A stretch of 64,000 nt of DNA from the NCBI RefSeq assembly GCF_009690625.1, contig NZ_CP033878.1:1922001-1986000 (forward strand), read 5' to 3'. Positions 1 through 64,000 of the stretch are shown here, one piece after another (the stretch's first letter is position 1; each line of letters opens with the position of its first letter). The notes below the pieces were generated by a model, which saw nothing but the letters and a program-made list of their open reading frames with translations, did no database searches and was not told where the DNA came from. Origin of the DNA: Halorhabdus sp. CBA1104. GTDB lineage: Archaea; Halobacteriota; Halobacteria; Halobacteriales; Haloarculaceae. Made by a program: the position numbers and the translations under genes.

Positions 1-1
1 C

Positions 2-121
2 CTGACTGGCGGCCAACGCCAGGTCAACGTCTCCGTCGGCGAGGGGACCACCGCGGCGATCAACCTGCTGGAGGACTTCCGGGGCGGCGAGTACATCGAC
101 TACAAGAAAATCGAAGCCTGA
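2..121 (+). CDS. C-terminal end of an FAD/NAD(P)-dependent disulfide oxidoreductase (thioredoxin reductase-like), partial
   Basis: Only the last 39 codons lie in the window. They read TGGQRQVNVSVGEGTTAA followed by a short acidic/basic tail. In thioredoxin-reductase-type flavoproteins a GD-x-TG motif that contacts the FAD is followed closely by a helix of the type QVxxAxGEGxxAA, and this tail fits that pattern. The reaction and substrate cannot be read from this fragment, so the call rests on one C-terminal motif. The next gene starts about 170 bases downstream. Confidence 0.55.
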   Translation: MTGGQRQVNVSVGEGTTAAINLLEDFRGGEYIDYKKIEA

Positions 122-289
122 GGAGCCAGTTCGAGTCGGCAACAGAGAGCGGTCCCAAGCGTCTTCGTCCGTCGCCGACCAGCAAGCCGCCCAGGCGACG
201 AGAGACGGGAGTTATGGATGAAAGCAGTTATTCGTCGGGACGGGAAACAGGGGGGTAATGATCCACAGTCACACAGGAGGGGGTCTCGC

Positions 290-1468
290 ATGCGCGTCGT
301 AGTGAAATTCGGCGGGACCAGTCTCGGCAGCGGCGAGCGCATCGAGCGAGCGGCCGACTCGATCGCCCAAGTGGTCGAACAGGGCCACGAAGTCGCCATC
401 ATCGCGAGTGCGATGGGGTCGACGACCGACGACCTGCTGAGCGAGATCGAGTTCGAGGCCGACGAGGCCGATCGAGCAGAGATCGTCAGCATGGGCGAGC
501 GCACGTCGGTCCGGATGCTCAAGGGAGCCCTGGCGGCCCGCGGGATCGACTCTGCGTTCTTCGAGCCGGGCGTCGAAGACTGGCCGATCATCACCGACGA
601 GTACGGCGAAGTCGATGTCGACGAAACCCAGAAACGTGCCCACGCACTCGCTGGCCAGCTACAAGACGTCGTGCCCGTTATCACCGGATTCCTGGCGGAA
701 GACCACCACGGTGACGTCACGACGCTCGGCCGCGGCGGCAGCGACACGACCGCCGTGATGCTCGGCAGCTACATGGAAGCCGACGAGGTGATCATCGTCA
801 CCGACGTCGAGGGTGTCATGACCGGCGATCCGCGCGTGGTCGAAGGCGCTCGCAACGTCGGCGAGATCACCGTCGACGAACTCCGGAACCTCTCCTTTCG
901 GGGGGCCGAAGTCGTCGCCCCCAGCGCGCTGGCGTACAAGGGCGGCACGATGGACGTCCGGGTCGTCCACTACCAACACGAGAATCTGCTGTCTGGCGGG
1001 ACCTCGATCGAAGGTGAGTTCCAGAAGCTGATCGACCTCCAGGAGAACAAACTCTGCTGTGTGACCGTCGCCGGGCGGGCGATTCGAAACCAGGCGGGAA
1101 TCCTCGCTGAACTCTCGACGGCACTGGCCGAGGAGGACATCAACGTCGAAGCAGTGTCCAGTGGCATGGACTCGGTCACGTTCTATCTCGACACGGACGT
1201 CGCCAAAGACGCCGAGGCGATCCTCCACGACGAGGTCGTCGACGACGACACCCTCTCGAGTATCACGGTCAAACACGAGATCGCCATCATTCGCGTCACC
1301 GGCGGTGAACTCCCGGACGAACCGGGCGTCATCCAGCAGGTAATCGATCCCGTCTCCGCGGCCCACATCAATCTCCTCGATGTCGTGACGAGTGCGACAT
1401 CGATCGCCGTGTTCGTCCCCTGGGAAGACCGTGAACAGGCACTGAAGCTGATCCAGAAGGCGTTCTGA
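290..1468 (+). CDS. lysC: Aspartate kinase
   Basis: Phosphorylates L-aspartate to 4-phospho-aspartate, the entry step to threonine, methionine and lysine. The N-terminus carries the family signature KFGGTSLGSG (residues 6-15), and a TTLGRGGSDTTAV nucleotide-binding motif lies mid-protein. The last ~140 residues form two ACT-type regulatory domains, suggesting allosteric control by an end-product amino acid. I chose the ATG at 290 because a strong AGGAGG ribosome-binding site lies just upstream (275-280) and because the K-F-G-G-T-S strand should sit at the extreme N-terminus; an in-frame ATG at 218 would add an unlikely basic leader. At 392 residues the length is normal. The gene stands alone and converges with the phosphoesterase gene downstream. 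Confidence 0.93.
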   Translation: MRVVVKFGGTSLGSGERIERAADSIAQVVEQGHEVAIIASAMGSTTDDLLSEIEFEADEADRAEIVSMGERTSVRMLKGALAARGIDSAFFEPGVEDWPIITDEYGEVDVDETQKRAHALAGQLQDVVPVITGFLAEDHHGDVTTLGRGGSDTTAVMLGSYMEADEVIIVTDVEGVMTGDPRVVEGARNVGEITVDELRNLSFRGAEVVAPSALAYKGGTMDVRVVHYQHENLLSGGTSIEGEFQKLIDLQENKLCCVTVAGRAIRNQAGILAELSTALAEEDINVEAVSSGMDSVTFYLDTDVAKDAEAILHDEVVDDDTLSSITVKHEIAIIRVTGGELPDEPGVIQQVIDPVSAAHINLLDVVTSATSIAVFVPWEDREQALKLIQKAF

Positions 1469-1509
1469 CTGCGACGCGGGGCGATCTTTCAGACGAATGT
1501 CGACAGCGG

Positions 1510-2169
1510 TCACTGGCCACGGCTGAGTCGGGTCCCGACCCGGCGTGGTAAGGATGTCCCTCGGACAGCTGTCAGCACTTCCCCGACGTCGTATTCGACG
1601 CGGCGCAGTTCAAACGTCATCGCATCGAGATCGACGACCGCGTAGGCCGCCCGCGGGTCGCTGTCGCGAGGTTGCCCGACGCTACCCGGATTCAGGACGA
1701 TCCCCTCCGTGAATTGCTCGGCGTGTTGGACGTGGGTGTGACCGAGCACCAGGACGTCTTCGTCGCCGAGCAACCCCGGCCCGAATTCCTCGGGAAACGT
1801 GTAGTGATCGGGATTGTCGGGATGGCCGTGGACGACTTTCAGCCGGCCGTCGAACAGTTCTTGCTCGGTCGGCAGCGACGCGAGCCACTCTCGCTGGTCG
1901 ATCGATAGTTGCTCACGTGCGTACTCGACCCCGGCGGCCGCCATGTCGTTGAACGACGGGTACTCGCCGGTCGCGACAGCCCGGTCGTGGTTCCCCTGGA
2001 CGGTCGGGATCTCGCGCTCGCGGACCCACTCCAGACAGTCCGCCGGCCACGGACCGTACCCGACGACGTCACCAGCCGAGACGATCCGATCGACGTCGGG
2101 AAGGTCGGCGACAACCGCCTCCAGGGCGACCTTGTTCGAATGAATATCGGAAATGACAGCGATTTTCAC
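1510..2169 (-). CDS. Calcineurin-like metallophosphoesterase (YfcE/MJ0936 type)
   Basis: A 219-residue two-metal phosphoesterase. The five blocks of the superfamily are all visible: D-x-H (ISDIHSN, residues 6-12), GD-x-V-x-x-G (AGDVVGYG), GNHD (QGNHDRA), a later VHGHP and GHTH (LGHTHVQH), followed by LNPGSVGQPRD, which is typical of the YfcE/MJ0936 branch. It most likely hydrolyses phosphodiesters, but the substrate is not predictable. A second member of the family lies at 59365-59859. It is transcribed toward the aspartate kinase gene and ends 41 bases from it. Confidence 0.85.
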   Translation of the reverse strand: MKIAVISDIHSNKVALEAVVADLPDVDRIVSAGDVVGYGPWPADCLEWVREREIPTVQGNHDRAVATGEYPSFNDMAAAGVEYAREQLSIDQREWLASLPTEQELFDGRLKVVHGHPDNPDHYTFPEEFGPGLLGDEDVLVLGHTHVQHAEQFTEGIVLNPGSVGQPRDSDPRAAYAVVDLDAMTFELRRVEYDVGEVLTAVRGTSLPRRVGTRLSRGQ

Positions 2170-2271
2170 ACGCTCCGTTCACACTCAAGAAAGTTAGAAG
2201 TGATAGTTTCACGTTGGCAAGACAAGACGATAGCGGCGCAGTCGTCGTGGCTCGCCTGTTGGCAACTCGCC

Positions 2272-2871
2272 TTACTCGTTGACGATCGCCGTCTCGAAAT
2301 CGCCCGGGCTGCCGGCGACGCCGGCCGCACAGACCACATGTTCGAAGCGATGATCGTACACCTCGCGTGCGGCATCGGCGGCGGTCGTGGCGTCGAGGTC
2401 GAAGCCCACTGGCTCGTCACGCTCGTAGGTCGCCACGAGCGTCGGTTCGGTGACGGCTTCGACCAGCAGTGCGTCCCGGCGAACGATGCCGATTGCCGCC
2501 CCGGCTTCACCTGCAGTCGGATCCTCGCCATCGAGGCCGACGATCCCGGCGATCCGGGGCGTGTCGTAGTCGTCCTTCTCGAAGTCGAGGGCTTGCAGGG
2601 GACCGGCCAGTGCGTCCCGGGCCGGGACGCCGAGGGCGAGTTTCTCGGCGATCGGATCGACGTGTGAGCCGTTACCGATGACGGCACCGCGATCAGTCAC
2701 CTGCACGCAGTTGTAGGAGATGTAGGGGTTGTCCGTCTCGGGGGCGTCTGCGGTCGGCGCCACCGTGATCGTCCCGTCACGATCGAGTGCCTTCCGGTTT
2801 GGAAACGAGCGCGAGGAGACCCGATACGCGCCCACGTCCGGTCCAACGACGACGAATCGGCCAACGTACAT
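2272..2871 (-). CDS. purO: IMP cyclohydrolase, archaeal PurO type
   Basis: Catalyses the last step of purine synthesis, closure of FAICAR to IMP, using the archaeal PurO fold rather than bacterial PurH. Recognised from the N-terminal [10 protein letters not shown], the SSRSFPNR motif, YNCVQV, and the block [14 protein letters not shown] chose the internal ATG at 2871: it gives a 199-residue protein, the normal PurO length, and starts directly on the MYVGRF strand, while the longer frame adds 15 residues without family character. It lies head-to-tail with the beta-glucosidase gene upstream on the same strand, with a 60-base gap. Confidence 0.9.
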
Positions 2872-2931
2872 AGACGACCCCACCCAGCCATCCCAGAAAG
2901 CACGTTCGGTTTCCACTCGAAACGGGTGGCC

Positions 2932-5129
2932 TCACTCCAGCAACGCGAACCGCTCGGTGTGGGCAATGTCGTCGGCGGCGTGGCCCACCATGAGGTCGAA
3001 TTCGCCGGGTTCGGCGGCCCACTCACGGTCGGCCGTCCAGAACGCCAGGTCAGTATCCTCGATCGTGATGGGCACGTCGGCGCGTTCGCCGGGCGCGAGT
3101 TCGACGGTCTCGAAATCTAGTAGTTCCTTCTCGGGTCGAGAGCGACTCCCGACGAGATCGCGAACGTAGAACTGGACGACGTCCCGGCCGGCGACGTCAC
3201 CGACGTTCTCGACGGTGACTGTCGCTTCGAGGGTCTCGCCGGCATCGATGGCATCCGTCGACAGCGTCAGGTCGGTGTAGGCGAAGCCGGTGTAACTCTG
3301 GCCGTGACCGAAGGCGAACAGCGGTTCGTTCGGCGCGTCGATGTAGCCCGTCGTGTACCCGCTCTCGGCATCCTCAGCGGGACGGCCGGTCGGCAATCGG
3401 TCGTGGGCGAGAGGGACCTGTCCGACGGAGGAGGGGAAGCTCATCGGGAGATGGCCCGCAGGGACGTGTTCGCCAAAGAGCGTCTCGGCGACGGCCGGCC
3501 CGCCTTCGACCCCGGGATGCCAGACGTCGAGAATGGCCGGGACCGACTCGGCCAACCAGTCGATCGCGAGCGGGCGGCCGTTCATCAACACGGCCACGAC
3601 AGGCGTGTCAGTCTCGGCGAGCGCCTCGACCAACCGCCGTTGGTGGCCGGGCAAGTCGATATCCGCCCGGCTGGCCGCCTCACCCGTGATTGCAGCCGTC
3701 TCGCCGACGACGGTGACTGCCACGTCGGCGTCGGTGGCCGTTTCGACCGCCGCCTCGATCGACGCCTCGGTCACCTCACCCGGGAGTTCGTAGCCCGGCG
3801 CGAAGGGGACCGCCCGATCGAGGAACGATTCGAGCCCCTCGCGGACCGTGATCGCGTCCTCGGGCCGGCCCTCGAAGCTCCAGGCCCCGAGCGTGTCCTC
3901 GCCGCTGTCGGCCAGCGCGCCGACCAGTGCGACATCGGCCTCGGGATCGAGTGGGAGCCGGTCGCCCTCGTTTTGCAGGAGGACGAAGGACTCGCGAGCG
4001 GCTTCGCGGGCGGCCTCGCGGTGTTCGTCGGCGAGCATGGCCTCCTCGCGGCGCTCGGCGTCGAAGTACCGGTAGGGGTCCTCGAAGAGGCCGAGCAGGC
4101 CCTTGACCGTCAGCACGCGCCGGACGGCGTCGTCCAGACGCTCCTCGCTGATGTCCCCCTCGCGGACGAGACCGGGGAGTTCGTCGATGACGACCTCGCT
4201 CGCCATGTCGATGTCCGAGCCAGCCTCGATGGCCTTGCGCGCTGCCTCGCGGCGGTCCGTGGCCGTGCCGTGCTGGATCTGTTCCCGGAACGAGGCCCAG
4301 TCCGAAACTAGCACGCCCGAGAAGTCCCAGTCGCCCTTGAGCACGCCGTCGACGAGCGATTCGTGGCCGCTGGCGGGGATGCGCTCGTGGACGTTGAAGG
4401 CGTTCATGAGCGAGCCGACGCCAGCCTCGACGCTCGCTTCGAACGGCGGGAGGTGACGTTCACGCAGGGCCGTCTCGGAGACGTTGACGGTGTTGTACTC
4501 CCGGCCACCCTCGACGGCGCCGTAGGCAGCGAAGTGTTTCGCGCAGGCCAGAACTGTGTCGGGATCGCTCAGATCCTCGCCCTGGAAGCCGCGGACTCGG
4601 GCCTCGGCGAAGGCACTGCCCAGGACTGGGCTCTCGCCGGCCCCCTCCATGACGCGACCCCAGCGTGGATCCCGCGAGACGTCGACCATCGGCGCGAACG
4701 TCCAGTTGTGGCCGGCGGCGGCCGCTTCCGTGGCTGCGATCCGTTCGGCCCGCTCGGCCAGGTCAGGGTTCCAAGAGGCCGCCTGGGCAAGTGGGATCGG
4801 AAAGATCGTTTCGTAGCCGTGAATCACGTCGAAGCCGATCAACAGCGGGATACCCAGGCGTGACTCCTCGACGGCCAGTTGCTGAAGGTGGCGTTTCGTC
4901 TCGAGATCGGTCGCGTTCAGCAACGAGCCGGCTTCGCCGTCGGCGACGGCACTCTCCAATGCTGCCCCTCGTCTTCGGTCCCCGTGACGAAGTGGACCGA
5001 CCGCTGGTTGAGTTGGCCGACTTTTTCTTCGAGCGTCATTTGCTCCAGTAGCGAACTGACACGCGACTGGATCTCGGCCCGACGTCCGTCCGCAACGTAC
5101 TGGCCGAGCCGACCGTCCGAAAGTGGCAT
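2932..5129 (-). CDS. bglX: Beta-glucosidase, glycoside hydrolase family 3 (apparent frameshift)
   Basis: Hydrolyses terminal beta-glucosides such as cellobiose; no signal peptide is visible, so it is probably intracellular. The start MPLSDGRLGQYV at 5129 leads into LEQMTLEEKVGQLNQ, a standard GH3 N-terminus. Near 4965-4968 the frame breaks: the coding strand has GGGG where one more G would join TEDEG to AALESAVADGEAG. With that base the protein is about 732 residues. Visible motifs are KHFAAYG, the GH3 nucleophile in VLVSDWASF, a C-terminal alpha/beta sandwich, and a fibronectin-III-like domain (VENVGDVAGRDVVQFYV). A frame open to 5259 exists but its N-terminus is noise. The two GH94 genes diverge from the shared intergenic region. 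Confidence 0.88.
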
Positions 5130-5249
5130 GATATAGAGCGCTACGCTCCCGCGCCCATTTTAATCTTTGCAGAACAATTTCATCCTCGAAATAGCCGCGG
5201 CGGAATGAAGACGGTCCAACCAGCCAGTGAGGCTGCCGATCACGGACAA

Positions 5250-5314
5250 ATATTCGCATTTCTAATACATATAGAAATTGTTAGGTTGGATGTTACACAT
5301 ACATCTGCGAATAT
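5250..5314. promoter_or_regulatory. Candidate operator region between the divergent GH3 and GH94 genes
   Basis: The 245-base divergent intergenic region (5130-5374) is much AT-richer than its surroundings. It holds a 19-bp dyad at 5259-5277 (TTTCTA, 7-base spacer, TAGAAA). Around it lies a wider inverted repeat, ATATTCGCA at 5250-5258 and TGCGAATAT at 5306-5314. Nested dyads between two divergent sugar-use genes suggest a regulator controlling both; this is inferred from position and symmetry only. Confidence 0.45.
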
Positions 5315-5374
5315 CTATTCCGCCGAAAAACGGGGTTAGAAAGTTATTCAAGGCAGGTTTCCGTTTCTTGACGC

Positions 5375-8124
5375 ATGGCGAAACGACATTTACACGACAA
5401 CGAAACAACTGTCGATGACTGGGCGTTCGTCGACGACGAAGGAACGTTCAAACTGGACGCCCCCCAGCGGTCGAGCTATCTGTATTTCCCGCTGGTCAAC
5501 GAGGCCGGCATCATGTCGGCGATCACGCCGAAACTCCACGGCGATATCAACGCGAGCCAACACGAGTTCCTGACGCCGCCGACAGCCGTCGAGGACCTGC
5601 ACAACAAGCGCACGGCCCGAAACTTCTGGGTGTACGAACACGGCGAGGGGCCGTGGTCGGCCGCCGGCAACAGTGCCACACAGATTCCCGACGAACGGTC
5701 CGACGGCGTGGAGTCTGTCTCGATGGAGGGGGCCTCCTTTATCACGAGATCACCCGTCAAAACGACGAGCGCGGGCTGAAAGCCGAGATTACCAACTTCG
5801 CGCCGGTGCGCGACGACATGGTCGAACTGATGCGTGTCCGGGTCACGAACACCGGCGACGACGCCAAGACCATCACACCGACTGCTGCGGTACCTCTCTA
5901 CGGCCGTTCGGCCGACAACATCCGCGATCACCGCCACGTCACTTCGCTGCTGCACGAGACCTGGACCGACGAGTACGGCGTCCTCGTCAGTCCGACGCTC
6001 TCCTTCGACGAGCGTGGCCACACGCGCAACGAGACGACCTACGGCGTCCTCGGAACTGACGCCGACGGGACGGCTCCCGAGAGTTTCTACCCCGTCGTCG
6101 AGGACTTCATCGGTGAGGGCGGTAACCTCGAATGGCCTGAAGCCGTCGTCGAGGATCTAGAGGGCGTTCCGGCCGGCACCGAGGTCGACGGCTACGAGAG
6201 CCTGGGTGGCCTGCGCTTTTCGACGACCGAACTCGATCCCGGCGAAACCGCCGAATACGTCGTCATGCAGACGGTCTGGGACGGGGAGCCCGATCCGGCG
6301 ACGCTTGTCGACCGGTACGGCTCAAGCGAGGCCTTCGCCGAAGAACTCGAAGCCTGCCAGGCCCACTGGACCGAGAAGTCCAGTGCCGTCGCGTTCGACA
6401 CCGGCGACGACACCTTCGACCAGTGGATGCGCTGGGTCACGCTCCAACCGGTCTTCCGACGTCTCTTTGGCAACTCCTTCCTGCCGTATCACGACTACGG
6501 CCGCGGTGGCCGTGGCTGGCGGGACCTCTGGCAGGACATCCTCTCGCTGTTGCTAACTGAACCCGACAACGTCACCGATCTCCTCTATCACAACTTCGCC
6601 GGCGTGCGCTTCGATGGCTCGAACGCGACGATCATCGGCGACGAGCCCGGCGAGTTCAAAGCCGACCGAAACAGCATCCCCCGCGTCTGGATGGACCACG
6701 GCGCCTGGCCGTGGCTGACGACCCGCTTCTACCTCGATCTCAGCGGCGATCTGGAGTTCCTGTTGCGCGACCAGCGCTACTACAAGGACCTCCACGTCAA
6801 CCGGGCCAGCGAGCAGGACGACGCGTGGTCGCCCGCCGAGGGCACCGAGTTGTACACGGAGGACGGCGAGGTCTACGAGGGCACCGTCTTAGAGCACCTG
6901 CTCGTCCAGCACCTCACCCAGTTCTTCAACGTCGGCGAGCACAACGTGATGCGCTTGGAAGACGCCGACTGGAACGACGCCATGGACATGGCCCCCGAGC
7001 GCGGCGAGAGCGCCGCCTTCACCGCGCTGTATGCATGGAATATGCGCGACATGAGCGAGTTGCTCGGCGATCTCCAGACCGAACTCGGCGTCGAAGAGAT
7101 CGAGATCGCTCAGGAGATGGAAACGCTGCTCGACACGCTCGGCGAGTCAGTCGACTACGAGGACCCCGAAGCCAAGCAGGCCCGACTCGACGAGTACCTC
7201 GACACCTGGGAACGGACGGTTTCCGGCGAGACGGTGGCCGTTTCGATTGAGGCCCTGGCAGCCGACCTGGAAACCAAGGCTGCGTGGTGCTACGAGCAGT
7301 TGCGCGACCAGGAGTTCATCGAGAACGAGGACGGCCACCAGTGGTTCAACGGTTACTACGACGACAGTGGCCGGCGCGTCGAAGGCGACCACGAGAACGG
7401 CGTCCGGATGACTCTGACCGGGCAGGTCTTCACGCTGATGGGCGAGGTCGCGACCGACGAACAAGCCGATGCGATCGTCGACGCCGCCGACGAGTACCTC
7501 TACGAACCGAAGATGCGCGGCTACCGGCTGAACACCGACTTCGAGGAGGTCAAGACCGACCTCGGGCGTGGCTTTGGCTTTGCCTTTGGCCACAAGGAGA
7601 ACGGCGCGATGTTCAGCCACATGGCCGTCATGTACGCGAACGCGCTGTACCGCCGGGGCAAGGTCGAGGCCGGCCACAAGGTCCTCGCTGGCATCTACGA
7701 ACAGAGCAAAGACTTCGAAGTCAGCCGCATCTACCCCGGGATTCCGGAGTACTTCAACGAGCGGGGCCGCGGGCTGTACACGTTCCTCACCGGCTCGGGG
7801 AGCTGGCTGCTGTTGACGACGGTCACGGAGGTCTTCGGCGTCACGGGTGAGCTCGGGGACCTGCTGCTGGAACCGAAGTTACTGGCCGAGCAGTTCGAGG
7901 ACGGCGAGGCGAGCGTGACCTGCCAGTTCGCCGACCGCCGACTCGACGTGACTTACCACAATCCTGCCGAGGCTGACTTTGGCGACTATGCGATCAGCGA
8001 GGTCACACTGAACGGCGAAGCTATCGCCTTCGAACGGACCGACGACGGCGTCGTGATCGATCGCGACCGCGTGACTGCCCTCGACAGCGAGGCAGTCCAC
8101 GACCTCGACGTCACGCTCGAATAG
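5375..8124 (+). CDS. Glycoside phosphorylase, GH94 (cellobiose phosphorylase-like; apparent frameshift)
   Basis: GH94 enzymes phosphorolyse beta-linked disaccharides such as cellobiose to a sugar 1-phosphate plus free sugar, saving one ATP per bond. The start ATG at 5375 gives MAKRHLHDNETTVDDWAFVD. After 118 codons the frame breaks at GGGGG (5728-5732); one added G joins VSMEGG to LLYHEITRQNDERGL, and the gene becomes 916 codons. Motifs include YHDYGRGGRGWRDLWQD, ADWNDAMDMAPERGES (the region of the GH94 general-acid aspartate), YNPGIPEYFN-like RIYPGIPEYFNERGRG and LTGSGSWLL. No signal peptide is visible. Exact disaccharide specificity cannot be read. It is followed after 38 bases by a second GH94 gene, probably co-transcribed. 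Confidence 0.87.
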
Positions 8125-8162
8125 CGACAGAGAGCAACGATACGATCCACACTACCCCAACT

Positions 8163-11100
8163 ATGGACCGACACTCATTCGACGACCGCAACCGATTCGT
8201 TATCAGCGAGTACGACGACCGCGATCCCTTTTCGAGCTTCCTGCCCGGCATCGCCGGCGAGATGGGCATCCCGCTGTGGGTGCTGTACGTCAACCGCGGG
8301 CAGGCCATCACCAGTATGGGCGTCGGCGACAAGGACAGCGCGATCATGGAGTTCTTGCCGGCGAACAAGGCCTACCGCCAGACAGCGAAGGTCGGCTTTC
8401 GGACCTTCCTCGACGTCGACGGCGAGTTCTACGAACCGTTCGCCCCCGATTCGGCGGGCAACCGGGAGATGGCCGTCGGCGCGAACGAACTCGAACTCAC
8501 CGAGACCCACGACGAACACGGCCTCGAAGTGACCGTCCGGTATTTCACTGTGACCGAGGAGCCGTTCGCGGGACTGGTCCGGGAGGTCGATATCGAAAAC
8601 ACCGGGACGGAATCGGTCGAACTTTCGGTACTGGACGGTCTGCCAGTCGTCGTCCCCGACGGCGTTCCCGACGAGGAGCTCAAGTTCGTCGCCCGGACCA
8701 GCGAGGCCTGGATGGCCGTCAAGCACCTCGAGTCGGGCGTACCCTTCTACCAGGTCAACCCGACGATGGGCGAGGAAGCGACGCTCGAGGAGGCCGACGG
8801 CGGGCACTTCTACACGGCCGTCGCCGACGGCGAACAACTCGACCCGGTGGTCGATCCGAACGTCGTCTTCGGCCAGGAGACGTCCCTCTCGGCCCCCGAT
8901 CGGTTCCGTGACGGCGGGCTCGATGCCGTCTACGACGCTGAACAGATCACCGTCGGGCGGACGCCGTGTGGCTTCTTCGGTACCGAGGAGACCCTCGCAC
9001 CCGGCGAGACCCTCTCGCTGGAAGAGCTCGTCGGCCACGCCAGCGAGCACGAGCAGGCACTCGATCACGCCGCACGGCTGGACGCCGAGTTCGCCGCCCA
9101 GCAGCGCGAGCGAGCCAACGATCTCGCCAGGGACCTGACGGATCACGTCGCCGTCGAGACGGCAGACGAGACCTTCGACGAATATACCCGCCAGACGTTC
9201 TTCGACAACGTGCTCCGTGGCGGCTGGCCGGTCTTGCTCGGCGAAGACGAGGATGTCGTCCAGCACGTCTACTCCCGCAAACACGGCGACCTCGAACGGG
9301 ACTACAACGACTTCTACGTCGCCCCCGAGTTCTACTCCCAGGGCAACGGGAACTTCCGTGACGTCCTGCAGAACCGCCGGGAGGACGTCTGGCTCAAGCC
9401 CGGCGTCGAGGACTTCAACGTCGTCTCCTACATGAATCTCGTCCAGGCCGACGGGTACAACCCGCTGGTGCTTGAGGGCAACCGCTTTTTCGTCGAACCC
9501 GCGGATCGAGACGCGATCCTCGATCTGGTCGAGGCACCCGACGCCGTCGAGGACACCCTCGAAGACGCCTTTACGCCCGGCGGGCTCCTCACCGCCGCGA
9601 TCGTCGAAGACGGCGGTCTGACGGTCGATGCAGCGGCGTTCCTCTCGGTCGCCCTGGAGAAAGCCACCCGCCACTTCGAGACCTCCTTCGGGGACGGCTA
9701 CTGGGTCGACCACTGGACGTACAACCTCGATTCCATCGAGAAGTATCTGGACATCTACCCCGATCGCAAGGCCGATCTGTTCTTCGGCCGCGAGGAGTAC
9801 ACCTTCCAGGACACCGCCGTCAAGGTGCGCCCGCGAAAGCTGAAGTACGTCGACATCGACGGCCAGATCCGCCAGGCCAACACGCTCGAACACGACGAAC
9901 AGAAGCGGGAACTCATCGAATCGCGGGACGCCCGACCGTACGCGGTCCGGACCGACGACGGCCACGGCGAGGTCTTCGAGACGAACCTCCTCGGGAAACT
10001 CACCGCACTCGGGCTGGTGAAGTTCGCAACGATGGACCCGAAAGGCATGGGCATCGAGATGGAGGCCGGCAACCCCGGCTGGGACGACGCGATGGCCGGC
10101 CTCCCAGCGATTTTCGGGTCGTCGATGCCCGAGACCTACGAACTCTCCCGGCTGCTCGCGATGGCAAGAGACGCCATCGCGGACGCCCCGAGCGAGGTCG
10201 AGAGCCTCACGCTGCCCGTCGAGATCTACGATCTGCTGGAGGAGGTCCGGGACGCACTGGCGTGGTACCGCGAGACCGATCGCGATGACCGCGATCACGC
10301 CTACTGGGATCGGATCGCGACCGCCCGCGAGCGCTATCGCGATCGCGTCCACTGGGGCTTCGACGGCGAGACCGTCGACCTCGACCTCGGGGAACTGGAC
10401 GAGGCCCTCGCGGCCTTCGAGGGGAAAGTCGACGACGGGATCGCTCGCGCCAAAGACCGCAACGACGGCGAGGTCCCGACGTACTTCCGGTTCCACGTCG
10501 AGGAGCACAGTGAACGCAACGTCGATGAGGTTCCCGAAGGGCTCGATCACGACGCTGCCTTCGTCGAGGTGGAGTCCTTCGAGCCCGAGCCCCTCCCGCT
10601 GTTCCTCGAAGGCCCCGTCAGAGCGCTCAAAAGCGGTGCCGAGGCGGGCAATGCGGCGACGATCTACGAGCAGGTCAAAGACAGTGGGCTCTACGACGAG
10701 AAGCTGGGCATGTACAAGGTCAACGCCGATCTCTCGGACCAACCCTTCGACATCGGCCGCGCCCGCACGTTCACGCCCGGCTGGCTCGAAAACGAGTCCA
10801 TCTGGCTCCACATGGAGTATAAGTACCTCAAGGCGCTGCTGCGGGCTGGCCTCTACGAGGAGTTCTTCGCCGACCTCCAAGAAGCGGCGATTCCCTTCCA
10901 GGATCCCGAGCAGTACGGACGGAGTCCACTGGAGAATTCCTCGTTCCTCGTCTCCTCCGATCACCCCGACGAATCCCTGCACGGCCGCGGGTTCGTCGCC
11001 CGGCTGACCGGCTCGACAGTGGAGTTTCTCAGCATGCTCCATCACATGTTGTTCGGCGAGCGTCCGTTCGGGCTCGAAGACGGCGAACTCACCCTCACCC

Positions 11101-11351
11101 TGGACCCGCGACTGCCCGACTGGCTGTTCGACGACGGCCGCCTCACGGGCACGTTCCTGGGTGAGACGACCGTCGAGTACCGCAATCCGGCGGGCGAGGA
11201 CACCTTCGGGGACGGTGTCGCCCCGGCGGCCGTGACCATCACGTTCGAAGGCGGCGAAACCGTGGAGGTCGACGGTAGGACGGTCGGCGAACCGTACAGT
11301 CGACGGGTCCGGTCGGGAGAGGCCGAACAGATCACGGTCGAGCTGCGCTGA
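8163..11351 (+). CDS. Second GH94-type glycoside phosphorylase, large form
   Basis: A 1062-residue protein, longer than ordinary cellobiose phosphorylases. It has the same overall layout as its neighbour: an N-terminal beta-sandwich (residues ~1-300), a catalytic barrel and a C-terminal cap. Visible catalytic-region motifs are the NRREDVWLKP segment, EAGNPGWDDAMAGLP (aligning with the general-acid loop ADWNDAMD of the first enzyme) and LTGSTVEFLSML near the end. The substrate may be a different or longer beta-glucan than for the first gene; this is inferred from divergence only. Spacing of 38 bases suggests one transcript. A nearly full-length open frame exists on the opposite strand, but its product has no family features and is a codon-bias artefact. 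Confidence 0.8.
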   Translation: MDRHSFDDRNRFVISEYDDRDPFSSFLPGIAGEMGIPLWVLYVNRGQAITSMGVGDKDSAIMEFLPANKAYRQTAKVGFRTFLDVDGEFYEPFAPDSAGNREMAVGANELELTETHDEHGLEVTVRYFTVTEEPFAGLVREVDIENTGTESVELSVLDGLPVVVPDGVPDEELKFVARTSEAWMAVKHLESGVPFYQVNPTMGEEATLEEADGGHFYTAVADGEQLDPVVDPNVVFGQETSLSAPDRFRDGGLDAVYDAEQITVGRTPCGFFGTEETLAPGETLSLEELVGHASEHEQALDHAARLDAEFAAQQRERANDLARDLTDHVAVETADETFDEYTRQTFFDNVLRGGWPVLLGEDEDVVQHVYSRKHGDLERDYNDFYVAPEFYSQGNGNFRDVLQNRREDVWLKPGVEDFNVVSYMNLVQADGYNPLVLEGNRFFVEPADRDAILDLVEAPDAVEDTLEDAFTPGGLLTAAIVEDGGLTVDAAAFLSVALEKATRHFETSFGDGYWVDHWTYNLDSIEKYLDIYPDRKADLFFGREEYTFQDTAVKVRPRKLKYVDIDGQIRQANTLEHDEQKRELIESRDARPYAVRTDDGHGEVFETNLLGKLTALGLVKFATMDPKGMGIEMEAGNPGWDDAMAGLPAIFGSSMPETYELSRLLAMARDAIADAPSEVESLTLPVEIYDLLEEVRDALAWYRETDRDDRDHAYWDRIATARERYRDRVHWGFDGETVDLDLGELDEALAAFEGKVDDGIARAKDRNDGEVPTYFRFHVEEHSERNVDEVPEGLDHDAAFVEVESFEPEPLPLFLEGPVRALKSGAEAGNAATIYEQVKDSGLYDEKLGMYKVNADLSDQPFDIGRARTFTPGWLENESIWLHMEYKYLKALLRAGLYEEFFADLQEAAIPFQDPEQYGRSPLENSSFLVSSDHPDESLHGRGFVARLTGSTVEFLSMLHHMLFGERPFGLEDGELTLTLDPRLPDWLFDDGRLTGTFLGETTVEYRNPAGEDTFGDGVAPAAVTITFEGGETVEVDGRTVGEPYSRRVRSGEAEQITVELR

Positions 11352-11369
11352 CACCCGATACGGAGACGC

Positions 11370-12557
11370 TCACGAGACGCCCTCTTCTTTTCCGGCGAAT
11401 ATCCGGCCGTCGGTGAGTCGATAGACGGCTCGTGCCGCCAGCAGTGCGATCGCGATTTCGAGGCCCCCAGCGGCCAGAAAGGCAGTGAGGAAGCCATAGC
11501 GGTCGGCGACGACGCCGCCGACGAGGAACCCCGCAAGCATCCCGAGACTACCAAAGACGTTGAACCCGCCCATGGCCGACCCACGCTCGCTGGCTGGGAC
11601 GAGATCAGTCACGAGCGCCATCGTCGCTGGGGCGACCGCCGCCCCGCAGACCCCGACGACGACCATCAGCGCCGCGGCGAGGGCGAACACCGGCGCAACT
11701 CCCACGGCGACGATCGTCACACCGTAGAGGAGTGAGCCGACGACAACGGGGAGAAACCGCCCGACACGATCGGAGAGATGCCCCATGGGATACTGCAGCG
11801 CTGCGAAGGGGAAGAAAAACAGCGCGAGGGTGACGCCGGCGAGTGCGGGGCCGACGCCGAAGGCATCGGTGAAGTAGGCAACCCCAGTGAGTGCAAAAAA
11901 GCCGGCCGTCAGGCGATCGATGAACCCGAACGCGTAGGGCACGATCAATGCCGGTCTCCCGCGCAATCGAGCCAGCAGCGGGCCGAAGTCGAGACCGCCG
12001 CCCGACGTCCGGTCCGGGACCGTCGCCGCGAGTAGCGCTGCGCCGGCGAGGACGGCTGCACCCGCGTACAGCGGAGCGAGGGGATCGACCGTCGAGAGCC
12101 CACCGCCGGTAATCGAGCCAAGTGCTGCGCCAAAGCCGATCGCCGCCCCGGCAGCACCCATGTTCCGGCCGTGGCCACCGGCGAGATCCATCAACTTCGT
12201 GATCGACAACGAGAACGCACCGATCGTGAACGCGCCGCCGAGCACCCGAAGCACCAACACACCGTCGAAGCCAACACCCAGACGCGGCGCGAACGCGACA
12301 GCGAGGTAGCTAGCTGCGCCCCCGGCCGCCCCGACGACGACCAGCGGCGTCCGCCGGCCGAGCCGATCGCTTGCCAGTCCCCACAACACCGCACAGACCA
12401 CGAACGCACCGAACTCGGCGACCAGAAACCAGGTTCGCGGGAGGATTCCCCCACCACCGCCCAGCGCCCGGACCAGCTGCTCGAGGCCGGGATAGAGAAA
12501 CACCTGTGAGACCAACACGGCCCAGACAACGAAGGCCAGGCGCCTCCGCTCGGTCAT
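11370..12557 (-). CDS. Major facilitator superfamily transporter
   Basis: A 395-residue membrane protein with about 12 hydrophobic segments and the MFS loop-2/3 signature GLASDRLGRRTPLVV, repeated in the second half as MGHLSDRVGRFLPVV. I chose the internal ATG at 12557 because MTERRRLAFVVWAVL places positive charges directly before the first membrane helix, while the longer frame adds 42 unlikely residues. It converges on the second GH94 gene with an 18-base gap. The substrate is unknown; sugar transport is possible from location, but the sequence resembles general drug/metabolite exporters. Confidence 0.83.
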   Translation of the reverse strand: MTERRRLAFVVWAVLVSQVFLYPGLEQLVRALGGGGGILPRTWFLVAEFGAFVVCAVLWGLASDRLGRRTPLVVVGAAGGAASYLAVAFAPRLGVGFDGVLVLRVLGGAFTIGAFSLSITKLMDLAGGHGRNMGAAGAAIGFGAALGSITGGGLSTVDPLAPLYAGAAVLAGAALLAATVPDRTSGGGLDFGPLLARLRGRPALIVPYAFGFIDRLTAGFFALTGVAYFTDAFGVGPALAGVTLALFFFPFAALQYPMGHLSDRVGRFLPVVVGSLLYGVTIVAVGVAPVFALAAALMVVVGVCGAAVAPATMALVTDLVPASERGSAMGGFNVFGSLGMLAGFLVGGVVADRYGFLTAFLAAGGLEIAIALLAARAVYRLTDGRIFAGKEEGVS

Positions 12558-12768
12558 GGGTGAGGAAAGCGAGCAGCCTGCTCGAACAGCCGACACTCCG
12601 GGGGAAGGCTGATCCAGACAGCTCCGCCTGGCTGTCCCGTTTCGAGACGCATCGTCAGGACGATCGCACCACGTCCCCTTCAATGCTGTCAGGAGGGACC
12701 AGTGGGTCCGACCAGGAGTCGAATCCAGCTACGGAAGCAGTCGCTCACGGATTCGTTCGCGACAGAAG

Positions 12769-12841
12769 TAGTCCATCCTGGATTCGAACCAGGGTCGCGA
12801 GCCCCAGAAGCTCGCAGGATTGGCCACTACCCTAATGGACT
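12769..12841 (-). tRNA. tRNA-Gln (anticodon CTG)
   Basis: The reverse complement folds as a 73-base tRNA: acceptor AGTCCAT pairs with ATGGACT, discriminator A, D-arm around GGGTAGTGG, anticodon stem CGAGC/GCTCG with loop TTCTGGG (anticodon CTG), and T-arm with GGTTCGAATCC. An A1-U72 start and A discriminator are typical of archaeal tRNA-Gln. Confidence 0.93.
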
Positions 12842-13043
12842 GGGCGTACTGCAAATCTGGTGATTCCACAACTAAACACTGTCGCTTTACCGCGAGTCTG
12901 TCATCGATTCGCGAGCGTCGAAGCGGCTAGTTCCGAGATGTCGTCGTGCCCTGTACGATGACCGTTTGGGCACGACACGTGACAGCACCCGCTGTCGGCC
13001 CGTTCGCTGCAGAAGCCGAAATCGGCATATCGTGGCCCCTCCA

Positions 13044-13712
13044 ATGGCGCGTGTGGACGAGCAGACGATTATCGCGGAACTGACCGTAGCATCCGCACGC
13101 GTCGTGCTCGGGCCGACACTCGCCAGTGATCACGACGTGACGGTGTACGCCGAGCGATTGCCGGTCTCCCACGAGGAGACGACCTGGTTTCACGTGACCG
13201 TGCTGACGTCGGATTTCCCCGCCTTCGAGGAGGCGCTTGCGGCCGATCCGACTGTCGCCGCAAGCGAGGTCTTTGGGGCCGACGCCGACCGGCGAACGTA
13301 TCGCCTGACTATCGCCCCGGACGTCCCGGTGATGACCGAACACGTGGCCAGTTTCGGCGACGAACTGCTCGATCTGCGTTCGACGGCCGAGGGGTGGCGC
13401 GTCCGTATCCGAACGACCGACCGGGAGTCGATCCGCGAGTTCCTCTCGTTCTGTGGCGACCACGATATCGATTGTCGACTCGAACGAGTCTTCGAAGCGC
13501 GCCAGCCGATCGGTGAGCTGCCGGTCCCCCTCGAAACTGATGCCCACGAGGTCTTGTCTGTGGCTCACGAGGCAGGCTACTTCGACGTACCCCGCGAAAC
13601 TGACCTCGCGACCCTGGCCGACCGCTTCGACGTCGCCGAGTCCACGATGTCGGTGCGGCTCCGCCGGGCACTTGGACACCTCGTCGAGAGCGTCCTCCCC
13701 GGGGAGGACTGA
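13044..13712 (+). CDS. HTH-10 family (bacterio-opsin activator type) transcription regulator
   Basis: A 222-residue regulator of the class expanded in haloarchaea. The N-terminal ~150 residues form a BAT-like sensing domain rich in beta-strands. The C-terminus carries the HTH-10 domain: LSVAHEAGYFDVPRETDLATL then LADRFDVAESTMSVRLRRA, with the usual terminal LGHLVESV helix. The target genes are not evident and the ligand is unknown. I chose ATG 13044 (MARVDEQ) because the longer frame from 12966 is basic and atypical. A similar regulator lies at 51223-51888. Confidence 0.85.
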   Translation: MARVDEQTIIAELTVASARVVLGPTLASDHDVTVYAERLPVSHEETTWFHVTVLTSDFPAFEEALAADPTVAASEVFGADADRRTYRLTIAPDVPVMTEHVASFGDELLDLRSTAEGWRVRIRTTDRESIREFLSFCGDHDIDCRLERVFEARQPIGELPVPLETDAHEVLSVAHEAGYFDVPRETDLATLADRFDVAESTMSVRLRRALGHLVESVLPGED

Positions 13713-13827
13713 CGACTCCGCTCGGCGCGATCGCCGGGCGTGCCGGTCGATCGAACGCCGTGCCGTATAAACCCCGAAGTACTTCGCGACAACAGGCATT
13801 CAGCCCCATCACATACCATCGAACGGT

Positions 13828-13983
13828 ATGACACGGAACACACCGATCGACGAAACGCTAGAACTGTCCGAGGGCCGCGCGGCGGTTCGCGTGACGGTGG
13901 ACGTCGACGGTCGCCGACTCGTCTACGACCGGGCTGACCTGGCGTCGATCGGCTTCGACGCCGGCAAAGCAGAACCGCAGTGA
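13828..13983 (+). CDS. Small haloarchaeal protein of unknown function (51 aa)
   Basis: A compact acidic frame running MTRNTPIDETLELSEGR through VDVDGRRLVYDRADL and ending in AEPQ. Codon third positions are G/C-rich as in neighbouring genes, and the composition is that of a folded acidic haloarchaeal microprotein with an alternating-strand core. I do not recognise a function. It lies between the HTH-10 regulator and trpA and converges with trpA. Confidence 0.6.
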   Translation: MTRNTPIDETLELSEGRAAVRVTVDVDGRRLVYDRADLASIGFDAGKAEPQ

Positions 13984-14016
13984 AACCGCCCGACAACAAC
14001 ACGCTCCGGAGCCAGG

Positions 14017-14907
14017 TTAGTCGTTAGCGTCCGCCGTCGGCGTCAGTCCCCGGAGTGCTCCGTCCGAGAGTTCCCGGGCTTTGGCTTCGAGGCGATCGGC
14101 GACGGCCTCGGTCGGGTCGTCGTTGTCCGTGCCTTCGGCAACGATGTCGACCAGTGCGCTCCCGACGATGATGCCATCGGCACCGGCTGAGACGATCCGC
14201 TCGGCGTGATCGCCGGTTTTGATGCCGAAGCCGACGGCCTTGGGGACATCCCACTCGGCGAGGCGTGCGAGGCTCTCGTCGGTCTGATCGCTCACGTCGT
14301 CGCGAGCACCGGTCGTGCCCAAGCGTGCCTGAACGTAGACGTACCCCGAGACCCGCTCCATCATCCGCTGGAGGCGCTCGCCTTCCGTCGTCGGCGCGAC
14401 GATGAAGACCAGATCCAGTCCGTACTCGTCACACGCTGCCCGGAGTGGGTCGGCCTCCTCGGCCGGGAGGTCGGGGACGACCAGCCCCGCGATCCCGGAT
14501 TCAGCGGCCCGCGCGACGAAGGCCTCGGGTCCTGGCTCCTGGCTCGTGGCTTCGCCGCTTGGCGTTTCCGAGGCGCTGTGGGCCTCCCTCGCCCCGTATT
14601 GATAGATCAGATTGTAGTAGGTCATACAGACCAGCGGGGCCTCGACGTCCAGATCGTCGACGAACGAAAAGAAGCGGGCGGGCGTCATCCCCGCCTGCAG
14701 GGAGCGAACGATCGCGTCCTGAATCGTCGACCCTTCGGCGATCGGCTCCGAGAACGGGAGCCCGAGTTCGATGATGTCTGCCCCGCCACGGTCCAGTGCC
14801 TCGACGTACGAAAGGGAGGACTCGTAGTCCGGATCACCGGCGACCAGGTAGGGGATAAATGCGGGCTCGCCGGCCGCGAACACCGCCTCGATTGCGTCGT
14901 TGCTCAT
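14017..14907 (-). CDS. trpA: Tryptophan synthase alpha subunit
   Basis: Cleaves indole-3-glycerol phosphate to indole, which is channelled to TrpB. Key parts of the TIM barrel are visible: [15 protein letters not shown] at the N-terminus, [17 protein letters not shown] with the catalytic glutamate, the conserved YYNLIYQYG strand, and the phosphate-binding [10 protein letters not shown] and [13 protein letters not shown]. At 296 residues it is somewhat long: a low-complexity loop, [16 protein letters not shown], sits after [13 protein letters not shown]. The start overlaps the trpB stop by four bases (ATGA), so the two are translationally coupled. Confidence 0.96.
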
Positions 14908-16151
14908 CGTTCGGCCTCCGCGAAGACACTCATGTCGACGTCGACGTCCAAATCGCGTTGCTCCGTTTCCTCGATGACAGTCTCTAAGTCCTTATCACCG
15001 CGTCCCGAGAGGTTGATGACCGTCACGTCGCCGACGGCATCCGGGTGCTCTTGGAGATACCCGAACGCGTGAGCACTCTCCAGGGCGGGGATGATCCCTT
15101 CCCGTTGGGAAAGACGATGGAACGCCTCCAGGGCAACCTCGTCGTCGACGTTTACCGCTCGGACGCGACCCGAGTCGACGAGATGAGCGAGTTCGGGGCC
15201 GACACCGGCATAGTCCAGGCCCGCGGAGACGCTGTGAGACTCCATTATCTGGCCGTCGCTGTCCTGCAGGAGTTTCGTCCGCGCGCCATGGAGGACGCCT
15301 TCCTCCCCGGTCGATAGCGTCGCGGAGTTGGGGGCAACGCCCGTCTCCTCGTCGACGTCGAGGGAGGAGCCACCGGCCTCGACGGCGATCAAATCGACGG
15401 CCTCGTCCTCACGAAACGCGTCGAAGGCACCCATCGTGTTCGACCCCCCGCCGGCACAGGCGACCACAGAATCCGGGAGGGCGCCAGTCTCCTCGCGGAT
15501 TTGCTCGCGGGCCTCCTGGCCGATGACCGACTGGAAGTCACGGACCATCCGCGGGAACGGGTCCGGGCCGACGATCGACCCGATGACGTAGTGGGTGTCC
15601 TCGACGTTGGTCGCCCAGTCGCGCATCGTCTCGCTGATGGCCTCTTTCAGCGTCCCGCGGCCAGTCGTGACCGGGTTGACCGCCGCACCGTTGAGTCGCA
15701 TCCGGAAGACGTTGGGCCGCTGACGGTTGATATCGGTCGACCCCATGAAGATCTCACAGGGCATGTCCAAATGGGCGGCAGCCATCGCGGTCGCGGTGCC
15801 GTGTTGGCCTGCACCAGTCTCGGCGATGATGCGGTCTTTGCCCATGTACTTCGCCAGCAGGACCTGTCCCAGCGCGTTGTTGAGTTTGTGGGCGCCACCG
15901 TGAAGCAAGTCTTCCCGTTTGAGGTAGACGTCGGTGTCGTAACGGTCGCTCAACTGCTCGGCGTACTGGAGTGGCGTGGGGCGGCCACCGAAGTCCGCCA
16001 GCCGCCGTCGAAACTCGTCCATAAAGCCGTCCTCGTTTTCGAGGACGTATCGTTCGTAGGCGTCGCGCAATTCCTCGATCGCGGGCATCAGTGCCTCGGG
16101 GACGTACTGGCCGCCGTAGGCACCGAACTTGCCGTCAGTGTCGCTGCTCAT
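14904..16151 (-). CDS. trpB: Tryptophan synthase beta subunit
   Basis: Condenses indole with L-serine to give tryptophan, using pyridoxal phosphate. The PLP-binding lysine lies in [14 protein letters not shown]; other family blocks are [15 protein letters not shown], the glycine-rich phosphate loop [12 protein letters not shown] and the C-terminal [10 protein letters not shown]. At 415 residues it has the length of a standard TrpB1. It overlaps trpC by four bases upstream and trpA by four bases downstream, so trpCBA is a tight operon. Confidence 0.97.
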
Positions 16152-16933
16152 AGCTCTGTGTTCTCCGGGAGTGTTGTCAGTCGTTCCGTGTTCGCACGCA
16201 CGTCGCCGTCCATGATCGCCGAGCCGATCAGTTGTCCGTCCGCACCTGCGTCCCGCATCCGGGTCACGTCCGCGGTCGTCTCGATCCCGCTCTCGGCGAT
16301 CAGCGTCACGTCGTCGGGGACCGTAGGTGCAACCGACTCGAACGTCGAGAGATCCAGCTCCAAGTCGGCGAGATCGCGGTTGTTGACGCCGATGAGCTCC
16401 GCACCCGCGTCGATCGCTTGCTGGACCTCCTCGCGGGAGTGGGTCTCGACGAGTACCTGAAAGCCCCGGTCACGGGCGGCCGCGAGCATCGCTTCGAGGT
16501 CGTCTGTCCCGTCCGCTTCGAGGAATCGGACGATCAAGAGGACGATATCTGCCTCGACCACGTCGAGTTGGGCCTCATAGAGCAGGAAATCCTTCCGGAG
16601 GATCGGCACGTCGACGGCCGCCCGAACCCGCCGGAGCGTCTCGGGCGACCCCCCGAAGTGGTCGGGTTCGGTAAGCACCGACAGCGCGGCCGCACCGCCG
16701 TCGACCATCTGCTCGGCGAGGGCCACTGGATCGTCAGCGCGCGTCCCCTCTGTCGTTGGACTCGTCGGCTTGACCTCGGCGATCGTCGGCACGCGCCCGT
16801 CGCCCTCGGCCCGCTGGAAGGCCCCAGACACCGACCGGGGCTGGACGTCGATCCGCCCGTCGCCCTCGCCACGGTCGCGGGCAGCCTCGATGATCGATCG
16901 TACTTCGGGCGCCATCTCCTCACTAGCGTCCAT
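16148..16933 (-). CDS. trpC: Indole-3-glycerol phosphate synthase
   Basis: Closes the indole ring from CdRP in tryptophan synthesis, supplying the substrate for TrpA. The catalytic lysine motifs appear as [13 protein letters not shown] and [16 protein letters not shown]; further barrel motifs are [26 protein letters not shown] and LIGSAIMDG. At 261 residues it is the normal single-domain length. It is the first gene of trpCBA; the remaining trp genes (trpD, E, G, F) are not in this window. Confidence 0.95.
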
Positions 16934-16972
16934 TACCGTACACTAACGTACAGACATGTTCATAAGACTTGC
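16934..16972 (-). promoter_or_regulatory. Promoter of the trpCBA operon
   Basis: Read on the minus strand, a TATA-like TTATGAAC lies about 30 bases before the trpC ATG, so the message is probably leaderless. Between box and start sits GTACGTTAGTGTAC, a near-symmetrical sequence with GTAC at both ends, placed where a repressor would block initiation. No attenuator or leader peptide is visible. Confidence 0.45.
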
Positions 16973-17030
16973 GACACAGACCCGTCCCTACACGGAAGCG
17001 AAAGTGGAAAAACCGCCGTTGCCAGGGCGT

Positions 17031-17276
17031 TCAGAAAGTGTACCCTTCGTCGGGGTCGTCGTCGTGGATCGCGGGATCCTGCTGGTCTTCGACGGTCTGG
17101 GAGAACAGATCGTCTTCGGCCAGTTCGGTCGCTTCCTCGGTCGTCTCGTAGGCCGAGACACCCATCGTCAGGAGTTCTTCGACGGCCTGGTCGCGATTGA
17201 CGAACTCACCTTGCTCGATGAGTCGGTCGATGTCGCTCTCGATACGGTCGGCCAACGAGATCGAAATTTTCGGCAT
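17031..17276 (-). CDS. Ribbon-helix-helix (CopG/Arc-type) DNA-binding protein
   Basis: An 81-residue protein beginning MPKISISLADRIESDIDRL, which matches an RHH strand followed by helix A. FVNRDQAVEELLTMG then supplies helix B. The C-terminal ~30 residues are acidic (EDQQDPAIHDDDPDEG). Such small proteins act as dimeric DNA binders. I chose ATG 17276 because it starts directly on the RHH strand; an upstream in-frame start would add 20 basic residues. Whether it regulates trp or the flanking genes is unknown. Confidence 0.72.
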   Translation of the reverse strand: MPKISISLADRIESDIDRLIEQGEFVNRDQAVEELLTMGVSAYETTEEATELAEDDLFSQTVEDQQDPAIHDDDPDEGYTF

Positions 17277-17408
17277 ATCCGACGGTGAGTGTTGCATCCG
17301 GATGAATCTATCCCTCGGTGCCGGCCGCCCAGACACACCCCAGGCCCGAAACCAGTGGCGGAGGGACCCCGTCCGTAGTGAGTAGCGGATCAGTGCCGCT
17401 GTCGTTCC

Positions 17409-17435
17409 CAGTGTTTTAGGCTAGCCAAAACACTG
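17409..17435. promoter_or_regulatory. 27-bp palindrome, candidate metal-regulator operator
   Basis: CAGTGTTTT (17409-17417) is mirrored by AAAACACTG (17427-17435) around A-GGCTAGCC. The core TTTTAGGCTAGCC-AAAA resembles DtxR/IdeR-type boxes (TTAGGCTAGCCTAA) except for one missing T in the right half. It lies 29 bases before the ATG of the 49-residue gene at 17465, where an operator would cover the transcription start. Confidence 0.55.
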
Positions 17436-17464
17436 ATACGTGCCACGCCACCTACGGAGAGGTA

Positions 17465-17614
17465 ATGGCCCGAACCGACAATGGTGACGGCGGTCGCGAC
17501 CGAGAGGTCCCAGTGCAGTGTTTCGAATCGTCTCCCAACCGGACCGTATTCACGGAGGACGGCAATCCCGATGGGTGGATTGCGACCGATCTGACCGTCC
17601 AACCGGACCGATGA
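17465..17614 (+). CDS. Small haloarchaeal protein of unknown function (49 aa)
   Basis: Reads MARTDNGDGGRDREVPVQCF then FESSPNRTVFTEDGNPDGWI and ends TDLTVQPDR. I recognise this as a short family found next to regulators in haloarchaea, but no function is known to me. A strong palindrome directly upstream makes it likely that expression is regulated, perhaps by metal. It is divergent from the RHH gene. Confidence 0.62.
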   Translation: MARTDNGDGGRDREVPVQCFESSPNRTVFTEDGNPDGWIATDLTVQPDR

Positions 17615-17671
17615 GGATTCGCTCGGGTCGCGTCCGAACGTTTTAGCGCCCGCCTGCCCTATGCGTTGAGC

Positions 17672-19462
17672 GTGAGTTCCGTACCCGAACGAAGCGAGAT
17701 CGACGAGGAGTACAAGTGGGCTCTGGAGTCACTGTATGCAGACGTCGAGGCGTGGGAAGACGCCTACGAGGACGCGGAGGAATTGATCGAGGTCGTCGCC
17801 AGTTACGAGGGAGAGGCAACCGCAGACGCCGAAACGTTGCTATCGGTCCTCGACGATTACGAGCAGCTGATGCGCGCGGTCTCGAACGTCAGTTCGTTCG
17901 CGCGAATGCGCCGCGACGAGGACACCCGCGACGACGACGCCCAAGCGATGGCTACTCGCGCCCAGTCACTCTCGGCACGAGCCTCCAGTGCGGCGAGTTT
18001 CCTGGAACCGGAAATACAGTCCCTGGACCGCGAGGAGGTCGAGGCGCTGATCGAGGCCCAACCGGAGCTCGAAGAGTACGAGCACTACTTCGACGACGTG
18101 TTGCGGATGAAACCGCACACGCGCTCGACAGAAGTCGAGTCCCTGCTGGCCGATCTGGGTGAGGTCATGGGCGCACCGGGGGAGGTCTACGACATGCTGA
18201 CCAACGCCGACATGACCTTCCCCACCGTCGAGGACCCCGACGGCGAGGCCGTCGAGATCACGCTCAACAACTTCACCACCCTCCAGCAGCGTCACGATCG
18301 CGAGTTCCGAGAAGACGTCTACGAAGCCTTCTACGACGAGTGGGACACGGTCCACAACGCCGTGAGCACGGCCTACAAGAACACGGTCAAAACGGGGTCG
18401 AAGCTGGCGACCGCCCGCAATTACGACACTGCCCGCGAGGCGTCGCTCCATGGCCCGAACATCCCCGTGGAAGTCTACGACACGCTGATCGAAACGGTCC
18501 GGGACAATCTCGACCCGCTGCACCGCCACGCCGAACTCAAGCGAGAACACACCGACGGCGACGACCTGCAGATGTGGGACCTGTACGTCCCGCTGACCGA
18601 GACCGAGAGTCCAGATATCGAGTACGAGCAGGCCTGTGAGTACGTCGTCGAGGCTCTCGCACCACTGGGAGAGGACTACCAGTCCCGCGTCGCCGAGGGT
18701 CTGGAGTCGCGGTGGGTCGACGTCTACGAGACCCGCGGGAAACAGGCCGGGGCCTATTCGGGCGGGACCTACGACTCCCAGCCGTTCATTCTGCTGAACT
18801 ACCAGGACGACGTCGAGTCGATGTACACGCTTGCCCACGAGTTGGGCCACTCGCTACACAGCGAGTACACCAGCGAGAACCAGCCCTACGTCTACTCGAG
18901 CTACGAGATCTTCGTCGCCGAGGTCGCCTCGACGGTCAACGAGGCACTGCTGACCCGCCATCTGCTTGCGACCGTCGAGGACGACCACCTGCGTCGCCAC
19001 GTGCTCAATCAGTACCTCGAACGCTTCCGGTCGACGCTGTTCCGCCAGACGATGTTCGCGGAGTTCGAACACCGTGCCCACGAAATGAGCGAGGCGGGCG
19101 AGCCGCTGACGCCCGACCGGCTGAACGATCTCTATCGAGAACTCAAAAGCGACTACTACGAGCCCGCCGAGGTCGACGACCGGATCGCCCGCGAGTGGCT
19201 GCGGATCCCACACTTCTACCGGTCGTTTTACGTCTTCCAGTATTCGACCGGGATCTCGGCGGCCGTCGCGCTGGCCCGGGCCATCGACGAGGAGGGCGAT
19301 GAGGCAGCCGAGCGCTATCGGGCGTTCCTCGCCAGTGGGTCCAGCGACTACCCGCTCGAGTTACTCCGAACCGCCGGGGTGGACATGTCCGAGTCCAGCC
19401 CGATCGAGGACGCGATCGCCGAGTACGACGACAACCTCGATCGGATGGCAGACTTGCTCTGA
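17672..19462 (+). CDS. pepF: Oligoendopeptidase F (M3B zinc peptidase)
   Basis: Cytosolic zinc metallopeptidase that cuts short peptides, probably acting after the proteasome. The zinc site is LAHELGHSLHSEYTS (HExxH) with the third ligand in the downstream EIFVAEVASTVNEAL glutamate. PepF-specific blocks include GKQAGAYSGGTYDSQPFILL and FYVFQYSTGISAAVAL. The length of 596 residues is standard. Start choice is uncertain: GTG 17672 (MSSVPERSEIDEEY) or TTG 17666; an A/T-rich box TTTTAG lies about 30 bases upstream, as expected for a leaderless message. A perfect hairpin follows the stop. Confidence 0.92.
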   Translation: MSSVPERSEIDEEYKWALESLYADVEAWEDAYEDAEELIEVVASYEGEATADAETLLSVLDDYEQLMRAVSNVSSFARMRRDEDTRDDDAQAMATRAQSLSARASSAASFLEPEIQSLDREEVEALIEAQPELEEYEHYFDDVLRMKPHTRSTEVESLLADLGEVMGAPGEVYDMLTNADMTFPTVEDPDGEAVEITLNNFTTLQQRHDREFREDVYEAFYDEWDTVHNAVSTAYKNTVKTGSKLATARNYDTAREASLHGPNIPVEVYDTLIETVRDNLDPLHRHAELKREHTDGDDLQMWDLYVPLTETESPDIEYEQACEYVVEALAPLGEDYQSRVAEGLESRWVDVYETRGKQAGAYSGGTYDSQPFILLNYQDDVESMYTLAHELGHSLHSEYTSENQPYVYSSYEIFVAEVASTVNEALLTRHLLATVEDDHLRRHVLNQYLERFRSTLFRQTMFAEFEHRAHEMSEAGEPLTPDRLNDLYRELKSDYYEPAEVDDRIAREWLRIPHFYRSFYVFQYSTGISAAVALARAIDEEGDEAAERYRAFLASGSSDYPLELLRTAGVDMSESSPIEDAIAEYDDNLDRMADLL

Positions 19463-19465
19463 GAC

Positions 19466-19490
19466 ACGCCCTGGCGGCTAGACAGGGCGT
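19466..19490 (+). terminator. Hairpin after pepF, possible terminator
   Basis: ACGCCCTG (19466-19473) and CAGGGCGT (19483-19490) form a perfect 8-bp stem with a 9-base loop, starting four bases after the pepF stop codon. There is no strong T-tract directly after it, so it may instead protect the transcript 3' end. Confidence 0.4.
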
Positions 19491-19577
19491 CACGAAACGT
19501 CGGTGACGTGTCGATCGGGCGGGCAAAGCCGCGACCCAAAGGCACTTTTTCTCCGACCGACTACGTTCATACGTTAG

Positions 19578-20804
19578 ATGTCCCGCAGTCCCTCGCTGCC
19601 GGATCGCCCCACGCTGGACCTCGACCCCGAGATGTCGCCTTCTGAGCGGCTCGCAGCGCTCAGAGAGCACTACGTCGACGTCGTTCGGGTCAACGAAGAG
19701 TTGAACGAACAACTCGCGGCCGTCCGCCAACGGCAGCGCTCGCTCGCCGAAGAAGTCGACACGCTCGAACGAGAAAACCAAGCGCTCAAGACGTCCTCGC
19801 TGTACATCGGCACCGTCGAAGAGGTCGCCGACGACGGCGTGATCGTCAAACAGCACGGTAACAATCAGGAAGTGCTGACCGATCTGCCGACCAACTTGGA
19901 AGGCGAGATCGAAGCGGGCGAGCGAGTCGCGATCAACGACTCGTTCAACGTGAAGTCGACGCTCGAAGCCGAGACGGACGCTCGCGCCCAGGCGATGGAG
20001 ATTTCGGAATCGCCTGGCGTCACCTACGACGACATCGGTGGACTCGAGAGCCAGATCCGGGAGGTCCGAGAAGCCGTCGAACAGCCGTTGATCAACGCCG
20101 ATCAGTTCCGCAAAGTCGGGATCGACCCGCCCAGTGGCGTCCTCTTGCACGGCCCGCCGGGAACTGGCAAGACGATGCTGGCCAAAGCCGTCGCCAACGA
20201 GACCGACGCCACATTCATCAAGATGGCCGGCTCGGAACTGGTCCGAAAGTTCATCGGCGAGGGTGCGAAACTCGTCCGTGATCTGTTCGAACTCGCCGAG
20301 GAACGGGAGCCAGCGATCATCTTCATCGACGAGATCGACGCCCTGGCCTCCGAACGGACCGACTCGAAGACCTCCGGGGACGCCGAAGTCCAGCGGACGA
20401 TGATGCAACTCCTCAGCGAAATGGATGGCTTTGACGACCGCGGGGAGATCCGCATCATCGCCGCCACCAATCGCTTCGACATGCTCGATCGCGCCATCCT
20501 CCGGCCCGGTCGCTTCGACCGTCTCATCGAGGTGCCCGAACCCGATCAGGAAGGCCGCGAACGCATCCTGGAGATCCACACCCGCGAGATGAATCTCGCC
20601 GAAACAGTCGCCCTCGACGCCGTCGCGACCGAAACTGATGGGCTGACCGGCGCGGAACTGGAGAGTTTGACCACCGAGGCCGGAATGTTCGCCATCCGGG
20701 ACAGTCGCACCGACGTCCGGCGTGAGGACTTCACGGACGCCATCGAGAAGATTCAGGAAGACGACCACGAGGACAGCGTCGGAACGCCGGTCATGTTCCA
20801 CTGA
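19578..20804 (+). CDS. pan: Proteasome-activating nucleotidase (PAN)
   Basis: Hexameric AAA ATPase that unfolds substrates and feeds them to the 20S proteasome. Domains in order: N-terminal coiled coil (residues ~15-75), OB-fold ring (~75-130), AAA module with Walker A GPPGTGKTML, pore-loop-type FIGEGAKLVR, Walker B IIFIDEIDAL, and arginine-finger segment RPGRFDR. The C-terminus ends PVMFH, a hydrophobic-aromatic-X tail in place of classic HbYX, which would dock in the alpha-ring pockets. Length 408 residues is normal. The proteasome core genes are not in this window. Confidence 0.95.
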   Translation: MSRSPSLPDRPTLDLDPEMSPSERLAALREHYVDVVRVNEELNEQLAAVRQRQRSLAEEVDTLERENQALKTSSLYIGTVEEVADDGVIVKQHGNNQEVLTDLPTNLEGEIEAGERVAINDSFNVKSTLEAETDARAQAMEISESPGVTYDDIGGLESQIREVREAVEQPLINADQFRKVGIDPPSGVLLHGPPGTGKTMLAKAVANETDATFIKMAGSELVRKFIGEGAKLVRDLFELAEEREPAIIFIDEIDALASERTDSKTSGDAEVQRTMMQLLSEMDGFDDRGEIRIIAATNRFDMLDRAILRPGRFDRLIEVPEPDQEGRERILEIHTREMNLAETVALDAVATETDGLTGAELESLTTEAGMFAIRDSRTDVRREDFTDAIEKIQEDDHEDSVGTPVMFH

Positions 20805-20828
20805 TCCGGAACGACCGCCCCCACCCCG

Positions 20829-21449
20829 TTACTCGAACAGCCCAGAGACGTCGTCTTCTCGGGATTGTCGTCGGCTGACGTGTTCGCCGAGTCGCTGGGT
20901 CACAATGGCCCGCGCCTGCGGTTCCCGCACGTAATCGAACAGGAACGTGACGAACTGGCTTCCCTCCTCGCCAGCATCCAGATCAGCTCTGGCATATTCG
21001 ATCGCCTGCTCGATCAACGCTTCTTCGCTCTCTCCCTCGCTCTCGGCGATGGCGTCGGCCGCCAGCACAGTCCCGTCGAAGTCCAGATCGTCGAGTGCGA
21101 TCGCCTCGCCGTGGTGGGTCAGGGTCGGCGGCTCTCGCCGGTCGACGACCGTCGGATCCTCTCGGACCGCAGCGAGATAGCTCCTGGCAGGCTTGAGATC
21201 GACGCCGGCGAAGGCGTCGCCGTAGCCATCGAGGTACGTCGGGGCTTTCTCGGCGAGACTTATCGCCCCGGCCGCGTTGCCCGAGGTCGCGTGGTGGATC
21301 GCGACGGCAAACTGGATCAGCCCCTGCAGGAAGTCCTTGCGTTCGTCAGCGTCGCTCATCCCGATCCAATCGTGTTCCCAGGCGTCGTGGGCGGTCCGGT
21401 AGCGCCCGGCGTTGTACAGCGCGATACCTGCCCGTAAGGCCGTGTCCAT
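20829..21449 (-). CDS. DUF309 family protein
   Basis: A 206-residue acidic protein whose N-terminal ~70 residues carry the DUF309 signature: ALYNAGRYRTAHDAWEHDWIG followed by FLQGLIQFAVAIHHAT. The family forms a small helical bundle and its biochemical role is unknown. The C-terminal part is a haloarchaeal extension without motifs. It converges on pan with a 24-base gap and diverges from the Nramp gene. Confidence 0.8.
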   Translation of the reverse strand: MDTALRAGIALYNAGRYRTAHDAWEHDWIGMSDADERKDFLQGLIQFAVAIHHATSGNAAGAISLAEKAPTYLDGYGDAFAGVDLKPARSYLAAVREDPTVVDRREPPTLTHHGEAIALDDLDFDGTVLAADAIAESEGESEEALIEQAIEYARADLDAGEEGSQFVTFLFDYVREPQARAIVTQRLGEHVSRRQSREDDVSGLFE

Positions 21450-21572
21450 GCGCCCGGCTTGCGGACGAGCGGACTAAACGGCTCCGACGCCGGCCAGTGC
21501 CATCCGCCAGCCTATGATCACGACGCCATCAGCCAACGCGTCCGGAGTCGGCACGGTTTTTATTATCGAGTG

Positions 21573-21585
21573 GTATCACCGATAC
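21573..21585. promoter_or_regulatory. Small dyad just before the Nramp start, candidate operator
   Basis: GTATC-ACC-GATAC (21573-21585) directly precedes the ATG at 21586, and the A/T box TTTTTATTA (21556-21564) lies about 25 bases before it. The layout suits a repressor site over a leaderless start. Manganese or iron control would fit an Nramp transporter, but the site is short. Confidence 0.35.
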
Positions 21586-22928
21586 ATGAATCGGCCGACG
21601 ACTGCTGTCACAGCCGTGCGGGAGGGTGCTATCGGTGAATATCTCGGGAAGATGGGGCCGTCGTGGGTCGCAGGGGCGATCGCCGCCGGCCCGGCCACCA
21701 TGGCGAGTCTGGTCACGGCGGGCGCACAGTTCGATTACGCACTGCTTTGGGTCGTCGTCCTGTCGGCGTTTGCCGGCGCGATGGCGCAGTATCTCGCGAT
21801 GCGACTGGGACTGTTGACCGAGCGTGGGATCGTCGCCGTCGTCGAGGATCACGTAGGCGAGTGGTGGGCCTGGGTCCTCGTCGCCGACGCCGTGATCGCG
21901 GCCGGGGTCGCCCAGTTGGTGATCATGAACACCGCGGCGACGGTCTCGGCGTCGATCACCGGTTTCGACGCGGGCCTGTGGGGCGTCGTCTGGGCGCTCG
22001 TGCTGGCGGCCGGGCTGGCCGGGCGCGGCTATCGGTTCGTCGAACTCGTCGCGAAGCTGCTGGTCACGGCGGTCGTGATCGCGTTCGTCGCGTCGCTGTT
22101 CGTCGTCCCGATCGACCCCGGCGCGGCAGCGGGTGGCCTCGTCCCGTCGATCCCCGGCGGGGGCGCAGTCGTCGCAGCGGGCATCCTCGGGGGGCCGTCC
22201 ACATCACCCTGATCACGATGCACTCCTATACGATGCGAGCGCGGGAGTGGACGATAGACGAGTACGGCCTGGCGACCGTCGACGTCGGCGCGTCGATGCT
22301 GGTCGCCTTTGGCGCCTACAGCGTGGCGATCTTCCTCGTGACTGCAAGCGTCCTGAGCGACCCCAATCTCACGACGGTCGGCGCGGCCGAGGCCCTCGGC
22401 CCGCTGGTCGGGACCAGCGCCGAGTGGCTGTTCTTGCTGGGACTCGGTGGCGCGGCCATCTCGACGCTGGGCGGCAACACGATCGTCCCACCGTTCCTCC
22501 TCGCGGACAAACTGGGATGGGGCACGACCGTCGCGGACAGTCGCTACCGGGCGCTGCTGGCTGGCTTCGCCTTGCTGTCGGCCCCCGGCGCGTTCATCGG
22601 CGGCGAGGTACTGGGCCAACTCGTCCTCGTGCTGGCGCTTGGCACCGTCGGGACCCCCTTCGCTATTGCCGTCGTCCTCTATCTGCTGAACTCGGGGGCT
22701 GTTCCGGAGGCCAACTCCACGCTTTCGAACCTCGGGGGCCTCGCGTTGCTGGTGGTCTCTAGTGGGCTGGCGGCGAACTTCGTCCGCGAGCAAGTGAACG
22801 CCGGCATCGATCCGCTTTCCGGGGCCGTGCTGACGTTCGGAGGGATACTGGGCATCGCGACTGTCGCGCTGGTTGGCAAGTACATCCACGATCGACCGAG
22901 TGCCCGGATCGACTCTGAGCCGGCATGA
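21586..22928 (+). CDS. Nramp-family divalent metal transporter (apparent frameshift)
   Basis: Probable proton-coupled Mn2+/Fe2+ importer. The N-terminal part gives GEYLGKMGPSWVAGAIAAGP, matching the first Nramp helix, then VTAGAQFDYALLWVV. The frame breaks in GGGGGG (22189-22194); one added G joins AAGILGG to AVHITLITMHSYTM, the helix-6-like H-x-x-x-x-x-x-S-Y segment, giving 447 residues and about 11 membrane segments. Helix 1 has no DPGN motif as in canonical Nramps; GPATMAS occupies that place, so ion selectivity may differ. The stop overlaps the start of the P-loop gene. I chose ATG 21586 over 21514 because of the promoter elements. Confidence 0.8.
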
Positions 22929-23476
22929 CGGACTCGCCGGTCCCACTCAGCGGGACGACGTTGCTGGCCGGTCCCTCACAGGTCGGCAAGACCCGGACCA
23001 CTGCACGGGCCTTCGAGGCGTGGCTGGACCGACACGGGACCGACGGCGTCGTCGTCCTGGAGTTCGCACCGGAAGTCGAACGCGACGGGGAGTTGCTGGG
23101 CGGTCGCCTGGATCGGTTCACGTCTGTCCCAGACGACGTCTGGCACGGCGTCCTGGACGCACACGCGCCACGGGCCGACGCCACGAGCGACGACGAAGCG
23201 CTCGCGTTGGCCCGTGAAAACGCCGAACACGCCCGGACAGTGCTGGAAGCAGCGCCGAAACCGACGGCCGTGTTCGTCAACGACGCGACGATCCCGTTCC
23301 AGGCCGACCACGGGAACGTTAGCCTGCTCGTCGATCACCTGGCCGACGCGGAGTGTGCCGTCCTCAACGCCTTCGAGAGCGACGAACTCGGGGCCGAAAA
23401 TCCGGTTTCACGGCGAGAACGCGACGTTGTGGGGACGCTTCGGGAGCGCGTCGATCGGACGATCAATCTCGAATGA
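22925..23476 (+). CDS. Small P-loop NTPase of unknown function
   Basis: A 183-residue acidic protein with an N-terminal Walker A, LLAGPSQVGKTRTTAR (residues ~12-27), a strand VVVLEFAPEV and a later hydrophobic strand TAVFVNDATI that could be Walker B. No helicase or GTPase motifs are seen. Its start overlaps the stop of the Nramp gene by four bases, so the two are coupled; it could be a nucleotide-dependent accessory for the transporter, but that is guilt by association. Codon use is like its neighbours. Confidence 0.68.
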   Translation: MTDSPVPLSGTTLLAGPSQVGKTRTTARAFEAWLDRHGTDGVVVLEFAPEVERDGELLGGRLDRFTSVPDDVWHGVLDAHAPRADATSDDEALALARENAEHARTVLEAAPKPTAVFVNDATIPFQADHGNVSLLVDHLADAECAVLNAFESDELGAENPVSRRERDVVGTLRERVDRTINLE

Positions 23477-23675
23477 GCAGTCTCCGGGTTGTCGAACGCG
23501 TCAGTACTGGGAGACGCGGCCGGCGGGAGCGCCTCGGAAACGGCCAAGAGCGTGGAACGAAGTTCCACAGACAGTCGAACAGCGGGGCCGCGAGACAACG
23601 GCAAAGCCATGAGCGGTGAGGGTGGGGCACGCCCGGACGTGAACGTAGCGAGCAGAAAACTGCGAACGAAGTGAA

Positions 23676-23748
23676 CGTCCGGACGGAGATTTGAACTCCG
23701 GTCCCTGGCTCCGCAAGCCAAGAGGATAGTCCACTACCCTATCCGGAC
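23676..23748 (-). tRNA. tRNA-Arg (anticodon GCG)
   Basis: The reverse complement folds fully: acceptor GTCCGGA/TCCGGAC with discriminator G, D-arm with GGGTAGTGG, anticodon loop TTGCGGA (anticodon GCG, reading CGC/CGU) and T-arm CGGAGTTCAAATCTCCG. The length is 73 bases. Confidence 0.93.
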
Positions 23749-23864
23749 TCAACTCACCATTTCGCGCTCCCGGATAAAGGGGTTACGGTTCAGCGAGGGC
23801 GACGGGACAAAGGCTCGTTTGAACCTACGGAAGGCCCATTTTCACCCCTCCCAACCTATCGGAT

Positions 23865-24503
23865 ATGGAACGACGCCGATTCCTCAAGACAGCAGGCATC
23901 GTCAGCGCGATCGGGCTCACGGCTGGCTGTATGGACAGTGGCGCTGAAACAGACCAGCCAAGCGAAAACGACACCGACGAGCCGAGCGATTCCGCGACGC
24001 CGACCGACGACGCCACGCCGACAGAGCGTGACAGGACGGAACCGACCGAGGACGGGGGCCAGACCGGGGATTCGACAACGACCGAAGGTGACAGTTCCAG
24101 TAGCGTCGGGTGGGCCAGCGGCGGACGGATTGACGGCGTTGCCTTCGAGTTTTCGTCCGGCCCGCCGGAGTGTGGGCAAGGAGCCGACGAGACCGATATC
24201 GAATTCGACACGGACGCCAGTGAAGTCATCGTGCAGGGGATCATCAGCGGCAGCGATCTCTGTGAGCGAGCCCAACTCACCGACATCGCGTACGACAGTG
24301 GGGAACGCTCGGTCTCGATCGCCATCGAATCTGTCGAGCGCGAGGACTGTGAGGTGAGTGCCCAGTGTATCGCCGACATCACCTACGAGGCGCGACTGAC
24401 CTTCGAGGAGGAGTTGCCCGAAAACGCCTCGGTCAGTCACGACGGCCAGGGCATCGCGAGTGCGGCCCACGGGTCCGTCAGCGCCGGCCCAGACGACAGC
24501 TGA
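23865..24503 (+). CDS. Tat-exported lipoprotein of unknown function
   Basis: The N-terminus MERRRFLKTAGIVSAIGL has a twin-arginine motif (RRRFLK) and a hydrophobic stretch, followed by the lipobox LTAGC. This predicts export folded by Tat and lipid anchoring at cysteine 22. A ~70-residue Thr/Ser/Asp/Glu-rich linker follows, then a domain with several cysteines (PPECGQG, SGSDLCERA, REDCEVSAQC) likely to form disulfides outside the cell. I do not recognise the domain. It stands alone between tRNA-Arg and the RPA gene. Confidence 0.82.
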   Translation: MERRRFLKTAGIVSAIGLTAGCMDSGAETDQPSENDTDEPSDSATPTDDATPTERDRTEPTEDGGQTGDSTTTEGDSSSSVGWASGGRIDGVAFEFSSGPPECGQGADETDIEFDTDASEVIVQGIISGSDLCERAQLTDIAYDSGERSVSIAIESVEREDCEVSAQCIADITYEARLTFEEELPENASVSHDGQGIASAAHGSVSAGPDDS

Positions 24504-24590
24504 AGAGAGGGCGAGAATCGCACGCAAGCAGCGACCCCAAAGCCGACGACAACGCTTAAACGGAACGCTACCGTGCCCATCGGTAGACAG

Positions 24591-26018
24591 ATGGGCGCGA
24601 TCGAGGACGTATACGCGGATCTTGACGCCGATATTTGCGAAGCGGAGTTCCGCGAAGCAGTCGAGGAGAAAGTCGAACAGATGGGGGGCCTGGCAGACGA
24701 GGAGACAGCGGCGATGCTCATCGCCCACGAGCTCACCGAAAACGAGGTCGAAACCGTCTCAGATATCGAGGCCGGCATGGAGGAAGTGCAGTTCGTCGCC
24801 AAAGCCCTCTCGATCGGCGAGTTGCGGACCTTCGAACGGGACGGGGAAGACACCGAAGACGGCCGCGTCATCAACGTCGAGGCCGCCGACGAGACGGGCA
24901 CAGTCCGGCTGGCCTTCTGGGACCAAGAGGCGACAGCCATCGACGACGGGGCACTCGAAGTCGGTGACGTCCTCCGGATCCAGGGCCGCCCCCAGGACGG
25001 CTACAACGGACTGGAGGTCAGCGTGGACAAGGCCGAACCGGACGAAGCGGTGACGATCGACGTCGAGCCAGGCGGCGGCGAAACGATCGACGCGCTGTCG
25101 CTGGGTCAATCGAGCGTCACCGTTCGGGGTGTCGTACTCGATACCGAGCCCATCCGGACCTTCGAACGGGACGACGGCTCGGAGGGGCAGGTCGCCAACG
25201 TCGCGATCGGCGACGAGACAGGTCGCGTCCGCGTGACGCTGTGGGACGAACAGGCCGACCGCGCCACGGCAGTCGAGTCGGGCGAGGCCGTCGAAGTCGT
25301 CGACGGGTACGTCCGCGAGCGCGACGGCGACCTCGAAGTCCACCTCGGCGAAGAGGGGGCCATAGAGACCATCGCAGACGCCGACGTCGAATACGCCCCG
25401 GAAACGACACCTATCGACGACGTCCAGAGAGACGAAACCGTCGACATCGGTGGCGTGGTTCGCTCGACCGATCCCACGCGGACGTTCGATCGAGACGACG
25501 GCTCGGAGGGACAGGTCAAGAACATCCGCATCCAGGACGACAGCGGTGACATCCGGGTCGCGCTCTGGGGCGAGAAGGCCGACCGTGACCTCGCGCCGGG
25601 CGAGGAAGTCGTCTGTGCCGACGTCGAGATCCAGGACGGCTACCAAGACGATCTGGAGGCTTCGGCCGGGTGGCAATCGACGGTCGTCGTGCTCGAAGAC
25701 GGGGCCTCGATGGCACCCTCCGCCGACCAGGGAGAAAGCGACGCCGGGGGCGAGGAAGGCCACACCGGCCTCTCCGAGTTTGCCGACGAAGGCACGAACG
25801 ACGAGAATGGATCGAGCGTCGACGAGAGCGGCGAGCAGCGCGACGGCGAAACGGTCGAGTTTACCGGCACCGTCGTCCAGACCGGTGATCCCGTCATCAT
25901 CGACGACGGTGAGGAGACGGTCAGTGTCGAAACCGGTGAGTCAGTGCGTCTCGGGGAGGAAGTGACGGTGCGAGGACAGCGCCACGAGGGACGCATCGAC
26001 GTCGAAGAACTGTTCTGA
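24591..26018 (+). CDS. rpa: Replication protein A (ssDNA-binding, multiple OB folds)
   Basis: Binds single-stranded DNA in replication and repair. At least three repeated OB-fold units are visible by their shared signature RTFERDGED / RTFERDDGSEGQVANV / RTFDRDDGSEGQVKNI, each followed by a R-V-x-LWD/ALWGE strand. A fourth shorter OB-like segment lies at the C-terminus after an acidic Ser/Gly/Glu linker. No zinc finger is seen. I chose ATG 24591 (MGAIEDVYADLD) because the upstream start at 24573 adds only six residues and the A/T box GCTTAAACG fits a leaderless message from 24591. The histone and deacetylase genes follow on the same strand. Confidence 0.92.
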   Translation: MGAIEDVYADLDADICEAEFREAVEEKVEQMGGLADEETAAMLIAHELTENEVETVSDIEAGMEEVQFVAKALSIGELRTFERDGEDTEDGRVINVEAADETGTVRLAFWDQEATAIDDGALEVGDVLRIQGRPQDGYNGLEVSVDKAEPDEAVTIDVEPGGGETIDALSLGQSSVTVRGVVLDTEPIRTFERDDGSEGQVANVAIGDETGRVRVTLWDEQADRATAVESGEAVEVVDGYVRERDGDLEVHLGEEGAIETIADADVEYAPETTPIDDVQRDETVDIGGVVRSTDPTRTFDRDDGSEGQVKNIRIQDDSGDIRVALWGEKADRDLAPGEEVVCADVEIQDGYQDDLEASAGWQSTVVVLEDGASMAPSADQGESDAGGEEGHTGLSEFADEGTNDENGSSVDESGEQRDGETVEFTGTVVQTGDPVIIDDGEETVSVETGESVRLGEEVTVRGQRHEGRIDVEELF

Positions 26019-26078
26019 GAACAAAGTGATCGCCGCCGGGTGGAAACCCTTAAGACCCAAACCGCCCCCGTGTGGCGT

Positions 26079-26519
26079 ATGAGCGTCGAGCTACCGTTCG
26101 CCCCCGTCGATTCGATCATCCGGCGCAACGCCGGTGGATTGCGGGTGAGCGCCGAGGCGACCGAGGAACTCACTCGCCGGATCCAATCCCGCGGGGCGGA
26201 GTTGGCCGTCGACGCCGCTGCACAGGCCGACAACGATGGGCGAAAGACGCTGATGGCAGCTGATTTCGGCGTCGAAACCGTCCCCGAAAAAGACGCGCTC
26301 GAAGTGCCGATCGCACCCGTCGATCGGATTGCTCGTCTCGATATCGACGACCGGTACCGGGTCGCGATGGACGCCAGGATCGCATTGGCATCGATTCTGG
26401 AAGAGGAAGGCGACGACATCGCTGCCGCCGCGGCGTCGCTGGCCGAACACGCGGGACGCCGAACGATTAAGGCAGCGGACGTCGAAGTCTACTTTCAACT
26501 CCAGCAATACGTTGAATGA
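26079..26519 (+). CDS. hpyA: Haloarchaeal histone (two fused histone folds)
   Basis: A 146-residue tandem histone. Fold one starts LPFAPVDSIIRRNAGGLRVS and ends KTLMAADFG; fold two repeats the plan as VPIAPVDRIARLDIDDRYRV and ends RRTIKAADVEVYF. In single-fold archaeal histones two copies dimerise; here the dimer is built into one chain. The protein is acidic, unlike methanogen histones, so tight DNA packaging is uncertain. Its start follows RPA by 60 bases and its stop overlaps the start of the deacetylase gene by four bases. A TATA-like CCTTAAGAC lies before the ATG at 26079. Confidence 0.94.
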   Translation: MSVELPFAPVDSIIRRNAGGLRVSAEATEELTRRIQSRGAELAVDAAAQADNDGRKTLMAADFGVETVPEKDALEVPIAPVDRIARLDIDDRYRVAMDARIALASILEEEGDDIAAAAASLAEHAGRRTIKAADVEVYFQLQQYVE

Positions 26520-27526
26520 AATTCGGGTACCGCGAGATCTGCCTCGAACACGACACCGGCAGCCGCCATCCGGAGAGTCCGGACCGGTTGCGGGCCATCA
26601 GGCAGACGCTCGAAGACAGTGAAGACGTCACCTACGTCGCGGCCGAGGCCGCGAGCGAGGCGGAAGTGCGTGACGTCCACGACGAGGCGTATGTCGAGTC
26701 AGTCCGGCAGTTCTGCGCCAACGGCGGCGGTAACTGGGACGCCGATACGGTCGCTGTCGAGGCAACCTGGGACGCGGCGATGGCGAGTGCCGGCCTGGCC
26801 GCCTGGGCGGCCGAAGCCGCACTCGACGGTGCGAACGGTGCCCAGACGCCGTTCGCGCTCGGCCGGCCACCTGGCCACCACGCCGTCGGCGACGACGCCA
26901 TGGGCTTTTGTTTCGTCAACAACGTCGCCGTCGCCGCCGAGCGGGCACTGACCGAACGGGACGTCGATCGCGTGGCGATCTTAGACTGGGACGTCCACCA
27001 CGGGAACGGGACGCAGGACATCTTCTATGACCGCGGTGACGTCTACTACGCGTCAATCCACGAAGAAGGACTCTATCCCGGGACTGGCGACATCAGCGAG
27101 ACTGGCGAGGGGCCGGGAGAGGGGACGACACTGAACGTCCCGTTCCCGCCCGGATGCGGTGACGCCGACTATCGCTCGGTGTTCGACGTCATCGTCGAAC
27201 CGGAGTTCGAGGCGTTCGATCCGGACCTTCTGCTGGTGAGTGCCGGGTTCGACGCCCACGAACAGGATCCGATCTCGCGGATGCTCGTCTCCACGGGTGG
27301 GTACGGAATGCTCACCGAGCGGTTGGCGACCCTGGCCGACCGTATCGACGCACCGCTGGCGTTCGTACTGGAAGGAGGGTACGGATTAGAGACCCTCTCT
27401 GCGGGAGTGCGGGAAGTCCAAGACGTACTCAGTGGCAAGGATCCCGAACCAGTCGAGGGAGATCCCGGCGAAGACGGCCGTAACGTTCGAGACGCACTGA
27501 TTTATCAGGGCTTTGGCGCGCAGTAA
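26516..27526 (+). CDS. Histone deacetylase / acetylpolyamine amidohydrolase family enzyme
   Basis: Zinc-dependent amidohydrolase of 336 residues. All family blocks are present: RHPESPDRL at the N-terminus, GRPPGHHA with the paired catalytic histidines, DWDVHHGNGTQD with metal ligands, SAGFDAHEQDP with the second metal aspartate, and EGGYGLETLS near the end. Likely substrates are acetyl-lysine on proteins or acetylated polyamines. The four-base overlap with the histone gene suggests, but does not prove, a link to histone acetylation. It overlaps the convergent CCA-adding enzyme gene by 22 bases. Confidence 0.93.
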   Translation: MKFGYREICLEHDTGSRHPESPDRLRAIRQTLEDSEDVTYVAAEAASEAEVRDVHDEAYVESVRQFCANGGGNWDADTVAVEATWDAAMASAGLAAWAAEAALDGANGAQTPFALGRPPGHHAVGDDAMGFCFVNNVAVAAERALTERDVDRVAILDWDVHHGNGTQDIFYDRGDVYYASIHEEGLYPGTGDISETGEGPGEGTTLNVPFPPGCGDADYRSVFDVIVEPEFEAFDPDLLLVSAGFDAHEQDPISRMLVSTGGYGMLTERLATLADRIDAPLAFVLEGGYGLETLSAGVREVQDVLSGKDPEPVEGDPGEDGRNVRDALIYQGFGAQ

Positions 27527-28857
27527 GCGGCCAATTCCGTGCCGAAATCGGTCGCGAGATCGGCGGCCGCCGAGCCAACGAGGACCTCGTAGCCGTCTTC
27601 GAGCGCGTCTTCGATCGCCGTGCCGAGTGCGACCTGAAAGAGTTCGTCACTCCGGACCAACGCGTCGGCACAGCGGTAGTCCCGTTCCCGTTCGACGACG
27701 TACCGATCGCCCTCGACAAAGGGGCCATACGCATCAGTATCTTGATACGACTCGTAGAAGCCTTCGGCGTGGTCGCGAACGTGCACGGGTGGCCCGACGT
27801 GGCGTTCGACGGCAGGTCGCTCGGCGACCGCAAGTTCGGCCAGCAGGACAACCCGGTCGCCGGCAAACCCATCGGCACGAAGCACGTCGAATCCCCGGCG
27901 ATCGAGCAGCCCGACGATACCTTCGAGGGACTTTTCGAGTTGTGGGTAGAGATCGTCCTCGACGAGATCAGGCGTCGGCAGCGTCACGGCGAGAGGAGTC
28001 GTCCCACGCCGCTCGAAGAACGCACGCACGTCGTCGGGCGAGATCGGGTCGGGATCGGCCGGCTCGAAGAGTGACTCACGGGGGTCGGCCAGTAGTTGAC
28101 GGGCGTAATGCTGGAAGGTTGCGACGTTGGCTTTGGCGAGTGCAGCCCCGACGTTGCGCTCGGGATCGGTGGGATCGATCACGACGAGGGAATCGTCGAA
28201 CGTCGCCTGTCCGTGGGCCGCCGGATCGAAGCGAACGGGTGGCTGCCAGTCGGCCGCAGCTTCGACGAGTGGCCGGAAGCCACCGTGTTCGACCACCAGT
28301 AATTCGGTCAGATAGCCCGAAAAGCCCCGCGTCCGCAAGTCGCTCCCGTAGACGCCGATACCTTTGAGAAAGGCCTTACAGAGCCGGACGTCGGCCGCGA
28401 GCTCGTCAGTGAGTCGAGCGTGGAGATACTGCGTGTGGAACGGCGTTCGATCGACAGCGGACTGGATGGCGGTCGCATCCTCAACGTCGTAACAAGGGAC
28501 CAGATCCACGTCGTAGCCGTCGATCTCGCCGACGACGTATGGGTGTTCAGCGTATTCCTCGTGGCCGTCCGGCAAGACGTCGTGGCCGATTTCGAGGCCA
28601 CGTGTCTCGAGTCGCCCCCGATCAGTTTCGGGCGGAAACCGGACGAAAACGTCGATATCACGATCGCCGGCGATCCAAGTGTCCCGGGCGGTCGAGCCGA
28701 CGAGCATCACGTCCGCCGCGAGGTCGTGGCTCTCTATGGCACGCTCGGCTCGCTCGATAACCGTCTCGGTGACGTCTCGGAGTTTTCGGCGCTCCTCGGC
28801 GTCGGGGTCGACGCGTTCGCGGACGGTATCGAGCAGAGCCGTGACCTCGTCGCTCAT
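27505..28857 (-). CDS. cca: CCA-adding enzyme (archaeal class I tRNA nucleotidyltransferase)
   Basis: Adds or repairs the 3' CCA of tRNAs without a template. The nucleotidyltransferase head is clear: GSTARDTWIAGDRDIDVFV holds the G-S and D-x-D metal ligands, and YDVDLVPCYDVEDA supplies the third carboxylate strand. Then follow the archaeal helices LCKAFLKGIGVYGSDLRTRG and FSGYLTELLVVEHGGF. Length 450 residues is normal for class I. It reads away from the neighbouring tRNA-Asn gene and has a short 3' overlap with the deacetylase gene. Confidence 0.94.
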   Translation of the reverse strand: MSDEVTALLDTVRERVDPDAEERRKLRDVTETVIERAERAIESHDLAADVMLVGSTARDTWIAGDRDIDVFVRFPPETDRGRLETRGLEIGHDVLPDGHEEYAEHPYVVGEIDGYDVDLVPCYDVEDATAIQSAVDRTPFHTQYLHARLTDELAADVRLCKAFLKGIGVYGSDLRTRGFSGYLTELLVVEHGGFRPLVEAAADWQPPVRFDPAAHGQATFDDSLVVIDPTDPERNVGAALAKANVATFQHYARQLLADPRESLFEPADPDPISPDDVRAFFERRGTTPLAVTLPTPDLVEDDLYPQLEKSLEGIVGLLDRRGFDVLRADGFAGDRVVLLAELAVAERPAVERHVGPPVHVRDHAEGFYESYQDTDAYGPFVEGDRYVVERERDYRCADALVRSDELFQVALGTAIEDALEDGYEVLVGSAAADLATDFGTELAAYCAPKP

Positions 28858-28972
28858 GACTGGGAAGATTCGGCAGTGACGGGAAAGCGTAACGGTGCGC
28901 CCGCGACCGCCGGCCGGCAGCGGACTCGAAACGAAAGCCCTATCAAATAACTCCGATTACCTCGGGATGCCT

Positions 28973-29045
28973 GCCGCCGTAGCTCAGATGGTAGAGCACC
29001 ACGCTGTTAACGTGGTTGTCCCAGGTTCGAGTCCTGGCGGCGGCG
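28973..29045 (+). tRNA. tRNA-Asn (anticodon GTT)
   Basis: Folds as a 73-base tRNA: acceptor GCCGCCG/CGGCGGC, discriminator G, D-arm AGCTCAGATGGTAGAGC, anticodon stem CCACG/CGTGG with loop CTGTTAA (anticodon GTT), and T-arm CCAGGTTCGAGTCCTGG. Confidence 0.95.
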
Positions 29046-29233
29046 TCGTTCTACTGCGAACATGACGACGAGCGTAGCGAGGGCGAACGAAGTGAGCCCT
29101 CGATGCGAGCGGTGAAACTGCGAGCGATAGCGAGTCGTCCGTGAGCAGTGTCGACGAAATTCCGTCAGGACTCGAGCCCGGCAGTCCCAGCCCGCAAAAC
29201 GAACATAGTGAGTGAGCAGGACCGTCTTGGGTC

Positions 29234-29254
29234 GGTTCGAGTCCTAGCGGCGGC
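29234..29254 (+). repeat. Partial copy of the tRNA-Asn 3' end
   Basis: GGTTCGAGTCCT-A-GCGGCGGC repeats bases 29024-29044 of tRNA-Asn with a single G-to-A change, 210 bases downstream. No 5' half accompanies it. A weak inverted copy of the T-arm also appears near 29168-29180. A displaced tRNA 3' end is what an att site leaves after integration and decay. The interval 29046-29398 between the two tRNA genes holds no gene I can support. Confidence 0.6.
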
Positions 29255-29398
29255 CGTGAGTTGGGGTGAAAGTCACGGCAGGCCAGAGTTTGCTCTGACG
29301 GCGGCGTGGTTCTGCCAGCGGCAACTTGTGAAGAGCGACAGTCTCCCTCTTGACGAAGACGGTACAATTTTAGTGACCGACCGGATATGGCCGTGTGA

Positions 29399-29473
29399 GG
29401 GCCCGTATCTCAGTCTGGTTAGAGAGAGCGGCTCATAACCGCTTCGTCCTTGGTTCAAATCCGAGCGGGCCCA
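29399..29473 (+). tRNA. tRNA with anticodon CAT (probable tRNA-Ile2, else elongator Met)
   Basis: A 75-base tRNA: acceptor GGGCCCG/CGGGCCC, discriminator A, D-arm TCTCAGTCTGGTTAGAGA, anticodon stem AGCGG/CCGCT with loop CTCATAA (anticodon CAT), and T-arm with GGTTCAAATCC. A GGGCCC...GGGCCCA acceptor and an AACCGCTTCGTCC-like variable region are more like the isoleucine tRNA whose C34 is modified (agmatidine in archaea) than like elongator Met. The identity is an inference; the structure is certain. Confidence 0.9.
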
Positions 29474-29786
29474 TCCAGTAACTGACCGTTTTGGATTTTT
29501 TCTAATACGGCTAGTTGCTGCCTCACGACCCCGAAATCGCGTAGTATAGATTTTTCGGAAACGTGATTGTGAGATCTCGTCCAACTGCTGGACAGCCCTC
29601 TCGCGGTTGTGCGACGTTGAGACCCGAAACGAGGGGGTGTGCGTACCCGTTCGTGCTGGCAAGGCGTTCTCTCGGTGACCGCCACCGGCCACGGAGATCA
29701 AGACACGCCCTCGTGGTTCGAAGCGGCGACGAGACGGGTACGTTGGCGGTTGGCCGACGGGTACTCGATCCGTCGAGGGAGTCGCG
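29474..29786. other. Gene-poor stretch after the tRNA
   Basis: About 310 bases between the CAT tRNA and the gene ending at 29787. The first 100 bases are A/T-rich and include TTTTGGATTTTTTCTAATA, which could end tRNA transcription. Open frames here are short, differ in composition from real genes and lack family features. Confidence 0.4.
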
Positions 29787-30155
29787 TCAGTCGTCGTTGT
29801 CGGCAGTCTGACCCTGTGCGTCCCAGATTTCGCGCATCTTCTCGGCGAAGGCCGCCGTTCGTTGAGGATGGCCGGCCCGGCCAGTGTCGTCGATGGAGAC
29901 CTCGGCCAGTTCACTGACGAAGTCGCCGTTGAAATCCATGTCTGTGATGGCCTCCGTCACGTCGAACGTGAGCGTGTTGTCTTCCAGTTCGTTCTCGAGC
30001 CACGGGACTTTCGACTGGTCGTCGTCGTACTCGATCTCGTAGGTGTCCCCGCCGAGTAGGTCACGGATCGTCGCCATCGACCCGAGTTCGAGCCAGCCAT
30101 CGTCCCACTGGACGTACAGTGTCCCGTCGTCGAGTTTCGTATCGTATCGCTCCAT
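29787..30155 (-). CDS. Haloarchaeal protein of unknown function (122 aa)
   Basis: An acidic 122-residue protein: MERYDTKLDDGTLYVQWDDG, then LELGSMATIRDLLGGDTYEIEY-like segments and a C-terminal helix TAAFAEKMREIWDAQG. It has no signal peptide or membrane segment. Strand-rich first half and helical second half suggest a small cytosolic domain. Codon use is typical of the chromosome, so I regard it as real. The function is unknown. A short A/T-rich promoter region lies upstream (30156-30190). Confidence 0.7.
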   Translation of the reverse strand: MERYDTKLDDGTLYVQWDDGWLELGSMATIRDLLGGDTYEIEYDDDQSKVPWLENELEDNTLTFDVTEAITDMDFNGDFVSELAEVSIDDTGRAGHPQRTAAFAEKMREIWDAQGQTADNDD

Positions 30156-30258
30156 ACCTCGGGATACACCGGTGATTGTATAATACCCTCACGAAGCACG
30201 TTCGATACGTCGCTGCTCAAACTCCCGACGCTGATCGACGAACCGGTCCAGAGGGCAA

Positions 30259-30951
30259 CTACCACTCGCCGGCGTCGACACGATCGAGCGCATCGAGAAA
30301 GCCATCGGCGAAGGCCGCGCTAGTGACATGATCGGCGGCGTCGATCGCCGCCTCGTCGGCGTTCGCGACGGCGATTGCGGTCCCCGCTCGCTCGAACGTC
30401 GAGACGTCGTTTTGGGAGTCACCGATGGCAACGAAATCGTCGGTGTCGTAGCCGAGGGCCGGCGCGACCGATTCGAGTGCATCGCCCTTGCTCATGTTCG
30501 GCGATTTGACGTGGTAGGCGTACTGGGTATCGACGACTTCCAGACCGTGCTCGGCGGCGATCGATTCCAGCGGTTCGACCGCGATATCGTGGGCTAGAGC
30601 GATCTCCGTCTCCCGCCAGCGGTTGACCAGATCGGCTGGCCCCCAGCCGAGATCGTAGCCGGCTTCGACGTAGGCGTCGGCGACCGCCTGGGCGGCCTCG
30701 CGATCGCCGTGGATACGGACTGTATCGGCCCCGTCGACGAACGAGAGGCCGCCGTTCTCGGCGATAACGTTGCGTTGCAACCCCATGTAGTTACAGAGCG
30801 CAATCGGAAAGGGGAGGACTTTCCCCGTGGCGAGGACGACCGGCCCGTTCCAGGCCCGCAGTGCCGTCCCGACGCGGGGATCGAGGATCATCTCGTCGTT
30901 GGTCAGCGTTCCGTCGATGTCTGTCACCAGCGGCACCGAGGCGGCGGACAT
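30259..30951 (-). CDS. HAD-superfamily phosphatase, phosphoglycolate phosphatase type
   Basis: A 230-residue HAD hydrolase. Motif I is TDIDGTLTN (nucleophile and acid aspartates), motif II VVLATGKVLPF, motif III lysine in SPNMSKGDALES, and motif IV AIGDSQNDVSTFE. This pattern with the C2-type cap (residues ~80-160) is that of archaeal phosphoglycolate phosphatases such as TA0175, which dephosphorylate 2-phosphoglycolate; sugar phosphates are also possible. I chose ATG 30951 (MSAASVPLVTDIDG) over 30978 because the extra residues are arginine-rich. It reads divergently from nothing nearby and follows the J-domain gene. Confidence 0.85.
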   Translation of the reverse strand: MSAASVPLVTDIDGTLTNDEMILDPRVGTALRAWNGPVVLATGKVLPFPIALCNYMGLQRNVIAENGGLSFVDGADTVRIHGDREAAQAVADAYVEAGYDLGWGPADLVNRWRETEIALAHDIAVEPLESIAAEHGLEVVDTQYAYHVKSPNMSKGDALESVAPALGYDTDDFVAIGDSQNDVSTFERAGTAIAVANADEAAIDAADHVTSAAFADGFLDALDRVDAGEW

Positions 30952-30996
30952 ACGTCTACGAACGCGGGCGGCCGGCATGCCGGTTGCGTTTCGCCG

Positions 30997-31737
30997 TCAC
31001 GCTGTGAGCGTCTCGTAGGCCTCTTGGACGCGCTTGAACTGATCGGTGTCGCCATCAGGAGCATCCGGGTGGACCGCCTTGACGCGTTCACGGTAGGCCG
31101 CTCGGATCGTCGCCTGATCGGCGTCCGGATCGACGTTCAAGACGTCACGGGCGTCGCTGGGGGCCATCGACGGACCGGCCCCTGGCGCTGTACCGGGCGT
31201 TCTCTGGGAGTGACTGGCGTCGCCACTCGCCGCCCGGTGACGCCGGCCAGTGGTCCGGGGGCCACCGCCGTTGGCTGCCCGTCGATGTCGGCGCTCAGCA
31301 CTCGCCCGAGCGCGGCCACCCGAACGATCCCCGGCCTGGCGGCCCGGGTCCTGGGATCCGGCGCGCCCGCCGTTGGTCGCGGCGCGGCCTTCGACGCGGC
31401 GATAGATGCGGGCCGCGAGTCGCCCCGTGCCGTGTGCCCAGAGAATGTACGTCACGGTCCCGAACAGCGCCGCCGGCCCGAGGATCGCGAGGTTGTACAG
31501 GATGCCAGCTGCGGCCAAGGCTGCTGTCATGAGTGCGAACGCAGCGGCGAGGCCCACGAGCAGCCGCGATCGGTGCACGTCGCTCACTTGTGGTGGCAGT
31601 TCCGTAAGCCTCTCGCCCCCGGCGGTCCCGCCACTCAGTGCAAGCGGCCCCCCGGGGAGATCGGATGTCCACCGGGCGATGCCGCGCTCGTCTTCCGTGC
31701 GGATTGGCTCGCCCGGTGGCGCCGAGTCTGGCTGCAC
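30997..31737 (-). CDS. Membrane-anchored J-domain (DnaJ-like) protein
   Basis: The C-terminal ~50 residues form a J-domain: DARDVLNVDPDADQATIRAA, then the diagnostic loop VKAVHPDAPDGDTDQFKRVQ (HPD present) and EAYETLTA. The HPD loop would stimulate DnaK. Two hydrophobic segments (residues ~60-100, LLVGLAAAFALMTAALAAAG and ILGPAALFGTVTYILW) anchor it, and an Arg/Gly-rich disordered stretch links them to the J-domain. The C-terminal location of the J-domain differs from classical DnaJ. It diverges from the M48 protease gene from a shared A/T-rich promoter near 31741-31750. Confidence 0.82.
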   Translation of the reverse strand: MQPDSAPPGEPIRTEDERGIARWTSDLPGGPLALSGGTAGGERLTELPPQVSDVHRSRLLVGLAAAFALMTAALAAAGILYNLAILGPAALFGTVTYILWAHGTGRLAARIYRRVEGRAATNGGRAGSQDPGRQAGDRSGGRARASAERRHRRAANGGGPRTTGRRHRAASGDASHSQRTPGTAPGAGPSMAPSDARDVLNVDPDADQATIRAAYRERVKAVHPDAPDGDTDQFKRVQEAYETLTA

Positions 31738-31771
31738 GGCCCTTTTTATCCCCCGTGCCCAACCGGCGGCT

Positions 31772-33040
31772 ATGCTCGTCTCTCAGCTCGTCTTCGTCGC
31801 CCTGTTAGTGGGGACCGAGGCGTTTTTCACCGCACTCGCCGCGCTGAACCTGCGACACGCCGAGCGGACCGTCAGCGAGGAACGTGAGTGGTTGCGGGAC
31901 CGACTCGGCGTCGAGGAGCCACGGGAACTGCTGGATTACAACCGACTCGGGACGGCACTGGGACAACTCCAGACGTGGGTGACGCTGTTCGTCGTCTTGC
32001 TGGTGCTGTATTCGGGAGTGTACGCCGACGCCGTCGCGGCTCTGGAGGCGACTGGGTGGCCTCTCGTCGTCCGCGGGGCTGTGTTCGTCCTCGGGGCCGC
32101 TATCGCCCTCCAGACGATCGCGCTCCCGTTCGATGTCGTCGATACCTTCGTCGTCGAATCGCAGTTCGGCTTCAACCAGCAGACGCTCACGCTCTGGCTC
32201 CGTGATCTCGCGGTCTCGCTGGTCGTGCTGGTCGCTCTCGGCGGGGTACTCGCAGCAGCACTGTTCGCGGCGATCGACGCGATTGGGGGCCTGTGGTGGG
32301 TGGCCGCGTGGCTACTGTTCGTCGCGTTCGCGCTGGTGATGCAGGTGCTGTATCCGCGTGTGATCGCGCCGCTGTTCAACGACTTCGAGCCGATCGAGGG
32401 CGGTGACCTCGCAGACGCCGTGAGTGACGTCTTTGATCGAGCCGGCTTCACTTGCTCGCAACTGTACGAGATGGACGCCAGCCGCCGGTCGAGTCACTCC
32501 AACGCGTACTTCACCGGGTTCGGGGCCACCAAGCGCGTAGTCCTGTTCGACACGCTCATCGAGCAGCTCTCGGTGCCGTCACTGCAGGCTGTCCTGGCTC
32601 ACGAACTGGCACACTACAAGCGTGGTCACGTCTGGAAACAGTTGGCCGCCGGGACCGTCCAGATCGGCGTGTTGCTGTTCGGTGCCGCCCTGCTGGTCGA
32701 GGCCACCTGGCTGTACGACATGTTCGGCATCGCGGGGGAGCCGATCTACGCCGGCCTCGGGGTGGCTGCACTGTTGCTCGAACCAGTCGCACGACTGTCC
32801 GCGCCGCTTTCGAACCGACTATCGCTGGCCCACGAGCGAGAGGCCGACGCCTTCGCTGTCGAGGTCATCGAGGCCGACGCCATGGTCGAGGCACTCTGTG
32901 ATCTGACCGGCGAGAACCTCTCGAACCCGTTTCCCCATCCGCTGTATGCAACCTTCCACTACGATCACCCGCCGATCCCGGACCGGATCAAACACATTCG
33001 GGAAACAGCGGGCAAAAGCGAACAGACAGCACAAGTGTAA
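31772..33040 (+). CDS. M48-family membrane zinc metalloprotease (CAAX prenyl protease 1 / Ste24-like)
   Basis: A 422-residue integral membrane protease. Several hydrophobic segments (e.g. VTLFVVLLVLYSGVYADAV, FVLGAAIALQTIALPF) precede the zinc site AVLAHELAHYKRGHVW (HExxH), and the third ligand lies in LSLAHEREADAFAVEV. The Ste24-type N-x-Y-F-x-G segment appears as HSNAYFTGFG. Whether it cleaves prenylated substrates is unknown in archaea; quality control of membrane proteins is a plausible role. I chose ATG 31772 since the longer frame crosses the divergent promoter (TTTTTATC at 31743-31750). Confidence 0.9.
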   Translation: MLVSQLVFVALLVGTEAFFTALAALNLRHAERTVSEEREWLRDRLGVEEPRELLDYNRLGTALGQLQTWVTLFVVLLVLYSGVYADAVAALEATGWPLVVRGAVFVLGAAIALQTIALPFDVVDTFVVESQFGFNQQTLTLWLRDLAVSLVVLVALGGVLAAALFAAIDAIGGLWWVAAWLLFVAFALVMQVLYPRVIAPLFNDFEPIEGGDLADAVSDVFDRAGFTCSQLYEMDASRRSSHSNAYFTGFGATKRVVLFDTLIEQLSVPSLQAVLAHELAHYKRGHVWKQLAAGTVQIGVLLFGAALLVEATWLYDMFGIAGEPIYAGLGVAALLLEPVARLSAPLSNRLSLAHEREADAFAVEVIEADAMVEALCDLTGENLSNPFPHPLYATFHYDHPPIPDRIKHIRETAGKSEQTAQV

Positions 33041-33064
33041 GTCTGTGCCCCCAAGACGGGTGGG

Positions 33065-34630
33065 CTAACTCAGTTCGACGACTTCGACGTCCGTGACTCG
33101 ATCGTCGGCCTCCATGGCATCGACAACCTCGTCGCTGACAGGCGTGTCGAGGTTGTACACGGACATGGCTTCGCCCTCGATGGCCTCACGAGCGTTTGCC
33201 ATCCCGGCGATGTTGATGTCGTACTCACCGAGGATCGATCCGAGCGAGCCGATAACGCCCGGTTCGTCGTTGTTGTACGAAATGAGCATCGTGCCGTGTG
33301 GGGTCGCATCGACGCGGAACCCATCGATCTCGACGATCCGGGGTTCGTTGTCGCCAAAGAGGGTTCCGCTGACGGTCAGTTCGTGCTCGTCGTCGGAGAC
33401 GGTGATCGACACCAGATTCTGGTAGTCTTCGGTCTCGCGGCGGCGGCTCTCGACGACCTGGATCCCGCGCTGTTCGGCGATCCGGGTCGGGGCGTCGACG
33501 ACGACGTCCTGCCAGCCGAAGGGGTTGAACACGGCTGCGGTGAGCAGGTCGACTTCCTCGTTGGCCAACTCGCCGGCGTACTCGATTTCGATGGACTGGA
33601 CGCGACCGTCGAACAGTCGCAAGGCGAGTTTACTGGCCGTCTCGGCGACGTCGACGTACGCTCGCGTCTCGGGATCGGAACTCGCGTCCGTCGAGGGGAT
33701 ATTGAGCGCGTTCTGGACTTCGTCACCCTCGAGCCCGGAGATGATACTGTTTGCGGCGGTAACAGCGACGTTGACCTGCGCGTTGTAGGTCTTGGCACCG
33801 AGGTGGGGTGTGACGACAACGTCGTCGACCGCGAGCAGCGGATTGTCCTCGGCCGGTGGTTCCGTCGAGAAGACATCCACGCCGGCAGCCTCGATGTCGC
33901 CGCTCTCGACGGCATCGGCAAGCGCTTGCTCGTCGATGATACCACCACGGGAGCTCAACACGACGAGATCGCCGCCGAAACGATCGATCTGCTCGGGACC
34001 GATCAGGTCCCGCGTCTCGTCGGTCAGGCGAGCCTGGACCGAGAGGAGATCGACGCGTTCGAGCAGTTCATCGAGGTCGAGGAGTTCGATGCCCATCTGG
34101 CGAGCGCGAGCCTCTCCCAGGTACGGATCGTAGGCGAGCAGATCCATCCCGAGATTGTCAAAGCGCCAGGCGACTTCCTGGCCAAGGCGACCCAGGCCGA
34201 CGATCCCGGCGGTCATCCCGCCCAGTTCCAGCCCCTCGAAAGACGCCCCATCCCAACCGCCATCGCCGACCTGCATGTGGCCCTGCGGGATGCGCTTTGC
34301 GGCGTTAAAGGCCAGGCCGATCGTGTGCTCGGCCGCGGCATAGACGTTTCCGCGGGGTGCGTTGGCCACGATGACGCCGTGGTCGGTCGCTGCCGGGATA
34401 TCGATGTTGTCCACCCCGATCCCCGCCCGCGAGACGACCTTGAGATTTGGTGCGTTCTCGAAAACCTCACGGGTAATCTCCGTCCCGCGGATGAGCATTG
34501 CGTCGATATCCTCGACGATCTCGAGAACGCCGTCGGTATCGATGTCGACGTCCTCGACGATGTCCAGGCCGGCACTCCGGAGGCGCGCCAGACCAGCGTC
34601 GTCGATCGGGTCCGTGACCAGTACCTTCAT
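33065..34630 (-). CDS. serA: D-3-phosphoglycerate dehydrogenase
   Basis: First step of phosphorylated serine synthesis. Domains in order: substrate-binding N-terminus (MKVLVTDPIDDAGLARLRSA), NAD-binding Rossmann fold with GIVGLGRLGQEVAWR, catalytic arginine and histidine regions (LLSVQARLTDETRDLI; VVVTPHLGAKTYNAQ), an intervening ASB-like domain, and a C-terminal ACT domain (NNDEPGVIGSLGSILGEYDI) for serine feedback. The length of 521 residues is that of the long form. I chose ATG 34630 because it starts directly on the first strand. It converges with the M48 protease gene. Confidence 0.95.
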   Translation of the reverse strand: MKVLVTDPIDDAGLARLRSAGLDIVEDVDIDTDGVLEIVEDIDAMLIRGTEITREVFENAPNLKVVSRAGIGVDNIDIPAATDHGVIVANAPRGNVYAAAEHTIGLAFNAAKRIPQGHMQVGDGGWDGASFEGLELGGMTAGIVGLGRLGQEVAWRFDNLGMDLLAYDPYLGEARARQMGIELLDLDELLERVDLLSVQARLTDETRDLIGPEQIDRFGGDLVVLSSRGGIIDEQALADAVESGDIEAAGVDVFSTEPPAEDNPLLAVDDVVVTPHLGAKTYNAQVNVAVTAANSIISGLEGDEVQNALNIPSTDASSDPETRAYVDVAETASKLALRLFDGRVQSIEIEYAGELANEEVDLLTAAVFNPFGWQDVVVDAPTRIAEQRGIQVVESRRRETEDYQNLVSITVSDDEHELTVSGTLFGDNEPRIVEIDGFRVDATPHGTMLISYNNDEPGVIGSLGSILGEYDINIAGMANAREAIEGEAMSVYNLDTPVSDEVVDAMEADDRVTDVEVVELS

Positions 34631-34735
34631 GCCTGGAGGGAATTTCCCCACCACATTAACCTTTTAGAGTTCGTCGCGACGCGCGAGTCACCGCCGCCGA
34701 GAAAACGAGGGGTCGCCGAACGGAAATTCGGAGCC

Positions 34736-36043
34736 TCAGACCGGTTCGCCAAGCATCTCGGCGAGATCCTCTTCGGGATCGCCGATGGCCTGGAGCCCGA
34801 ACTCGTCGTTGAGGAGCTCAACCACGTCGTCGGTGAGCCACTCGGGGATCGTCGGACCGATGCGGACGTCCTGGATCCCGAGGTCGAACAGGCCCAGCAG
34901 GACGGCGACGGCTTTCTGTTCGAACCACGAGAGGACGATGCTCACGGGCAGGTCGTTGACGCCACAGTCGAAGGCTTCGGCCAGTGCCTGGGCGATCTTG
35001 ACCGTCGAGATGGAGTTGTTACACTGCCCCAGGTCGATGAAGCGGGGGATGTCCGTCCCGGGAACGGTGCCGTATTCGAGGTCGTTGAAGCGGAACTTGC
35101 CACAGCCGGTCGTCAGGACGACACAATCGTCAGGGACGTTCTTGGCGAGTTCGCGGTAGTAGGCACGACCGTCGGTCGGGGCGTCACAGCCCGCGATGAC
35201 GAAGAAGTGCCGGAGCTTGCCCTCCTCGACGGCTTCGACGATCTGGGGTGCCAGGTCGAGGACCGTCTCGTGGTAGAAGCCCGTCGAGAGGGTTTCGTCA
35301 CTGTTCCACTCGTCGTCGGCGGGTTCGGGCAGTTCCTTGGCCTGTTCGATGACGGGCGCAAAGTCACCGTCCTCGATATGGGTCGCCCCTTCAAGGCCGG
35401 CGACGGTCGTCGTGTAGAACCGATCGACGTAATCATCGACCGGCGGCATCAAGCAGTTCGACGTCCCGACGATCGCGCCGGGGAACTCACGGAACAGATC
35501 CCGCTGGTCGAACCACGCTTCGCCGACGTTACCCTTCAGGTGGTCGTATTTGGCGAGTTCGGGGTAGCCGTGGGCGGGCAGCATCTCCGAGTGGGTATAG
35601 ACGTTGATCCCCTCGCCTTCGGTCTGTTCGAGCAGTTCCTTCAGGGCGTACAGATCGTGGCCGGTAACGACGATCGACTTCCCATCGACCTGATTCTCCG
35701 GGACTTCGGCGGGTTCGGGTTTGCCCAGCGTGTCGACGTGAGCCTGATCGAGCAGTTCCATGGCGTCGATGGCGGCCGAGCCCAGGTCCAGGGCCTGGCC
35801 GACCGTCTCGTCCATGTCGAAGTTGACGTTCGTCAGCGTGTGAAACAGCGTCTCGTGGACGGTCGCATCGACACCCTCATCGACGTATCCCATCTCGCGG
35901 GCATGATGGGCGTACGCCGAGACGCCTTTCGCGCCGAGGATCATCGTCTCCTGTAAACTGTCGAGGTTCGGGTCCTTGCCACAGACGCCCTGGACGGTAC
36001 AGCCACCGTCGAGCGTTTGCTCACACTGCAGGCAGTCCATCAT
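34736..36043 (-). CDS. hcp: Hybrid cluster protein (hydroxylamine reductase), short form
   Basis: Iron-sulfur protein that reduces hydroxylamine or nitric oxide and may act in nitrosative-stress defence. The N-terminal cysteine set MMDCLQCEQT...GGCTVQGVCGK (spacing C-x2-C-x7-C-x5-C) binds the first cluster; hybrid-cluster ligands fall in GTSNCLMPP, IAGCDAPTDGR, TTGCGKFRFND and the C-terminal block. At about 435 residues it is shorter than class I/II Hcp, fitting the short class III that lacks one helical-bundle module. The start at 36043 is 25 bases from a TATA-like GAGGTATATGG, consistent with a leaderless message. Confidence 0.9.
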   Translation of the reverse strand: MMDCLQCEQTLDGGCTVQGVCGKDPNLDSLQETMILGAKGVSAYAHHAREMGYVDEGVDATVHETLFHTLTNVNFDMDETVGQALDLGSAAIDAMELLDQAHVDTLGKPEPAEVPENQVDGKSIVVTGHDLYALKELLEQTEGEGINVYTHSEMLPAHGYPELAKYDHLKGNVGEAWFDQRDLFREFPGAIVGTSNCLMPPVDDYVDRFYTTTVAGLEGATHIEDGDFAPVIEQAKELPEPADDEWNSDETLSTGFYHETVLDLAPQIVEAVEEGKLRHFFVIAGCDAPTDGRAYYRELAKNVPDDCVVLTTGCGKFRFNDLEYGTVPGTDIPRFIDLGQCNNSISTVKIAQALAEAFDCGVNDLPVSIVLSWFEQKAVAVLLGLFDLGIQDVRIGPTIPEWLTDDVVELLNDEFGLQAIGDPEEDLAEMLGEPV

Positions 36044-36228
36044 ACACGTCACTGTCCGGACGCCACCCATATACCTCGTCTACCAACTCCCCGTCTTCTG
36101 GGAACGGGAGCGAACACGTTCGTCCAGGTTGTTTATACGGTGTTTGCGAACGTCGAATTTCGCGTACAGTAGCGGCCAGAACGTACAGAACAGTGAACGA
36201 TTATGTAAAATGATGTTGTTCCCGGAAG

Positions 36229-37218
36229 TCAGGCGAGATCGGCGGGCGGCCCGCCCGGCAGGTCATCGCGATCGTGGGAGGCCTCGAAGTCCAGATCCGG
36301 TCCCGTCGGGACGATGCGCTTGGGACTCACGTCGGGATGGGTCGTGTAGTAGTGTTCTTTGATATGAGCCAGGTCGACCGTCTTGGCGACGTCTCCCGTT
36401 TGATACACGTCACGCAGATACGGCCAAAGGTGGTCGTACTCCCGAATCAGCTTGTGGTTGCACATGAAGTGGGTGTGATAGACCGCATCGAATCGGACGA
36501 GGGTAGTGAACATCGCGATGTCGGCCTCAGTCAGACGATCACCCGCGAGATAGCGCTGGTCGGCGAGCACCGAATCCCAGTGATCGAGGGCATCGAACAA
36601 CTCCTCGAGTGCTTCGTCGTAGGCATCCTGGGAATCGGCGAAGCCAGCCTTGTAGACACCGTTGTTGATCGGTTCGTAGATGTCCTCGATGAGCCGGTCG
36701 ATCTCCTCGCGATAGCCCTCGGGATAGAGATCGACGTCGTTGTCGGCCACATCGTCGAATTCCGTATCGAGCATCCGCATGATCTCGGCGGACTCGTTGT
36801 TGACGATCGTGTCTTCCTGTTTGTCCCAGAGGACCGGCACGGTTACGCGGCCAGTCATGTCGGGATCGGCCGCCACGTAGATCTCTCGAAGGTAGTCGCT
36901 TCCGTTGATCGTGTCGGGTGTACAGCCGTCTTTCTCGGGGGTGAACTGCCAACCGTCGTCGCCGCGGTAAGGATCGACGTAATCGACCGTGATCGCGTCT
37001 TCGAGTCCCCTCAGCGTCCGCGTGAGCAGCGTCCGGTGTGCCCACGGACAGGCCCGGCAGACGTAGAGGTGATACCGGCCGGCCTCGGGCTGAAATCGCG
37101 CGTCGGGATCGTCCTCGATGCGATCGCGGAAAGCAGTCGTCTGGCGCTCGAAAGCACCATCTTCGTTGGTCGTCTGGTAGGCGTCGGTACGCCACTCACC
37201 ATCGACGAGCATGTTCAT
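36229..37218 (-). CDS. Glutathionyl-hydroquinone reductase-like (ECM4/YqjG) thiol transferase
   Basis: A 329-residue member of the Xi-class glutathione transferase group. The catalytic cysteine motif is YHLYVCRACPWAHRTLL (C-P-W), followed by the thioredoxin-fold cis-proline region VTVPVLWDKQ, the sequence NNESAEIMRML, and a helical C-terminal domain with DRLTEADIAMFTTLVRFDAVY. Such enzymes remove a thiol from quinols. Haloarchaea generally use gamma-glutamylcysteine rather than glutathione, so the real thiol partner is uncertain. I chose the start MNMLVDGEW at 37218; a frame open to 38046 is a shadow of the L10e gene region. Confidence 0.9.
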   Translation of the reverse strand: MNMLVDGEWRTDAYQTTNEDGAFERQTTAFRDRIEDDPDARFQPEAGRYHLYVCRACPWAHRTLLTRTLRGLEDAITVDYVDPYRGDDGWQFTPEKDGCTPDTINGSDYLREIYVAADPDMTGRVTVPVLWDKQEDTIVNNESAEIMRMLDTEFDDVADNDVDLYPEGYREEIDRLIEDIYEPINNGVYKAGFADSQDAYDEALEELFDALDHWDSVLADQRYLAGDRLTEADIAMFTTLVRFDAVYHTHFMCNHKLIREYDHLWPYLRDVYQTGDVAKTVDLAHIKEHYYTTHPDVSPKRIVPTGPDLDFEASHDRDDLPGGPPADLA

Positions 37219-37365
37219 TGTACCGCTTACTTGGCGACCGCGACGCATAAACCTCAGAGTGACGTGAGTGTTACCACCAGTTGCACTGGCGTGAGATCTG
37301 CCCGGTGAAACTGGCTTCGAAGCCCTTATTTGACGCCTTTCCCTCTGATTCGCCAAGAGAAACCC

Positions 37366-37896
37366 ATGTCGGAAAAACCAGCCTCGATGTACCGGGACAT
37401 CGACAAGCCGTCCTACACCCGGCGCGAATACATCACCGGTATCCCCGGTTCGAAGATCGCACAGCACAAGATGGGCGACGCTGACACCGACCCTGAAGAC
37501 TATCCCGTCCAGATCTCGCTGGTCGTCGAGGAGACTGTCCAGCTTCGCCACGGCTCGATGGAGGCCTCGCGGCTGTCGGCCAACCGCCACCTGATCAAGG
37601 AACTGGGCGAGGGCAACTACAAGATGGTCCTCCGGAAGTTCCCCCACCAGGTCATCCGGGAGAACAAGCAGGCAACCGGCGCAGGTGCCGACCGTGTTTC
37701 CGACGGGATGCGTCAGTCCTTCGGCAAGATCGTCGGCACGGCCGCTCGCGTCCAAGCGGGGGAACGGCTGTTCACCGCCTACTGTGACGTCGATCAGGCC
37801 GACGCCGTCAAGGAAGCCTTCCGTCGGGCCTACAACAAGATCACACCGCCCTGCCGGATCAAAATCGAGCGTGGCGAAGAGTTGCTGATCGCCTAA
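37366..37896 (+). CDS. rpl10e: 50S ribosomal protein L10e (uL16)
   Basis: Large-subunit protein at the central protuberance and A-site. Recognised from [20 protein letters not shown], the [14 protein letters not shown] loop, [21 protein letters not shown] and the C-terminal [19 protein letters not shown]. Length 176 residues is normal. ATG 37366 ([11 protein letters not shown]) is chosen; an A/T box CTTATTTG lies about 40 bases upstream. It stands alone, as often in haloarchaea. Confidence 0.97.
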
Positions 37897-38140
37897 CGCC
37901 ACCCACTTTTCTCGTCGCCACTCTGTCCACGGTGACTCGCAGCGTTGGCCCTCCACGACTGGCACGAAGAGAGTCAACTCGCCGTCGACCGGAATGACGA
38001 CGCCAACGCTACGAACAGGCACATCGAGGAAACGCCAACGAGCCACACGAGGAGTTGCGATCTGTCACGACTGGTGACTGGCCCGTGTGGTCAGTACGCC
38101 GAACGTCACCTGGGAGGTTACGAGCGGCGACGAGGCCGCG

Positions 38141-38833
38141 TTATCCGTCGTAAGAAATGCCCAGTTCGTCGAGGAACGTCCGTGCGCCTGCGGCCGAGGA
38201 ACCAGGTCCACGCGCAGTCACGAGGTCGCCATCGACGGTGACGCTAGTCTCAGCATCGAGTTGTGCATCCCAGTCGGCCCCAGCGGCTTTGACCTCATCT
38301 TCGACCCAGTACGGTAGTTTCCGGCCGTCAGGCATGCGGTCGTGATCGTCGACGATCCCGGCTTCCCACTCGTTGGGAAAGCCAGTGACCGAGCGCCCGT
38401 CGACGAGATACCCGCCGTCGCTATCGCGCGTAAACGCCAAGATTCCGACGGTGTGACAAACGACGAGGGCTTTCCCATCGTCGCCTTCGACGGCCTCTCG
38501 AAGGGCTGTCCGTGCGTGCTTGTCTTGATTGACGTCCCATTCAGCGCCGTGGCCACCGGGGAAGACGATCGCATCGAACGACGTCGGGTCGAGGGCCGCA
38601 AGCGGTTCGGGATCGTTCAATCGCTCGTCGTTCTCGTGGATCTCCCGAACGCGTTGGGCCGTCTCCTCGCCGACCTCATCGGGATCGACCGAGCGCTCGT
38701 CCAAAACGGCAGGACCGCCAGATGGCGTCGCGACAGTGATATCGACACCCGCTTCGTCGAAAGTCGTCAACGGTTCGATACATTCTTCGCCCCAATAGCC
38801 GTGTTCACTGACAATGAATAGTGCAGTCGGCAT
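38141..38833 (-). CDS. DJ-1/PfpI superfamily protein (Hsp31-like class I amidotransferase fold)
   Basis: A 230-residue protein with the nucleophile elbow ALVVCHTVGILAF (cysteine in V-C-H), the G-G-H-G segment FPGGHGAEWDVN and the N-terminal ALFIVSEHGYWGEECIEPL, where a glutamate assists the cysteine. This pattern fits Hsp31/YhbO-like DJ-1 proteins, proposed as glyoxalases, deglycases or chaperones. A methylglyoxal synthase gene lies at 50386, across the inserted element, so the two were near neighbours before integration; a functional link is only suggestive. Confidence 0.85.
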   Translation of the reverse strand: MPTALFIVSEHGYWGEECIEPLTTFDEAGVDITVATPSGGPAVLDERSVDPDEVGEETAQRVREIHENDERLNDPEPLAALDPTSFDAIVFPGGHGAEWDVNQDKHARTALREAVEGDDGKALVVCHTVGILAFTRDSDGGYLVDGRSVTGFPNEWEAGIVDDHDRMPDGRKLPYWVEDEVKAAGADWDAQLDAETSVTVDGDLVTARGPGSSAAGARTFLDELGISYDG

Positions 38834-39396
38834 CGATGGGAAGTAGTGGACGAACAGTGAAATACTGATTGGCTACGGCAACCCGCTGGCGAGTGTGGAC
38901 ACGCTCGATGCAACAAGCAGACATTCCGGACGGCTCTGGATTGCTACTCGGCACCGCGATACGGGGGCGATTTGTATCTGTTCTACGGTGACGAGCATCT
39001 CGCAGGAATCGAGTCGCTCCCGGCGACAGCGCCCCGGGGTCTGGAGACCGGTATTGACCGATCCTCGAAAGTACTCCAGCGAACTCACAGTCAAAACGCG
39101 GTGGGGTCGACGAGGTCCGACACCAAGTCGGCCGTCGGCTAGATTGAGACACAACTTGCCGTGTCGCCTTCGCAGCGGTCGGTATCGGCGATGACCAGAT
39201 CGAATGGAGCGACTGCGAGCCCAGGCAGCCACCGTTCTGCCGTCAGTCCGACGATTGATGACCAGAGCAGCCCAATCGAGATGGTTAAGCCATCCAGTGG
39301 CCGTTCGGGTCGTCACGATCGAAACGGGCGTATCGCACAGTTCGATCCGCTTGGGTAGGGAAGCGACGCGAAACGATCCGACGAAGCAAAAGTGGA
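38834..39396. other. Gene-poor chromosomal flank left of the integrated element
   Basis: About 560 bases with no convincing gene. One plus-strand frame (38861-39142, ending TAG) has no start codon but reads like real protein in its middle (ALDCYSAPRYGGDLYLFYGD), so it may be the decayed end of a gene. Other frames are basic noise. The stretch ends at attL. Confidence 0.35.
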
Positions 39397-39415
39397 ATGC
39401 CGCCTCCCGGATTTG
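39397..39415. repeat. attL core of the integrated element
   Basis: ATGCCGCCTCCCGGATTTG, identical to 50253-50271. It corresponds to the discriminator, 3' acceptor strand and part of the T-arm of tRNA-Phe in minus orientation. This is the displaced chromosomal copy left by integration. Confidence 0.85.
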
Positions 39416-39472
39416 GCCCCTCGGGGCTGCTGTTGCCCCTGAGTCAAGCTTTCCGGCCTGAGCTAAGCAACG
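39398..39472 (-). pseudogene. tRNA-Phe-like degenerate sequence at the left end
   Basis: The match to tRNA-Phe does not stop at the 19-bp core. At the same relative position as in the real gene (39458-39467 versus 50313-50322) the D-arm sequence CTGAGCTAAG recurs, and total length (75 versus 74 bases) agrees. T8, A14 and G18-G19 positions look conserved. The acceptor 5' strand (CGTTGCT) no longer pairs with AGGCGGC and the anticodon arm is lost, so it cannot be a functional tRNA. Confidence 0.6.
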
Positions 39473-39497
39473 TTTGGCGTTCTGCGGAGAGCAAACA

Positions 39498-40508
39498 ATG
39501 GAACTCGAACCAATCGCTCCCGCAGACGCAAAGGAAATGTTCCTCGCACAACGGCGTGACGAGGTTTCAGAAGCAACGTTGCAGGGCTATCACTACCGCC
39601 TCAAGCCCTTCGTGCAGTGGTGTGACCAAGAAGGCATTAGGAATCTTAATGACCTGACTGCCCGCTCGCTTCACGAATACCGCTTGTGGCGGAAAGAAGA
39701 CGGAGACCTGAAGACGATTACCCTGAAGGGGCAGCTATCGACCCTTCGTGTGTTCCTGAAGTTCCTCGAATCAATCGACGGAGTAGAGCAGGGACTACAC
39801 GACAAGCTGCTCGTTCCCTCGGTTGAAGACGAAGAAGCAGTTAGCAACAGTATGCTTGAGGCAGAGCGGAGTGAACACATTCTCCGCTACCTCAGCAAGT
39901 ACGAATACGCCTCGAAGCGTCACACGCTCTTTGCGGTGTTGTGGCACACCGGCTGTCGGATGGGCGCGGCCCACTCTATGGATGTATCCGACTTCGACCG
40001 GGAGAATCAAGCACTAAAAATCCGGCATCGGCCCGACACCGGAACGCATCTGAAGAACAAGCAGGCTGGCGAGCGTATCTGTGCCCTCTCCGAAGAGGTG
40101 TGCGAGGTGCTGGAAGACTACATTAACGTTACCCGTGACGACGTGACCGACGAACACGGACGGGAACCCCTCTTCACGACTCAGTACGGACGGATGCACA
40201 GGTCGAAGATTCGGGAGATGGTGTATGCTGTTTCCCGTCCCTGTGCCTACGGGAAGGAATGTCCACACGGTCGAGACCCTGACTCGTGTGAGGCAGGAAA
40301 CTACACGCAGGCAAGCAAGTGTCCATCAAGCGTATCTCCCCACGATATTCGACGTGGAGCTATTACCAATCTCCTCAGGAACGAGGTTCCCAAGCAGGTT
40401 GTGTCCGACCGAGTGAACTCTTCCCCTGAAACGCTTGAAAAGCATTACTCGCAGTTGACCGAGGAGGAGAAGATGGAGCAACGAAGAGACTATCTTGAGG
40501 AACTGTGA
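39498..40508 (+). CDS. int: Tyrosine recombinase / integrase of the element
   Basis: A 336-residue XerC/D-type integrase. The N-terminal ~110 residues are a SAM-like core-binding domain (ATLQGYHYRLKPFVQWCDQE). The catalytic domain shows R154 in WHTGCRMGAAH, H282-x-x-R285 in SPHDIRRGAI, and H316-Y317 (ETLEKHYSQL) with the nucleophilic tyrosine. Cysteines at 249, 255, 264 and 275 (CAYGKECPHGRDPDSCEAGN) may bind zinc, as in many haloarchaeal integrases. I chose ATG 39498. It lies 83 bases inside attL, the usual arrangement for recombination into tRNA-Phe. Confidence 0.93.
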   Translation: MELEPIAPADAKEMFLAQRRDEVSEATLQGYHYRLKPFVQWCDQEGIRNLNDLTARSLHEYRLWRKEDGDLKTITLKGQLSTLRVFLKFLESIDGVEQGLHDKLLVPSVEDEEAVSNSMLEAERSEHILRYLSKYEYASKRHTLFAVLWHTGCRMGAAHSMDVSDFDRENQALKIRHRPDTGTHLKNKQAGERICALSEEVCEVLEDYINVTRDDVTDEHGREPLFTTQYGRMHRSKIREMVYAVSRPCAYGKECPHGRDPDSCEAGNYTQASKCPSSVSPHDIRRGAITNLLRNEVPKQVVSDRVNSSPETLEKHYSQLTEEEKMEQRRDYLEEL

Positions 40509-40513
40509 CCACT

Positions 40514-40541
40514 TGAGGCGGTAAACACACCCTCCGCCTCA
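40514..40541 (+). terminator. Hairpin after the integrase gene
   Basis: TGAGGCGG (40514-40521) and CCGCCTCA (40534-40541) form a perfect 8-bp stem five bases after the stop codon, followed by GGTTTC. The 12-base loop, TAAACACACCCT, contains the TAAACACAC motif found elsewhere in the element. Confidence 0.5.
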
Positions 40542-40663
40542 GGTTTCTAAACTACCTGTCGTTAGCTTTTGTTACCCCACGGAGCCGAGTGACGACTATA
40601 CGGAATAATCCGGGTACGGCGTAGCTGTACAATGACCTCCTTCGGTTCGTATCGGCTCTCGGT

Positions 40664-40712
40664 CACAAGCAGGGGGGAGCCTGTGTTCATCCCCCTAAAG
40701 AGGGTGCTTGTG
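40664..40712. repeat. Nested inverted repeat between integrase and glycosylase genes
   Basis: CACAAGCA (40664-40671) pairs with TGCTTGTG (40705-40712), and inside it AGGGGG (40671-40676) pairs with CCCCCT (40691-40696). It sits in the 224-base gap where two genes converge. It could be a bidirectional terminator, a structured RNA or part of a replication/recombination site. Confidence 0.45.
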
Positions 40713-40732
40713 ATTCGAGATTTCTTAATGAC

Positions 40733-41281
40733 TCAGGATGGTTGATTTCGTCGGAACTTTTCAACGTCATCACTACATCGTTCCCAGAACTCCACCCAAG
40801 TCTCTCTGTCCCAGTGCCTATGGGTATTGCTCAAGAGGTAGTGGTCCAAGCCCTTGTGATTCCAGTCAAGTTTCAGTCCCTCAAGATTCCGTCTATCAGT
40901 TCTATGGCCCGAAGCTTGTGAGTGAGTTATCTCCTTGTCGTTGATATACCGGTAGTACCACGTTGCAGCATTTTTCCCAACAAACGCAATTCGGGTTGGG
41001 TCGTGAGCATCAATCCGGTCCATCAGAGTCTCAAGACCACTCACTACTTGGTGCGCTTCAATATCGCTGTCCTTGGCTACCCTGAACTCATCAGGGTCAA
41101 CAATCTCGGTGAGATAGATACCGTACTCTTTGCCGAGTTGTCGGTAATTTTCAGGAGCTATCTGTTCGTCTGTTATCCCCGCATCCCGAAGCGTTCCCCA
41201 GAACCGATTGTTGTGATAGATGTAGTAGGCGTCTTGTTCCTTGCTCTTCGAACTCCCACAGACGAACGTATGATGCTTCAT
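40733..41281 (-). CDS. TDG/MUG-like uracil-DNA glycosylase superfamily protein, diverged
   Basis: A 182-residue protein with the layout of mismatch-type DNA glycosylases: HNNRFWGTLRDAGIT (residues ~23-37; family N-R-F-W-x-x-L-x-x-A-G), YGIYLTEIV (53-61) and PTRIAFVGKNAA (95-106). LLSNTHRHW (149-157) stands where motif 2 (family L-P-S-T-S or L-P-N-P-S) belongs. Motif 1, normally G-I-N-P-G with a catalytic asparagine, reads VCGSSKSKEQD here, so that residue is missing. It may be an altered glycosylase or only bind modified bases. I chose ATG 41281; a GTG at 41293 is also possible. It is on the same strand as, and downstream of, the primase-like gene, with a 104-base gap. Confidence 0.65.
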   Translation of the reverse strand: MKHHTFVCGSSKSKEQDAYYIYHNNRFWGTLRDAGITDEQIAPENYRQLGKEYGIYLTEIVDPDEFRVAKDSDIEAHQVVSGLETLMDRIDAHDPTRIAFVGKNAATWYYRYINDKEITHSQASGHRTDRRNLEGLKLDWNHKGLDHYLLSNTHRHWDRETWVEFWERCSDDVEKFRRNQPS

Positions 41282-41385
41282 ATCAATGTTCACAGACCCG
41301 TGTTCAATATCTATTTTGTTGCCAAGAGTGGCTAAAGAGGTAGCTGGTCAAGGGGCTTGGGCCGGTCAGGTGCTTACAGAAGTCG

Positions 41386-43152
41386 TTAGAAGTCTGGGAA
41401 GTCAAGCAGGTCCGGCCACTCGAACTTTTCTCTTTGTTCGATGACCTTCGTTCCCCTGTCGTCCACCTCCTTACACTCCGCTATTCCCAGAGTTTCGAGT
41501 AATTCCATCCGTTTCAGTACGGTTGGTTCTGTGTAGGGCGTCTGTTCCGTCAGGTCGGAAGTGGACAGGCTTCCATCGTTTTTGGGATTCAACACAGCCC
41601 GGACGACTGGACGACGCTCCTTTGGCATCGTACTCAGGGCGATACGGGCACAGACTTGAGCATCCTCTATTTCAACCTGCTTTCGACCACAGAGCAATGC
41701 GCGACCACGGGCAATATCCCGAAGAGTCGTTACAATTCGGTGAGGGCCTTCTTTCTTTGTGGTTCCATCCTTGACGGGTGCGCGAGCGTGAACGACAAGC
41801 ATAGTCAGGTACTCGAACACCTGTTGAAGCTCGTCGGAAAGGGAACTCTCCCATTCGACACTCCCGTAGCCACCGTGTTCACTCCATAGGTCGTTGAGCA
41901 ACGTCTGAACAGCCTCTTGACACCGAGCTACCTTCTTGCCGTACTCGTCGTCGTCAAACACATCCGAGACCGCCTGCGACATATCCGTCATTTTGCTCTT
42001 CTCGTGGAACACCAGCCGATTACCAGTGTGGCCCATCACGTTCCACGCTCTTTGAGGGAGTGGGGTGGTCGCACCGAGGAAGCCGAATCGGTAATCACCG
42101 GTATATCCACGTTGACCGTGTGAACCTGTGTCCCTCACGTAGCCGTCTCCGTCCATCACATTCGCAACGACGGACATCCACTTCTTGATGGAAGCTTGGT
42201 CTCCTGCGAACCAGCCACTCATATCCTTACACGTCATCAGTTTGTGCCGAATACGAGGGAGAAGGTCCATCTTCTCCAATTCCTCTTCATCCTTCGAGGG
42301 TTCTGCACTTACGAAAGAGGCGGGAGTGGCATCGTCGCTTCTCTCTACTAAATCATCTAAGCCATTGTTGAAAAACCGGATTACAGTTGATTTGCCCGCT
42401 CCAGTTTCTCCAACAATAACAAGCCCGGTGCAACTTTGCAGACCTTCGAGGAGGAGTGAAGCCGGAACGCATAGAGACGCCTCGGTTACTTCCCACGTCT
42501 GCTGGTCAAACTCTTCAAGAACCGTTTCCCGAACATCAGAGAGAGGGCTACCGGATTCTAAGCCAGCGGTGTCACCACTATCGCCGTCAGTGTGTTCATC
42601 TGCAATGTACTCCTTGTGAAGCTCCTTCAGGGCGGTCTCTCGCTCTTCTATGCTTGAGGGAGCCTGCTCAAGTCTATCTCCTGTGACAGGATAGACACGC
42701 TCTCTATCCGTCATCTCAACGTCGCTGCTACGTTCTCCACCATCGGGAAGTGGTCCCTGTACAAGGAGGAGGATATGCGTCTGTTCAGGTCCGTATTCTG
42801 CGTATGAGTCTACCGTGTCGATAATATCCTCAGCCCATTCTTCAGGTTCTCCATCGCTAACTGCGTTTTCCAACCGAATCCCGACCAAAGGGTCGTCTTC
42901 GGTTAGTGCAAACCCAAGTCCATCCATCTCAGCAGACAGTGCATCTGAGAACATCTCGGCCGCTTCATACCCGACGAACGTATCCGGGTCAGACGGGTCT
43001 ACCCGGTTGTCTGTTTTCGGGTTGGCTGGATACCTCTGCCCGTTTTCATCGGTCGACCAGCATACCCACTGGTCACGGGACTCCAACGGTTCGGGAATGT
43101 GATTGGCGAACTGTTCGTCGCTGTCGTTCGATGATTTGGTATTCGTTGACAT
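41386..43152 (-). CDS. Primase-like (AEP/NrS-1-type) domain fused to a P-loop ATPase
   Basis: A 588-residue protein. Residues ~18-170 match the N-terminal module of phage/plasmid primase-polymerases: SRDQWVCWSTDENGQRYPAN, PDTFVGYEAAEMF, DGLGFALTEDDPLVGI, and VYPVTGDRLEQAP. The catalytic acidic motif, usually I-D-L-D-x, is IRLEN (residues 92-96), so polymerase activity is probably lost. Residues ~240 onward form an ATPase with Walker A VGETGAGKSTVIRFF and later DYRFGFLGATTPLPQRAW, resembling helicase-type AAA domains; a winged-helix-like C-terminus follows (TVLKRMELLETLGIAE). Probably the replication protein of the element. ATG 43152 is chosen; the longer frame adds 33 atypical residues. Confidence 0.7.
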   Translation of the reverse strand: MSTNTKSSNDSDEQFANHIPEPLESRDQWVCWSTDENGQRYPANPKTDNRVDPSDPDTFVGYEAAEMFSDALSAEMDGLGFALTEDDPLVGIRLENAVSDGEPEEWAEDIIDTVDSYAEYGPEQTHILLLVQGPLPDGGERSSDVEMTDRERVYPVTGDRLEQAPSSIEERETALKELHKEYIADEHTDGDSGDTAGLESGSPLSDVRETVLEEFDQQTWEVTEASLCVPASLLLEGLQSCTGLVIVGETGAGKSTVIRFFNNGLDDLVERSDDATPASFVSAEPSKDEEELEKMDLLPRIRHKLMTCKDMSGWFAGDQASIKKWMSVVANVMDGDGYVRDTGSHGQRGYTGDYRFGFLGATTPLPQRAWNVMGHTGNRLVFHEKSKMTDMSQAVSDVFDDDEYGKKVARCQEAVQTLLNDLWSEHGGYGSVEWESSLSDELQQVFEYLTMLVVHARAPVKDGTTKKEGPHRIVTTLRDIARGRALLCGRKQVEIEDAQVCARIALSTMPKERRPVVRAVLNPKNDGSLSTSDLTEQTPYTEPTVLKRMELLETLGIAECKEVDDRGTKVIEQREKFEWPDLLDFPDF

Positions 43153-43548
43153 TGTTTTCCTTCTCACAAGCGAGACCCGTAGCTGGTCATCGGCAGTAGC
43201 GCTTTCGAATCCGCTACCGATTGCTGGTGAAGCGTCCAATCCTATCAGCAATCAACTGCATCACGGCCTCTGTGTGCTGATAGCAACCTCTCGTCAGGGG
43301 TCTCGCCTTACTCTATGCATAGTGCCCGAGCCACTTATTTCTTGTCAAAAATCTGTCAGGGTAGAAGTGGTATATAAATTCACTGGAGGATGGATTATTT
43401 CCATCTGTAGAGCCGATAATCTCCGAACCTAACTAATCCCACACCCAGTTTTATTTACTAATTGGGGGACCAAGGAGGAGTGTGAACACATATCACTTTC
43501 ACTTCGGCAGGCTGACCTATTTATGGTCCCCCTACAATATGTTAACCT
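43153..43548. promoter_or_regulatory. Divergent control region with a long inverted repeat
   Basis: About 400 bases, A/T-rich, between divergent operons. GGGGGACCA (43464-43472) and TGGTCCCCC (43524-43532) are perfect inverted copies. The right arm touches a TATA-like CTATTTATGG (43517-43526) located about 25 bases before the GHKL-ATPase ATG, so a bound protein would block its leaderless start. A strong TATATAAATT lies at 43371-43380 with no gene directly after it; it could drive a short RNA or a long leader. Confidence 0.55.
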
Positions 43549-45812
43549 ATGTCTGAGGCAGCCCTCTCGCCCAGAGAAATTGCCGATGAACTCATTAAAG
43601 AACGCCATACGGAGCAAGAAGTTGCTGACTTACTCCACGAAATAGAGGACCACCCTGAGGTAGATTGGGTCCCTCTGGGTCGGGAGCCGAACAACTACAG
43701 TATCGTCGAGAACCAGCAGGCAGACGCAATGGCTGCCTTCACTGAGCTGGTAGTCAACAGTATTGATGCCATTATTCTCCGTGCTTTCTTCAATCGTTTT
43801 GGAGATAGTTACTCCGGCGACGAATTTTCGTCTCTTGAAGAAGCAGCCGAGGAACTGGTAGAGGACGAGAGGGACATTATCGAGGTGATTGCTACGGGTG
43901 ACCAAAATGGTCCATTTTCACTCACTCTCTACGATAACGGATGTGGACAGCCCAGAGACGAGTTTGAGCATACATTCTTGAATGTGTTGACACCCGGTGA
44001 ATTGAAGCAGGAATTCGATTTCCTTCAGGGGAAGTATGGAATGGGGTCAACGGGGGTTCTACCGTTTTGTGGTGAAAAAGGCTACAAGCTGATTGCTTCA
44101 GCCGCCCACGATTCTCCCGGTAACTGGTCTTGGTCAATTATCCGGAAGAACCGGGACAAGACGCGCTACGAGTACTTAGTCGTGAACGGTCAACCTCTCC
44201 AATTTAATGGAGAAATCGGTGACCACGATAGCGGGACGTTCGTCAAGTGCTTCGAATTTCAGAGCGAAGTAAAGAGTACGATTACCAAACGATTCCGCCA
44301 TCGGCTGGAACGTTACATCACAGAATCTCCCATCGAAATCCAGCTAACAGATACCAGATACGATGGATGGGGGCCTGCTACCACCAAGGGACTTCTTCCA
44401 AGTATTAAAGACCGAAAGGAGTTGCTTCAGGGGAAGAGCGGATAGAACACAAATTCGATAATGATGTTCTGGGGACCAAGGATGTCGAGATTTACTTGTT
44501 CAAAGCGGAAGACCAGTTGGAAGAGATAGGCCGCTCGAAAGGAGTGAAAGAAGCCTTTGTGCGGGGAGAAAAGCAGACTCAACAGGCAATTCTATTCACT
44601 TACAACGGACAAACACACGGAGACCAAGGTCAAACCTTCATAAAACGTCGCTGTAATCTCCGTCGCATTTCCAATGACGCCCTTGTTGTCATCGACTTTA
44701 CCGATATTGACGATGCAGATGTTGTAGACCTGTTCAAACCTTCTCGGGACCGCCTTCAGAATAAAACACCGGCGAAGGTGTTGAAAAGCGAATTAGAGGA
44801 GATTATCTCGGAGAATGAGATGCTTCGAGAAGAGGAGGAGCGTCGGAAAAGCAAGGACATCAAGGAGGACACTGAAGAGTTAGAAGAGGATATTCTTGAT
44901 GAAATATTGGAGCGTAATCCCTCTCTCAAGGGGTATCTAAAAGCTGGAAACAAAACGCCAGTTATTGAGGAGGAAGGAGACGAAGAGGTTGACTATGAAG
45001 GTAACTTCTATCCCTCGAAATTCAATATAATCAAAAAATATCATTCACGGAGTGACTATCAGGTGTGGGAAGAAGACGAAGAAGACGAGATGTATGTAAA
45101 GCGAATTCCGAGTAATAGAAGCTCAATCCAGAGGTTTGAACTAGACGCTACCAACGATTTCCTTTCCAGAGAGAAAGACCCCGGCTCTATCGAAGCAGAG
45201 ATACCATCAATCATCAAATCAAAGCGGCTAAAAGACGGAATTCTAACGTTGCGGCTCGACCCGCCGGATGGACTCTCCTCGGGTGATGCTCTTACATTGA
45301 AATTGGAGGTAGAGCCAGCAGACACATCGACCGGGGAGCTAACTCGGACCTTCAGCATCCAGATTACCGACCCTGTTGAGAAGACAAGCAGGCCTTCTCC
45401 CCAAGAGGAAGAGAGCGGCGCTGGTGGTTTCGAGTTGCCTGATGCTACGTGGGTTCCAGAGGAAGACTGGGACAATCACGGTTTCAACGAGCATTCTATT
45501 GTGAGATTAGAGCCGAGTCCAGACGGTGAGATGACATTGTTTATCAATGAGGATGCAGCCCCGTTAGTCAATTTCCGGAAGCGAAATAACCTGAAAGAGA
45601 GCGGAAAAAAGTATGTCAAGCAGACCTACAAATTAGGTGTGATTCTGTATTCTGTTGGTCAGTATATGGAGATTGAACGGGAGTATGGTGAAGACCCACA
45701 CTGGGAAGAAATAGACCCTGCTGAGGTTGTTGAAACCTCAATGAAGGGTATAGCACAGTCACTTCTTGACCAAACAATCACCGACGACAAACTCGATGAC
45801 ATCACCTATTAA
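43549..45812 (+). CDS. Large GHKL-fold ATPase of the element (apparent frameshift)
   Basis: Starts MSEAALSPREIADEL. The GHKL (Hsp90/MutL/MORC-like) ATP site is clear: N-box ELVVNSIDA (residues 66-74), G1 LYDNGCGQP with aspartate 129, and glycine-rich lid GKYGMGSTGVLPF (161-173). The frame breaks at GGGG (44430-44433); one added G joins KELLQG to EERIEHKFDNDVLG, giving 754 codons. A charged coiled coil follows (residues ~405-460), then a strand-rich middle region and a C-terminal domain with VKQTYKLGVILYSVGQYM. No nuclease motif is visible. The methyltransferase gene follows after 42 bases. The role is unknown; such ATPases act as DNA clamps or conformational switches. Confidence 0.78.
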
Positions 45813-45854
45813 ATAGAAAATCTCAAATATCCTCGACGAGTGGACGGTATCAAA

Positions 45855-46939
45855 ATGGATGCTGACTCTCTACTCGACGACCTCGATTACCCTTCCCCAG
45901 ATGCTTCAGCAACTTACGAAGTGAGAAAGGGGACGCTCGGGACTTGCCAATTGCCGAGGATAGTGTAGACTTGATTTTCACGTCTCCTCCATATTGGAAA
46001 AAGAGAGACTACGGACACGAGGACCAGATAGGCCAAGAGGGTTCTCCCGAAGATTACGTTTCCAACTTGATGGAGGCATTCGACGAATGGGAACGAGTCT
46101 TGCGAGACTCGGGAACGATACTTCTCAATATCGGAGACACTTACAAAAATAAGAGCCGGATGGGGATTCCGTGGAAAGTAGCCGAAGCCGCAAGAGAAAG
46201 AGGATGGCGGGTCAGGAGTGAAATCATTTGGCACAAACCGAATGGGATGCCGACAGCTTCCGACGACCGATTTGTAAACCGCCACGAGTATATTTTCCAC
46301 TTCACCCCAAAAAGTGGGTACTATTTTGACAAGTTCGGGTACAATACCGTCTACGACGGCCCAATAGACGTGTGGAAAGTCACTCACGACCAGAACGATA
46401 CTCACCTCGCACCATTCCCGAACGAATTAGTCCAACGTGGCCTTGTAGCTGCCTGCCCTCCAGCAGTTTGTCAGTCCTGTGGTCATCCCCGACATAGAGT
46501 GGTAGAGAAATCTCTAAAGCAACTGAATGAGGACCGTCCACAGGCACGGAGAGCTATGGAGATATTTGAAGATTCAGACCTTGAGGAGAAGCATTTGGAA
46601 GCAATTCAGGCAACAGGTATTGCCGATACCGGGAAAGGACGTGAAGTACAGAATGGAACCGGTTCTAATTCTGAGGAAGTGCTTGAATTAGCATATGAGG
46701 CCAAAGATGTTCTGGGCGGTTACTTTCGAGAGTTTACTTTCCCTGAGAAAACGACAGTGGGCTGGACGGAATGTGACTGTGAAGAACGGGAGACGACACC
46801 GGGGACGGTATTAGACCCATTCGCAGGTAGTGGAACCACTATTGAGGTTGCAAAATCAATGGGACTCTCCGCAGTGGGGGTCGATATTGACCCACCTGAC
46901 AACCTCGAACAATTTACCGAATCCACCGTCGCTGAATAG
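45855..46939 (+). CDS. Beta-class DNA methyltransferase (N6-adenine or N4-cytosine; apparent frameshift)
   Basis: From ATG 45855 (MDADSLLDDLDYPSPDAS) the frame runs to GGGG at 45929-45932; one added G converts the reading to VRKGDARDLPIAEDSVDLIF, a standard methyltransferase entry, and the gene becomes 361 codons. Motif IV TSPPYW (residues 43-48) precedes motif I LDPFAGSGTTIEVAKSMG (~320-337), the beta-class order. Between them lies a target-recognition region with a likely zinc ribbon (CQSCGHPRH with ECDCEE). A shorter start at 45944 lacks the strand before motif IV. It follows the GHKL gene closely and is probably co-transcribed. No cognate restriction nuclease is recognisable. Confidence 0.85.
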
Positions 46940-47062
46940 TTCTATTAACAACAGGAATTCATTTGTACCTCCCAAAGAAATTTAACACATCTCTCCCCGA
47001 GCTAAGTAGCAGTAGTACAATTCAGAAGTTCAGTCTTCTTTTGACTGAGAGAAGTGAGTGAC

Positions 47063-47841
47063 CTATTCTTGGCCAAATAGTTCACGTAACACCTGTATAG
47101 CGCTATCTCGGACGGTTTCACTCTCCTCCTCATCATCAACATCCGAAGGGATTGTAATCCCGAACCGTCCACTATCTAATAGCTCCTGAATATTTCCTTC
47201 AGAATCGCGTGCCCTAATAAATGATAAATGTGAAAGCTTAGCAAACCCATTTGAATGACTTCTACGTTTTTAAGGTCGTTATTCTTACGTCCGACACTAA
47301 ATATCGAATTGTCAGTATCCTCCCCTGCATCATAAATTAGGTCTGCTAAGTCTTCGTCAGGCCAACTGGGATTCGGGTCTTTCTGACCGATTTCCTCTAC
47401 CTTTATTTTCCTTATTTTGGGCCGAGATTTGTAGAATGAACGCATCTGTTCCAAGTTGAGGGTTTCGTACCTCTCATTATCGTACTCAGTTTGAAACGGT
47501 TCAAAAATATAGTCTAACGCATCTGAATCGGTTACTTTCCGGGTTGACTCATAAGCATATCGACCATTATCGAGGAGAAGAAATCGCATAGTATGAACAA
47601 AATACCTCTCAACTTGTACAACATCGTCATTTTCATCGAATTCGTTTACGTCTCGTCCGACCTCTTGCTCAAAGTCAAAAAAGAGATAGTCGTTACCGAG
47701 AACGACATCTCTTGTCCCTCTACGATTGCCCTCGTACCCGACAATACCACGGTCTTCAATTCTATTCGCTATTCTTTCAAGGCTGGGAGTTGCTATATCC
47801 GATGCCTCCACTTCACCGAAGCGAAAGCGAGTTCGAGGCAC
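47063..47841 (-). CDS. Unknown protein of the element (apparent frameshift near C-terminus)
   Basis: Starts MPRTRFRFGEVEASDIATPS. The frame ends early at 47176 as read, but one added G at CCC 47246-47248 (GGG on the coding strand) joins EVIQMG to FAKLSHLSFIRARDSEGNI and runs to a stop at 47063, giving 259 residues with an acidic tail (SDVDDEEESETVRDS). No known domain is recognised. The mixed alpha/beta pattern with VVLGNDYLFFDFEQEVGRD suggests a soluble protein. It converges with the methyltransferase gene and diverges from the membrane-protein gene. Confidence 0.6.
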
Positions 47842-47895
47842 TAATCAAGAATATGTGCATTAGCGTTAAAATACTATTCCCATAATAAGTCACTA

Positions 47896-48447
47896 ATGGG
47901 GCTTGACCTGCGTGATAGATATAAAGAGGTTATCCGCTCTGTAGTGTTAGTCGGGTTATTAGCAATATTATCTATCTTTGATATTGTGACTATTTCTTCC
48001 TTTTCTCCGGGATTAGCCGCAGCCATATTCACGGTGATAATTGGAACAACAGCGACTCTCTTTTCTATTTTAGTCTTGGTAGGGGAGATAATATCGAGAG
48101 CAGAGTCGAAAGAGTATCTTGAGGATGTGAGGAGAACATTTGAATGGCCAGTGAAGGCTGGCGTAATTGGATTTCTTCTTTCGATTATATCCGACTTGTA
48201 CTATTTGAATCTAGAATTTATCGGGACCAATGAATTGCTTTGGTTCACTTTCTCTGAATGGAATTCTCTGGTTATTTCAGGTATACTGTTCTTTTCCATC
48301 CTCTCATTTAAGAACGCATTCGGATTTATCCTTCTGACAGTGTTAGGCTGGAAAGGGAAAGATAGCTCTGATAAAGACGATTGTGATGAAGTCGTCATAA
48401 GTAAAGTTGTGATTGAGGTAGAAGATGCCAATGAGAATGAAGATTAG
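47896..48447 (+). CDS. Small four-helix membrane protein of unknown function
   Basis: A 183-residue protein with about four membrane segments: SVVLVGLLAILSIFDIV, AAIFTVIIGTTATLFSIL (leading into a charged loop), VKAGVIGFLLSIISDLYYL, and SLVISGILFFSILSFKNAF. A charged C-terminal tail follows (SSDKDDCDEVVISK). The gene is much richer in A/T than the chromosome. Small membrane proteins divergent from an unknown cytosolic partner are common in anti-phage modules, but no specific family is recognised. Confidence 0.68.
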   Translation: MGLDLRDRYKEVIRSVVLVGLLAILSIFDIVTISSFSPGLAAAIFTVIIGTTATLFSILVLVGEIISRAESKEYLEDVRRTFEWPVKAGVIGFLLSIISDLYYLNLEFIGTNELLWFTFSEWNSLVISGILFFSILSFKNAFGFILLTVLGWKGKDSSDKDDCDEVVISKVVIEVEDANENED

Positions 48448-48520
48448 GACGGATTCTGGTAGCGATTAAAATTCCTCGCCCCACGAAGAACTGTCAAGTC
48501 GGAACCTATGTTGTCTTCAG

Positions 48521-48576
48521 CGAAGACGAGTAAACACACCCCTCCCCCAGAGAGTCAGTGTGTTCACTTCTCTTTA
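48521..48576. repeat. Element-specific repeat, copy upstream of the PH-like/SHOCT gene
   Basis: CGAAGACGAGTAAACACACCC (48521-48541), then a C-rich tract, GAGAGTCAG and GTGTGTTCACTTCTCTTTA. GTAAACACAC and GTGTGTTCAC are imperfect inverted copies (9 of 10), so it can form a hairpin. A matching copy lies downstream of the same gene at 49877-49958. Confidence 0.55.
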
Positions 48577-48625
48577 CGAAATGGCTACACAATCAATATG
48601 TGTATGACTTGCCATAACAATCTCT

Positions 48626-49780
48626 ATGGGATTGTTCAGTAGTGGACCGGACGAAGAAACACAGGAGTTGATTGATACCGCGAAAGGAGATTCTGTCACA
48701 GCCGACAAGCTGACCAAAGCAGAGACAGGTCGGATGGCGTGGGACCGGCTGAATGAGGGACCACTAATTGACCACCTTTCCGATGGCGAGCAGCCTCACT
48801 ATATTTTCTCTCAGCAAAGCAAGTCCGGCGTTCGAGTAACGGACGGAGAGAGCATTAAACCGGAAGGCAAGTATCGGACGATGATGGCGGTAACTGAGAA
48901 CCGGGTTCTGTTCACTGCTGGCGGGGACAATGGTGATTCGATATTCTCTGTTGGTTACGACTCCATAATAGATATAGAAGCAGAGAGTGGCCCAGAGAAG
49001 AGTGATGGAAGCGGGAAGGTCACTGTGTCCCTGAACACAGAAGACACGTCGATTACCTTCCCAATCAAGACCGCAGGTTCAGTGAACTTGGCAGATGTAC
49101 ATTCCGATGCCAACGAGGTACAGGAAGCGGTTGATTACATTTCCTCACGGGCAGCCGCAAAAGTAGAACGGACAGAGAAAGAGAAGTCGTCTATTCGTAG
49201 TGCCCGAAGACGAATCTCAGACGAGCAGAGTGGGGATTACGTCACACCTGAGAGAGTGAACAAGGTGAAAGACATTCTGGATAGTGGTGAAGAGATTCAC
49301 TATCTGACGCGAGGCTCTACCGTTGATGTTGAAGGGTCATCAGCGGGTGAATCGTTGTGGGGAGACGACAGAAGCCGGAAGAGCGGAACGAAGGGGTACG
49401 TTCGAGCAGTAATCACAGACAGCCGGGTAGCAGTCAAGATACCACAACTAACCGGTAATGACCGGCGTTCTGTACCCTACGAGAGCATAACAAGTGTGGA
49501 CTTGGATACCGGTCTGGTCAACAAGCGCCTTTCTCTACAAACACCGGGACAGACCTATCATATCGAAGCTCACGAACCCGGCAAAGGCGAGGTACGGCAA
49601 GCGGTCAAATTCATCCGGAACAAGATTGCCGAATCTAATGAGGAAACAGTTGTAGTCGAAGATTCGTCTGAACCGGACCCCACAGAGCAATTGAAGAACC
49701 TGAAGGAACTCCACAAAGAGGGTGTACTGACTGACAAGGAATTTGAGGAGAAGAAATCAGACCTACTCGACAAGATTTGA
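48626..49780 (+). CDS. PH-like domain protein with C-terminal SHOCT motif
   Basis: A 384-residue soluble protein. Two similar strand-rich units (residues ~45-170 and ~205-330) resemble bacterial PH domains: each holds a segment of the type MMAVTENRVLFTAG / RAVITDSRVAVKIP followed by VGYDSIIDIEA / VPYESITSVDLD. The C-terminal ~34 residues are a SHOCT helix pair: TEQLKNLKELHKEGVLTDKEF then EEKKSDLLDKI. Such proteins are often oligomeric and membrane- or partner-associated; function is unknown. The gene is flanked on both sides by the TAAACACAC repeat, as if it were a separate cassette. Confidence 0.72.
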   Translation: MGLFSSGPDEETQELIDTAKGDSVTADKLTKAETGRMAWDRLNEGPLIDHLSDGEQPHYIFSQQSKSGVRVTDGESIKPEGKYRTMMAVTENRVLFTAGGDNGDSIFSVGYDSIIDIEAESGPEKSDGSGKVTVSLNTEDTSITFPIKTAGSVNLADVHSDANEVQEAVDYISSRAAAKVERTEKEKSSIRSARRRISDEQSGDYVTPERVNKVKDILDSGEEIHYLTRGSTVDVEGSSAGESLWGDDRSRKSGTKGYVRAVITDSRVAVKIPQLTGNDRRSVPYESITSVDLDTGLVNKRLSLQTPGQTYHIEAHEPGKGEVRQAVKFIRNKIAESNEETVVVEDSSEPDPTEQLKNLKELHKEGVLTDKEFEEKKSDLLDKI

Positions 49781-49876
49781 ATCTCGTTAAATTTTCTTAG
49801 CCCACGCAGTCCGGTCCCAGAGACAACAGTATTCAAAGTGTAGACCACCTGTGAATCATTATACAGTTGCCTTCTA

Positions 49877-49958
49877 CGAAGGCGAGTAAACACACTCCCC
49901 CCTTAGAGAGATTCAGCAGAAAACCGGCAGGAGTGTGTTCACTTTTCTTAACGACCAG
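49877..49958. repeat. Element-specific repeat, copy downstream of the PH-like/SHOCT gene
   Basis: CGAAGGCGAGTAAACACACTCC, a C tract, AGAGAG, and GTGTGTTCACTTTTCTTAA correspond base for base in order to the copy at 48521-48576, with a longer middle. The rest of the gap 49781-50252 up to attR holds no gene I can support; a 99-codon frame at 49935 overlaps the repeat and lacks protein character. Confidence 0.55.
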
Positions 49959-50252
49959 AGAGAGGGGTCGGAAAGCCAGTTAATCTGGTTGCATATGGTT
50001 GCAATTTCCAGAGCGGGGTGGGCCGGTCTTTCAATTGGCTTCCAACAGCGCGATATAAAAAAGAGGAGCCTAAGACGCTTAGACGAACAAAATCGGCCAC
50101 ACCGAAAGCTTCTAGGAGTCACAGCGCGTTTCGATTATTGCAGAACGCCAGACGTGAGCCGGTGCGTCCGGGGACCGGTTGAAATCTCACAAGGAAAGCG
50201 CGAATCGCAGGAGGGCGCGGATACTCTCGGCTAAGGTTCGTGCGGCCGCAGG

Positions 50253-50271
50253 ATGCCGCCTCCCGGATTTG
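50253..50271. repeat. attR core of the integrated element
   Basis: Identical 19 bp to 39397-39415, here forming the 3' end of the intact tRNA-Phe, so integration reconstituted a complete tRNA gene. Confidence 0.85.
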
Positions 50272-50327
50272 AACCGGGGACAGCTCGATCTTCAGTCGAG
50301 TGCTCTCCCAGTCTGAGCTAAGGCGGC
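50254..50327 (-). tRNA. tRNA-Phe (anticodon GAA)
   Basis: The reverse complement is a 74-base tRNA: acceptor GCCGCCT/AGGCGGC, discriminator A, D-arm AGCTCAGACTGGGAGAGC, anticodon stem CTCGA/TCGAG with loop CTGAAGA (anticodon GAA), T-arm CCCGGTTCAAATCCGGG. It serves as integration target for the element on its 3' side. Confidence 0.96.
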
Positions 50328-50385
50328 GCGTACTCCGAACGTCGGTGACCGTCACAAAAAGGATTTCGAAAGCCGGCGCCGGAGC

Positions 50386-50757
50386 TTACTGTTCGGCGAG
50401 CCCGTCGATGAGGAACTCCGCCGACGTGCGAGTGGTCGCCATCGGGGTATCGTGGACGTCACAAATGCGCAACAGAGCCGAGATATCGGGTTCGTGTGGC
50501 TGGGCGGTCAGCGGGTCACGGAGGAAGACGATACCATCGACGGCCTCGTCTGCGACCTCCGCCCCGATCTGGGTGTCGCCACCGAGGGGGCCGGACTGTT
50601 TGCGTTCGACGGCAAGGTCAGTCTCTTCCATGATTCGCTTCCCGGTCGTCCCGGTACAGACGAGTTCGAACTCCGAGAGGGCGTCCTCGTGAGTCCGAAC
50701 GAAGTCGATCATTTCGGGCTTCTCGTCGTCGTGAGCGATCAGCGCGATCCGTGTCAT
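50386..50757 (-). CDS. mgsA: Methylglyoxal synthase
   Basis: Converts dihydroxyacetone phosphate to methylglyoxal and phosphate, a relief valve when phosphorylated sugars pile up. The 123-residue sequence begins [20 protein letters not shown], then [16 protein letters not shown] (phosphate loop), [21 protein letters not shown] with the catalytic aspartate region, and [21 protein letters not shown] chose ATG 50757 because the lysine/histidine-bearing first strand must be N-terminal. The neighbouring DJ-1-like gene across the insertion might handle glyoxals. Confidence 0.93.
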
Positions 50758-50819
50758 ACGTCTACCAGACAGGGCGGCGAATAAAGAAGTTGAGTATTCA
50801 CGACTGGATCGCGACCGGC

Positions 50820-51119
50820 CTAGGGACCCTGGACGTCGACGTCTCCCGAGCGATGGACAGTCACGTCGTACGCCTCGACAGTAAAGGAACATTCGGTAGC
50901 GCCGTCGGTGTCGTCGAATACCGACGCGAGGGCCGCTTGGTCGACGTATTCGGCCAGCGGATCGAGAGCTGCAGGATCGGTGTCGGTCGCCGCGGCGATA
51001 GCATCGAAGACGAGAGTATCGATAGCACGGGGGTGAATCCAGGAATCCTCGTCCGCGCCGTCTGGGATGACATAGCGATCACCCGGACACATGTGACTGT
51101 GTGGAAGGACGTCGTGCAT
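50820..51119 (-). CDS. HalOD1-domain protein
   Basis: A 99-residue protein. The C-terminal ~75 residues match the haloarchaeal output domain HalOD1: a helix [20 protein letters not shown], then [20 protein letters not shown] and a final pair of strands [20 protein letters not shown]. Such domains end many haloarchaeal signalling proteins or stand alone; their partner is unknown. Start ATG 51119 or the later ATG in MCPGDRYV are both possible. It lies downstream of the HTH-10 gene on the same strand with a ~100-base gap. Confidence 0.72.
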
Positions 51120-51222
51120 AAAGCACCTCGGAGGAGTTTCGCGCGCTGAAAGAGCGCCACCGGCCGCCAGCGGCCCCTGAGACGAGACAACGGGGATCGA
51201 CAAGCCAGTCGTACCGAGCCGG

Positions 51223-51888
51223 TCAGGAGTTTTGACAGGCCGTGGCAGGTTCGCGTTCACAGACAGTGTTAGAGACGAGTTGCCACAACCCACGGCGAAG
51301 GCGTTCGGAAGCCGCTTGCTGTGAGATATCGAGGTCGGCCGCCAGATCACCCAACGATGTCTCCCGTGGGACCGAAAAGTAGCCACGATCCCAGGCGAGA
51401 GCCAAGGTCTCTCGCTGAGAGGGCGTCAATCCGAACCCGTAGCGACTCATCTGGTCTTGATCGCGAATCGAGTTGAGGGCCACGTCGACGCCCAACTGGT
51501 TGCACTGATCGAGAAACCCGGATAGCGCGTCACGATCGGGGACCCGCATACGTACGTCCCAGCCGTCACCATCGTTGGTCGCCGCAAGGAGGACGGCATC
51601 GTGGGACAGGGCAGCATTGTAAACGGCAGTCGTCGGCAGATCAGCGCCGTGAATCGATCGATAGAGGATTGCATCGTCCATCGACGCGAGCTGTGTCGCA
51701 TCGGCCACGGTCCGATCGTCGGCCAGGGCGTCATCGAGTGTCTCGGCGGTGGCTCCCCGTGCCCAAAACACCAGCCGGAGTGGAACGGATGCCCCAGCAT
51801 CCATGCCCTCGACTTCGAGGTACAAGTCCGGACACGTCGAAAACGTCGCTTCGAGAACCGGCGCGGCGAACGTACAACAGGCGATCAT
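51223..51888 (-). CDS. HTH-10 family (bacterio-opsin activator type) transcription regulator
   Basis: A 221-residue regulator. The N-terminal ~150 residues are a BAT-like sensor with a run of cysteines at the start (MIACCTFAAPVLEATFSTC) that could sense redox or metal. The C-terminal HTH-10 domain is clear: LTPSQRETLALAWDRGYFSV, PRETSLGDLAADLDISQQAA then SERLRRGLWQLV. The A/T box TTTATATCG lies about 40 bases upstream on the minus strand. The adjacent HalOD1 gene may be a partner. Confidence 0.85.
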   Translation of the reverse strand: MIACCTFAAPVLEATFSTCPDLYLEVEGMDAGASVPLRLVFWARGATAETLDDALADDRTVADATQLASMDDAILYRSIHGADLPTTAVYNAALSHDAVLLAATNDGDGWDVRMRVPDRDALSGFLDQCNQLGVDVALNSIRDQDQMSRYGFGLTPSQRETLALAWDRGYFSVPRETSLGDLAADLDISQQAASERLRRGLWQLVSNTVCEREPATACQNS

Positions 51889-52189
51889 TGTCCGGACGTC
51901 GTGGATCGATGCTCAATGCGGCGCGATATAAACGTCGCGATCGACGCACGACTGGCCAGAGAGCGGCGTTGGGAAAAACGGGACCGGACGGTGTTCCCCC
52001 CGGTTCCGACCACGGTGCCGGCAACCCCCGGAGCACAGAGATGTCAGAGGCACAGGCTCCGGAGTGGGCGGATACTGCCAACACCGTGGTCGAACATCTT
52101 ACCCCACGCATAATAATGATGACACCTGTATATTCATGCAGTATATAAGCGACTAGTCTCCGGCAAGCGAGTTGCGTACGGGCGAGGTA
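51889..52189. other. Intergenic region, upstream of HTH-10 and downstream of the dUTPase-like gene
   Basis: About 300 bases without a supportable gene. On the minus strand TTTATATCG near 51925-51935 suits the HTH-10 promoter. A second A/T-rich cluster (52105-52150, with TGTATATTCATGCAGTATATAAG) contains two TATA-like boxes with no obvious gene behind them. Confidence 0.4.
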
Positions 52190-52654
52190 TCAAGACAGGT
52201 TTTCTCCCTGGTAGTCACCGTCGTAGGTATCGTGGTGGGCAGCTTCGGCGACCACCAGTTGGGCGATCCGGGCACCGACTTCGAGTTCGATCTCGTGATA
52301 CACTTCGAGCAGTCCCTCACCACGCCCTTCGTAGCCGGCGTCCCAGACCGCGGTATCGAGCATACAGGAGTTGCGCAGCAGCGACGAGCGGGGCAACAGG
52401 AACCCGACGTGCCCGTCGGGGATCCGGACCGGTTCCGCGTATCGCACGACGTACCCGCCGGGGTCGAGATGGAAGTGGCCGTCGTCGGTCTCGACGGGCT
52501 CGCGGTCGCCAACGTCCTTGCCATCCCGTCCGATCCGTCCCGCAGAGACCTGCTCGAATACCGCCTCGACAGTCAGATCGACACCGTTTGGCTGTATCTG
52601 ATCCGCGCGGAGGTCATCGAGCTGTGCCGCGACAAACTGCCCACTCTCGAACAT
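52190..52654 (-). CDS. dCTP deaminase / dUTPase family enzyme
   Basis: A 154-residue trimer-type nucleotide enzyme that keeps dUTP out of DNA. Family motifs: NGVDLTVEAVF, the PRSSLLRNSCM block (phosphate-binding Arg-Ser-Ser), and TAVWDAGYEGRGEGLLEVYH with the catalytic acidic loop, then ARIAQLVV. The length resembles dUTPases, the PRSSLxR block resembles Dcd; haloarchaeal members are usually called dUTPase. I chose ATG 52654 (MFESGQFVAAQL), because the longer frame is arginine-rich and unlike haloarchaeal protein. Confidence 0.82.
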   Translation of the reverse strand: MFESGQFVAAQLDDLRADQIQPNGVDLTVEAVFEQVSAGRIGRDGKDVGDREPVETDDGHFHLDPGGYVVRYAEPVRIPDGHVGFLLPRSSLLRNSCMLDTAVWDAGYEGRGEGLLEVYHEIELEVGARIAQLVVAEAAHHDTYDGDYQGENLS

Positions 52655-52930
52655 CGTCTCTGCGGTGGCCGGGGACGACCAAGAGCGTTCCGACAGCCCT
52701 GAAACGACGGTGGCTGCGAGCGAGTCCCGAGCGAGTCGGCCGGCTCGCTGCAAACCACATCGCCGAGGCCGAACACGAGACCGCCACCACATCCGTCGTC
52801 CCGAATCAGTGCGGTGAACGAACTAACACGGTCGATCGATAGAAACCGGCAAAACCGCCCGAGGGCAAATCCGCAGCATTCGCGCCAACACCGGGGATTT
52901 ATGTCCGTGCGTGGTGTGTCTCCGGACGAT

Positions 52931-54904
52931 ATGGGACAGACGCTCACGGAGAAGATCCTCGACGATCACCTCGTCGAAGGGGACCTGGTCCCCGGCGAGG
53001 AGATCGGGATCGAGATCGATCAGGCGCTCACACAGGACACGACTGGGACGCTCGTCTGGCTGCAGTTCGAGGCCCTCGAACTCGAAGAGGTACAGACCGA
53101 GCTGGCCGCCCAGTACTGTGACCACCAGACGTATCAATTCGACTTCAAAAACACCGACGACCACCGCTTCCTGCGATCGGCGGCGGGGAAATTCGGGGCG
53201 TACTTCTCGCGGCCGGGCAACGGGATCTGCCATCAGGTCCACAAGGAACACTTCGCTGCGCCGGGCAAGACGATGCTCGGGTCGGACAGTCACACGCCGA
53301 CACCCGGCGGACTCGGCGAGTTGGCGATCGGTGCCGGCGGCCTCGATCTAGCGGTCGCGATGGGCGGTGGGGCCTATTACATCGAGATGCCCGAGATCGT
53401 CAACGTCCGCCTGGAGGGTGAGTTGCCCGAGTGGGCGACCGCCAAGGACGTCATCCTCGAACTACTGCGCCGGCTCTCGGTGAAAGGCGGCGTCGGCAAG
53501 GTGCTCGAGTTCACCGGCCCGGGCGTCGAGACGCTGACCGTGCCCGAGCGGACGACCATCACCAACATGGGGACGGAGCTGGGCGCGACGACTTCGATCT
53601 TCCCGACCGACGAGGAGACCAGAGACTTCCTCTCCCGGCTCGACCGCGAGGACGCCTACGTCGAGATCGGCCCCGACGCGGACGCCGAGTATCACGACCA
53701 GATCACGGTCGATCTCTCGGAGCTCGAACCGCTGATCGCGACGCCGTCGATGCCCGACAACGTCGTCCCAGTCCGGGAAGTCGAAGGCACCGACGTCGAG
53801 CAGGTCATCGTCGGTTCCTGTACCAACGGCGCCTACGAGGACATCCTCCCGTCGGCAAAGATGCTCGAAGGGCGAGAGATCGATCCGACGACCGAGATGA
53901 TCGTCGCCCCCGGCTCGAAGCAGGCCTCGGAGATGCTCGCCCGCGAGGGGTGGGCTTCCGAGATGATGGCTGCCGGTGTCAACTTCTCGGAGGCGACTTG
54001 CGGGGCCTGTATCGGGATCGGCCACGTGCCCGCAAGCGATTCGGTCAGCCTGCGGACGTTCAACCGCAACTTCGAGGGGCGCTCGGGCCTGGAAGACGAC
54101 AACGTCTACCTGGTCTCCCCGGAGGTCGCGACGGCCGCGGCCATCGCCGGCGAGATCGTCGATCCGCGCGATCTGGCCGAGGAGTTGGGCGACCTGGAGG
54201 CCCCGGGCATGGAACTGCCCGAGGAGTACTACGGCGCCGACACGGACATCATCGAGCCGGAGAACGCCGTCGACGACGACCTCATCAAGGGGCCGAACAT
54301 CGCGGACGTCCCCCTGAAGGACCCGATGGACGCCGACCTCGGTGGGCCGACGCTGCTGAAGATGGGCGACGACATCACGACCGATCACATCATCCCGGCG
54401 ACCCAGGACATCCTGATGTATCGGTCCAACGTCCCCAAACTCTCGGAGTTCACGCTCTCACGGGTCGACGAAGACTTCGCCGACCGCGCTCTGGAGGCCG
54501 ACGGTGGCTTCCTCGTGGCCGGCGAGAACTACGGCCAGGGCTCCTCGCGTGAACACGCAGCGTTGTGCCCGATGTATCTGGGCGTCGAGGGTGTACTGGC
54601 CCAGAGCTTCGCGCGCATCCACAAGGCCAACCTGTTCAACTTCGGCCTACTGCCCTTGGAGATCGACGCAGACACCTACGAGAAAATCGACCAGGGCGAC
54701 GATATCGAGATCGTCGACGACGTCGCGGGTGCCGTCCGCTCGGGTGCCCAAGAGTTCACGATCCGCGTCAACGACGAGTGGGAAGCGACCGGCCACCTGG
54801 ATGCCTCCGAGCGCGAGCGTGAGATCCTCGCCAACGGCGGGAAGCTCCCGCACACGAAGATGCAATACGAGGATTCAGACACCGAAACGCCCGCAGACGA
54901 CTGA
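52931..54904 (+). CDS. acn: Aconitate hydratase
   Basis: Isomerises citrate to isocitrate in the TCA cycle through a [4Fe-4S] cluster. The cluster cysteines lie in VGSCTNGAYEDI and ATCGACIGIGHVPAS. Substrate loops include GSDSHTPTPGGLGELAIGAG and, in the C-terminal swivel domain, NYGQGSSREHAALCPMYLGV. At 657 residues it is the compact archaeal-type fused aconitase. I chose ATG 52931 (MGQTLTEKILDDH), the usual start of the family; in-frame ATGs at 52901 and 52814 add non-homologous residues. It diverges from the dUTPase-like gene. Confidence 0.95.
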   Translation: MGQTLTEKILDDHLVEGDLVPGEEIGIEIDQALTQDTTGTLVWLQFEALELEEVQTELAAQYCDHQTYQFDFKNTDDHRFLRSAAGKFGAYFSRPGNGICHQVHKEHFAAPGKTMLGSDSHTPTPGGLGELAIGAGGLDLAVAMGGGAYYIEMPEIVNVRLEGELPEWATAKDVILELLRRLSVKGGVGKVLEFTGPGVETLTVPERTTITNMGTELGATTSIFPTDEETRDFLSRLDREDAYVEIGPDADAEYHDQITVDLSELEPLIATPSMPDNVVPVREVEGTDVEQVIVGSCTNGAYEDILPSAKMLEGREIDPTTEMIVAPGSKQASEMLAREGWASEMMAAGVNFSEATCGACIGIGHVPASDSVSLRTFNRNFEGRSGLEDDNVYLVSPEVATAAAIAGEIVDPRDLAEELGDLEAPGMELPEEYYGADTDIIEPENAVDDDLIKGPNIADVPLKDPMDADLGGPTLLKMGDDITTDHIIPATQDILMYRSNVPKLSEFTLSRVDEDFADRALEADGGFLVAGENYGQGSSREHAALCPMYLGVEGVLAQSFARIHKANLFNFGLLPLEIDADTYEKIDQGDDIEIVDDVAGAVRSGAQEFTIRVNDEWEATGHLDASEREREILANGGKLPHTKMQYEDSDTETPADD

Positions 54905-54969
54905 TCGCAGAGTCGTGTCGGTCTCGGTTTTCGACGGGTCGGTCACCGACTGACCAGGGCGATAGCCCT

Positions 54970-55485
54970 ATGCCGATCGGTTTCCTACCCGTGTTTGTGA
55001 CGGCGATCGCTTCCGAGACGACGACCGTGCCGTTCATCCGGTCGGCCAGGCGCTCGGATCTGCTGGCCGTCGTCGATATCGAGCAGCGGTCGTTCCCGCA
55101 GCCGTGGTCGATCGGTGCCTTCGAGCGATTTCTCGACGCCCCCGCGTTTCTCGTTGCCGTCGATCGCGACAGTGGCCAGGACGGCGCCGTCATCGGGTAC
55201 ATCGTCGCCGATGCCGTGCCAAATCACGGGACGCCACTCGGGCACGTCAAAGACCTGGCCGTCCACCCCGACTGCCGCCGAACGGGGATCGGCCGCCAGC
55301 TGCTCGAGCGAGCCGTCTGTACACTGCGCTCGACGGGCGTTGGCTCGATCAAGCTCGAAGTTCGGGAGAGCAACGATCCGGCAAAGCGCCTCTACCAGCG
55401 GACTGGGTTCGTCCACCGACGGACGATTCCACGCTATTACGACGACGGCGAAGACGCCCTCGTCATGTTGCAAACCTGGGGGTGA
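54970..55485 (+). CDS. rimI: GNAT N-acetyltransferase, RimI/ArdA-like N-terminal acetylase
   Basis: Transfers acetyl groups from acetyl-CoA, probably to protein N-termini. The GNAT core shows DIEQRSFPQPWSIGAFERFL (RimI-type first helix), HVKDLAVHPDCRRTGIGRQLL with the acetyl-CoA pyrophosphate loop R-R-x-G-I-G, then LEVRESNDPAKRLYQRTGFV and the C-terminal YYDDGEDALVM. About 171 residues from ATG 54970; a GTG at 54997 would remove a hydrophobic leader and may be the real start. It lies on the same strand as, and 65 bases after, aconitase. Confidence 0.88.
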   Translation: MPIGFLPVFVTAIASETTTVPFIRSARRSDLLAVVDIEQRSFPQPWSIGAFERFLDAPAFLVAVDRDSGQDGAVIGYIVADAVPNHGTPLGHVKDLAVHPDCRRTGIGRQLLERAVCTLRSTGVGSIKLEVRESNDPAKRLYQRTGFVHRRTIPRYYDDGEDALVMLQTWG

Positions 55486-55552
55486 GCCCGGAGACAGACG
55501 CCAGTGGTGTACAGTCGGGAAGTCTTTCCGTGGGGCCTGCCTCGATACGACT

Positions 55553-56032
55553 ATGGGATACGCGTGTCCGGTCTGTACGTCCCCACAGGCCGACGCCAAA
55601 CACCTTGCCGACCACCTGGCGTTTACGGCACTGCTGGGTGACGACGACCACGAATCCTGGCTCGAAGAACACGCGCCAGACTGGGAAGATGCCGACGACG
55701 ACAGCCTGGCCGAACAGGTCCTCGAGTATGCCGAAGAGACGGAACTCTCGCGAGACAGCGACCCGCACGATCACACGCAGGGATCGCCGGACGCGACCGG
55801 CAAACGGGCCGACCGCCCAAATGGAGTGACAGAGATCGACACTGAGGAACACGAACCTGGTGTCGCGTTCGATGACTTCGACGAGGCCGTCACTGCCGAT
55901 TCGAACCCACCACTGGACACGGATGCCCAGGCTGCCCTCAAGGAGGCCTACGAGATGACGCGGGCACGACGTGAACGCGGCGGCCGAGAGCGAGCAGACG
56001 AGGGCGAAGACGAGACGGGCGAAACCGAGTAG
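55553..56032 (+). CDS. DUF5810 family protein (zinc-binding, haloarchaeal)
   Basis: A 159-residue acidic protein. The N-terminus MGYACPVCTSPQADAKHLAD has a C-x-x-C plus H-x-x-x-H (HLADHL) arrangement that would bind zinc. The first ~60 residues (LAFTALLGDDDHESWLEEHA) are conserved in the family; the rest is low-complexity acidic linker ending in a basic-acidic helix. The function is unknown. It is directly followed by the DUF5809 gene and a membrane protein gene, a cluster repeated in haloarchaea. Confidence 0.83.
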   Translation: MGYACPVCTSPQADAKHLADHLAFTALLGDDDHESWLEEHAPDWEDADDDSLAEQVLEYAEETELSRDSDPHDHTQGSPDATGKRADRPNGVTEIDTEEHEPGVAFDDFDEAVTADSNPPLDTDAQAALKEAYEMTRARRERGGRERADEGEDETGETE

Positions 56033-56056
56033 TGGCCGCCACTCGAAACGACGCGC

Positions 56057-56515
56057 ATGGAAACAGAGGGGCTGTTTACCCCGGACACTCGGGACGCTGC
56101 CCGCAACCGGTACGCGGAACTCAGACCGGTCGCAGACGTCGTCGTCCGGGAGGTGGCCAGGGCGATGGACCTGAGCAGCGAAGCATTCGACCGCCATGTG
56201 ACCGAGACCGTCGTCGAGACGGCCCAAGACGCACTCTTTGCGTCCATGCTCGAGGTCACGGTCGGCACACGCGTGGAATTCGAGACCGTCTGTGGGAAGC
56301 GAGACGCCGAACTCGTCCAGACCGGGAGTGAAAACGTCGATCGGGTTGTCTGGCACGCCCCGCCGTTTGCCGACCGGATCGTCGCGACGACGTTCCAAGA
56401 CGCCCGGGAGGCTGCCGTCGGAACCCTCCGCCGGCAAGCGTTCGGTCAGTTGTACCGTGATATCCTGGCCGATCCCGGCGATCCAGACAGCGACGATCGA
56501 CAGGAGGGCGAGTAG
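56057..56515 (+). CDS. DUF5809 family protein
   Basis: A 152-residue haloarchaeal protein: METEGLFTPDTRDAARNRYA, a helix VVREVARAMDLSSEAFDRHV, VETAQDALFASMLEV, and VWHAPPFADRIVATTFQDAR. No catalytic motif is evident; the family is usually encoded beside DUF5810. It begins 25 bases after that gene and its stop touches the next start, so the three genes form an operon. Confidence 0.82.
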   Translation: METEGLFTPDTRDAARNRYAELRPVADVVVREVARAMDLSSEAFDRHVTETVVETAQDALFASMLEVTVGTRVEFETVCGKRDAELVQTGSENVDRVVWHAPPFADRIVATTFQDAREAAVGTLRRQAFGQLYRDILADPGDPDSDDRQEGE

Positions 56516-56929
56516 ATGCGCCGACGGACCCGCATCGCGGCGCTGGTCGTCCTCGGTATCGTCGTCTTCCTGTTGGCGCTGGGGGCGCTGCCGAGTCTCA
56601 TCAAGAGCGGTGATCCCTACTACCTGACCGCGACGCCGGTCGAGGAGCACTCGGCTGTCAACGTGAGCGACCTCGACGAGCGGCGGTATCCGTACACGGC
56701 GGCCGCGATGGCTGCCGCAAGCGAAGGAGAGTCCGGGCGCTCGGATCGCTACTGGAAGGGGTACATCGGTTTCAAGGAGGCGTTCACTCACTCGCCGTTC
56801 GACGAGATCGACGCCCTCCGGCAGCGCAATCCCGACGCGAACGACGGCGACGCTATCTACGTCCGTGACGGCGACCGCTACTACAGAGTGACAATCACAC
56901 AAGAGCTGGGAGGAACGGCCGATGAGTGA
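56516..56929 (+). CDS. Small membrane-anchored haloarchaeal protein
   Basis: A 137-residue protein with one N-terminal membrane helix after basic residues (MRRRTRIAALVVLGIVVFLL) and an extracellular domain of ~100 residues containing YPYTAAAMAAASEG, RYWKGYIGFKEAFTH and IYVRDGDRYYRVTITQ. No lipobox is present. It starts directly after the DUF5809 stop and overlaps the Nudix gene start. The function is unknown; a role with the DUF5809/DUF5810 pair is likely from co-transcription. Confidence 0.77.
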   Translation: MRRRTRIAALVVLGIVVFLLALGALPSLIKSGDPYYLTATPVEEHSAVNVSDLDERRYPYTAAAMAAASEGESGRSDRYWKGYIGFKEAFTHSPFDEIDALRQRNPDANDGDAIYVRDGDRYYRVTITQELGGTADE

Positions 56930-57458
56930 AGATCACGACTGGCCGATCCGGGAATCGGTCGCCGAATACGAGACCGGCTGGTTCACCGCCGGCTACGACC
57001 TGGTCGAACAGCCAGACGGGAGTACGAAACGCTACTACTGGGCCGAGCTACCGCCCGCGGTCGTCGTCCTGCCGGTGGCCGGCGACGAGATCGTGATGGT
57101 CCAGCAGTATCGGCCGGCGATCCGCAAGCACTGTCTCGAACTGCCGGCCGGAATCGTCGAGGACGGCGAATCCTACACCGAAGCCGGCGCGCGTGAACTC
57201 CGGGAAGAGACCGGCTTCGATCCGGCCGGCACTGCACTCCTCGAGGACTTCTGGGTGGCGACGGGTGCGATGCGCCACGAGCGCGGGATCGTCTTCGCGG
57301 AAGGGCTCGAACCCGTCGAGGCCAGTCTCGACGACAACGAGTTTCTGGAGGTCGTCACCGTCCCCATCGAAGACGCAGTAGATCGTGTCCGGGCCGAGCC
57401 CGCCAACGACGCGACGATCGAGGCGCTCCTGTTGGCTCAGGCAGACGGGGTACTCTAA
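56922..57458 (+). CDS. Nudix hydrolase, ADP-ribose pyrophosphatase-like
   Basis: A 178-residue Nudix enzyme probably hydrolysing ADP-ribose or related nucleotide sugars. The Nudix box is intact: GIVEDGESYTEAGARELREE followed by TGF (G-x5-E-x7-R-E-x2-E-E-x-G). The N-terminal strands (WFTAGYDLVEQPDGSTKRYY) and VVVLPVAGDEIVMVQQYRPA are typical of ADPRase-type members. Its start overlaps the stop of the membrane-protein gene. Confidence 0.9.
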   Translation: MSEDHDWPIRESVAEYETGWFTAGYDLVEQPDGSTKRYYWAELPPAVVVLPVAGDEIVMVQQYRPAIRKHCLELPAGIVEDGESYTEAGARELREETGFDPAGTALLEDFWVATGAMRHERGIVFAEGLEPVEASLDDNEFLEVVTVPIEDAVDRVRAEPANDATIEALLLAQADGVL

Positions 57459-57531
57459 ACCGCCACCGGAGATAGCGGAATAGCCGGCGGCTATCGTCGC
57501 GGTTTTCCCGGCGACAGCACTGAGAAAGGAT

Positions 57532-57879
57532 ATGGACGGGGAACTGTCAGCTGCAGAACTACGAGAACTGCGCGAGTCCGAGGCCGACCTGCGGATCGTC
57601 GACATTCGACCGCCAAGAGCCTTCGATCGGGGCCACATTCCCGAAAGCGAGAATCTGCCGCTTTCGGGCCTGCCCGAGGAGATCGAGCGTCTCGACGGGG
57701 CCGATCGGGTGGTCACTGTCTGCCCGCACGGCCAGGCCAGCGTCCGGGCCGCCCGATTGATCGCCGCCTACGAGGGCTGTTCGGGCCCGGTCGAGAGTCT
57801 CGCATGTGGACTAGAAGGCTGGGACGGCGACCTCGAAACAGGCAGCGAGGACCCGCCGAAACAATCCGACGCGAACTGA
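57532..57879 (+). CDS. Rhodanese-domain sulfurtransferase
   Basis: A 115-residue single rhodanese domain. Signatures are LRIVDIRPPRAFDRGHIPES near the N-terminus and the active-site loop VVTVCPHGQASVRAARLI with the sulfur-accepting cysteine. It may transfer sulfane sulfur or act as a phosphatase-like module; the CPHGQAS loop is six residues, as in sulfurtransferases. A ~30-residue acidic tail follows. It follows the Nudix gene by 73 bases on the same strand. Confidence 0.87.
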   Translation: MDGELSAAELRELRESEADLRIVDIRPPRAFDRGHIPESENLPLSGLPEEIERLDGADRVVTVCPHGQASVRAARLIAAYEGCSGPVESLACGLEGWDGDLETGSEDPPKQSDAN

Positions 57880-58031
57880 GCGGTCGCTATCGGGCACGAA
57901 GACGGTGGCTCGGGAAAGGCTCTCATCAGAAGGGGCTCAGTGGGGGTAACTGCTCGTCATCGCCACCACTGGCCGATTGGACTGGCAAGCAGATAAGTTG
58001 CCCACCTCCAGTCGACGACGTTGCGCGTCCC

Positions 58032-59276
58032 TCACGCGGACCAGTCCGCGTTGGCCCGGTGTGCCCTCGCGATGTCCTCGATATCTTCGACTGAGAGGAC
58101 CCCACGCTCTGTGCAAATCGCGTCGATCAGATCGGGCGGCGTCTCGTCGAAGATCGGCCTGGCGGGCGAGATGGCTGCTGGGCCGTCGTAGATCGTGGCT
58201 GGGTCAGCGCGTTCGAGGGAGCCACTCGGATCAGGGTCGATTTTGTCGACGCTAGCGACGACGAGCACATCGATACCTTCGTAGGCAGCGTCGAGGGCCG
58301 CGCTTCGCGTGCCGACCTTGTTGCGGACCGTCCCAGCAGAATAGATCGCGTCGGCTCCGACGAGGAGTGCCTCGGCGTCCCAGTCGTAAATCGCCCAGGC
58401 CAGGCCGGCGTCTGGGCTGAGCGTGACATCCATCTCCCCAGCCAGTGATGCTGCAACGTCGACCCCTTCCTCGCCCGGCCGTGACTCGGCGATCAACACC
58501 GCCTCGGGGGTCGCGCGGTCGAGCGTTGCCAGAACGGTTCCCGACCGCGACAGCGTGGCGACGCGATCGGGCAACCGCTCGGCCGCGGTTCGCGCCGCCT
58601 CGCTATCGGCATCGGCCGCACGTGCCAGTCCGTCTATGGCCGTCGTCTCGATGCTCGCCGGCGTCTGGTCCGCCCGTGCCATGACGCGGTTGACGCGATT
58701 TTCGATGACGGGCATCGACGGACGGGCCGCCCGAAGGTCTGTGGCCACGTCCGCGAGTCGATCCCAGTCACCCGCCTGCGTTCCCGTCGCTACCTGTCCG
58801 GCCTCGTCGCGGAGTCCCGCCAGCGCCCGCATCGAGAGCCAGGCCGAGCCGTGTTCCCAATCGGACTGGACGGTCTCGACGGTCGGGCGGACGCGCTCGT
58901 AGGACGCCCAGAGGGCGGGGACGGTCTCCCTACGGAGAATCGCCGTCGGGTGGACCCACTCGAATGTACTGGTCTCCCAGTTGGGCTCGACTGTTCGGTC
59001 GTCGCTGTCGAACAGATACGGATAGACGACCCACCGCGTGTCACGGCCCTCGTCGACGACATCGAGCGGTTCTCCCGCACGGATCAGCGTGACACGCCCG
59101 TCGAGTCCCGTTTGTTCGGCGATCGCCTGGCGGGCAGCCGCGTCCGGATCACCCTCTGGGTGAGCCGAGACGGCCCCCCACTGGCCGCTGTAGGAGCCGA
59201 CCGCCTCGCTGCGATCCAAGAGCAACACCTCGCCCCGCTGACGCAGAAAACAGGTGACGACGTGTGTTTCGTCCAT
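58032..59276 (-). CDS. Nudix-like domain fused to an eIF2B/ribose-1,5-bisphosphate-isomerase-like domain
   Basis: A 414-residue fusion. Residues ~1-130 are a Nudix fold (VVTCFLRQRGEVLLLDRSEA; SGQWGAVSAHPEGDPDAAAR), but the Nudix box reads QAIAEQTGL instead of R-E-x-x-E-E-x-G-U, so two of three metal-binding glutamates appear lost. Residues ~140-414 match the eIF2B alpha/R15P isomerase family: a helical N-part, AVLIAESRPGEEGVDVAASL, ALLVGADAIYSAGTVRNKVG and the C-terminal VLVVASVDKIDP. It may bind a sugar or nucleotide ligand; true catalysis is uncertain. It converges with the rhodanese gene. Confidence 0.82.
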   Translation of the reverse strand: MDETHVVTCFLRQRGEVLLLDRSEAVGSYSGQWGAVSAHPEGDPDAAARQAIAEQTGLDGRVTLIRAGEPLDVVDEGRDTRWVVYPYLFDSDDRTVEPNWETSTFEWVHPTAILRRETVPALWASYERVRPTVETVQSDWEHGSAWLSMRALAGLRDEAGQVATGTQAGDWDRLADVATDLRAARPSMPVIENRVNRVMARADQTPASIETTAIDGLARAADADSEAARTAAERLPDRVATLSRSGTVLATLDRATPEAVLIAESRPGEEGVDVAASLAGEMDVTLSPDAGLAWAIYDWDAEALLVGADAIYSAGTVRNKVGTRSAALDAAYEGIDVLVVASVDKIDPDPSGSLERADPATIYDGPAAISPARPIFDETPPDLIDAICTERGVLSVEDIEDIARAHRANADWSA

Positions 59277-59364
59277 ATCGAGAGTGAGAGGTCGGATGCT
59301 CTCAAAAGTGGCGCGAGGATCGGGTGACCACGAAGTTAAGACGCCCCGTCACGGTAGCCCGAAC

Positions 59365-59859
59365 ATGGAGGTTGCCATCGTCAGCGATTCACACGTCCCG
59401 TCGCGAGAAGGTTCGATACCCTCGTGGGCACGCGATCGCATGCGAGCGGCCGATCACGTCATCCACGCCGGCGACTTCGATTCCTCGAAAGCGCTGGCAG
59501 ACGTTCGCTCCGTCGCCCCGCGGCTGACGGCCGTCGCGGGCAACATGGACCCCCGATCGCTTGGCCTATCCGAGAGACAGACCGTGACGCTGGGTGGCGT
59601 CGAGTTCGTCATCACGCACGGGACTGGCTCGCGCCAGGAGTACGAACAGCGCGTCGCCGAAATCGTCGACGAGGCGGCGACAGCCGGCCCGACGGTGGGT
59701 GTCGCCGGCCACACCCACGAACTGTGCGACGAGACCGTCGACGGCGTCCGCCTGCTCAACCCCGGCAGCGTCACCGGCGCGGCACCCGCAGCGGAGGCGA
59801 CGATGCTGACCGCCGAGGTCGCCAACGGGGAACTCGACGTGACAGTCCACCGAGAGTAA
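59365..59859 (+). CDS. Metallophosphoesterase, YfcE/MJ0936 type
   Basis: A 164-residue member with all motifs of the compact branch: VSDSHVPSREGSIP, IHAGDFDSSKAL, AVAGNMDPRSLGL (N-x-D in place of N-H-D), ITHGTGSRQEYEQ, VAGHTHELCDETV and LNPGSVTGAAPAAE. It probably hydrolyses phosphodiesters with two metals; the natural substrate is unknown. I chose ATG 59365, as the longer frame begins inside the divergent Nudix-eIF2B gene's upstream region. Confidence 0.87.
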   Translation: MEVAIVSDSHVPSREGSIPSWARDRMRAADHVIHAGDFDSSKALADVRSVAPRLTAVAGNMDPRSLGLSERQTVTLGGVEFVITHGTGSRQEYEQRVAEIVDEAATAGPTVGVAGHTHELCDETVDGVRLLNPGSVTGAAPAAEATMLTAEVANGELDVTVHRE

Positions 59860-59944
59860 GCCAGCCACGGACACGCAGGGTTTCGTCGTCGGCTGAAAGC
59901 GTCACGACCGGGCGACTTTTTGGGCCACCCACCCGAGTCGACGT

Positions 59945-60700
59945 ATGGAGGTCTTCGCGGTCGATGGATTGCCGGAGGTCCGCCCGGGCGAGGACCTGAC
60001 GGGCCTGATCGAGGACAACGTCGACCTGCAGGACGGTGACGTTCTCTGTGTCGCCAGCACGGTCGTCTCAAAGGCCGAGGGCCGCGGGGCCAATCTGGCG
60101 GCATTCGAACCGGGCGAGCGTGCACGGGCGATCGCCGAGCGGATCGGCGAGATCGCCGACGAGCCAAAGGACCCCCGCTTCGCCCAGGCCGTCCTCGAAG
60201 AGAGCGAGGAGATCCTGCTTGCGGCCCCGTTTATCCTCGCGGTGACGCAGTTCGGGCATATCACGGTCAACGCGGGCATCGATCGCTCGAACGTCCCCGA
60301 GACGGACCTACTGTTGTTGCCCGAAAACCCCACGGCGAGTGCACGACGGCTACACGACGCGCTCGGCGTCCCCGTCGTCGTCACCGACACGTCCGGACGA
60401 CCGTTCCGACAGGGCCAACGCGGTGTAGCTCTGGGCTGGGCGGGTCTGCCAGCCTGCCGTGACTGGCGGGGCGAACACGACCGCGAGGGTCGGGAACTGA
60501 CGGCGACCGTCGAGGCCGTCGCCGACGAACTCGCCGCGACGGCCAACCTGGTCACCGGCGAAGGCGCAGACGGCCGGCCCGTGGCCGTCGTCCGCGAGTT
60601 TGCGTTCGGCGACCACGACGGTCACGACGCCCTGTTTCGCGACCCCGAGTCGGATCTCGTCCGCCAGGCACTCAGGGGCTATGAGTACAGCACCGACTGA
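59945..60700 (+). CDS. cofE: Coenzyme F420-0:L-glutamate ligase
   Basis: Adds glutamates to F420-0 to make F420, the deazaflavin hydride carrier, using GTP. Family blocks: MEVFAVDGLPEVRPGEDLTG, DVLCVASTVVSKAEGRGANL, AQAVLEESEEILLAAPFILA, VTQFGHITVNAGIDRSNVPE, and the DTSGRPFRQGQRGVALGWAG nucleotide/metal site. Length 251 residues is normal. The F420-dependent Mer gene follows directly, so producer and user of the cofactor are neighbours. Confidence 0.94.
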   Translation: MEVFAVDGLPEVRPGEDLTGLIEDNVDLQDGDVLCVASTVVSKAEGRGANLAAFEPGERARAIAERIGEIADEPKDPRFAQAVLEESEEILLAAPFILAVTQFGHITVNAGIDRSNVPETDLLLLPENPTASARRLHDALGVPVVVTDTSGRPFRQGQRGVALGWAGLPACRDWRGEHDREGRELTATVEAVADELAATANLVTGEGADGRPVAVVREFAFGDHDGHDALFRDPESDLVRQALRGYEYSTD

Positions 60701-60752
60701 GACATCGAACGCCGACAGCACCACCGCCGACCCGATCGACAACCCCACACAC

Positions 60753-61733
60753 ATGCGAGCAATCGAACTCACCCCCGAACACCCAATCGAGGACGTAACG
60801 CGACTGGCAGAACGCGCCGAAGCAACCGGCTTCGATACGGTCTTTGCCAGCAACCACTACAACAACCGCGACCCGTTTCTGACGCTCTCGGCGATCGCGT
60901 CCGCGACCGACCGGATCGACCTGGGTCCGGGCGTCGTCAACCCCTACGAGACCCACCCCGTCAGACTGGCCTCCCGGATGGCGACCCTACAGGAGGTCAG
61001 CGACGGTCGTGGTGTCTTCGGGATCGGCGCGGGCGACGCCGCCACGCTGTCGAACCTCGGTGTCGAACGCGAGTCGCCACTCCGACGCGTTCTGGAGACC
61101 TTCAAAGTGGCCCAGCGACTCTGGGCGGGCGAGACCGTCGACCACGACGGACTGTTCGAAGTGAGCGACGCGAGCCTGAACTACGAAGTGGACGCGATTC
61201 CGGTCTACGTCGGCGCACAGGGGCCACACATGCTCCGCATGAGCGGAAAGCACGCCGACGGCGTGCTGGTCAACGCTGCCCATCCCCGCGATCTCTCCTG
61301 GTCGGCCGACCGGATCGCCGAGGGAGAAGCCGACCGGCCGGACGATCGTGGTGAACTGGACGTGGCCGCCTACGCGAGCGTCAGCGTCGCCGACGACGCC
61401 CAGGCCGCTCGCGAAGCAGCCCGGCCGCCGGTCGCCTTTATTGCCGGGAGCGCGGCCCCACCGGTGCTCGATCGGCACGACCTCGATCGCGAGCGAGCGA
61501 GCGCGATCGGTGACTCGATTCAGGAAGGCGACTTCGACACCGCGTTCGAGGCAGTCACACCGGCAATGATCGACGCGTTCACGATCGCGGGAACGCCCGA
61601 GACTGTCGCCGATCACCTCCAAGCAGCCGGCGAGTACGTCGATAGTGTCGTCGTCGCCTCACCGCTTGGCCCCGACGTCGAGACAGCTATCGATCTCGCG
61701 GCCGATGCACTCGATCGGGCCGGAATGGCGTGA
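60753..61733 (+). CDS. mer: F420-dependent methylene-tetrahydropterin reductase family (Mer-like)
   Basis: A luciferase-fold TIM-barrel oxidoreductase of 326 residues using reduced F420. Motifs: MRAIELTPEHPIEDVTRLAE, FDTVFASNHYNNRDPFLTLS, RIDLGPGVVNPYETHPVRLA, GRGVFGIGAGDAATLSNLGV and IPVYVGAQGPHMLRMSGKHA. In haloarchaea this family probably reduces methylene-tetrahydrofolate-type C1 carriers. I chose ATG 60753; an ATG at 60681, overlapping the end of cofE, would add 24 Thr/Ser-rich residues and is also possible. It is likely co-transcribed with cofE. Confidence 0.88.
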   Translation: MRAIELTPEHPIEDVTRLAERAEATGFDTVFASNHYNNRDPFLTLSAIASATDRIDLGPGVVNPYETHPVRLASRMATLQEVSDGRGVFGIGAGDAATLSNLGVERESPLRRVLETFKVAQRLWAGETVDHDGLFEVSDASLNYEVDAIPVYVGAQGPHMLRMSGKHADGVLVNAAHPRDLSWSADRIAEGEADRPDDRGELDVAAYASVSVADDAQAAREAARPPVAFIAGSAAPPVLDRHDLDRERASAIGDSIQEGDFDTAFEAVTPAMIDAFTIAGTPETVADHLQAAGEYVDSVVVASPLGPDVETAIDLAADALDRAGMA

Positions 61734-61908
61734 GGAGATCGACGACAGCACGAAGACCCAGTACCCCGCCGGCCAGGACCGCCGCGCCGACGAACAGGGC
61801 CCCCAGCGCGACCAAAAGCGCGCTGATCGGCCCCTGGCTCGCCACGTCGACGAATTCGGCAGGTGCGTCGAAGAGACTGTTCATCAGCTTCGTGAGAAAC
61901 GAGGCCAT
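61687..61908 (-). CDS. Small haloarchaeal membrane protein (73 aa)
   Basis: A 73-residue protein: an amphipathic N-terminus MASFLTKLMNSLFDAPAEFV, one membrane helix (SALLVALGALFVGAAVLAGG), and a basic C-terminus. It overlaps the end of mer on the opposite strand by 47 bases. The layout is that of short haloarchaeal membrane proteins of unknown function. I rate it real because the start MASF is preceded by an A/T-poor but typical haloarchaeal leader and the frame has consistent third-position bias. Confidence 0.6.
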   Translation of the reverse strand: MASFLTKLMNSLFDAPAEFVDVASQGPISALLVALGALFVGAAVLAGGVLGLRAVVDLLTPFRPDRVHRPRDR

Positions 61909-62022
61909 GCGACGACTTCGCAGCCAGGGCACTTGGATGCTTGGCCTGGGCACTCTCGGCCAGGCGTGAGCAGGCGCGAACGCGACAGCCTTTCAAGGGA
62001 GTGCCGTCAACCGACCGGAAGC

Positions 62023-63507
62023 ATGGCGTTCGAAAAGCAAAGCGGGGTTTTCCTACACGTATCGTCACTTCCTGGGCCGGATGGAATCGGGACGCTCGGC
62101 GCGCCGGCCGAGACGTTCGTCGATTTCCTCGCCACGGCCGAGCAGTCACTCTGGCAGACCTGCCCGATCGGGCCGACCGACCCCGACGTGGGGAACTCGC
62201 CGTACTCGGCGTATTCAGCGCGGGCCGGGAATCCACTGTTCATCGATCTGGATGCACTCGTCGATCGGGGCTGGCTGGCCGACCTCGACCGGCCGGGGTT
62301 CGACGAGCGTGAGGTCGAATACGATCGCGTCGACGCGTTCAAGCAGGAGGCGCTGCGTGATGCCTTCGCCGGGTTCGAGGCGGACGCCGAGCCGGCGGCA
62401 AAGACGGACTTCGAGACCTACTGTGGGGAGGCCGGCGACTGGCTCGAAGAGTACGCACTCTTTCGGGCGTTGAACGACCATTTCGACGGCGAGTGGGTCG
62501 AGTGGCCAGCCGAAGCCAAACACCGCGATCCCGACGCACTCGATCGATATCGTGAGGAACTCGCCGAAGAGATCCGCTTTCGAAAGTTCCTCCAGTGGGT
62601 CTTCGAGACCCAATGGCAGGCGCTCCGGTCGTATGCGGACGATCGCGGCGTCTCACTGGTCGGCGACATGCCGATCTACGTCGGCACCAACAGCGCCGAC
62701 GTGTGGGCCAATCCCGAGCTGTTCAAGCTGGACGAGGACCTCGAACCCGCCTACGTCGCGGGCGTGCCGCCGGACGAGTTCTCCGAGACGGGACAGCTCT
62801 GGGGGATGCCGGTCTACGACTGGGCGGCCCACGCCGAAGACGAGTACGAGTGGTGGCTCCAACGGTTCGAGGGGTTGCTCGACCGCTTCGACGTCTTCCG
62901 GATCGACCACTTCAAGGGCTTCGAGAGTTTCTACCAGATTCCGGCCGACCACGACACCGCCGTCGACGGAGAGTGGGTGACCGGCCCCGGCGAAGCGTTG
63001 TTCCAGACCGTCGAAGCGGAACTTGGCGAGTTGCCGATCATCGTCGAAGACCTGGGCCACATCACCGAGGAGACCCGTGCCCTCCGGGACGCCTTCGAGT
63101 TCCCGGGCATGAGCGTCGCCGCGATGGCCGACTGGTGTGATCCCAGCCAGGGACATCATCCGGCCAGTTATACCGAAAACACGGTCGCCTATGCGAGTAC
63201 CCACGACACCGACACGGTACCCGGTTGGTACGCGTCACTGTCGGACGCACAACGGGAGTGCCTCCACGACGTCGTCGACGGCAACAGCGACGATCCCCAC
63301 TGGAACATCGTCGAAACGATCTGGGCGTCCGAGGCCGTCCTGACGCTCGTACAGTGTCAGGACCTGCTGGGACTCGGGACTGCCCACCGGTTTAACTTCC
63401 CCGGGACCGCCGAGGGCAACTGGGAATGGCGAGTCCTGCCATCGGAGCTGACTGACGACGTTGCCGAGCGACTCGCCGCCGTGAGTCGTCGTACCGATAG
63501 AGCCTGA
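62023..63507 (+). CDS. malQ: 4-alpha-glucanotransferase (amylomaltase, GH77)
   Basis: Rearranges alpha-1,4-glucans, releasing glucose. GH77 motifs are clear: SGVFLHVSSLPGPDGIGTLG, GPTDPDVGNSPYSAYSARAG, ERF-like FRKFLQWVFETQWQALRSYA, GDMPIYVGTNSADVWANPEL, the nucleophile region VFRIDHFKGFESFYQIP (D in RIDHF), acid/base IIVEDLGHITEETRAL, and ASTHDTDTVPGWY. Length 494 residues is normal. An alpha-amylase-type gene follows in the same orientation after a hairpin. Confidence 0.96.
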   Translation: MAFEKQSGVFLHVSSLPGPDGIGTLGAPAETFVDFLATAEQSLWQTCPIGPTDPDVGNSPYSAYSARAGNPLFIDLDALVDRGWLADLDRPGFDEREVEYDRVDAFKQEALRDAFAGFEADAEPAAKTDFETYCGEAGDWLEEYALFRALNDHFDGEWVEWPAEAKHRDPDALDRYREELAEEIRFRKFLQWVFETQWQALRSYADDRGVSLVGDMPIYVGTNSADVWANPELFKLDEDLEPAYVAGVPPDEFSETGQLWGMPVYDWAAHAEDEYEWWLQRFEGLLDRFDVFRIDHFKGFESFYQIPADHDTAVDGEWVTGPGEALFQTVEAELGELPIIVEDLGHITEETRALRDAFEFPGMSVAAMADWCDPSQGHHPASYTENTVAYASTHDTDTVPGWYASLSDAQRECLHDVVDGNSDDPHWNIVETIWASEAVLTLVQCQDLLGLGTAHRFNFPGTAEGNWEWRVLPSELTDDVAERLAAVSRRTDRA

Positions 63508-63540
63508 TTTCAGCCCAGCGAAACGGGCTCTGGGCTGAAA
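63508..63540. terminator. Perfect hairpin between malQ and the amylase-type gene
   Basis: TTTCAGCCCA (63508-63517) and TGGGCTGAAA (63531-63540) form a 10-bp perfect stem with a 13-base loop, directly after the malQ stop. It can end or protect the malQ message; being 25 bases before the next TATA-like box it could also be an operator. Confidence 0.5.
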
Positions 63541-63616
63541 CAGCGAGTAAATTCCCGAGACACAATATTTTTAAGGAGAAAAATCGGGTATCTGGATAGT
63601 CGGCACAACGCCGCTG

Positions 63617-64000
63617 ATGAAAAATTTCATGACATATACCGAACGCACCGGGGGCCACCACCCCGGACCACCGCGGTTTCTGCAACTCGGAGAGCGTATC
63701 GTCGATCCCGGCTTCGTCGACCTGGGACACGGCTACGACAGAGACAACCTCGCGCCGACGATCGCGGGTAACCCAGAGCGAGATCCCGACGCCTACGACG
63801 CCGACGCGTTCACCTGGCAGCTCCGGGAGAAACCAGCGGGATCGAAGGCTGGCCTGGAGTATGCCCCCAACCCGTACAGCGACGCGGTGCGGTACGACGA
63901 GGGATCGCACAATACGGCCGAGTTCCAGCCGGACGAGCCGGGAACGTACGTGCTGGAACTGACGGCCCCGGACGGCACCCACGAGTTGACCATCGAGGTG
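63617..64000 (+). CDS. Alpha-amylase-type glycosidase (MalA-like), N-terminal part only
   Basis: Only 128 codons lie in the window. They read from MKNFMTYTERTGGHHPGPPR into an N-terminal beta-sandwich with TFQLREK-like AFTWQLREKPAGSKAG and TAEFQPDEPGTYVLELTAPD, an Ig/PKD-like module. Haloarchaeal GH13 alpha-amylases begin with this HHPGPPRF module, so the catalytic barrel should follow outside the window. A TATA-like TATTTTTAAG lies at 63566-63575. ATG 63617 and ATG 63629 are both possible. The genes malQ and this one suggest intracellular starch or maltodextrin use. Confidence 0.72.
   Translation, partial: MKNFMTYTERTGGHHPGPPRFLQLGERIVDPGFVDLGHGYDRDNLAPTIAGNPERDPDAYDADAFTWQLREKPAGSKAGLEYAPNPYSDAVRYDEGSHNTAEFQPDEPGTYVLELTAPDGTHELTIEV

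What the first reader, a model, noticed from the sequence alone, without database searches (positions are those of the whole stretch)
40733..41281. Mobile-element DNA glycosylase-like protein lacking the catalytic asparagine
The scaffold of TDG/MUG glycosylases is visible (N-R-F-W, G-I-x-L-T-x-I-V, A-F-x-G-K) but motif 1 is GSSKS instead of GINPG and motif 2 is LLSNT. A glycosylase-like protein on an element that also carries a methyltransferase could act on, or recognise, modified bases in invading DNA.
Basis: partly seen in the sequence, partly recalled or inferred. Interest (0 to 1): 0.65.

Follow-up and report, generated by a model that had tools for sequence, protein, structure and literature searches.

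The report
Mobile archaeal glycosylase with remodelled active site
A salt-loving archaeon carries, on a mobile DNA element that swaps antiviral genes, a small enzyme-like protein of the family that clips abnormal bases out of DNA; it has lost the family's textbook catalytic residue but keeps a strictly preserved, rebuilt active site, so it is more likely a working base-remover (perhaps aimed at invading DNA) than a dead relic.

Summary
[quoted passage not shown] two AlphaFold models match MUG/TDG crystal structures, E 1e-6 to 1e-8). The motif-1 asparagine is absent: the motif-1 loop is 3 residues shorter (CGSSKSK) and motif 2 is LLSNTHRHWD. "Lacking the catalytic Asn" does not mean dead. UDG families 4-6 lack it, and the closest solved relative, D. 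radiodurans MUG (MUG2), uses Asp93 instead. Five haloarchaeal orthologues (71-94% identical) keep both loops invariant, plus Glu59 at the base-reading position (TDG N191) and Asp71, a possible Asp93 counterpart (aligners disagree).

The gene is a one-gene cargo on a 10.9-kb tRNA-Phe integrative element. A sister element lacks exactly this gene, and sister elements swap restriction/type IV cargo in the middle. The host has three other UDGs, so routine uracil repair is unlikely to be its main job. Best reading: an active MUG2-like glycosylase carried as accessory, probably anti-invader, cargo, comparable in role but not shown related to Brig1/Brig3. Defence and substrate are inferred.

The parts
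40733..41281 (-). glycosylase-like gene, 182 aa (MKHHTFVCGSSKSK...)
41240..41260 (-). motif 1 loop C8-K14 (CGSSKSK), 3 residues shorter than CGINPGLSS of Mug/TDG; catalytic Asn absent; invariant in 5 orthologues
41198..41227 (-). YYIYHNNRFW (residues 19-28), aligns with the (Y/F)-x-x-x-x-N-R-F-W helix region of MUG/TDG
41105..41107 (-). Glu59, at the base-reading position after beta-2 (T-x: TDG N191, drMUG D84, Mug K68); invariant
41069..41071 (-). Asp71, invariant acid, candidate counterpart of drMUG catalytic Asp93 (MAFFT multiple alignment agrees; hhalign and hmmsearch do not)
40889..40927 (-). insertion segment THSQASGHRTDRR (residues 119-131), THSQASGH invariant in the family
40808..40837 (-). 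motif 2 / wedge loop LLSNTHRHWD (149-158), shorter than LPNPSGLSRV or LPSTSPLGHNHF; invariant
39397..50271 (.). integrative element: 19-bp direct repeat ATGCCGCCTCCCGGATTTG at 39397-39415 and 50253-50271 (3' end of tRNA-Phe 50254-50327)
   Evidence: G+C drops from 0.60-0.65 outside to 0.41-0.55 inside
39474..40508 (+). tyrosine integrase of the element
41386..43251 (-). primase/helicase-like protein (element replication)
   Evidence: PHROG DNA primase/helicase E 2e-30
40733..41385 (-). one-gene indel: segment absent from the sister element L029, where the two flanking homologous stretches lie about 20 bp apart

Best explanation
An active DNA glycosylase of the MUG/TDG branch of the UDG superfamily, closest to the MUG2 (D. 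radiodurans MUG) type, with remodelled motif 1 and motif 2 loops. It is carried as a discrete accessory gene by tRNA-targeted integrative elements that ferry defence genes between haloarchaea. Proposed mechanism: the protein flips a base into a pocket walled by the YY..NRFW segment, reads its Watson-Crick face with Glu59, lets an acid of the beta-2 loop (Asp71 most likely) position the attacking water in place of the missing motif-1 Asn, and wedges the LLSNTHRHW loop into the gap, leaving an abasic site. Shown: gene, fold, relationship, invariance, mobility, one-gene cargo status. Inferred: catalysis, residue roles, and the target, for which I think a modified base in invading viral or plasmid DNA likeliest; an acidic reader fits a cytosine-type or otherwise modified base better than plain uracil.
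For: UDG fold in two models, nearest to TDG, drMUG and Mug, and by sequence profile nearest to drMUG. Purifying selection: window versus Halovenus dN/dS 0.15; against the other three relatives synonymous differences are saturated (pS 0.80-0.90) with pN 0.14-0.19. Motif-1 loop 7/7 and motif-2 loop 10/10 invariant while 59% of all positions are. The closest solved relative and families 4-6 work without the motif-1 Asn; family 4 positions water with N89, nine residues after its base-reading N80, the same spacing as D84-D93 in drMUG. An acid is needed in the pocket of Brig1 (E147) and Brig3 (D127). The host already has three other UDG-superfamily genes. Patchy spread: 5 of 391 class genomes, in five genera of two families. 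One-gene cargo between integrase and primase; sister elements at tRNA-Phe carry a DNA methyltransferase plus DrmC-like PLD protein or a GmrSD-type restriction protein in the variable slot; the G139 copy sits between an integrase and type I HsdM/HsdS genes.
Against: No activity is shown. The Asp93 counterpart is uncertain: MAFFT puts it at D71, hhalign at a gap, hmmsearch at A69. Both catalytic loops are shorter than in any relative aligned here, which could also fit a non-catalytic protein. Model confidence is moderate and lowest in the motif-1 loop. The Halonotius copy sits alone in a glycerol-3-phosphate gene cluster, not in a defence locus. No relative was found in viral contigs or phage records, and plasmids gave only distant ones.
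Confidence: 0.45

Rival explanations
1. Ordinary accessory repair enzyme: a MUG2-type glycosylase that removes uracil, mismatched thymine or other damaged bases for the element or host, with no defence role.
For: Closest solved relative drMUG is a repair enzyme that processes U:G, U:A and single-stranded U. One copy (Halonotius roseus) is a lone gene among glycerol-3-phosphate genes. Next to a primase in two elements.
Against: Host already has three other UDG-superfamily genes. Very patchy, mobile distribution and discrete cargo status next to integrases and restriction genes. The base-reading position is Glu, not the uracil-reading Asn of UNG and family 4.
Confidence: 0.27
2. Catalytically dead glycosylase fold that binds a modified base or abasic site as a reader or competitor.
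For: Motif-1 Asn gone with three loop residues, and motif-2 loop shortened; in TDG, N140A costs more than 10,000-fold.
Against: Active relatives lack the same Asn. Invariant acids E59, D62 and D71 lie in the strand and loop that supply catalysis in drMUG and family 4. No partner domain or effector is fused to the protein.
Confidence: 0.17
3. Element-serving factor: acts in element replication, integration or protection of the element against marks on host or rival DNA.
For: Lies between integrase and primase and is co-directional with the primase in the window and in Halovenus.
Against: A sister element with the same integrase and primase lacks it; in H-GB1-1 it sits at the other end of the element; in G139 the integrase and neighbours differ.
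Confidence: 0.1

Closest known systems
D. radiodurans MUG (DR_0715, MUG2 class; PDB 2c2p/2c2q)
   Different: About 20% identity in the structural alignment; motif-1 and motif-2 loops about 3 residues longer in drMUG; Glu instead of Asp after the beta-2 Thr; extra about 20-residue segment with THSQASGH in the new family; Asp93 counterpart not settled.
E. coli Mug / human TDG (UDG family 2)
   Same: Fold (top hits of the second model), NRFW segment, T-x after beta-2, GK strand end.
   Different: Catalytic Asn (Mug N18, TDG N140) and GINPG absent; NPSGL-type wedge replaced by LLSNTHRHW.
Brig1 / Brig3 anti-phage DNA glycosylases
   Same: UDG-superfamily glycosylases in defence contexts; acidic residue needed in the base pocket (E147, D127).
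   Different: Brig1's best structural match is a family 4 UDG, while this protein's are TDG/MUG; sequence relationship not tested (no Brig sequence at hand); no activity data here.
Family 6 hypoxanthine-DNA glycosylase (TIGR04274)
   Same: Weak profile match (E 0.0027); the motif-1 catalytic residue is also missing in this family.
   Different: 17.8 bits against a cut-off of 80, so not a member.

Membership tests
UDG superfamily (Pfam PF03167) | profile match over the curated cut-off | tested here: met
   24.9 against 24.3 bits, only just over
UDG superfamily (Pfam PF03167) | UDG alpha/beta fold | tested here: met
   two AlphaFold models; all PDB matches at E<=0.001 are UDG-superfamily proteins
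MUG/TDG (family 2) | motif 1 G-I-N-P-G with catalytic Asn | tested here: not met
   CGSSKSK, invariant in five orthologues
MUG/TDG (family 2) | NCBIfam Mug equivalog cut-off | tested here: not met
   43.3 against 144 bits
MUG/TDG (family 2) | motif 2 wedge of N-P-S-G-L type | tested here: not met
   LLSNTHRHWD
MUG2 (drMUG type) | MUG scaffold without motif-1 Asn | tested here: met
MUG2 (drMUG type) | catalytic Asp93 in the loop after beta-2 | tested here: inconclusive
   D71 is invariant and matches in the multiple alignment; two profile methods place Asp93 elsewhere
MUG2 (drMUG type) | uracil excision | not testable with these tools
   needs purified protein
Family 6 HDG | TIGR04274 cut-off | tested here: not met
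   17.8 against 80 bits
Brig defence glycosylases | sequence relationship to Brig1/2/3 | not tested
   no Brig sequence at hand; PADLOC-DB of 2023 gave no match and predates the 2024 Brig1 paper
Brig defence glycosylases | location with defence genes | tested here: inconclusive
   on tRNA-Phe integrative elements in three cases, two of them with restriction-type genes, and beside type I R-M in a fourth, but alone in a metabolic cluster in Halonotius
Brig defence glycosylases | excises a virus-type modified base and blocks virus growth | not testable with these tools
   experiment needed

The most novel reading that the evidence does not exclude
The first archaeal antiviral base-excision system: a mobile MUG2-derived glycosylase with a rebuilt active site that excises a modified base (for example a methylated or hypermodified cytosine, or a 7-deazaguanine) from halovirus or rival-element DNA, moving as single-gene cargo of tRNA-targeted elements.
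Probability: 0.3. Interest if true: 0.75.

Novelty: new variant of a known kind. Interest (0 to 1): 0.45.

Why it matters
Glycosylase-based immunity has been described in bacteria against phages with modified bases (Brig1, Brig2, Brig3), and the Brig1 authors predicted a wider family with other targets. Haloviruses are known to carry methylated cytosine or adenine (PMC4284463) and 7-deazaguanine modifications (PMC8651126). A mobile haloarchaeal glycosylase with an altered pocket is a concrete, easily tested candidate for the archaeal side of that arms race. It also adds a natural test of how the UDG superfamily catalyses without the motif-1 Asn.

Tried and rejected
Relatives in viral contigs and phages, and of the methanogen relative in viral contigs: none found; plasmids gave only distant Mug/MUG2 proteins. 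A pseudogene reading was rejected: open frame and strong conservation in five genera. A chance motif resemblance was rejected by fold and profile searches. Membership of family 6 HDG was rejected by score. A functional pair with the element's methyltransferase was considered and downgraded: that ORF lacks the first about 50 profile positions (PADLOC match starts at 51/390) with N-terminal-like coding in another frame, the MORC-like ATPase gene is split where a relative has one 762-aa frame, and the cargo differs in sister elements. Placing drMUG Asp93 by three aligners gave three answers, so I do not claim it. A bacterial-type promoter/terminator scan was uninformative in an archaeon.

Full report
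What is there. The ORF at 40733-41281 (-) encodes 182 aa; the ATG at 41281 is the conserved start. It is a UDG-superfamily protein: Pfam UDG just over its gathering score, NCBIfam Mug at E 3e-11 but below the equivalog cut-off, D. radiodurans MUG and E. coli Mug as nearest PDB sequences. AlphaFold2 models of the window protein (pLDDT 71.5, pTM 0.71) and of its Haloarculaceae H-GB1-1 orthologue (73.6, 0.75) match drMUG, TDG and Mug best (E 2.7e-6 for 2c2q; E 2.6e-8 for TDG). The models are least sure at motif 1 (residues 12-15 below pLDDT 50), and no coordinates were available, so no geometry is read from them.

The missing asparagine. In Mug and TDG the motif-1 Asn positions water; in TDG its loss costs over 10,000-fold (PMC9800633). 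Here the loop reads CGSSKSK, three residues shorter than CGINPGLSS. But this residue is also missing in UDG families 4, 5 and 6 (PMC5387724), and D. radiodurans MUG uses Asp93 (PMC5128194). The wild-type and mutant chains 2c2p and 2c2q differ in the stretch SGVDAAL against SGVAAAL, which places Asp93 nine residues after the beta-2 Asp84. Family 4 uses N89, nine after base-reading N80. The haloarchaeal family has a beta-2 loop about three residues longer, with invariant E59, D62 and D71. The multiple alignment pairs D71 with Asp93, but hhalign and hmmsearch do not, so this is a candidate only. E59 falls at the base-reading position in every alignment that covers it (TDG N191, drMUG D84, Mug K68). 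An acid there recalls the essential Brig1 E147 and Brig3 D127; equivalence with the Brig residues is inferred from the papers' own comparisons.

Selection. Five orthologues are known here, from five genera in two families: 5 of 391 class genomes and 1 of 7 species of the window's own genus. Pairwise, pN is 0.14-0.20 with pS 0.80-0.995, apart from the close window-Halovenus pair (dN/dS 0.15). Motif-1 loop (7/7), beta-2 segment 53-63 (11/11), THSQASGH (8/8) and motif 2 (10/10) are invariant while 105 of 177 positions are overall. The two motif loops are fixed beforehand by the superfamily; the limits of the other segments were chosen after seeing the alignment, so the pooled Fisher test is not to be taken at face value.

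The element. A 19-bp direct repeat of the tRNA-Phe 3' end (39397-39415; 50253-50271) encloses integrase, glycosylase, primase/helicase, MORC-like ATPase, methyltransferase and small genes. G+C falls from 0.60-0.65 to 0.41-0.55 inside. Halovenus carboxidivorans has the sister element at the same site: the left 4 kb (integrase, glycosylase, primase) is 93.5% identical and the right 1.8 kb 86%, while the middle is swapped for an N6 methyltransferase, a PLD protein with a weak DrmC match and an unknown gene. In genome G083 the same element (integrase region 92% identical) lacks the glycosylase: homology stops at window 40732, one base before the stop codon, and resumes at about 41385-41388, with about 20 bp between; its middle carries a GmrSD-type protein. 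So the glycosylase is a discrete, gained-or-lost gene. In H-GB1-1 it lies at the tRNA end of a related tRNA-Phe element, in G139 next to another integrase and type I HsdM/HsdS, in Halonotius roseus alone within glycerol-3-phosphate genes. A distant MUG2 relative in another class of the same phylum sits beside HsdM in a type I R-M locus.

Function. The host has three other UDG-superfamily genes, so basic uracil repair is probably covered. Mobility, single-gene cargo status and company of restriction genes favour an accessory role, most likely against foreign DNA; haloviruses with modified cytosine, adenine or 7-deazaguanine exist. This is context, not proof: one of five copies has no defence neighbours, five loci are few, and mobile islands collect many gene kinds.

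Verdict. Observation confirmed; interpretation partly supported. It is a divergent, probably active branch of the MUG/TDG group next to MUG2, with rebuilt motifs 1 and 2: a new variant of a known kind.

Noticed in passing
window 43549-45812: MORC/MutL-type GHKL ATPase gene split into two ORFs in different frames (298 and 438 aa); a same-genus relative (G050) has a single 762-aa frame. Frameshifted gene or sequencing error.
   Followed up: partly
window 45800-46939: DNA methyltransferase ORF starts internally (profile match begins at position 51 of 390); N-terminal-like coding lies upstream in another frame. Looks frameshifted.
   Followed up: partly
window 39397-50271; L027 1006-13694; L029 2004-10023: Family of tRNA-Phe integrative elements with conserved ends (integrase/primase and a bPH-SHOCT protein) and a swapped middle carrying different restriction or type IV genes: a defence-cargo carrier worth its own study.
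   Followed up: partly
L008 2973-5048, L006 15373-17169, L014 10062-11855: About 600-690-aa proteins sharing an 'EALPAMGKS'-like N-terminus near the glycosylase or integrases, without Pfam family for two of them; probably a helicase-like element protein.
   Followed up: no
L015 6518-13133: In Halonotius roseus the glycosylase gene sits between glycerol-3-phosphate dehydrogenase genes with no integrase in view; how it got there is unexplained.
   Followed up: no
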